A DNA stretch of 32,388 nt from Candidatus Kaiserbacteria bacterium. Lineage in GTDB: Bacteria > Patescibacteriota > Minisyncoccia > Phycocordibacterales > Phycocordibacteraceae. Below are positions 1 through 32,388 of this stretch, piece after piece. The notes below the pieces were generated by a model. It ran no database searches. It was not told where the DNA came from and worked only from the letters and a program-made list of their open reading frames with translations. Positions within the stretch are counted from its first letter, which is position 1, and every line of letters begins with the position of its first letter. The stretch is taken from positions 1 through 32,388 of the forward strand of contig JARIGN010000009.1 in NCBI GenBank assembly GCA_029288835.1, read 5' to 3'. A program made the translations under genes and the position numbers.

Positions 1-19
1 GGCCTTCTAGAACGAGTGT

Positions 20-295
20 TTACCAGGTGAGCAGAGAGGAAACACTGTTCAAGAGTTCGTGACGACCGAAAAGGATCGCGGCGAGTACGATGATGAGGAT
101 GGAGGCTAGGCTACCGAAAACTAATACATACTCCGGTATGCCCATATTTTTCCAGTATCCTCGGACTTTGTCATCGAAAGGAATCTCATCCTCCTCTTCA
201 CCAAGGTGGGCAACCAGGTGGACATGTTCTTTAGACAAATCAGATTCCCCGTTTGGTACTATGTGTTCGCACCCCCAATGGCACGAAGGAAACAT
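20..295 (-). CDS. small hypothetical membrane protein (C-terminal TM helix); start uncertain within longer ORF 20..556
   Basis: C-terminal part of the ORF has protein-like composition (acidic linker EEEDEIPFDDKVRGYWKNMG, then hydrophobic helix YVLVFGSLASILIIVLAAILF). The longer ORF would overlap the gene at 383. Confidence 0.4.
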   Translation of the reverse strand: MFPSCHWGCEHIVPNGESDLSKEHVHLVAHLGEEEDEIPFDDKVRGYWKNMGIPEYVLVFGSLASILIIVLAAILFGRHELLNSVSSLLTW

Positions 296-382
296 TCTAA
301 TGCAAAAAAGCACATCAGTCAAATGGCTTGACGATTTTTTCGCGTGGTACACTAAAAGCGTGCGTTTGGGCCCAACATAACC

Positions 383-676
383 ATGAGCGAATTCTTCAGA
401 ATGAATCTTTTCTTTGCAGTTGCGACCGTAGGGTTTGTCATAATTGCCATTTTGGTAGTTATTGCACTCATCTATCTCATCAAGATCATGCGCACGCTGA
501 AGCGTGTTGCGGACACCGTCGAAGAAGAAACTGAAGCGCTTAAAGCAGATATTCATCAGGCACGTGCTTCTATTAAGCGCAGCAAGGCAAAGGGCTTCCT
601 TGGTCCGATCCTTGCGCTGGTGGGTTTTGCAGGAAAGTCGGGCAAGCGTCTCCTTAAAAAGCGGCGCAGCTCTTAA
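383..676 (+). CDS. small membrane protein, N-terminal TM plus basic coiled region
   Basis: ORF; hydrophobic segment LFFAVATVGFVIIAILVVIALIYLI followed by charged helix and basic tail. Confidence 0.65.
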   Translation: MSEFFRMNLFFAVATVGFVIIAILVVIALIYLIKIMRTLKRVADTVEEETEALKADIHQARASIKRSKAKGFLGPILALVGFAGKSGKRLLKKRRSS

Positions 677-691
677 TCATCATTTATTTTT

Positions 692-1249
692 ATGGCACAA
701 GCAAAAAAGAAATCATCCAATCATGACGCAGTCGTGGCCGCAGAGATTGGCGCAGGCATTCTTGCCGCTGCCGGAGCTGCAGCCGCTGGATATTATTACT
801 ACGGCTCAAAGAAAGCAGACACCCACCGCCGAAAGACGGCAAAGTGGGCGGGAGAAATGAAGGACAAAGTTGTGAAGGAAGCAAAGAAGCAGATTAAGGT
901 AGCGGCGAAGCTTGATAAGGCGGCGATGGCGGTAATCGTGGACAATGCGGCAAAGGCGTATGCTGGCGCACGCAATGTGAAGCGCGAGGAACTCCTTGCG
1001 GCAGCAAACGAGCTCAAGCAGAACTGGAAGCTGATCGAGGCCGAGCTCGCGAGTGCTGCACGCAAAGGCGAAGGCGTAGCAAAGAAGGTGGCGAAGCAGG
1101 GCGGCGCCGCGGTCAAGCATGCAAGCAAGACCGCAACCAAGTCTCCACGCAGCGCCGTTAAAAAGGCAGGTACCCAGCCAGCAAAGAAAGCTGCTCCCAA
1201 GAAAGCTACAAAGAAAAGTGCTCCGAAGGCAGCGAAAAAGAGCGGCTAG
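692..1249 (+). CDS. Lys/Ala-rich protein with N-terminal hydrophobic segment and histone H1-like C-terminal tail
   Basis: ORF; C-terminus KKAGTQPAKKAAPKKATKKSAPKAAKKSG. Confidence 0.75.
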   Translation: MAQAKKKSSNHDAVVAAEIGAGILAAAGAAAAGYYYYGSKKADTHRRKTAKWAGEMKDKVVKEAKKQIKVAAKLDKAAMAVIVDNAAKAYAGARNVKREELLAAANELKQNWKLIEAELASAARKGEGVAKKVAKQGGAAVKHASKTATKSPRSAVKKAGTQPAKKAAPKKATKKSAPKAAKKSG

Positions 1250-1280
1250 TGGTACAATTCGAGCACATAAGTAAACGCAT

Positions 1281-1997
1281 ATGAATCCAAACAATACCTT
1301 CCTTGATAAGTACCTAACCCCAATCGCAGTCATTCTCGCCGCAGTCATCATCGCCCTCACCTTTATTTTTGCAAAAGGTGGCCAGGCGGTGCAGCAGGCA
1401 GCGACCGGTACAAACCCTTCCGCACCGACGGTGAACATTAAGAACCTTAAGACACAGGGTGAGCCCTACGTCGGCAACGCAAACGCACCGGTAACGATGG
1501 CACTCTTCTTTGACTACCAGTGCCCATTCTGTAAGCAATTTGATGCTACAGTCGTGCCACAGCTATACACGAGCTACGTGCAGACCGGTAAATTGAAGAT
1601 TGTCTTCAAGGACTTCGACTTCCTTGGTCCAAACTCTACCCAGGCATCAGAATTTGCTCGTGCGGTGTGGGCGCTTTACCCAGACAAGTTCTACCAGTGG
1701 TATTCAGCTATCTTTGCTGCACAGCTTGAGGAAAGCCGCACTGCAGACGCAGGATATCTTCCACACCTTGAGAAAGTCACGGCTACTATTCCGGGTATTG
1801 ATGTAAACAAGGTTGTTACAACCATGAATGCAAACAAGACGGCGTATGACGCAACCATCGCCGCCGACTTCACCGAAGGTCAAGGCTATGGCATCCAGGG
1901 AACGCCAAGTGTTATCGTTGGCACCACGCTTCTTCAGGGTCTTCAGCCGTATTCAGCGGTGTCTCAGTTGATCGACTCTCAGTTGAACGGTAAGTAG
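1281..1997 (+). CDS. DsbA-like thioredoxin-fold protein, membrane anchored
   Basis: N-terminal TM; NAPVTMALFFDYQCPFCKQF with CPFC active site; cis-Pro region GIQGTPSVIV. Confidence 0.9.
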   Translation: MNPNNTFLDKYLTPIAVILAAVIIALTFIFAKGGQAVQQAATGTNPSAPTVNIKNLKTQGEPYVGNANAPVTMALFFDYQCPFCKQFDATVVPQLYTSYVQTGKLKIVFKDFDFLGPNSTQASEFARAVWALYPDKFYQWYSAIFAAQLEESRTADAGYLPHLEKVTATIPGIDVNKVVTTMNANKTAYDATIAADFTEGQGYGIQGTPSVIVGTTLLQGLQPYSAVSQLIDSQLNGK

Positions 1998-2004
1998 TTT
2001 CTTC

Positions 2005-2124
2005 AAAGCAACCCAGAAGTGTCCCTTCGAAAGGCACGGAATATTTTTCTGCTGAAAAATTTCCTCCTGCTCGGGCCGTCGCCCTGCGCAGAGGCCTTTC
2101 TCAAGGACACTTCTGGGTTGCTTT
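2005..2124 (+). repeat. Structured palindromic element, copy A: 31-bp outer arms (28/31 complementary) enclosing a core with two hairpins
   Basis: AAAGCAACCCAGAAGTGTCC...GAAAGGC pairs with GCCTTTC...GGACACTTCTGGGTTGCTTT; core ACGGAATATTTTTCTGCTGAAAAATTTCCTCCTGCTCGGGCCGTCGCCCTGCGCAGA shared with 6854-6970. Confidence 0.9.
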
Positions 2125-2152
2125 AGTTCATCAATACTTTATCCAATACTCT

Positions 2153-2158
2153 TATACT
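2153..2158 (+). promoter_or_regulatory. -10 box TATACT, 9 nt upstream of the ATG at 2168
   Basis: consensus-like -10; no SD between it and ATG. Confidence 0.45.
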
Positions 2159-2167
2159 GAACCCTAT

Positions 2168-2878
2168 ATGAAAGAAAATTATGTAACTTTGAAGGTTGAT
2201 GATGGGACGGAGATGGATGCGTATGTGTCTAAGCCCCAAGGAGGAAATGCTGGGGCAGTGAAAGGTGGGGTGATCGTTTTGCAGGAAGCATTCGGCGTGA
2301 ATGACTACATTCGTCGCGTTGCAGATAGAATTGCTGCGGAAGGGTACTTAGTGATTGCACCGGAACTTTTCCATCGTACGTCCTCTGGTTTTAGTCCTGT
2401 CGATGCGCCAATGGAAGAAGTGATGCCCCTTATTCAGGCGCTTAAGAATGAGGAAATTGAAAGCGACGTTCGCGCAACACGCGAATGGCTCGTAGCCCAG
2501 GAAGGTGTCGGAGAGAACATTGGCATCATTGGTTTCTGCATGGGAGGACGCTCGGCATATATTGCTAACAGTTCTGGCATGGAGTTTAAGGCAGCAATTT
2601 CCCTCTATGGCGGTGGTATATCAGACATGCTCGACCGTGTGCCAAAGCTTTCAGCACCAATGCTTTTCTTCTGGGGCGGGGCAGATGTGCGCATTCCTCG
2701 TGAGATGTGGTCAAAGATTCCTGCGGCCATGGACGAGGCAGGGAAGGCACATGTGGACGTAGAGTTCAGTGGTGCGCAGCATGCGTATCTCACCGATGAC
2801 CGCGCAAGCTACGACAAGAATGCCTCAGAGCTTACTTGGCCGATGATCCTCAATTTCTTCAAGCAGAAGTTGGGCTAG
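2168..2878 (+). CDS. dienelactone hydrolase family protein
   Basis: QEAFGVNDYIRRVADRIAAEGYLVIAPELF, GFCMGGRSAY nucleophile Cys motif, C-terminal SGAQHAY His. Confidence 0.92.
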   Translation: MKENYVTLKVDDGTEMDAYVSKPQGGNAGAVKGGVIVLQEAFGVNDYIRRVADRIAAEGYLVIAPELFHRTSSGFSPVDAPMEEVMPLIQALKNEEIESDVRATREWLVAQEGVGENIGIIGFCMGGRSAYIANSSGMEFKAAISLYGGGISDMLDRVPKLSAPMLFFWGGADVRIPREMWSKIPAAMDEAGKAHVDVEFSGAQHAYLTDDRASYDKNASELTWPMILNFFKQKLG

Positions 2879-2956
2879 CATACAGAGTATGTTTTCATTA
2901 AAACGAGGATAAAATATTACAGATAGTAGTATTAATTAATGTGACGTATAAAGAAA

Positions 2957-2979
2957 AGCTGCTCATGGTAAGAGCAGCT
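2957..2979 (-). terminator. intrinsic terminator on minus strand
   Basis: 8-bp stem AGCTGCTC/GAGCAGCT followed on minus strand by TTTTCTTT; lies just downstream of ORF 2991..3215(-). Confidence 0.6.
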
Positions 2980-2990
2980 GCGGCAAATCT

Positions 2991-3215
2991 TTACATCTTC
3001 GGTATATAGAGTATCTGATGACAAATAATTCGAGTTCGAGGTAGGTCGCCGTTCCTTCCCCGCAAGCCATGCGACTGTGTGTGAGATTTGATGTGGAATG
3101 GCAGACTTACAGGAGATCCAGTATACTCCTCCAATTCAGAACTCAGTATCTTAGGCACCTCTGTAGACTCCTTTGGATGAACATCCATATAAATGTGCCA
3201 GAGAATGTAGATCAT
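2991..3215 (-). CDS. orphan 74-aa small protein
   Basis: ORF with SD AAGGAGG 5 nt upstream of ATG, promoter-like ATGACA-17-TATAGT upstream, and terminator hairpin directly downstream. Confidence 0.55.
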   Translation of the reverse strand: MIYILWHIYMDVHPKESTEVPKILSSELEEYTGSPVSLPFHIKSHTQSHGLRGRNGDLPRTRIICHQILYIPKM

Positions 3216-3391
3216 TAGCTCCTCCTTATCTAACGCGGACTATAATATAAAAAAATAGTCTTGTCATCTATACAGCTACGGATCAGACCCAGTGTATTTC
3301 GTGAAGTTATCCCCACCACCTCAAAAAACTGCACATGCTAGCGTGAATAGTGCAGCGGGCTTTGCTCGCCTTAACCATTAACCATATACCT

Positions 3392-3952
3392 ATGGCCAAT
3401 TACAATCTTGTTGCCGTTTCAGGAAGTCTTCGAAAGGGTTCATTTGATACCGCGCTTTTGCATGCATTCGCAGCACAGGGCGCAGCTATGCCTGAGAGCA
3501 TGAATGTCGAAATACTCGATATTGATTTTTTACCGGTCTATAACCAGGACTTCGATGCGAATTATCCAGCTGACGCTCAGGGGCTCAAGGATAAGATAAA
3601 AGCTGCAGACGCGGTACTCCTTGCGACGCCGGAATACAACCGCACTATGTCGAGTGCGATGAAGAACTTTATCGACTGGACTTCGCGCCCGTATGGCACC
3701 GCGCCGTGGAGCGGAAAGATTGTCTTCACGCTCGGCGCCACTGGCGGGGTAGTGGGTACGGCGCTTGCACAGGCCGACCTTAAGAAGAGCCTTTTGTTCC
3801 TTGATGCTGCAGTCATGGGGCAGCCGGAATTTTATATGAGCGGCAATGCGCAGAAATTTGATGCCGAAGGAAATCTCACTGACGAAGATACCAAGAAGCA
3901 CATTGATGGAGCGCTTGCAGCGATAAAGGCACGCATTGACGCAACGCGCTAA
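3392..3952 (+). CDS. NADPH-dependent FMN reductase family protein
   Basis: MANYNLVAVSGSLRKGSF, ATPEYNRTMSSAMKNFIDWTSRPYG; start taken at internal ATG 3392. Confidence 0.92.
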   Translation: MANYNLVAVSGSLRKGSFDTALLHAFAAQGAAMPESMNVEILDIDFLPVYNQDFDANYPADAQGLKDKIKAADAVLLATPEYNRTMSSAMKNFIDWTSRPYGTAPWSGKIVFTLGATGGVVGTALAQADLKKSLLFLDAAVMGQPEFYMSGNAQKFDAEGNLTDEDTKKHIDGALAAIKARIDATR

Positions 3953-4006
3953 ATACGCAAGAAGTGCTAGGGGTTTATTGCTTGCGCTTCACGACGCATT
4001 CATATA

Positions 4007-4033
4007 TAGTTAGATAGGCTAACTATTAGCCTA
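4007..4033 (+). promoter_or_regulatory. two overlapping palindromes, probable MarR autoregulatory operator overlapping -10 TATAGT
   Basis: TAGTTAG-atagg-CTAACTA (4007-4025) and TAGGCTAA-CTA-TTAGCCTA (4015-4033), 8 nt before MarR ATG; TTGCGC-17-TATAGT promoter-like. Confidence 0.65.
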
Positions 4034-4040
4034 CTTAACA

Positions 4041-4514
4041 ATGACTGCTCGATTGGCAACCACATCAGCGCCAAAGAAAGGCACCGTCCAGGAACAGCTC
4101 CCGCAGCTTTTCTTTGAAATGGGCCGGCTTTTGAAGCGTGAAATGAGCCGCGACGGGATCCAGCATGATGCGCTTTCGTATCTACATATGGAAACTATGC
4201 GGTATATCGAGGAGCGTACCCGTGCTGAGGGTACGCCTTCGATGCGTGAGGTGGCGGTATACCTGAAGATTGCGCCGCCGTCTGCGACAGCGCTCATCGA
4301 CGGTCTTGTACGGGATGGCATCCTTGAGCGCGCACCCGATCCAAAAGATCGGCGTGTGGTGCGCCTTTCGGTATCAAAGAAAGGTACTAAGCTTATGGAA
4401 ACGATGATGCAGGCACGCGCGGAAGCGTTTAGCCGTGTCATTGAGAACCTATCCACAAAGGATTGTGAGGAACTTGTGCGTATACTTAGCCGTATAACCA
4501 GCACCTCCGTATAA
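4041..4514 (+). CDS. MarR family transcriptional regulator
   Basis: winged-helix: SMREVAVYLKIAPPSATALIDGLVRDGILERAPDPKDRRVVRLSVSKKG. Confidence 0.9.
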   Translation: MTARLATTSAPKKGTVQEQLPQLFFEMGRLLKREMSRDGIQHDALSYLHMETMRYIEERTRAEGTPSMREVAVYLKIAPPSATALIDGLVRDGILERAPDPKDRRVVRLSVSKKGTKLMETMMQARAEAFSRVIENLSTKDCEELVRILSRITSTSV

Positions 4515-4580
4515 GAGGTGCCACCTTTATTTCGAATTTACAAATTATTTTTACTTATTCTAGAAACCCCGCTCGTCATT

Positions 4581-6152
4581 ATGAAAAACTTCCCGCCAAT
4601 TTCAGAACTCTTGAAGAACACCGCCGTACGCGCCTCGCTCGCTATTGTGGGCCTTATGCTGGTCGGCAGCCTTGCATACTATTTGATAGAGACCCAGCCT
4701 GCAAAAGAAGCATATGCTGCCGTACAAACCGGGAACATCACCCAGGTAGTCACTGCGACCGGTGTGGTCTCGCCAGTGCAAAATCCAAACCTTTCTTTCG
4801 AGGTGGGTGGGCAGGTGAAAGGCGTGGAAGTGAAGGCGGGACAAAAAGTAGTGGCGGGACAGCTCCTTGCAAACCTCGACACGAGCGTTCTGGGCGCAAG
4901 CCTTTCTGCAGCGGAAGCGAAGCTTAACGAGCTCGAGGCGGGTCCGCGGTCCGTGGACCTTGCCGGCCAGCAGACAGGTGTAGCGTCGGCGCAAACGCAG
5001 CTTCAAAATACTTACACGAACATTCCCCTTACCCTCACGACTGCTTATTCTTCCGCGAAGTCTGCAATCAATACCCAAATTGACCCGCTCTTTGATTTCT
5101 CTAATCTTGCTGACCCTGTAATTACGAGCATTTCAACTGATCAGTCCGAGCGAATTCAAATTGATACCGAACGTGTTGCACTGAATGCCGACTTTACCAC
5201 CTGGCAGAGCCAGCTTGGCCAAGCAAGTGAACCCTCCTCCCCTGACCAGCTCCAGCGTGTCACGAGCGAAGGTCTTGGTCATCTTGAGAATATCCGAAAC
5301 TTCCTTAATGACCTCATTTCAGCTCTTAACGCTCAGCAGCCAAACGGTAACTTCACGAAGACCCAGCAGACGGCAGCACTCGCCAATGCAAATGCTGCAC
5401 TCAGCACCGTGAATGGCCAGATTGCGGCGCTTACCAGTGCGAGCCAAAGCATCACCACCCAGCAGCTTGCGGTACAGTCTGCACAGGACCAGCTCAATGC
5501 GACTGCAGCAGGTGCAACGCCGCAGGATATTCAGGCGCAGCGTGCGGTGGTGGCAGGTATAGAGGCGCAAATCGCGCAGCAGGAGATTGTCGCGCCATTC
5601 TCAGGAACCATAGCAAGCGTTTCCATTAAGCCCGGCGATGCGGTCTCGGCGAATACACCCGCTATTTCCTTGATTCCAAATGGCACATTTGAAATGGATG
5701 TCTATGTACCAGAAAATGACGTCACTAAGGTAAAGGTTGGTGACTCAGCAAATGTCACGCTCGACGCGTACGGTTCAGGGCGCGTATTCCCTGCAACGGT
5801 TGGTACGGTTGAGACTTCTCCATCAACTAATCCAAACACGGCAGCAGCCCCAGGCACCGCAGCAGCACCAACGGGCTATAAGATTACACTCATCTTCGCA
5901 AATGCAGACCCTTCAATCGCAAATGGCATGACCGGAAGTGCAACCATCAACGCCGGCAATGCGCAAAACGTACTTATCATTCCTGCATCTGCGGTTATCA
6001 CAAACGGCAGTCAACAGGTCGTCCTTAAAAAGACAGCACAGGGTCTCGTGCAAACGCCCGTGACTATCGGGCTCACCAGCACCAGCACGGTCGAAGTGCT
6101 TTCCGGTCTTTCCGCAGGCGATACGGTCTCCGCGGTTGGTTCCCAATCCTAA
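4581..6152 (+). CDS. HlyD/RND-type efflux periplasmic adaptor protein
   Basis: N-terminal TM, lipoyl-like GGQVKGVEVKAGQKVVAGQLLANLD, second half IVAPFSGTIASVSIKPGDAV; start at ATG 4581. Confidence 0.88.
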   Translation: MKNFPPISELLKNTAVRASLAIVGLMLVGSLAYYLIETQPAKEAYAAVQTGNITQVVTATGVVSPVQNPNLSFEVGGQVKGVEVKAGQKVVAGQLLANLDTSVLGASLSAAEAKLNELEAGPRSVDLAGQQTGVASAQTQLQNTYTNIPLTLTTAYSSAKSAINTQIDPLFDFSNLADPVITSISTDQSERIQIDTERVALNADFTTWQSQLGQASEPSSPDQLQRVTSEGLGHLENIRNFLNDLISALNAQQPNGNFTKTQQTAALANANAALSTVNGQIAALTSASQSITTQQLAVQSAQDQLNATAAGATPQDIQAQRAVVAGIEAQIAQQEIVAPFSGTIASVSIKPGDAVSANTPAISLIPNGTFEMDVYVPENDVTKVKVGDSANVTLDAYGSGRVFPATVGTVETSPSTNPNTAAAPGTAAAPTGYKITLIFANADPSIANGMTGSATINAGNAQNVLIIPASAVITNGSQQVVLKKTAQGLVQTPVTIGLTSTSTVEVLSGLSAGDTVSAVGSQS

Positions 6153-6179
6153 TACCTACTAATCCGTAATTAATTCTGT

Positions 6180-6845
6180 ATGGCACAAGAAAACACAAAC
6201 GAATCAACAGCAGTAGAGAATGCTCCAAAGAGCCGTGTTCCGCTCATGGTTGCCGCAGCGATCGTGCTCATTATTGGCGGCGGTATCGGCGCACTCGCGT
6301 ATCTCGGCGTCACCAACCAGCAGGTTTATATCGAAAAGTCCGCAGTGCAGGCTCCTCAGACAGCACTCGCCCCCACCACCGCAGGCACACTCATGAATGT
6401 GTATGTAAAGGTGGGCGATGTGCTTTTGCCTAATACGCCCGTGGCGCAGGTTGGCACGCAGCTCGTCACCTCAACGGCAGGCGGCCTCGTGATTCTCACT
6501 AACACTAACATCGGAAGCTTGGTGAATGCCGGCACGCCGGTAGTAACCACCATCGATCCAAAGCAGCTTCGCGTCGTGGGGCAGCTTGAGGAAGATAAGG
6601 GATTGGCGAATGTTGCCGTGGGTGACCAAGCAAAGTTTACGGTCGATGCATTTCCTGGTCAGACGTTTTATGGTGTCGTGAGTGAAGTGGCCCCAACCGC
6701 AGAAGCTTCTGATGTGGTCTTCCAGGTCTCCGACCAGCGACAAGAGCAAAACTTTAATGTATATGTTGCGTATGACCTTACGAAGTATCCACAACTGAAG
6801 AATGGGATGAGTGCGAAGATTTGGGTGTATCGAGGAAAGAGTTAA
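6180..6845 (+). CDS. short HlyD-like (EmrA-like) membrane fusion protein
   Basis: N-terminal TM; biotinyl/lipoyl-like TAGTLMNVYVKVGDVLLPNTPVAQV; barrel segment VAVGDQAKFTVDAFPGQTFYGVVSEVAP. Confidence 0.8.
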   Translation: MAQENTNESTAVENAPKSRVPLMVAAAIVLIIGGGIGALAYLGVTNQQVYIEKSAVQAPQTALAPTTAGTLMNVYVKVGDVLLPNTPVAQVGTQLVTSTAGGLVILTNTNIGSLVNAGTPVVTTIDPKQLRVVGQLEEDKGLANVAVGDQAKFTVDAFPGQTFYGVVSEVAPTAEASDVVFQVSDQRQEQNFNVYVAYDLTKYPQLKNGMSAKIWVYRGKS

Positions 6846-6853
6846 TATGCGAC

Positions 6854-6970
6854 AGTGCGTAGCGACACGGGTGATGAAAAGGACGGAATATTTTTCTGCT
6901 GAAAAATTTCCTCCTGCTCGCGCCGTCGCGCTGCGCAGAACCTTTTCTTACACCCGTGTCGCTACGCACT
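6854..6970 (+). repeat. Structured palindromic element, copy B: 20-bp perfect outer arms different from copy A, same core
   Basis: AGTGCGTAGCGACACGGGTG ... CACCCGTGTCGCTACGCACT; core ACGGAATATTTTTCTGCTGAAAAATTTCCTCCTGCTCGCGCCGTCGCGCTGCGCAGA. Confidence 0.9.
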
Positions 6971-6980
6971 ATTGATTACT

Positions 6981-8507
6981 ATGGCTACATCCACTGCTAC
7001 AATTCCAACTACTCAAGCGCCTGCGAAAGCAAAAGGTGATTCTTTGAAGTGGTGGGTGCTCGTGACGGTTATTATCGGCACGTTCCTTGGCCGTCTCGAC
7101 CAAACAATCGTTAACCTCGCGCTCCCGAACATCATCACTGACTTCCACATTACCGTCAGCCAGGCAGGGTGGATCGGTACGGCATACATCCTTGCAAACG
7201 CGGTCTTCGTACCTATCTGGGGAAAGCTCGGCGACACTATTGGGCGAAAGAAGGTGTACATTATCGGCTTTATTGGTTTCTTGATTGGCTCGGTGCTTGC
7301 CGGTCTGGCGTGGAATCTTCCTTCACTCATCGTTTTTCGTATTATCCAAGCTATTTCAGGATCTGCAGACTATCCAACGGCGATGGCCATTCTTACCGTG
7401 ACTTTCCCTAAGCAGCAGGATAGGTCGCAAGCGCTCGGTATTTGGTCTTCGGTATTCGGCGCCGCATCCGTCTTTGGTCCTCTGATTGGTGGCCCGCTCA
7501 TTGATACCTTTGGCTGGCGTTCGGTGTTCCTCGTGAATCTGCCGGTGGGAATCATCGGTACCTTCATGGCGCTCACCTTTGTGACGGAGTCTAAGCTTCC
7601 TGAGCGCGTCGTTAAATTTGACTGGTTTGGTGCAATCTCGCTGGGTGCGGCACTTGCAACGCTCGTGCTCGTACTTGACCAAGGCACGAGCTGGGGATGG
7701 CTTTCAACCTCAAGCATGCTCTGCTACCTTGGCACGCTCGTCTTTGGATTCATCTTCATCCTAATCGAGCAGCGCCATCCTGAGCCGATCGTTGACCTTA
7801 AATTCTTCCAGAATCCGGTCTTCGTGAATACGCTCACCAACAACTTTATCGTGTTCATGGGTCTTATGGGCAGTATTTTCCTCGTGCCGATTTTTGCGCA
7901 GACCTTCCTTGGCTACAGCGCGACCCAGACCGGCTACCTCTTCATTCCAATGGCCTTCGGTCTCATGGCGGCTGCACCATTTGGGGCTTCACTGGTAGGG
8001 AAGGTAAAGCCGGGAATCGTGATCGGCTTTTCTACGCTCGTTGCGGCATTCGGTCTCTATCTTTTCTCATTCCTTGATGTGCGCTCGACTGCTATCGATG
8101 TGATGATCCCGCTCGTCATCATGGCTGGAGGCCTCGGCTTTGGTATGGCGCAGCGTACGAACGCCGTCGCGCAGGCAGTGCCGCCGCATGAGATCGGCGT
8201 AGCGTCTTCAGTGCTTGCGCTCGTGCGCAACATTTCAGGTGCCTTTGGTATCGCACTCTTTGGTAGCTTGCTCGACTGGGCAGAAAAGCGAAACGTGCTG
8301 AATATTTCCTCTCTTAGTCATCTCTATGTGCACACTGCAGCGAATATGCAGACGTATACCACACTTATCATCTTGAAGGCACAGGTTGATGCCTACGGGC
8401 TTATCTATGAAATAGCGGCTGGTATTCTCGTGATCGGTGCACTTTTTGCATTCTTCATTAAGGTGCCAGAGCGAAAAATTGACCCTGAGCTCATGATGGC
8501 CGAATAA
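6981..8507 (+). CDS. MFS transporter, DHA2/EmrB-QacA type multidrug exporter
   Basis: many TM segments; LGRLDQTIVNLALPNI, WGKLGDTIGRKKVYIIG; start taken at ATG 6981 (ORF track start is TTG). Confidence 0.92.
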   Translation: MATSTATIPTTQAPAKAKGDSLKWWVLVTVIIGTFLGRLDQTIVNLALPNIITDFHITVSQAGWIGTAYILANAVFVPIWGKLGDTIGRKKVYIIGFIGFLIGSVLAGLAWNLPSLIVFRIIQAISGSADYPTAMAILTVTFPKQQDRSQALGIWSSVFGAASVFGPLIGGPLIDTFGWRSVFLVNLPVGIIGTFMALTFVTESKLPERVVKFDWFGAISLGAALATLVLVLDQGTSWGWLSTSSMLCYLGTLVFGFIFILIEQRHPEPIVDLKFFQNPVFVNTLTNNFIVFMGLMGSIFLVPIFAQTFLGYSATQTGYLFIPMAFGLMAAAPFGASLVGKVKPGIVIGFSTLVAAFGLYLFSFLDVRSTAIDVMIPLVIMAGGLGFGMAQRTNAVAQAVPPHEIGVASSVLALVRNISGAFGIALFGSLLDWAEKRNVLNISSLSHLYVHTAANMQTYTTLIILKAQVDAYGLIYEIAAGILVIGALFAFFIKVPERKIDPELMMAE

Positions 8508-8533
8508 AAGGTATACTAGTACTCACTCATCGT

Positions 8534-10291
8534 ATGCCTTCACGCCGCGCGCAATCTTCTGGTTTAGATTTTTCTCCCGCAACACCGAGCGCGAACTTGT
8601 TCGCGCTCCTCAAGCCTTATACCGGCTGGATACTTTTGCTCACGTTGGTAACGCTCGTGGCAAACGGCTTTAACCTCGTGGTCCCGCAGCTGACCGCGCA
8701 TGCTATTGATGCCTATACGGCACATACGCTACACCTGGGTTCAGTCATCCTTTCGTTCTTTTTTGTCGCGCTCGGTATCGCGCTTTTCACCTTCTTCCAA
8801 AGTATTGTGCAAACTATTGCGTCTGAACGCGTGGCGCGAGACCTGCGTAACGACATTTCCGCAAAAATAAGCGTGCAGGAATATGCCACCATAGACCAGC
8901 TCACGCCGGCAAAACTCCTCACGAACCTCACATCCGATGTCGACGCCATAAAGACTTTTGTTGCGCAGGCTATTTCCTCGCTCATCTCTTCAGTCTTTTT
9001 GATTATCGGATCCTGCATTTTGCTCCTGATGCTGAATTGGAGACTAGCGCTCGCCGTTATCGCGATCCTTCCTTTCATTGCCGGAACGTTTTATGTCGTG
9101 CTCGGCCGCGTGCGTAAACTCTTTCTCAAGGGGCAGCAGATTATTGACTGGCTCAATAGCGTAATTAGCGAAAGCATTATTGGTGCTTCACTAATCCGTC
9201 TCTTGAATTCTCAGAGAATCGAAGAAGCAAAGTTTGAAGAAGCTGCGGCAGCTTCGCGCAGTGTTGGGCTCCAAATCATCGGCTATTTCTCGTTGCTCAT
9301 TCCTATTATTACGTTCCTCTCTAATATGGCGACGCTCACCATTCTCCTTTTGGGTGGGTACTTCGTCATTCATGGAAGCATGTCGCTTGGTTCCTTTACT
9401 GCGTTCAATAACTACCTCTTGATTCTCATTTTCCCGATCATGATCATCGGCTTTATGAGCAACGTAATAGCGCAGGCATCTGCTTCCTATGACCGCATCA
9501 TGGGAGTGCTGGAGCAGCAGGACTCAAAAGATGAGGGAACACTCGAAAACGAATTGAGTGGAACGATAGAAGTTTCGCAGCTCTCTCTCAAGCATGGTGA
9601 GCACGCCACGCTTAAGGACGTTTCTTTTCGTATAGCCCCGGGTACAAAGAACGCAATTATTGGCCCCACTGCAGGAGGGAAGACTCAGCTTTTGTATGTG
9701 CTCACCGGCCTCATTCAGCCAAGCGAAGGCACCATCTTATATGACGGACAACCCATTAATGCATACAAAAAGCAGCGGCTCCACGAGCAGGTAGGTTTTG
9801 TCTTCCAGGACAGCATCATTTTTAACCTTACGCTGCGCGAGAATATTGCCTTCAGCACTACCGTGAAAGATGGAGACCTGCAAAAGGCAATTGATACGGC
9901 AGAGCTACATGACTTCATCAGCACGCTGCCGGAAGGTCTCGATACCATTGTTTCGGAGCGTGGAAACTCGCTTTCGGGCGGCCAAAAGCAGCGCATCATG
10001 CTTGCGCGTGCGCTTGCCCTTAATCCGAAAATTCTCCTCCTCGATGACTTCACTGCGCGTGTCGATACAAACACTGAGCACAAGATTCTTGCGAACGTGG
10101 CACAGAATTATCCTGACCTTACGCTCATCTCCGTGACGCAGAAGATCGCCCCTATCGAGCACTATGACCAGGTTATTCTCTTGATGGAAGGGGAAGTGCT
10201 GGCTATCGGCACCCACCAGGAGCTTATGCAGTCGAGTCCAGAGTACGTGCAGATCTATGACTCACAAAAGAGTACGGAAAACTATGAATAG
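8534..10291 (+). CDS. ABC exporter half-transporter 1 (degenerate catalytic site)
   Basis: TM domain + NBD: Walker A GPTAGGKTQ, LSGGQKQR, Walker B ILLLDDFTARVD, switch region SVTQKI. Confidence 0.93.
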   Translation: MPSRRAQSSGLDFSPATPSANLFALLKPYTGWILLLTLVTLVANGFNLVVPQLTAHAIDAYTAHTLHLGSVILSFFFVALGIALFTFFQSIVQTIASERVARDLRNDISAKISVQEYATIDQLTPAKLLTNLTSDVDAIKTFVAQAISSLISSVFLIIGSCILLLMLNWRLALAVIAILPFIAGTFYVVLGRVRKLFLKGQQIIDWLNSVISESIIGASLIRLLNSQRIEEAKFEEAAAASRSVGLQIIGYFSLLIPIITFLSNMATLTILLLGGYFVIHGSMSLGSFTAFNNYLLILIFPIMIIGFMSNVIAQASASYDRIMGVLEQQDSKDEGTLENELSGTIEVSQLSLKHGEHATLKDVSFRIAPGTKNAIIGPTAGGKTQLLYVLTGLIQPSEGTILYDGQPINAYKKQRLHEQVGFVFQDSIIFNLTLRENIAFSTTVKDGDLQKAIDTAELHDFISTLPEGLDTIVSERGNSLSGGQKQRIMLARALALNPKILLLDDFTARVDTNTEHKILANVAQNYPDLTLISVTQKIAPIEHYDQVILLMEGEVLAIGTHQELMQSSPEYVQIYDSQKSTENYE

Positions 10292-12104
10292 TATGAAAAA
10301 GAATCAATCCCATATCTCAGAAGCTGCTTCGCTTAGCTATGTCTTGCCTACGGAGTCTTCGCCGCAGGGAAAAGGTACGCTCCAGCGCGCGTGGGGAAGT
10401 CTTTGGCCGCTCCTTAAAACAGAACGAAAGAATCTCAGTATTGCCGGTGTGTCCGTGGTCATCAATTCCCTTGCAACACTCTTAGCGCCCGTCGTGATTG
10501 CTCGTGCTATTGACGTATACGTAGCAAACCACGACTTTGCGGGAGTGCTTCGCTACGGCTTTATACTTTTCGGCATTTATATCGTCGCCGTATTCGCAAA
10601 CTACTTCCAAATAAAGCGCATGGGTACCGTGGGTCGCGGCGTGCTCTTCAAACTGCGTAATGAGCTTTTCCTCAAACTGCAAAATCTTCCGATTGCCTTC
10701 TTCAACCAAAATAAGACCGGTGACCTCATCTCGCGTATCAATAATGACACCGATAAACTGAATCAATTCTTTGCGCAAGCCCTGATGCAGTTTATTGGAA
10801 ATGGCTTCCAAATATTTGGCGCAGCGATCTTCCTGCTTGTCCTCAACTGGAAGCTTGGGCTCGCAACACTCCTTCCAGCGTTCCTTGTATTCGTGGTGAC
10901 GCAGCTTATTTCCGAGTGGGTGAAGCGGAAGAGTCGCGCAGGTCTGCAAAGCCTTGGGGCTATGAGCGCCGAGGTGCAGGAAAGCCTTAATAACTTTAAG
11001 GTTATTATTGTTTTCAATCGCCTCGACTATTTCCGCACGAAATTCAAGGAGGCAAACCAAGCAAATTATCATGCGTCGGTGTGGTCGGGCATTGCTTCTG
11101 GTGTGTTTACGCCGCTCTATACCTTTGCCTCAAACCTTGGCCAGCTCATTGTGCTCACCTATGGTTTGTACCTCATCATGACCGGTCATCTTACGATTGG
11201 TCTTTTGATTGGCTACATTCTCTATGTGAATAGTTTTTATAACCCACTCCGCCAGCTCGCGACCGTGTGGTCGAGCCTTCAGCTTGCCCTTGCGTCACTC
11301 GATCGTATTCAGGATGTGCTCTCGCTCGAATCAAATATGCCGGTGCTTCATGCAGAAGAAAGCGATGTTCAGTCAAGAAAGGGGGAAAGCGTACTTGAAT
11401 TTAAGAATGTTTCCTTTGGGTACCCCGACGGCAAGCAGGTGCTCCATGACGTGAACTTCACGCTTGAAAAGGGAAAGACCTATGCGCTCGTGGGGCCAAC
11501 GGGAGGAGGAAAAACCACGACGGCGTCCCTTATGGCTCGCCTCTATGATCCGACGGAGGGAACCGTGCTTTTGCGCGGCAGGGATATTCGTACCTACGAC
11601 CCGGCCATTCGCTCCGAAAAAATTGGTTTTATTTTGCAAGAACCATTTCTTTTTACTGGAACTATTCGAGACAATATTGTCTATGGAAACGCTGCGTATG
11701 CTGAGTGCAGCGACGAGGAACTCGCGCATGCCCTTAACCAGCAAAATCTTTCCGGTCTTATTGCCCGCTTCGATGAGGGACTCAGTACCAAGGTTACCGG
11801 CAACGCAGACGGTCTTTCACTTGGGCAGCGCCAGCTCATTGCCTTCATTCGTGCAGCGCTTCGCAAGCCAGAGCTTTTGATTCTTGATGAGGCAACGGCA
11901 AACATTGATACCGTCACTGAGCAGCTGCTTGATGAAATCCTTGAACAATTCCCAAAGGAGACAACCAAGGTGATCATTGCGCACCGCTTGAATACCATTC
12001 GGAATGCCGATGAAATATTCTTCGTGAATGCCGGCTCGCTGACGCTCGCCGGTGACCTCGAGCATGCCGTTGACCTGATTCTGCACGGCAGACGCGAGAG
12101 CTAG
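10284..12104 (+). CDS. ABC exporter half-transporter 2 (canonical Walker B/H-loop)
   Basis: Walker A GPTGGGKTT, LSLGQRQ, Walker B LLILDEATANID, H-loop IAHRLNTI; ATG overlaps end of upstream ORF. Confidence 0.93.
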   Translation: MNSMKKNQSHISEAASLSYVLPTESSPQGKGTLQRAWGSLWPLLKTERKNLSIAGVSVVINSLATLLAPVVIARAIDVYVANHDFAGVLRYGFILFGIYIVAVFANYFQIKRMGTVGRGVLFKLRNELFLKLQNLPIAFFNQNKTGDLISRINNDTDKLNQFFAQALMQFIGNGFQIFGAAIFLLVLNWKLGLATLLPAFLVFVVTQLISEWVKRKSRAGLQSLGAMSAEVQESLNNFKVIIVFNRLDYFRTKFKEANQANYHASVWSGIASGVFTPLYTFASNLGQLIVLTYGLYLIMTGHLTIGLLIGYILYVNSFYNPLRQLATVWSSLQLALASLDRIQDVLSLESNMPVLHAEESDVQSRKGESVLEFKNVSFGYPDGKQVLHDVNFTLEKGKTYALVGPTGGGKTTTASLMARLYDPTEGTVLLRGRDIRTYDPAIRSEKIGFILQEPFLFTGTIRDNIVYGNAAYAECSDEELAHALNQQNLSGLIARFDEGLSTKVTGNADGLSLGQRQLIAFIRAALRKPELLILDEATANIDTVTEQLLDEILEQFPKETTKVIIAHRLNTIRNADEIFFVNAGSLTLAGDLEHAVDLILHGRRES

Positions 12105-12116
12105 TGGCTGCAGGTG

Positions 12117-12821
12117 CTATTGCAGGGTAGCGGTAATGATACGGCCATCGGTAATGTATTTCCCATGGACTGGGCGGTTAGCATCTACGTAGTGCTCTTC
12201 AGCAAGTGCGCCAATTGACCGAAGGGTGTTGAGTACATGTTCGCGCTCATCATCAACATATCGGTCAGTGCGGTGGCGGATCTGGTAGGTAAGGGCGGCA
12301 AGCCCGAGTCCGAGGTCCTCGGTGGCAGCTCCTACCCAGATAAGAGGCTTTGCAGGGTCGATCTCGTGCGTGCTGCTCCAATACTTAAAATCAGTTAGGT
12401 GTATATCCGGGTCAATGTTTGCGGCCCAAAAGCGCACATGATGCCGTTTGCGAGGACTTTTTCCAATAGCCATTTGAAAACCATGGTCCTGCCTGCGTCC
12501 AAATAAGTAGAGTGAGCGAAAAGGTGCGCGGGTATAGGGACGATTAAAGATAAAGGCAAGCGACATTTTCCACGCCGTAGAGAAAGTAAGTGGGTCTGCT
12601 TCGACCCATCCAGCCTGGGCAAACCGTTCGCGGAGTTTTTCTTCCGATGCCAGTAAGAGAATATTCACCGGATCGGCAGGAATACCTCCTGCTTCTAGGG
12701 TGAACGTCGGAATGCGGCCACGCCGAAAAATAGCAAGACCGATATGCACGAGCGGCGGCAATAGGAGATATGCCGCAAGGAGATAGAGAAACACGAGTTC
12801 GAGCACCAGATTCATAGCCAT
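12117..12821 (-). CDS. LssY_C-like domain protein
   Basis: DPVNILLLASEEKLRERFAQAGWVEADPLTF...FNRPYTRAPFRSLYLFGRRQDHGFQMAIGKSPRKRHHVRFW resembles the LssY C-terminal domain. Confidence 0.7.
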   Translation of the reverse strand: MAMNLVLELVFLYLLAAYLLLPPLVHIGLAIFRRGRIPTFTLEAGGIPADPVNILLLASEEKLRERFAQAGWVEADPLTFSTAWKMSLAFIFNRPYTRAPFRSLYLFGRRQDHGFQMAIGKSPRKRHHVRFWAANIDPDIHLTDFKYWSSTHEIDPAKPLIWVGAATEDLGLGLAALTYQIRHRTDRYVDDEREHVLNTLRSIGALAEEHYVDANRPVHGKYITDGRIITATLQ

Positions 12822-12874
12822 AAGCAGTATACCAATCCTGCAAAGCTCCGCCTAGGAAGTGGTAGTATGGTAGT

Positions 12875-13693
12875 ATGCGCTCGCACAAAGGTTTTCAATA
12901 CTATAGCCACCGTGGCAGGCGGAAGCACCCGAGCACACCACTCGAACGCATCGGGAGCCACTTGATTCTTCCTATTCTCCTCGTGCTTGCTGCTGCGTTC
13001 ATAACGACGCACACGTTTGCATTACCCTATTCCTCAACGCTTAATTTCCACACGGTGCTGCTGGCGCTTGGCGCCTCTGTTCTGCGTTTGTTCATTGCCT
13101 ATATACTTTGTCTTTTGATTGGTATTCCCCTTGGTCTCCTTGCAGAAAGTGACAAACGCATCGAAAGCGTCCTTCTTCCCGTGTATGACGTGATGGAATC
13201 AATTCCCGTCATCGCCTTCTTTCCGGTTATTATTCTCTTCTTTGTGAGCTCTGGCTTTCTTGAAGGCGCCGCCGTGTTCATGCTCTTTTTCTCCATGATT
13301 TGGAGCATTATTTTTAATACGATTGGTGGGCTTAAGGTGATTCCGAAAGAAGTGATTGCGGTAGGGAAGGTGTTTGGACTTTCTCGCTGGGACCGCTTTA
13401 CAAAGATAACCCTACCGGCGCTCTTTCCGCCCCTCGTCACGGGCTCAATTCTCGCGCTCGCTGCAGGGTGGAATATCGTAATAGTTGCTGAGGCGCTTCA
13501 TGCCTACGCGCCGCAATCCACACATGCCCATGATCTTTATGGCATTGGAAGTGTGCTCGTGCAGTCTGCCGCGGCAGGAGACAACGCGCAGCTTTTTGTC
13601 GCGATGACGGTGCTGGTGGTGATGATTGCCGTGCTTAACCTTTTCTTGTGGCAGCCGCTTTTGGCGAGGGCAGAGCGCTATAAGTTTGATTAA
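12875..13693 (+). CDS. ABC transporter permease, SsuC/TauC (nitrate/sulfonate/taurine) type
   Basis: TM segments; ...KVFGLSRWDRFTKITLPALFPPLVTGSILALAAGWNIVIVAEAL EAA-type loop. Confidence 0.88.
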   Translation: MRSHKGFQYYSHRGRRKHPSTPLERIGSHLILPILLVLAAAFITTHTFALPYSSTLNFHTVLLALGASVLRLFIAYILCLLIGIPLGLLAESDKRIESVLLPVYDVMESIPVIAFFPVIILFFVSSGFLEGAAVFMLFFSMIWSIIFNTIGGLKVIPKEVIAVGKVFGLSRWDRFTKITLPALFPPLVTGSILALAAGWNIVIVAEALHAYAPQSTHAHDLYGIGSVLVQSAAAGDNAQLFVAMTVLVVMIAVLNLFLWQPLLARAERYKFD

Positions 13694-13700
13694 TACCTGA

Positions 13701-14435
13701 ATGACTTTTATGACCGATAACGTCCTTACTTTCTCAAACGTGTCCTACTGCTATGAGCCAAACGAGCCCCATGTGCTTCGGGATGCATCCTTTACACTCA
13801 AGCGCGGGACATTTGGTGCCATTGTTGGTCCTTCCGGCGCTGGAAAGTCAACGCTTTTGAGGCTCGCCATTGGACTCACGAAGCCACTGAGCGGTACCGT
13901 TACCAACACTGCCCGCACTCGTATGATTTTCCAGGATGGAGCCCTCTTGCCGTGGAGAACGGTGAAGGAAAATGTGCACCTAGGCTTCACGGGCACTCCA
14001 GGCACTAAGCGTGAGCACCACAAGCGCATTCAGGAGGAGCTTGAAAGCCTTGGTCTTGGGCATTTGTCGGACGCATACCCCCGTGAGCTTTCCGGTGGCC
14101 AGCGCCAACGTGTTGGTATTGCGCGCGCCCTCGTCGCTGATCCTGAATTCCTTTTGCTCGATGAACCTTTTTCGGCCCTCGACTTTGAAACAAGCGCACG
14201 CCTTTCAGAAGAGCTACTGCAGATTTTTTCTGAGCGCAGCATCACTATGCTTATGGTTACCCATAATATTGAAGACGCAGCGATGCTGGCGGATGAAATA
14301 TTTGTTTTTTCAGGCGGCACCATTTCCCACAAGGTACCGGTGCACCTTCCGCGGCCGCGTAACCGTGACGATCAGCATGTGGAGCATATTGTGAAAGAAG
14401 TGAAGGGATTTATTACCCACGCAGAGAAAGTGTAA
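13701..14435 (+). CDS. ABC transporter ATP-binding protein, SsuB/TauB type
   Basis: GPSGAGKSTLLRL, LSGGQRQRVGIARAL, LLLDEPFSALD, VTHNIEDA. Confidence 0.93.
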   Translation: MTFMTDNVLTFSNVSYCYEPNEPHVLRDASFTLKRGTFGAIVGPSGAGKSTLLRLAIGLTKPLSGTVTNTARTRMIFQDGALLPWRTVKENVHLGFTGTPGTKREHHKRIQEELESLGLGHLSDAYPRELSGGQRQRVGIARALVADPEFLLLDEPFSALDFETSARLSEELLQIFSERSITMLMVTHNIEDAAMLADEIFVFSGGTISHKVPVHLPRPRNRDDQHVEHIVKEVKGFITHAEKV

Positions 14436-14451
14436 TACTAAAACAATAAAA

Positions 14452-14471
14452 CCGGTGTACGTATACGCCGG
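14452..14471 (-). terminator. intrinsic terminator on minus strand, ~350 nt downstream of msrA
   Basis: stem CCGGCGTA/TACACCGG (one G-T wobble), loop TACG, followed on minus strand by TTTTATTGTTTT. Confidence 0.7.
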
Positions 14472-14815
14472 CGGGTGGTGAGTGAATCAAGGGAAAGGGC
14501 AGAGGCAGAAGGAAAGGGAGTGTGGCAGAAAAAGGAAGAAAGTAAGGATAGTCGGAGGGACAGAAGTTGGGAGACGGAAAATGTGTAGGTGATGATTCAC
14601 TGGGTGATGGAAGGGAACGCTTTAATGGTGTTCCCGAAGAAAAGAGCAGGGGATGAACAAGTTTGGTGTTTGGATTTTGATGAGAAAGGTAGCAAAGAGG
14701 AGAAATGAGTTAGGGTTGCAGCAACGTACGTAGTCGCGCTTGCCTATTCAGTTCTCTTCAGATGCCCACCAAACAAGTTCTTCCACTCTCTATAACGCAC
14801 CAACCACGAAGAAGG

Positions 14816-15352
14816 TTACATCCGCAAAAGCTCGGCGTATTTCTCTTGTACCTTTTGGAGTTTTGGCGCAATCACCACCTGGCAGTATCCCTGGTTTTGG
14901 TTCTGGCTGTAGTAGTTTTGGTGGTAGTCTTCTGCTGGATAGAACTTCGTAAGCGGTTCTACCTGAGTCACTATAGGCTCGCCTTCGCTGCTTGAGGCAT
15001 CAAGCTCCTTGATAAATTTTTCGACCACACTCTTCTGCTCTTCGGTAGTATAGAAAATAGCTGAACGGTACTGCGTACCGACATCTGCACCTTGCCTATT
15101 CAGCTGGGTGGCGTCATGGGTCGCAAAGAAAATAGTGAGGAGTGTTTCGAGCGGAACTTGCGCAGGGTCATACTCTATTTGCACGGCTTCGGCATGGCCG
15201 GTCGTACCGGCACATACTTCGCGATAGGTGGGGTTCTCGGTATGGCCTCCCGCATAGCCAGAGGTTACGGAATCAACGCCCTTAAGCATTTTGAATACCG
15301 CTTCGGTGCACCAGAAGCAGCCGCCTGCGAGCACGATGGTTTCTGTTTTCAT
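14816..15352 (-). CDS. msrA: peptide-methionine (S)-S-oxide reductase
   Basis: AGGCFWCTEAVF, GVDSVTSGYAGGHTENPTYREVCAGTTGHAEAV. Confidence 0.97.
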   Translation of the reverse strand: MKTETIVLAGGCFWCTEAVFKMLKGVDSVTSGYAGGHTENPTYREVCAGTTGHAEAVQIEYDPAQVPLETLLTIFFATHDATQLNRQGADVGTQYRSAIFYTTEEQKSVVEKFIKELDASSSEGEPIVTQVEPLTKFYPAEDYHQNYYSQNQNQGYCQVVIAPKLQKVQEKYAELLRM

Positions 15353-15511
15353 AGAGATAGTAGGTTATCGGTACTAATTATAGAACAGTTTGGTGATAGT
15401 AAGAAATTATTGGGAAATAATTCTTATGCACTATTCTTTTTCGCTCAATGCTGAGTAGCTACGCTACACTTATAGATGAGCGAATGGCTCTGCAATGGGA
15501 GGGTCTTTGTC

Positions 15512-16027
15512 ATGAGTTGGACTGATCAAAGTGTCGAGACGCTGAAAACGCTATGGCTCGACGGGCTTTCTGCTTCACAGATCGCGAAGCAGCTAGGCGA
15601 TGTAACGCGTAACGCCGTTATCGGGAAGGTGCATCGGCTCGGACTCTCGTTCCGGGCAACTCCCTCCCAGCCTTCCACTTCGCTGAGGTCTGCACGCGCG
15701 GTGAAGGCGATTACTCCCGCCGCACCTCGCAAGACGGCGGTTCCCGTTCTCCGCATCCCGAAGCAGCAGCCAGCACCTATCCCTGCTGCACCACTCCAGC
15801 GTCAGGAGGAACGAGGAGGTGCGACACTCCTGACACTTGGCGCGCATATGTGCAAATGGCCGATCGGTAATCCAAGCGATGAAGACTTTTCTTTCTGCGG
15901 CCGTAGGTCGCACGAAGAAAGGCCATACTGCGGCGAGCACTCACGGCTTGCGTATCAGCCAATAGCGCCGGGTGTTGCGAAGGCTACTCCTTCAGCGCTC
16001 GCGCGGAGCCTTCGGCGCTACCTCTAA
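15512..16027 (+). CDS. gcrA: GcrA-family cell cycle regulator
   Basis: MSWTDQSVETLKTLWLDGLSASQIAKQLGDVTRNAVIGKVHRLGLS N-terminus and CKWPIGNPSDEDFSFCGRRSHEERPYCGEHSRLAYQP C-terminus; SD GGGAGGG 8 nt upstream of ATG 15512. Confidence 0.92.
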   Translation: MSWTDQSVETLKTLWLDGLSASQIAKQLGDVTRNAVIGKVHRLGLSFRATPSQPSTSLRSARAVKAITPAAPRKTAVPVLRIPKQQPAPIPAAPLQRQEERGGATLLTLGAHMCKWPIGNPSDEDFSFCGRRSHEERPYCGEHSRLAYQPIAPGVAKATPSALARSLRRYL

Positions 16028-16062
16028 CTGCCTGTATAGACGTGCACTTTTGTACTACTACT

Positions 16063-16088
16063 GCATCCTGCTTCGGCAGGATGCTTTT
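16063..16088 (+). terminator. intrinsic terminator after gcrA
   Basis: GCATCCTGC-TTCG-GCAGGATGC followed by TTTT. Confidence 0.85.
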
Positions 16089-16097
16089 CCTTACCAG

Positions 16098-16517
16098 TTA
16101 CTTCTTTTCTGCTTCTGGCTCAAAGGCAAGGCTGACGGAATTAATGCAGAAGCGCTGGTTGCCAGTCTCTGCCTTTGGGCCGTCATCAAATACATGGCCG
16201 AGGTGGCTCCCACAGTTTTTGCAGAATACTTCCGTGCGATGCATGCCGTGGGAATTGTCAGGGCGCGTGCCGACATTTTCCGCTACCGCCGGGTCGGTAA
16301 AGGAAGGCCAGCCGCTGTGCGAATCAAACTTTGCATCAGACGAGAAAAGCGGTACGCCGCATGCCTTGCAGGTGTACATACCGGTCTCGTGGTTATCCAC
16401 AAAGGCACCAGTAAAAGGAGGCTCAGTGCCCGCTTCACGAAGGACACGGTATTCCTCAGGAGTCAATTCCTGGCGCCATTCTTCTTCAGTTTTTTGGATT
16501 GGTGTGTTGTGTTCCAT
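16098..16517 (-). CDS. msrB: peptide-methionine (R)-S-oxide reductase
   Basis: TPEEYRVLREAGTEPPFTGAF, CKACG/CKNCG zinc sites, NQRFCINSVSLAF. Confidence 0.97.
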   Translation of the reverse strand: MEHNTPIQKTEEEWRQELTPEEYRVLREAGTEPPFTGAFVDNHETGMYTCKACGVPLFSSDAKFDSHSGWPSFTDPAVAENVGTRPDNSHGMHRTEVFCKNCGSHLGHVFDDGPKAETGNQRFCINSVSLAFEPEAEKK

Positions 16518-16579
16518 ATGTAAAGTATACCATACATTGGTTTGTTGCCCACTCGGCAGTATCGCGTTACCATAGACGA

Positions 16580-17077
16580 ATGCAGCATAAACTCTACAGT
16601 GCGCTCCTCATTCTCCTTTCTCTTATTGGTATCGCAGACGCAACCTACCTTTCCTACACCGCGCTCACCAACACCGCGCTTACCTGCAATATTAAAGGTC
16701 TCGACGGCTGCAACACCGTGGCGCAAAGCGTGTACTCCCACCTTTTTGGCATTCCGCTTGCGGTCTATGGCGTTGCTTTCTATGTGCTCTTCTTCGTGCT
16801 CGCCTGTGCGGTGCTTTTCTTTTCCCGCGCTTGGCTTGTAAAGAGTCTGGTAGCGCTTGGCGTCATTGGCCTTGTCGCTTCAATTATTTTTGAACTTATC
16901 CAAGTCGTCCTCATTAAGGCGCTTTGCGTGTACTGCCTGGTTTCAGCGGTCACATCGTTCTTCTTGTGCATTTTCGCGGTGCTCTTGTGGAAAGCCGCTT
17001 CCCATACCCCTAAGCCAAATCAGGAATTACCGCCTGATGCTCCTCAGGACCTAAGCCATGAACAAGCTGCTGCATAG
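16580..17077 (+). CDS. vitamin K epoxide reductase (VKOR) family protein
   Basis: GIADATYLSYTAL, CNIKGLDGCNTVAQSVYSHLFGIPLAVYG, active-site CVYC, multiple TM; start at ATG 16580. Confidence 0.92.
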   Translation: MQHKLYSALLILLSLIGIADATYLSYTALTNTALTCNIKGLDGCNTVAQSVYSHLFGIPLAVYGVAFYVLFFVLACAVLFFSRAWLVKSLVALGVIGLVASIIFELIQVVLIKALCVYCLVSAVTSFFLCIFAVLLWKAASHTPKPNQELPPDAPQDLSHEQAAA

Positions 17078-18236
17078 AACACGGTTTGCTGCGCCTCTAC
17101 TCTTCAGCTTCTTACTCATACCTACCGCTTCCGCTCACGCAGCCACGCTTCTTTCTGCGCAAAATGTAGACATAGCGTCTTCCACACCAGACAATACGTA
17201 CCTTTTTGGCGGGCAGGTACGCGTTGATTCTCCTTTGCCGGCAGACCTTTGTGCCGCAGCAGCAACCCTCACCGTAGCAGCACCTGTTACGGGTGAGGCA
17301 CTGCTTGCCGGTGGAACGGTAGATGTGCAGCGGCCGGTTGCGTCTGACCTGCGCGCAATAGGCGGGCGTATAAATGTTGATGACTCGGTTGGCGGAGATC
17401 TTTTACTTGGCGGTGGGGTCATTAGCGTGTATGGGAAACCAAAAAATGCTTACATTCTTGGGGGAACTGTTACCATGGCGGGTGGCGCTGATGGTCCCGT
17501 CACTATTTATGGCGCAGATGTGACGCTTTCAGGAACCTATGCTGGCGACGTGATGGTGGTAGCTTCAGACAATGTCACCGTTAATCCGGGCACGGTAATT
17601 CACGGGTCTTTTCGCTATAACGCGCCGGTGCAGGCAAGCATTCCTGCTTCCGCACAAGTAATGGGCGGGGTGAATTATATCGGCCAGGCAGGATGGCTTC
17701 CTACCACCAAACAGGCAGAAACCTTTGCGACGGCGGGCATCTGGATCTTTTGGTTGGTGCGCCTTACGGCAGCAGTCGTTGCAGCAGGTCTCATCGCCGG
17801 TCTCTTCCCGGTACTCGCGGACAGGGTAGTGGAAGCAACACTTCGCCGCACCACTGAGCGCTTCGTTCTTTTCACGCTCCTCGGTTTTGCAGGATTTATC
17901 GCGACACCGGTGCTTATTCTCTTCCTTAGCATCTCGTTTGTGGGAATTGGCGTCGCGCTTTTGCTTCTTTCTGCCTACGTGCTTTTCCTTCTGCTTGCCT
18001 GTATCTATGCTGGAATCGTAACGGGGGCAATGGTGATGCGTTTCTTTAAAAAACGATTCGTGGTCTCCTGGCGGGTCGCTATCTTGGGTGTGGTGGTACT
18101 TTCAGTTATTGGAAGCCTTCCGTACGTTGGCTTTATGATTGCACTCGTGCTTGCGGCAGCTTCCGGTGGAGCACTGCTTTCCATCATGTATCGATTTGCG
18201 TTCCGCCGTGAGCCGCTCGACATTACCACTTTATAA
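17058..18236 (+). CDS. membrane protein with N-terminal polymer-forming (bactofilin-like beta-helix) domain
   Basis: signal peptide; repeated short beta runs (LLAGGTVDVQRPVASDLRAIGGRINVDDSVGGDLLLGGGVISVYG); C-terminal TM segments; ATG overlaps VKOR 3' end. Confidence 0.8.
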   Translation: MNKLLHRTRFAAPLLFSFLLIPTASAHAATLLSAQNVDIASSTPDNTYLFGGQVRVDSPLPADLCAAAATLTVAAPVTGEALLAGGTVDVQRPVASDLRAIGGRINVDDSVGGDLLLGGGVISVYGKPKNAYILGGTVTMAGGADGPVTIYGADVTLSGTYAGDVMVVASDNVTVNPGTVIHGSFRYNAPVQASIPASAQVMGGVNYIGQAGWLPTTKQAETFATAGIWIFWLVRLTAAVVAAGLIAGLFPVLADRVVEATLRRTTERFVLFTLLGFAGFIATPVLILFLSISFVGIGVALLLLSAYVLFLLLACIYAGIVTGAMVMRFFKKRFVVSWRVAILGVVVLSVIGSLPYVGFMIALVLAAASGGALLSIMYRFAFRREPLDITTL

Positions 18237-18269
18237 GGCGCATTTAGTAGTACCTTTTACACTGCACCT

Positions 18270-18959
18270 ATGGCATCTTCCGCATCACTACCCGTCCTTT
18301 CTACTCCTAAAGAGCGGCGCGCACGCATGAAGAAGATCATGCAGTATCTCAAAAAGACTTATCCTGAGCCAAAGACAGAACTGAATTATAAGACGCCTTT
18401 TCAGATGCTTGCGGCGGTGATGCTTTCGGCACAGTGCACCGATAAAAAGGTGAATGCGGTGACCGACACGCTTTGGAAGAAATATAAAAGCGTGGATGAT
18501 TTTGCGAATGCTAATATCGCGACACTTTCTGAAGAAACCTCCTCCATCACCTTTCACCGCACGAAGTCAAAGAATTTGATAGCCGCAGCGCAGATGGTGC
18601 GGGATGAGTTTAGCGGAAAGCTGCCAAAGACCGAGGCAGAGCTCGTGAAGCTGCCGGGGATTGCGTATAAGTCGGCGCACGTCGTGCTTGGAGAGCTCTA
18701 TGGGATTTGGGAGGGTATCCCAACCGACACGCACGTGCGCCGCTTCGCGCTTCGTTTTGACCTTTCGAGCAACACCGACCTATTAAAGATTTCAAAAGAT
18801 TTGGAAGACCTTGTACCAAAGGAAGACTGGAAGTACGTAAATAATGGCCTTGTGCTCTATGGACGCTATGTCTGCAATGCGATTCCGCATGACTGCTTGC
18901 AGCACCCACTCACCAAGATCTGGCCACCGGCTGCCGAGCGTTGGCCAAAGGCGAAATAG
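18270..18959 (+). CDS. nth: endonuclease III (Nth-type HhH-GPD DNA glycosylase), Fe-S cysteines incomplete
   Basis: PFQMLAAVMLSAQCTDKKVN, LPGIAYKSAHVVLGE, PTDTHVRRF; C-terminus CNAIPHDCLQHPLTKIWP. Confidence 0.92.
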   Translation: MASSASLPVLSTPKERRARMKKIMQYLKKTYPEPKTELNYKTPFQMLAAVMLSAQCTDKKVNAVTDTLWKKYKSVDDFANANIATLSEETSSITFHRTKSKNLIAAAQMVRDEFSGKLPKTEAELVKLPGIAYKSAHVVLGELYGIWEGIPTDTHVRRFALRFDLSSNTDLLKISKDLEDLVPKEDWKYVNNGLVLYGRYVCNAIPHDCLQHPLTKIWPPAAERWPKAK

Positions 18960-19022
18960 AACTCAGGATAACTTTAGAACTCTTTGAGCATTTCTTGAAG
19001 ACCTAATTAGTAAGGTGATGGA

Positions 19023-19454
19023 ATGTCACCACCTACTAATAAAAATGTATTCCGGACTTATAAACCACTAGATCTCATTACGGGTAAACTCCTCCTATAT
19101 TTAGCCACAATAAGAGAAATTGAGGCGAATAATGTTGATAAGGGTATAATTGGATTTCTACCTAATCACAATTCTATCTACATTAATAGCTTTAAGATTA
19201 AGGATATTACCAGAAAGCACGGTCTCATTCCGTATGAAAATCTTATTTTGACTGCTAATAATCCTACTTTTTATGTAAAAGGGATGATTGAGAATAGAGA
19301 ATTTATGACACTCGCTAAAGATTTTGGTTCAACATGCTTTGTATTATCTACACGTAGATATGAAGAATTCTACGTGGTTACATTTTTTGAACCGGCATCA
19401 AAGAAATATCTGGAATCAATAAAGAAAAGGGGAGAAGTACTCTATATACTATAA
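19023..19454 (+). CDS. orphan hypothetical protein, AT-rich gene
   Basis: 143-aa ORF, SD-like AAGGTGAT just upstream of ATG, strong terminator overlapping its stop codon. Confidence 0.75.
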   Translation: MSPPTNKNVFRTYKPLDLITGKLLLYLATIREIEANNVDKGIIGFLPNHNSIYINSFKIKDITRKHGLIPYENLILTANNPTFYVKGMIENREFMTLAKDFGSTCFVLSTRRYEEFYVVTFFEPASKKYLESIKKRGEVLYIL

Positions 19455-19481
19455 AAGCTGCGATTTCTCGCAGCTTTTATA
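19450..19481. terminator. perfect bidirectional intrinsic terminator
   Basis: TATAAAAGCTGCGA-TTTC-TCGCAGCTTTTATA, 14-bp perfect stem; minus strand loop is GAAA. Confidence 0.88.
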
Positions 19482-19573
19482 ATATGGTGGAGCGCCATTT
19501 CCACAACCAGACGGTTTATTGAACCCGGGACAGCCGAGGCGCACCCTTACGGGTTTACTGTCTTCATATACCT
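19482..19573 (-). ncRNA. candidate small RNA (promoter to shared terminator, total 19450-19573)
   Basis: minus-strand TTGACG-16-TAGACT (19580-19607), hairpins GACAG..CTGTC enclosing ACCC-GTAA-GGGT, GTGGA..TCCAC, ending in the 19450-19481 terminator. Confidence 0.4.
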
Positions 19574-19653
19574 ATTTCAAGTCTACCAAATGGTACCAAG
19601 TCGTCAAATGTATAAATTTCGTTTTTATTTTATAACGGGGTACCATGTAGATA

Positions 19654-20346
19654 ATGGTAGAAAAAAGACCCGTAGCGGTGTTTGATATCGACGGAACGGT
19701 GTTTCGGTCATCCCTTTTGATTGAGCTCGTAGAAGCCCTAATTGAGCACGGCGTGTATCCCAAAGAAGCACGCGAAGTATATGCAACAGCGCAGGAAGAC
19801 TGGCTGAGTAGGACCGGTGAATATGGCCCTTACATCAAAAAAGTAGTGGAAGCGTTTAGGCACTATATAAAAGGAAAAGAGTATGGCGAGATTGCTGATG
19901 TTGCGGGTGAAGTAATTGAGGCAAAAAAGCACCGCACCTACCGCTATACCCGTGACCTCATCCAGGAGCTCAAGCGGAACGGATACTATTTGCTGGGTGT
20001 TTCGCATTCGCCAAAGTTTATCGTCGATGGCTTTGGGTATGAGATGGGATTTCATAAGACGTATGGGACGCTGTATGAGACTGGGCCAAGCAGCCGCTTT
20101 ACCGGTACTGTCGAAGAGGAGCATTTGATCATGAATAAAAGCGCGGTGCTGAAGCGTGCTGTTGAAAAGGAAAGTTTAACCCTCGAAGGGTCCTATGCCG
20201 TGGGCGATACGGAAAATGATGCTTCCATGATGGATCTCGTGGAGACGGCGATAGCGTTTAACCCGAACAGGATTTTGTACCGTCACGCAAAGAAGAAGGG
20301 TTGGCAGGTGGTGGTGGAAAGGAAGGATGTCATCTACGAGCTTTAG
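19654..20346 (+). CDS. HAD superfamily hydrolase (HAD-IB, SerB-like)
   Basis: AVFDIDGTVFRSSL motif I; GVSHSP motif II; GDTENDASMMDLVETAIAFNP. Confidence 0.92.
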   Translation: MVEKRPVAVFDIDGTVFRSSLLIELVEALIEHGVYPKEAREVYATAQEDWLSRTGEYGPYIKKVVEAFRHYIKGKEYGEIADVAGEVIEAKKHRTYRYTRDLIQELKRNGYYLLGVSHSPKFIVDGFGYEMGFHKTYGTLYETGPSSRFTGTVEEEHLIMNKSAVLKRAVEKESLTLEGSYAVGDTENDASMMDLVETAIAFNPNRILYRHAKKKGWQVVVERKDVIYEL

Positions 20347-21442
20347 TCGTGGTCGGCGAGCGTCGGCAAAGCCTCTCAAGGGCACGCGTCCGCTCTCTCC
20401 TGCGGAGAGCGGCGCTCACTCTCGCCGTCGCACCGTCATAAGAATGACGGACCAAGCTGCTCCGGCTCCGAGAGTCCCTTTCAAGGCTGCGCCATCCGCG
20501 CGCCGTTCAAATACTAAAAGCCCATTTTCTTTAAACTCTCCAGAAAACTCTAGTGCTCAAAGTACTTTTACGAGCCCACGGGATTTGTCTACTTTGAGTA
20601 GACAAATTTGGAAGTACTACAAAGAGTATGGTCGGCATGAACTGCCGTGGCGAAAAGCAGTGGGGAAAAGTGGAAAGCATGACCCATACAAAATCCTGGT
20701 GTCGGAAATCATGCTGCAGCAGACACAGGTGGAGCGGGTGATTCCGTTCTATCAAAACTTTCTTAAGAAATTTCCTACTGTACAGGCACTCGCAAAGGCG
20801 CCGCTCAGCGAAGTACTTATTTCTTGGCAGGGTCTGGGCTACAATCGGCGGGCAAAGATGCTGCATCTTGCTGCGAAAGAGATCACCGAAATCGAAACTG
20901 GAAAAAATAAGAAAAAAAAGTATCAGGGAAAATTTCCAAAGACTGTGGAAGAACTGGAAAAACTTCCAGGAATTGGCCGCTATACCGCTCGTGCTGTGGC
21001 GTCATTTGCGTATGAACAGCCTGTCGTTTTCGTTGAGACAAATTTGCGTACGGTTATTACGCATCATTTATTTGCAGATAGGGAGCAGGTGGATGATAAG
21101 GAGGTGCTGTTGATACTTGAGAAGTTGCTTCAGATGCAACTACGCAACAAAAAGAGCTCCCGTGAATGGTACGCAGCGCTTATGGATTATGGTGCTCATT
21201 TGAAGCGCAGCGGCGTGCGCATTAATGCAAAAAGTAAGACGTATACCAAGCAATCGAAGTTTGCTGGCTCCGACAGGGAAGCGCGTGGCGCAATTCTTCG
21301 CGCGCTCACAAAGGGTCCTCAGCCAAAAACAAAGCTAGTACAACTACTTGGCGGGCATAGGAAGAAACAGTTAGAGATACAAATACAAAAACTAATGCAA
21401 GAAAACTTTATACAGTATAAAAAAGCCAAATACTCATTATAA
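20327..21442 (+). CDS. MutY-like A/G-specific adenine glycosylase family protein without Fe-S cysteines; true start uncertain (20327, ATG 20444 or TTG 20594)
   Basis: LPWRKAVGKSGKHDPYKILVSEIMLQQTQVERVIPFY, WQGLGYNRRAKML, LPGIGRYTARAVASFAYEQPVVFVETNLRTV. Confidence 0.88.
   Translation: MSSTSFSRGRRASAKPLKGTRPLSPAESGAHSRRRTVIRMTDQAAPAPRVPFKAAPSARRSNTKSPFSLNSPENSSAQSTFTSPRDLSTLSRQIWKYYKEYGRHELPWRKAVGKSGKHDPYKILVSEIMLQQTQVERVIPFYQNFLKKFPTVQALAKAPLSEVLISWQGLGYNRRAKMLHLAAKEITEIETGKNKKKKYQGKFPKTVEELEKLPGIGRYTARAVASFAYEQPVVFVETNLRTVITHHLFADREQVDDKEVLLILEKLLQMQLRNKKSSREWYAALMDYGAHLKRSGVRINAKSKTYTKQSKFAGSDREARGAILRALTKGPQPKTKLVQLLGGHRKKQLEIQIQKLMQENFIQYKKAKYSL
20366..20490 (+). repeat. nested palindromic region (outer imperfect stem with two inner hairpins)
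   Basis: GCAaaGCCTctcAAGGG / CCCTTtcaAGGCTGC outer; CCGCTCTC-tcctgcg-GAGAGCGG; CCGTCAT-aaga-ATGACGG. Confidence 0.6.
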
Positions 21443-21516
21443 TATTTGACAATTTTAAACAAAAAAGCAATATGAAGTAGGATTAACCTTACTCAAGTGG
21501 AGGTATTAAGAAACTC

Positions 21517-21993
21517 ATGGCACTTATCGAGATCGTGCATGCGCGTATCGATCTTGGTGCTGTGGTAGGCCAAGATCCCGTTGAGTTTTACCATTCGCGA
21601 CAGGCGCTCTATATGTGGGCTGATGTAAAGGCTGCAATACTAGCAGCACCAAGGCATACGGTTAGTGAATTCGAGGCCACCACACTTCAGTCCCATTCAC
21701 TGCTGGCTAAGAGTGTAGATTCTCACATTATTCAAGCGTTATCGACAGGATATGCTTTTGCTGATCCGTGGGAGCTTCGTGGACGGATAACCCAGCTCAC
21801 TTCCTTGCAGCCAAAGGGTGAAGTAGGGGAGCTATCTACGGACAAAGCTAATTTGTTCTACCTTGCGAGCAAACACGTTGTTTTCGTAGAATGGCTTCGC
21901 ACATCGTGCAAATGGAATATTGATGCGTCGCCATTTGATGTAGGTGCGTGGGGCGAATGCACTCGGATCTTTTCCCGCAACTCTTCTAGCTGA
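21517..21993 (+). CDS. orphan hypothetical protein
   Basis: 158-aa ORF with GGAGG 13 nt upstream; terminator overlaps stop. Confidence 0.65.
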   Translation: MALIEIVHARIDLGAVVGQDPVEFYHSRQALYMWADVKAAILAAPRHTVSEFEATTLQSHSLLAKSVDSHIIQALSTGYAFADPWELRGRITQLTSLQPKGEVGELSTDKANLFYLASKHVVFVEWLRTSCKWNIDASPFDVGAWGECTRIFSRNSSS

Positions 21994-22032
21994 ACTGCCT
22001 GATTGGCACGGCGGCTGGAAGAGTTTTCTTTT
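21979..22032 (+). terminator. intrinsic terminator between convergent genes
   Basis: AACTCTTCTAGC...GCTGGAAGAGTT (12 bp incl. one wobble) followed by TTCTTTT. Confidence 0.75.
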
Positions 22033-22037
22033 ATACA

Positions 22038-24089
22038 TTATACGCCGATTAGGACGGGGATCACCATCGGAGCCTTGTTGGTTTGCTGGAAGAGGTAGCC
22101 GGCCATGACGTCGGAGATTTGGTTCTTGACGTAGTCGAGGTCGACGGGATTCATGCCCTGGGTCGTGTCTTCCACGGTCTTTTTGATGAGAAGTCTCGCG
22201 GTGTTGAGAAGCTCCTGGGACTCACGCAGATAGATGAAGCCGCGGGAAATGATGTCCGGAGACTTGCGAAGCTTGCCGGTCTTTAGATTTACCGTCGCAA
22301 TGATGACGAACATACCATCCTTTGCGAGCATCTGGCGGTCGCGGATGACCACTTCCTGCATGTCGCCAATAGCGAAGCCGTCTACCATGAGCGGAGCCGC
22401 AGGCACTTTCTCCTTATGGATGTCGAGGCGCGCACCATCAACGATGTCGATCACCATGCCGTTATCGGCAAGGACAATTTCCTCGCGGGGTCGTCCTGCC
22501 TGCTCGACTGCTTTCGCGTGGCATGAGGTCATTGAATAATACCCATACGCAGGCATGAAGAACTTCGCCTTCACCTGCTGGTTGATCCATACGAGCTCGC
22601 CGGTGTTTCCGTGGCCGGTCGAGTGCACGTCGGAAGACTTATAGTGGATGAGCTTCACCTGGTTTCGGTACAGGTTGTCCTTAAGCTTCTGCACGGAGAC
22701 TTCGTTGCCTGGAATGACTGAAGAGGAAAGCACAATAGTGTCGCGCGGGGTGAGCACGATGTTCTTGTGCTGCTTCGTTGCGATGCGCATGAGCGCAGCA
22801 AACTCCTCGCCCTGGGCACCCGTTGCAAGGATGATCACCTTGTCGGGCGGGTAGTCCTGAATTTCTTGTGCGGAAATAATAGTGCCTTTTTCAATTTTCA
22901 TGAGACCGGTCTGCTGGCCAATTTCAATGTTGGTACGGAGTGAGCGGCCTTCCACCGCCACTTTTTTTCCATACTTTTCTGCAGCCTCGATAATGTGAAG
23001 CATACGGTCAAACTGTGAAGCGAACATACCAATGATGAGGCGCCCGCTCACCGTGCGGATGATTTCATCAAGCGTCTCGGTGACGCGGCGCTCCGGAATG
23101 GAGAAGCCGTCACGCTCTGCGTTCGTTGAGTCTGCGATGAAGATGAGGTTGTTCTGCTGGCCAATTTCGCCCCATTTCTTCTGCTCGTGCGGAAGCGGCA
23201 CGCCATTTTCATGGTCGAGCTTGAGGTCTCCGGTCGCCACGACGTTTCCATACTTGGTCTCGATAGAAATACCCATTGAGTCTGGAATGGAGTGGGTCAC
23301 CGGGAAGAAGTGTACCTTGCTCTGGCCGATGGTATGCGTGCTGCCCGGCTCCACGACGACGAGGTTTGGTGCTGGCATGTCAGGATATTCTTCCTGGCGC
23401 TTCTGGATCATCACCGCCGAAAGGTTTCGCGTATAAATTGGCGGATTGCCGAAGCGGTTCATGATAAACGGAATGGCACCGATGTGGTCCAAGTGGCCGT
23501 GCGTGATGAAGACAGCACGGACGCGGTCGGCATTCTGCTCGAGATATTTGGTGTTTGGCAGCAAGTAGTCGACGCCCGGCGCAGCTTCTTCAGAGACGAA
23601 CTGGAAGCCTGCGTCAAAGACAAAGATGTCGTCATGGGTTTCAACCGCAATCATGTTGCGACCCACTTCTTCCACGCCTCCAAGCGGTACGATGCGCACA
23701 ACGTTTTCTGCGGCGCGTTCAGGCAGGTAGTCAGCGGTGCGCTTCGCGGTTGGCGTTCCCGCTGGGCCGCGCCGCAGCGTTCGCTGGATCTGACGGCTAA
23801 CGCGGCCAGGACGGCCACCGGAGCTGCTACTTCGGGAACCACTTGAGCGTTCGCCGCTAGAGCGATGCTCGCCATTAGAGGAGCGATGCTCGCCAACAGG
23901 GGAGCGATGCTCGCCAGAAGGTGCGCGGCGGTCACCACTGCGCGCTGGTCCACGGCCAGTGCCGCGATTGTTAAAAGGACGCGCTGGACCATTGCCACGT
24001 CGAGGGTTTGAACTATAGGACCCGCCTTGCGTGGTGCCGCTGTTTGGTCGCGGCCCTGGTGCAGGAGCGGGAGCTGGTGCTGGATTCAT
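22038..24089 (-). CDS. rnj: ribonuclease J with N-terminal low-complexity Arg/Gly/Ser-rich extension
   Basis: VRIVPLGGVEEVGRNM, ITHGHLDHIGAIPF, TGDLKLDHENG, HSTGHGNTGELVW; extension PAPAPAPGPRPN...GEHRSPVGEHRSSNGEHRSS. Confidence 0.95.
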   Translation of the reverse strand: MNPAPAPAPAPGPRPNSGTTQGGSYSSNPRRGNGPARPFNNRGTGRGPARSGDRRAPSGEHRSPVGEHRSSNGEHRSSGERSSGSRSSSSGGRPGRVSRQIQRTLRRGPAGTPTAKRTADYLPERAAENVVRIVPLGGVEEVGRNMIAVETHDDIFVFDAGFQFVSEEAAPGVDYLLPNTKYLEQNADRVRAVFITHGHLDHIGAIPFIMNRFGNPPIYTRNLSAVMIQKRQEEYPDMPAPNLVVVEPGSTHTIGQSKVHFFPVTHSIPDSMGISIETKYGNVVATGDLKLDHENGVPLPHEQKKWGEIGQQNNLIFIADSTNAERDGFSIPERRVTETLDEIIRTVSGRLIIGMFASQFDRMLHIIEAAEKYGKKVAVEGRSLRTNIEIGQQTGLMKIEKGTIISAQEIQDYPPDKVIILATGAQGEEFAALMRIATKQHKNIVLTPRDTIVLSSSVIPGNEVSVQKLKDNLYRNQVKLIHYKSSDVHSTGHGNTGELVWINQQVKAKFFMPAYGYYSMTSCHAKAVEQAGRPREEIVLADNGMVIDIVDGARLDIHKEKVPAAPLMVDGFAIGDMQEVVIRDRQMLAKDGMFVIIATVNLKTGKLRKSPDIISRGFIYLRESQELLNTARLLIKKTVEDTTQGMNPVDLDYVKNQISDVMAGYLFQQTNKAPMVIPVLIGV
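23861..23923 (-). repeat. three tandem 21-bp repeats encoding GEHRSx2 in RNase J extension
   Basis: AGCGATGCTCGCC recurs at 23861, 23882, 23903 (21-bp period). Confidence 0.85.
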
Positions 24090-24178
24090 AGGTATATGAG
24101 ATAAAACGTAAATAATGCAACAATGTGCGCAAAACGCCCAATGTATTTTTTACCTGTTAGTCCGATTCCTCTGGAGTC

Positions 24179-25903
24179 TTACCGGGAAGTCTTAACGAGA
24201 AATGGCCACACAGATGCGGTGCGCCGGTACCAGGATGCAGCGTTTGCAAACCGGTCGGACGGAGCAGTTATCGGATTCAGTATAACCCCTTTTAGATCTT
24301 TTGGCACGCTATAGATAAAGTCTGGGGATTCGATAAAGACAGCAGGGTAGTCGGCGGCAATAAGGCTGTTGAGTTTGGAAAGCTCGGTGTTGCGGGCGGT
24401 TGGGTCGGTCTCGGTGCGAATCTGGCTTAAAAGCTTATCGACATCAGGGTCGCTGAAGCCAGTAATATTGAGGCCAGGAGCCGTGCTTTGCTTGGAATTC
24501 CAAAAATCATAGAGGTCGTCCCCATGACCAATGACCATGCCGAAAAGGAGCGCCTGATAGTTTCGCGGCTGGATGACATTTTGCGAAAGGTCGCCTGGCT
24601 CGACGAGCTGCAGCTGCGTCTTCACACCAAGCTGTTGCCAGTCTTTTTGAATAGCTTGCGCAATTGCTTGAAGCTCAGGCACATTGGAGGTGGTGAGGGT
24701 TATCGAAAGCATTTCGCCATTGCTATTTTGCCAGGTGCCGCTCGAATTTCTCGACCATCCTGCGCTTTTAAGGAGCGCTGCCGCATCATCGAAGCGGCTT
24801 GAAGAATTCGGAAGAGGAACGGGGGTAATAGCCTTATCAGGAGGAACAGGTCCATTAATCGCGGTAGCGTAGCCGCCAAGCACATTTTGCACGATATTTT
24901 CCCGGTCTATCCCTACCGAAAGCGCATGCCGCGTATCCTGGAGCTCAAAAAGGTCACCGCTATTTTGGTTAAAGAATACCGCAAAAACATGTGAATAGGG
25001 CGCGGTCAAAATAGCTTTTTGCGCTTTGCTACCAACCACACCATACGCGCTCTCGATAGTACCTTTGCCGAGAGCAGCTTTAAGTGAGGACTGGTCAGGA
25101 TAAAAGAAGAAGTAGAAGGTATCCAGATAGGGCCGGCCAAGTGCGTAGTGGGGATTTTCAGAAAGGGTGTAGCTCGAGATATTGCCGCTTTTGTCGAGGG
25201 TAAGGTGTGTCACGACAAAGGGACCGTCTCCCACTGGTGTGGTTTCAAGGCTAGTGAAAGGGAACTGCTCATCAGTGACGTTGCGCCAGAGATGCGCGGG
25301 AAGTATGCCCAATGTGGCATCGTGAAGAAAGTCTGGGTACGGCGCAGGAAGGGTGAATTGAACTGTGCGTGAATCAAGCGCGACTGCCTGTACGCCGTTC
25401 CAGTTTGCAAACTGCGGACTCTTAAGTGCAGTGTCTTGTGCTTTTTGGACCGTGTAGACGACATCGTCAGCGGTGATCGATGAGCCGTCGGAGAATTTGA
25501 GATTTGGGCGAAGGGTGAACTGGTAGGTCTTGCCGTCGGGAGAAACGATATAGCTCTCTGCAAGCACGGGCACCATGGTGCCGTTCGGCCCTTCGCCCAT
25601 GAGCCCGGCATAAGTGAGCGCGGTGAGGTCTTGGTCGGTGGTGGTGAGCGCGAGGAGCGGGTTCACAAAGCGCGGCGCGCCTACATCGCCTTCGGTAATG
25701 CTGCCACCATATTCCGGAACAGTAACCAGAAGAGAACTTTGCAGCTTAAGGATAGCAAAAAGACTCGTGAGTACGATGAAAATGCCTAAGATATAAAAAA
25801 TAAAACGATCACCCGGTGAGCGTGTCTGTATGTAGTCCCCAATGCCCTCAAAGAAGGGCAGTTCGCGCTTTTTAGTTAAAAAGGATGGTGTGGGCTCTTC
25901 CAT
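24179..25903 (-). CDS. ABC transporter substrate-binding protein, family 5 (peptide/nickel type), N-terminal TM anchor
   Basis: FVNPLLALTTTDQDLTALTYAGLMGEGPNGTMVPVLAESYIVSPDGKTYQFTLRPNLKFSDGSSITADDVVYTVQKA. Confidence 0.93.
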   Translation of the reverse strand: MEEPTPSFLTKKRELPFFEGIGDYIQTRSPGDRFIFYILGIFIVLTSLFAILKLQSSLLVTVPEYGGSITEGDVGAPRFVNPLLALTTTDQDLTALTYAGLMGEGPNGTMVPVLAESYIVSPDGKTYQFTLRPNLKFSDGSSITADDVVYTVQKAQDTALKSPQFANWNGVQAVALDSRTVQFTLPAPYPDFLHDATLGILPAHLWRNVTDEQFPFTSLETTPVGDGPFVVTHLTLDKSGNISSYTLSENPHYALGRPYLDTFYFFFYPDQSSLKAALGKGTIESAYGVVGSKAQKAILTAPYSHVFAVFFNQNSGDLFELQDTRHALSVGIDRENIVQNVLGGYATAINGPVPPDKAITPVPLPNSSSRFDDAAALLKSAGWSRNSSGTWQNSNGEMLSITLTTSNVPELQAIAQAIQKDWQQLGVKTQLQLVEPGDLSQNVIQPRNYQALLFGMVIGHGDDLYDFWNSKQSTAPGLNITGFSDPDVDKLLSQIRTETDPTARNTELSKLNSLIAADYPAVFIESPDFIYSVPKDLKGVILNPITAPSDRFANAASWYRRTASVWPFLVKTSR

Positions 25904-25921
25904 AGGAAGATAGTCGCACGG

Positions 25922-26152
25922 TTAGAACACGAATCCTGCAACAGCCGTAAGGACAAAAAGGATTGCCAAAACGATAGAAGCGTTGAAAAGGAACTTCTCG
26001 GCGCCGCGGCGCTTATAGAAGGTAGAGGCGAAGTTGTCACCGCCAAAAGCGCCACCAAGGCCGGCGCCGCGCTGCTGGAGTACCACTCCAATAATAAGAA
26101 GCAGGGAAAGGGCGATTTCCAGGTAGGGAAGGACTGCAATGAGTTTGGTCAT
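25922..26152 (-). CDS. secG: preprotein translocase subunit SecG
   Basis: ALSLLLIIGVVLQQRGAGLGGAFGGDNFASTFYKRRGAEKFLFNASIVLAILFVLTAV. Confidence 0.9.
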   Translation of the reverse strand: MTKLIAVLPYLEIALSLLLIIGVVLQQRGAGLGGAFGGDNFASTFYKRRGAEKFLFNASIVLAILFVLTAVAGFVF

Positions 26153-26232
26153 AATGCGCTCAACAATAGCACGAAAACTTGCCTCCAGCAACGGGTGCTA
26201 TACTGATGGGGTAGTTATTTACTTATAGACGT

Positions 26233-26979
26233 ATGCCAGAAGCCCCAAAACGAACAACACCAGAGGTAGGAGTCCCTACAAATGATAACCACACCGAAGC
26301 ACCTCAAGCCGAGGCGCCCATGGCTCAAAACAGTGTGCTGATGGAGCAGGCAATGGGTGGCAAAGGAAGGGTCGAGTCACTTGCACGAAAGGAAGCAGCG
26401 AAAGAGCGTTTTGCTGAAATTCAAAACCAAGGACGCGAACGCCTTGCGGCGCTTGGAGCTCGTGCACAAAATACCTTCCGCTCAGTTGGAAATGGCTTGG
26501 GCTCACTTTTGAACAAAGCAAAGAAATGGGGAGGGGAAAGTGCTGCCTTCGTAGCCGCAGTACCAGAACATTTGGTTAATGCAGGTGATGCGATTACCAA
26601 CAAGGTTGATGCAGTAACCGAAGGGGTAAGCAATTGGACAAACAAAAAAGTAGAACAGACCAAGATAGTGGTTGCTTCCGGTGCAGAAATGGCAGCCAGT
26701 GTGGGAAATGCCACAAAGACCATGGCAAAGGAGGCAATTATTGCAGGAATTGCATCGGCTGCAGGGCATTATGAAAATGTCGTAACACTCGGTGCCACCG
26801 CGCTCTCCGCAGGAGCACTGGTGTGGAAACAAGCATCACAGGAAGTCAAAAAAAGACGCGCCGAAAACCGTTTGCAGAAACTGCAGGAGCGTATAGGCAA
26901 GGATACGGCAGAACTTGCCCGTATCAAGAGTAAGCATAATCTTATGAATAAAGTCGCGGGTGAAGCGCTACCCGCATAA
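26233..26979 (+). CDS. hypothetical protein, helical/coiled-coil
   Basis: ORF, promoter-like TATACT at 26199, conserved-style codon use. Confidence 0.7.
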   Translation: MPEAPKRTTPEVGVPTNDNHTEAPQAEAPMAQNSVLMEQAMGGKGRVESLARKEAAKERFAEIQNQGRERLAALGARAQNTFRSVGNGLGSLLNKAKKWGGESAAFVAAVPEHLVNAGDAITNKVDAVTEGVSNWTNKKVEQTKIVVASGAEMAASVGNATKTMAKEAIIAGIASAAGHYENVVTLGATALSAGALVWKQASQEVKKRRAENRLQKLQERIGKDTAELARIKSKHNLMNKVAGEALPA

Positions 26980-26988
26980 CGTTATCCT

Positions 26989-27387
26989 ATGATTACCGAA
27001 CAAAAACGTACCGAACTCGTGCAGGAAGTGCAAAGCAGCGAACTCGCGCCAGAGCATAAAACTCAGGCGCTCGCTATTCTCCAAAAACTAGAGCTTTCTG
27101 ATGATGACCTCCTAGCCGTAGCAGATATCATCCAGCAGGATATAGATGCTGATATTGCCGCTATTGACCCAGGCTTTGAAGAAGCCATGAGTACTGATCC
27201 GGAAGAGCAGCGCATCCTTGCCGAAGGTACCGCCCAGCTCGAGGCTATAACAAAGGATTTGGAAGAGACGATGAACCTGGTTGAAGAGCAGTCTCGTGCT
27301 GTGGAAGCTGCTACTGCAACACTCACCGAGGCAATGAACCAAGCAAATCTCGAAGAGATCAAAGGAAGGATGGGTCTCGCGGAGTAA
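26989..27387 (+). CDS. hypothetical acidic coiled-coil protein
   Basis: 132-aa ORF directly downstream of the previous CDS. Confidence 0.7.
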   Translation: MITEQKRTELVQEVQSSELAPEHKTQALAILQKLELSDDDLLAVADIIQQDIDADIAAIDPGFEEAMSTDPEEQRILAEGTAQLEAITKDLEETMNLVEEQSRAVEAATATLTEAMNQANLEEIKGRMGLAE

Positions 27388-27392
27388 TTCTC

Positions 27393-27420
27393 TTGATTTT
27401 GTTTTTGCCGCAACTATACT
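27393..27420 (+). promoter_or_regulatory. groES-groEL promoter
   Basis: TTGATT-16-TATACT upstream of groES. Confidence 0.6.
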
Positions 27421-27430
27421 GTGGATACTG

Positions 27431-27468
27431 CCCACGGTATGTGGGGCCATAAAGCCGGTATTGGCTTT
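27431..27468 (+). promoter_or_regulatory. tandem hairpins in groES 5' leader
   Basis: CCCAC-GGTAT-GTGGG and AAAGCC-GGTATT-GGCTTT. Confidence 0.55.
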
Positions 27469-27495
27469 ACCTTTATACAGTAACCATACGAAATT

Positions 27496-27828
27496 ATGCC
27501 AAAAGCAGACACTTCTTCTGCTGCTAAAACGCAGCTCAAATTACAGCCGCTGGGAGATCGCGTGATCGTGAAGCCTGTCACGAAGGAAGAAAAGACGACC
27601 TCTTTCGGCATTATTATTCCTGAAAGTGCCGACAAGGAGCGCCCGGCAAAGGGCACGGTTGTCGCAGTTGGTCCCGGAAAAATGGAAGAGGGCCAGCTCC
27701 AGCCGATGACCGTAAAGGTTGGGCAGGAAGTGCTTTTCTCAAAATATGGCTATGACGAGGTGAAAGTGGAGGGTGAGGACTATTTCATCCTTTCCGAGTC
27801 GAGCATTCTCGCGATTATCAGTAAGTAA
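27496..27828 (+). CDS. groES: co-chaperonin GroES
   Basis: LQPLGDRVIVKPVTKEEKTTSFGIIIPESADKERPAKGTVVAVGPG. Confidence 0.97.
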   Translation: MPKADTSSAAKTQLKLQPLGDRVIVKPVTKEEKTTSFGIIIPESADKERPAKGTVVAVGPGKMEEGQLQPMTVKVGQEVLFSKYGYDEVKVEGEDYFILSESSILAIISK

Positions 27829-27864
27829 TAAGACAGAAGTAAAAACTCTCTGAATTAATTCTAA

Positions 27865-29517
<1,653 letters not shown>

Positions 29518-29540
29518 AATCCCTATTCCATAATTAAAAA

Positions 29541-29568
29541 AAGCGGCGAGTCCTAGGATTCGCCGCTT
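29541..29568. terminator. terminator between convergent groEL and small membrane protein gene
   Basis: AAGCGGCGAGTCCTAGGATTCGCCGCTT; minus-strand T-tract TTTTTTT. Confidence 0.8.
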
Positions 29569-29593
29569 GTCTTATGAAGGACCAGGGATTAGA

Positions 29594-29881
29594 TCAGGCT
29601 GCGACAGGAGAATCTGTCGGAGTGGGCTCGAGAAGCGCTGGCTCACGCCAGGATAGGCCGATTTCATCCAAGGTGGAGACCTTGTTGTTGAGGAGGTCGC
29701 GGAGTGTGCTCCACAGTGACTTCAGCCAGCTCCGCCGCTGGGGCAGGAGATGTGGCGGTAGGTAGTCGTCGTCAACGCGCTGCTCCTGCACCATGGCGAC
29801 CACAAGAAAAGGCACGCAAAAACAAAGCACGACGAGCCTCCAGAGAGCCTTGGCTCGCGAACCAAAAGATGAAATGTTCAT
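29594..29881 (-). CDS. small orphan membrane protein (95 aa)
   Basis: SD AAAGGAGGG 8 nt upstream of ATG at 29881; TM LVVLCFCVPFLVVAMV; terminator downstream. Confidence 0.65.
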   Translation of the reverse strand: MNISSFGSRAKALWRLVVLCFCVPFLVVAMVQEQRVDDDYLPPHLLPQRRSWLKSLWSTLRDLLNNKVSTLDEIGLSWREPALLEPTPTDSPVAA

Positions 29882-29927
29882 GGGCGTTGCCCTCCTTTCT
29901 ATCTGTACCATACGCCTGAATTACTAA

Positions 29928-29954
29928 TTGACAAGTGGATAAAAGTGCTATACT
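29928..29954 (+). promoter_or_regulatory. promoter of lemA-htpX
   Basis: TTGACA-15-TATACT with extended -10 TGC. Confidence 0.6.
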
Positions 29955-30003
29955 TAAGGGGAATCAATCGGGCGTGCATACTAACATAAATTAAATTCTA
30001 GCC

Positions 30004-30603
30004 ATGACCATCCTTTATATCGTTATTGCAGTCATTGTTATTCTCGTCATCTGGTTCGTCCTTGGGTATAACGGCCTCATTTCTCGCGTTAACCGCACCA
30101 AGGAAGCGCTTTCCGATATCGACGTGCAGCTCAAGCGCCGCTATGACCTCATTCCAAACCTTGTGGAGACCGTTAAGGGGTATGCTTCACACGAGACAAG
30201 CGTATTTGAAAATGTCACTAAGGCGCGCACGGCAGCAATGCAGGCTGGCTCAACCGGCTCCCCGTCCGATCAGGTGGCCGCAGAAAACCAGCTCTCTGGG
30301 GCACTCAAGACACTCTTCGCTGTTTCAGAAGCATATCCAGACCTTAAGGCTAATCAGAACTTCCTCGAGCTTCAGCGCGAAATCGAAGATACCGAAGATA
30401 AAATACAGGCTTCACGCCGCTTCTATAACAGCAATGTGCAGGAACTAAACACTTCCATTCAGCAATTTCCAGGAAACATTATTGCAGGAATGGCACACAT
30501 TGGCCCTATGCAGCTTTTCCAAATCGATGCTTCCGATGCAGCTGCACGCGAGCCGGTAAAGGTTGATTTCTCGGGTACTGACGCTGCTCCTTCGAACTCA
30601 TAG
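30004..30603 (+). CDS. lemA: LemA family protein
   Basis: GYNGLISRVNRTKEALSDIDVQLKRRYDLIPNLVETVKGYASHE. Confidence 0.95.
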   Translation: MTILYIVIAVIVILVIWFVLGYNGLISRVNRTKEALSDIDVQLKRRYDLIPNLVETVKGYASHETSVFENVTKARTAAMQAGSTGSPSDQVAAENQLSGALKTLFAVSEAYPDLKANQNFLELQREIEDTEDKIQASRRFYNSNVQELNTSIQQFPGNIIAGMAHIGPMQLFQIDASDAAAREPVKVDFSGTDAAPSNS

Positions 30604-30609
30604 CGCATA

Positions 30610-31539
30610 ATGGCTGTCGCAAAGACCCTCTACCAAGAACGCTCCGCAAACCGCTTTAGAACCTGGCTCATGATGCTCGGATTCTTTGTGGTTGTCGTGC
30701 TTATTGGCTTTGCCGTCTCCTATTATTATGACTCAACGCTCATTCTCTATGTCGCGATCATCTTCGCCGTCGGAATGAATTTCTACAGCTATTGGTATTC
30801 CGACAGGCAGGTGCTCTCCATGACCAATGCGCGCCCGGCAACGCGCGTGGAATTCTTTGATCTTTATACGGTAACGGAAAATCTTGCTATCACGGCAGGC
30901 ATTCCGATGCCGAAGCTCTATGTCATTGATGATCCGTCGCCCAATGCTTTTTCCACCGGCCGGGATGAAAAGCATGCGGTGGTGTGTGCGACGACCGGCT
31001 TGCTGGCAATGATGAACCGCGCAGAGCTCGAAGGGGTTATTTCACACGAGCTTTCGCACATCCGCAATCATGACATCCTCCTCATGACGGTCGCCGTGGT
31101 TCTTGCGGGGTTTGTGGCAATCATTGCCGACCTGTTCCTCCGCGTTTCATTTTTTGGTGGCATGCGTGGGCGGGATAACCGAGGAGGAGGAAATGTGATC
31201 CTTCTTGTTATTAGCCTGGTTGGTATTATCCTTGCGCCACTTGCCGCTACGCTGATTGAGCTCGCTATCTCCAGGCGTCGCGAATATCTCGCCGATGCTT
31301 CAGGCGCGCTTCTGACCCGCTATCCGGAAGGGCTCGCCTCTGCTCTGCAAAAAATAGGGAACTCGCAGCCAATGCTTCGCCCAACCCACGCCACCGCCCA
31401 TCTTTTTATTGGTGATCCCTTTGGATCGCACTCCAAGGATTTGATAGACAGGCTTTTCTCGACCCATCCGCCCATTCCGCTTCGCATCAAGGCTTTAATT
31501 GGTGCAGACCCAGCTCAACCACAGTCTCCAACTCCGTAG
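30610..31539 (+). CDS. htpX: M48 zinc metalloprotease HtpX
   Basis: PMPKLYVIDDPSPNAFSTGRDEKHAVVCATTGLL, HELSHIRNHDILL. Confidence 0.96.
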   Translation: MAVAKTLYQERSANRFRTWLMMLGFFVVVVLIGFAVSYYYDSTLILYVAIIFAVGMNFYSYWYSDRQVLSMTNARPATRVEFFDLYTVTENLAITAGIPMPKLYVIDDPSPNAFSTGRDEKHAVVCATTGLLAMMNRAELEGVISHELSHIRNHDILLMTVAVVLAGFVAIIADLFLRVSFFGGMRGRDNRGGGNVILLVISLVGIILAPLAATLIELAISRRREYLADASGALLTRYPEGLASALQKIGNSQPMLRPTHATAHLFIGDPFGSHSKDLIDRLFSTHPPIPLRIKALIGADPAQPQSPTP

Positions 31540-31561
31540 TTTTGTGCTATAAACAATGCAC

Positions 31562-31648
31562 GGAGGCGTCGCATAGCGGTCTAGTGCACCACCTTGGAAA
31601 GGTGGCAGGCTCGAAAGGGTCTCGAGAGTTCGAATCTCTCCGCCTCCG
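31562..31648 (+). tRNA. tRNA-Ser (anticodon GGA), CCA not encoded
   Basis: acceptor GGAGGCG/CGCCTCC, anticodon stem-loop CCACC-TTGGAAA-GGTGG, long variable arm, T-arm GAGAGTTCGAATCTCTC. Confidence 0.95.
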
Positions 31649-31649
31649 C
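31631..31649 (+). repeat. 19-bp direct repeat copy 1 (tRNA-Ser 3' end)
   Basis: CGAATCTCTCCGCCTCCGC, identical to 31781-31799. Confidence 0.95.
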
Positions 31650-31704
31650 AATGATTCGCAAAGACGGCTGGGAGCTGTCTGCGCGTAGTATCATCGCGAG
31701 AGAT

Positions 31705-31793
31705 GCGGGAGATTCGAACAGCGGAACGAAGTGAGCCGGGGTCGGCGGCACTAGGAGCGTAGCGACTTAGTGACCGCGACCGAATCTCTCCGC
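31705..31793 (+). repeat. structured element C after tRNA-Ser: inverted arms GCGGGAGATTCG / CGAATCTCTCCGC around an inner hairpin
   Basis: inner GGTCGgCGG CACTA ... TAGTGaCCGCGACC hairpin. Confidence 0.75.
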
Positions 31794-31799
31794 CTCCGC
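31781..31799 (+). repeat. 19-bp direct repeat copy 2
   Basis: CGAATCTCTCCGCCTCCGC, exactly 150 bp downstream of copy 1. Confidence 0.95.
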
Positions 31800-31884
31800 C
31801 ACTCATTAACTTTTCATATACCCAGGACTATAGTCACCTCGGGCACTACCGCCTGAGTAACCAGTACCACACCGGGGAAGTGAA

Positions 31885-32340
31885 ATGTTGCCTGCGTTCG
31901 ACCGCTGGAAATACACCGAGGCAAATAGCCTCACCGACCAACACATCAAGTCGGCTTTTAAAAAAGCCGATATTCTCTATTTTTCCGCGAAAAAGAAAAA
32001 TTCCGCCCTGCGACGTTTCATTACCTGTGAGGAGTTGGGCTGCTGGGTGCCGCTGGTGCGATTTTTTACCGCCGTTGGCATAAAGCCGGCGCAGCTCGAG
32101 CCTGTATTTGGAAGGCTAACCAAGAGCACCAAGAACTCTCTTCCAATCCGGCACCCAGACCAGTTGAAGCACATTGATCTCGATGACACTCAAGCCTTTT
32201 TAAGTCTCTCAGGTCTTCTGGGTAAACGAATAAGGGTACTTGAACAGAAGGAACATTCCCATATTCACGAATTTGTCTTCGAGGTAGGCGCTCCCGCAGA
32301 GATTCACTATCCTGAGAAGCCTGCTTCAGGTGAAGAATAA
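31885..32340 (+). CDS. hypothetical protein
   Basis: 151-aa ORF, no recognised domain. Confidence 0.65.
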   Translation: MLPAFDRWKYTEANSLTDQHIKSAFKKADILYFSAKKKNSALRRFITCEELGCWVPLVRFFTAVGIKPAQLEPVFGRLTKSTKNSLPIRHPDQLKHIDLDDTQAFLSLSGLLGKRIRVLEQKEHSHIHEFVFEVGAPAEIHYPEKPASGEE

Positions 32341-32360
32341 TAAAGAATGCTCTTTGGGTA

Positions 32361-32388
32361 ACTCCAGTCGTGGGGGGGGGGGGGGGGG
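32361..32388. other. probable sequencing/assembly artefact (adapter fragment + poly-G)
   Basis: AACTCCAGTC followed by GT and 17 G at the contig end. Confidence 0.8.

Follow-up and report, generated by a model that had tools for sequence, protein, structure and literature searches.

Results

Two palindromes with a common core and unrelated arms

The window analysed here is the whole 32,388-nt stretch of contig JARIGN010000009.1 from Candidatus Kaiserbacteria bacterium (source genome, G000). Four inverted-repeat pairs were detected in the window using an inverted-repeat finder, and two of them are the elements described in this study, copy A (2005–2035 paired with 2094–2124) and copy B (6843–6873 paired with 6951–6981). 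The genes on either side and the parts of each copy are as follows:

1281–1997, + strand: DsbA-like thioredoxin gene, upstream of copy A (Thioredoxin_4 and DSBA matches)
2005–2024, + strand: copy A left outer arm, AAAGCAACCCAGAAGTGTCC (inverted-repeat finder)
2029–2035, + strand: copy A inner stem, 5′ strand, GAAAGGC (predicted fold)
2036–2092, + strand: copy A conserved core (covariance-model match, 85.5 bits; covariation)
2038–2064, + strand: copy A core hairpin 1, GGAA-T-ATTTTTC-TGCT-GAAAAAT-TTCC, with one-base bulge T2042 (predicted fold, covariation)
2067–2091, + strand: copy A core hairpin 2, CTGC-TC-GGGC-CGTC-GCCC-TGC-GCAG (predicted fold, covariation)
2094–2100, + strand: copy A inner stem, 3′ strand, GCCTTTC (predicted fold)
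2105–2124, + strand: copy A right outer arm, GGACACTTCTGGGTTGCTTT (inverted-repeat finder)
2168–2878, + strand: dienelactone-hydrolase gene, downstream of copy A (DLH match)
6180–6845, + strand: HlyD-type membrane-fusion gene, upstream of copy B
6854–6873, + strand: copy B left outer arm, AGTGCGTAGCGACACGGGTG (inverted-repeat finder)
6876–6882, + strand: copy B inner stem, 5′ strand, GAAAAGG (predicted fold)
6883–6939, + strand: copy B conserved core (covariance-model match, 85.1 bits)
6941–6947, + strand: copy B inner stem, 3′ strand, CCTTTTC (predicted fold)
6951–6970, + strand: copy B right outer arm, CACCCGTGTCGCTACGCACT (inverted-repeat finder)
6972–8507, + strand: MFS transporter gene, downstream of copy B

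The initial annotation of this locus had described a shared core, outer arms that are self-paired within each copy and unrelated between the two, and a fold that ends in two hairpins, and all of these features were recovered. Copy A (2005–2124) and copy B (6854–6970) share a 73-nt inner block with 90% identity, and a 57-nt core is common to both. Within each copy, the outermost 20 bp of the two arms are perfect complements (2005–2024 to 2105–2124 in copy A and 6854–6873 to 6951–6970 in copy B), and the outer arms of copy A have no sequence relation to those of copy B. Fold prediction for both copies gave a long stem, followed by a small internal loop, a 7-bp GAAAGGC or GAAAAGG stem and two hairpins. 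A third copy was found in the source genome on contig C16 (13001–13110, L003; E = 1e-10), with AT-rich arms GTGGTGAATATATTTAA/TTTAAACATATTCATCAC that differ from those of A and B and with core hairpin 1 enlarged by an extra hairpin inside it. This third copy, together with own-arm pairing in 106 distinct copies, indicated that the pattern seen in A and B is not a chance case. In addition, the window contains two near-perfect terminator-like palindromes in which 18–20-bp arms enclose loops of 4 and 0 nt (19446–19485 and 29535–29574), and a 21-nt unit, GAGCGATGCTCGCCA..., tandemly repeated three times (23860–23937).

A covarying core in a patchily distributed family

Among 89 distinct cores, standard pairing was found in 94.6% of pair cells. 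Cells changed on both sides numbered 329, compared with 102 in shuffles, two-sided changes occurred at 18 of the 20 core pairs, and the covariation signal was lost in a control in which the partner was slid. Sequence conservation in the core is confined to the loops, the bulged T, the internal loop of hairpin 2 and a few pairs, with covariation elsewhere; the conserved parts are the bulged T and TGCT loop in hairpin 1, and the internal loop and CGTC loop in hairpin 2. The CCTCCT motif, which had been pointed out as anti-SD-like in both copies, is not conserved across the family, since other copies read CCTGCT, CCTCGC, GCTCTG or GCTGGG in those columns.

An initial DNA search located the core in 29 of 59 relatives. 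A covariance model trained on 14 cores then recovered the element in 60 of the 93 genomes of the source genus, with 1 to 52 copies each, and these many copies with variable yet complementary arms argued for a new element family. In an even sample across the phylum, the same model detected the element in 14 of 294 genomes, patchily distributed over several orders and classes and usually in multiple copies. Moreover, a scan of 85,488 species genomes (GTDB) for the two-hairpin core pattern gave 53 matches, nearly all of them in named Patescibacteria lineages (where named: Kaiser-, Nomura-, Adler-, Uhr-, Harrison-, Doudna-, Taylor-, Nealson-, Giovannoni-, Azambacteria and other Patescibacteria) and none in Rickettsia records. 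One 3.4-kb contig labelled Bacteroidetes (L254) carries the core within a sugar-phosphate mutase-like frame, and is probably a misbinned Patescibacteria contig. A phage or plasmid origin of the element was rejected, as searches of IMG/VR, phages and plasmids for the core returned zero matches.

Arms paired within a copy and unlike between copies

The element consists of the core centred in an inverted repeat of about 20–60 bp per arm, and the arm sequence is copy-specific. Among 106 distinct copies, the median pairing score was 18 for a copy's own arms and 6 for arms taken from different copies, and a score of at least 12 was reached by 84% of own-arm pairs versus 5% of cross-copy pairs. The likeness of arms between copies (0.40) equalled that of shuffled sequence (0.40), and even where cores were at least 88% identical it rose only to 0.47 versus 0.40. 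The proposal that only pairing is kept in the arms therefore holds family-wide.

A burst family in G090 and G082 is set apart by its arms. Its ends, CTAGAACCCATTTCAAAAC, recur and its arms are conserved, indicating that one version multiplied, and these arms also show two-sided changes. In a separate comparison, a third copy of the arm was sought near 84 elements, with no excess over control. Arms copied from elsewhere in the genome were likewise rejected as a source, because the search yielded only borderline 16–19-nt matches within coding genes.

The element moves as a unit that includes its arms

Filled and empty sites were compared among the sister species G082, G089 and G090 (88–92% identical) and between G014 and G029 (98.6% identical). 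Comparison with an orthologous element-free region gave a clean insertion boundary: the G090 site at C6:7854 (L103), relative to the uninterrupted G082 site (L225), holds a 153-nt insert that includes both arms and adjoins CTAG. Presence or absence of the element was further observed at many orthologous sites. At three of four shared orthologous sites, the whole palindrome is inverted between sister species (L107/L190, L113/L193/L062 and L118/L211), and at orthologous sites the arms change in complementary fashion. As to target-site duplication, CTAG adjoins many ends, and one clean site is flanked by CTAG at its left and CCG at its right. A small palindrome, TCCTAAGATGACATCTTAGGA, adjoins the right arm of two different G090 copies, L114 and L118.

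Across 12 sites and 16 filled/empty comparisons, of which most clean cases come from the single burst family with conserved arms, the empty loci contained no arm beyond chance matches of 6–10 nt. Site B is also empty in ten relatives, where no more than about 20 nt separate the HlyD stop codon from the start of the MFS gene and no palindrome intervenes. As the unit enters clean sites whole, these findings indicated that it is mobile together with its arms, and that over time the arms drift or are replaced as long as pairing is kept.

The initial annotation had offered a mobile element that rebuilds its arms from the target. Mobility was borne out by the empty sites and the inversions, whereas arm rebuilding as a rule is unsupported, since neither arms nor palindrome are present at empty sites. 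Formation of new arms out of the target DNA whenever the element inserts, for instance when one flank is copied through snap-back or a template switch (X-core-rc(X)), is accordingly an unlikely general explanation: the empty allele lacked the arm in all 16 comparisons, including one with 98–99% identical flanks (L188 vs L213), no third arm copy stood above control, and the arms of the burst family are constant. Such copying would nevertheless account for a few loci. Core relatives beside tRNA genes (L025, L035 and L038) have the tRNA 3′ end in direct and inverted form around the core and, with this second tRNA 3′ end, resemble N-core-rc(N)-N, and the left arm in prmC spans the conserved TEQL codons. 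The tRNA 3′-end copies and the prmC arm overlap make template-switch extension of an arm into its flanks possible in some cases.

Transposition of the core into the centre of existing palindromes, such as intrinsic terminators, in the manner of IS1272, would make the arms those of the host and would explain why they are unrelated between copies. Several observations point that way: at site A, the dsbA gene of relatives is followed by perfect-palindrome terminators; coreless palindromes occur in prmC at the core-bearing place; and at two orthologous sites different cores occupy similar inner arms. However, no palindrome is present at the empty sites (site B in ten relatives and 12 other sites), the L103 unit of G090 came in with its arms, and arm ends show no T-run excess, which leaves this origin quite improbable.

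Gene context and a possible folding strand

Intergenic copies showed no orientation bias relative to their flanking genes (co-directional 11:11, convergent 15, divergent 7), and T-runs after the right arm were as frequent as in controls (5 vs 5); an intrinsic terminator was rejected on this absence of T-run excess. In about one in seven copies (15 of 101) an open reading frame continues through the element, and the host frames are prmC, dnaE, tsaD and those of a sugar-phosphate mutase-like and a tRNA-dihydrouridine-synthase-like protein, with prmC identified by an NCBIfam model and the other names by motif recognition. Palindromes with or without cores have landed repeatedly in the stretch of PrmC that links ETEWW to LDLCAGSG (L015, L034, L055, L072, L080, L094, L095, L096 and L296), and similar recurrent loops were noted in dnaE (L049, L188, L239 and L271) and tsaD (L023, L249 and L277).

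Arm mismatches were counted in 62 non-redundant copies. On the strand on which A and B are described, A.C mismatches outnumbered G.T (58 vs 24), and copies with an A.C excess outnumbered the opposite (28 vs 6; sign test, p = 2e-4). An A.C mismatch on this strand is G.T on the complementary strand, and the excess therefore suggests folding of the complementary strand, in the form of single-stranded DNA or RNA, although the asymmetry could have a mutational cause (a strand-biased process) instead of a structural one. The complementary strand is the coding strand in 13 of the 15 in-frame copies. Combined with the balanced orientation of the intergenic copies, the mismatch asymmetry leads us to prefer a strand-specific single-stranded DNA, as would fit an HUH-type enzyme.

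A cis-acting structured RNA (attenuator, processing site or terminator) copied around the genome, a role also put forward in the initial annotation, would be in keeping with the strong core covariation and with the position of A and B between co-directional genes, but is highly improbable given the balanced neighbour orientation, the inversion of the core in sister species, the copies within prmC, dnaE and tsaD frames, the lower frequency of G.T than of A.C pairs on the described strand, the absent T-run excess and an Rfam search that gave no match above the gathering score.

Candidate enzymes and related palindromes

Among candidates for the mobilising enzyme, a single-strand-specific HUH (Y1) nuclease would be the most natural. 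Of the 93 genus genomes, 60 carry PF01797 (Y1, RAYT-type) genes, which are absent from the source genome. Co-occurrence of element and Y1 gene across the 93 genomes was weak (43/17/17/16; Fisher p = 0.07; Spearman 0.23), and no core was found beside the Y1 gene at 30 Y1 loci; the Y1 transposase was therefore rejected as an obvious partner. No autonomous long element with burst-family ends was found in G090 or G082, which are incomplete genomes in which absence is not proof.

Y1 genes have short palindromes of their own alongside, such as AAAGTYGGACATC-n-GATGTCCRACTTT and ATACAAGGT-tcc-ACCTTGTAT, some with long extra arms. In this genus, the palindromes flanking Y1 genes at L293–L300 and other loci are perfect and short-looped; their outer arms are variable, reaching 33 bp in L298, whereas the centre is conserved and is of the GGACATC-n-GATGTCC or ACCTTGTA type.

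Other cores of comparable layout were also observed. At L217 (G029:C57) and L222 (G082:C13), which are orthologous to sites with the A/B core in sister genomes, a longer, different core, ACTCTCGGAGGCG...CGCCGAGAGTGAGCGCGTCCCGC, is enclosed by arms of its own that are perfect and variable, and represents a second family of the same design. A third core, GTCTGGCCGAGCGTAGCGAAGGGTCCCGAGGAC, lies between complementary arms within prmC at L098 (G004), L075 (G007) and L078 (G011), the last of which resembles a decayed version.

Discussion

Copies A and B belong to a family of small mobile palindromes that is new to our knowledge and whose known members lie almost solely in Patescibacteria. In the open-licence literature, no palindromic or miniature inverted-repeat elements of this kind were found for Patescibacteria, Parcubacteria or the Candidate Phyla Radiation. 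In our view, both are probably copies of a mobile DNA element of this phylum that is palindromic and non-autonomous, similar to MITEs, REPs and RPEs. The core would be recognised by an enzyme acting in trans, probably as a single-stranded DNA hairpin, and the arms would need just to pair in order to extrude and present the core. What keeps the arms paired is probably selection on folding, intrastrand template switching from one arm to the other (quasi-palindrome correction), or both. With function constraining the core and pairing alone constraining the arms, old or separate lineages would have arms that look unrelated around cores that look recent. The unlikeness of the arms of A and B can thus be explained without a special arm-building mechanism, with a functional core that changes slowly and arms that are free except for pairing.

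REP/REPIN sequences are mobilised by TnpAREP/RAYT (PMC3116915, PMC3733652 and PMC6006769). The present element is likewise a multi-copy intergenic palindrome with two hairpins, one of which has a conserved bulge. However, the GTAG/CGTC foot at the hairpin base is missing, CGTC being solely the loop of hairpin 2, and the Patescibacteria element has no RAYT neighbour. The nearest published pattern is that of REP dimers inside larger palindromes with a consensus, in Anabaena variabilis and Halothiobacillus neapolitanus (PMC3733652); the arms described here differ in having no consensus.

The element shares with MITEs a short non-autonomous unit, terminal inverted repeats, clean insertion (153 nt, L103 vs L225) and bursts (G090/G082). 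Bacterial MITEs (ERIC, Correia/NEMIS and others; review, PMC10969869) are short, non-autonomous, bounded by terminal inverted repeats and defined by conserved ends. In contrast, the ends here vary by copy and the centre is conserved, with conserved ends solely inside the G090/G082 burst family. IS1272-type targeting consists of insertion into pre-existing stem-loops, and differs in that no stem-loop is present at the empty sites here.

Palindromic elements of Rickettsia (RPE; Ogata et al. 2000 and 2002, reviewed in PMC10969869) are scattered palindromes of ~100–150 nt that lie in frame in conserved genes and are tolerated by the protein. Scattered palindromes and in-frame insertion in conserved genes were also seen here (15 of 101 copies), in a host of another phylum (Patescibacteria instead of Rickettsia). 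We know of no RPE family with a conserved core alone and free arms. Overall, the element works like a MITE, REPIN or RPE, although it lacks the REP foot and RAYT neighbour and the conserved ends of a classical MITE.

A more far-reaching version of the mobile-element reading is possible, and we put it forward tentatively as more doubtful than the reading itself. The element would be defined by structure over sequence: one strand of the short core would be read by a Patescibacteria enzyme as single-stranded DNA, the arms could have any sequence that pairs and would be rewritten in concert by template switching between them, and the units would double as in-frame protein inserts at recurrent loops of conserved genes.

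The family inverts textbook transposable-element logic, with a conserved centre, free ends and, in addition, in-frame entry into coding genes. Patescibacteria genomes are tiny, and as many as 52 copies are held in a genome of ~600 kb. The family lends itself to testing whether selection or template-switch correction maintains perfect inverted repeats. Moreover, the family model can serve to annotate many intergenic palindromes that have lacked an explanation, as well as unusual protein inserts, in Patescibacteria genomes.
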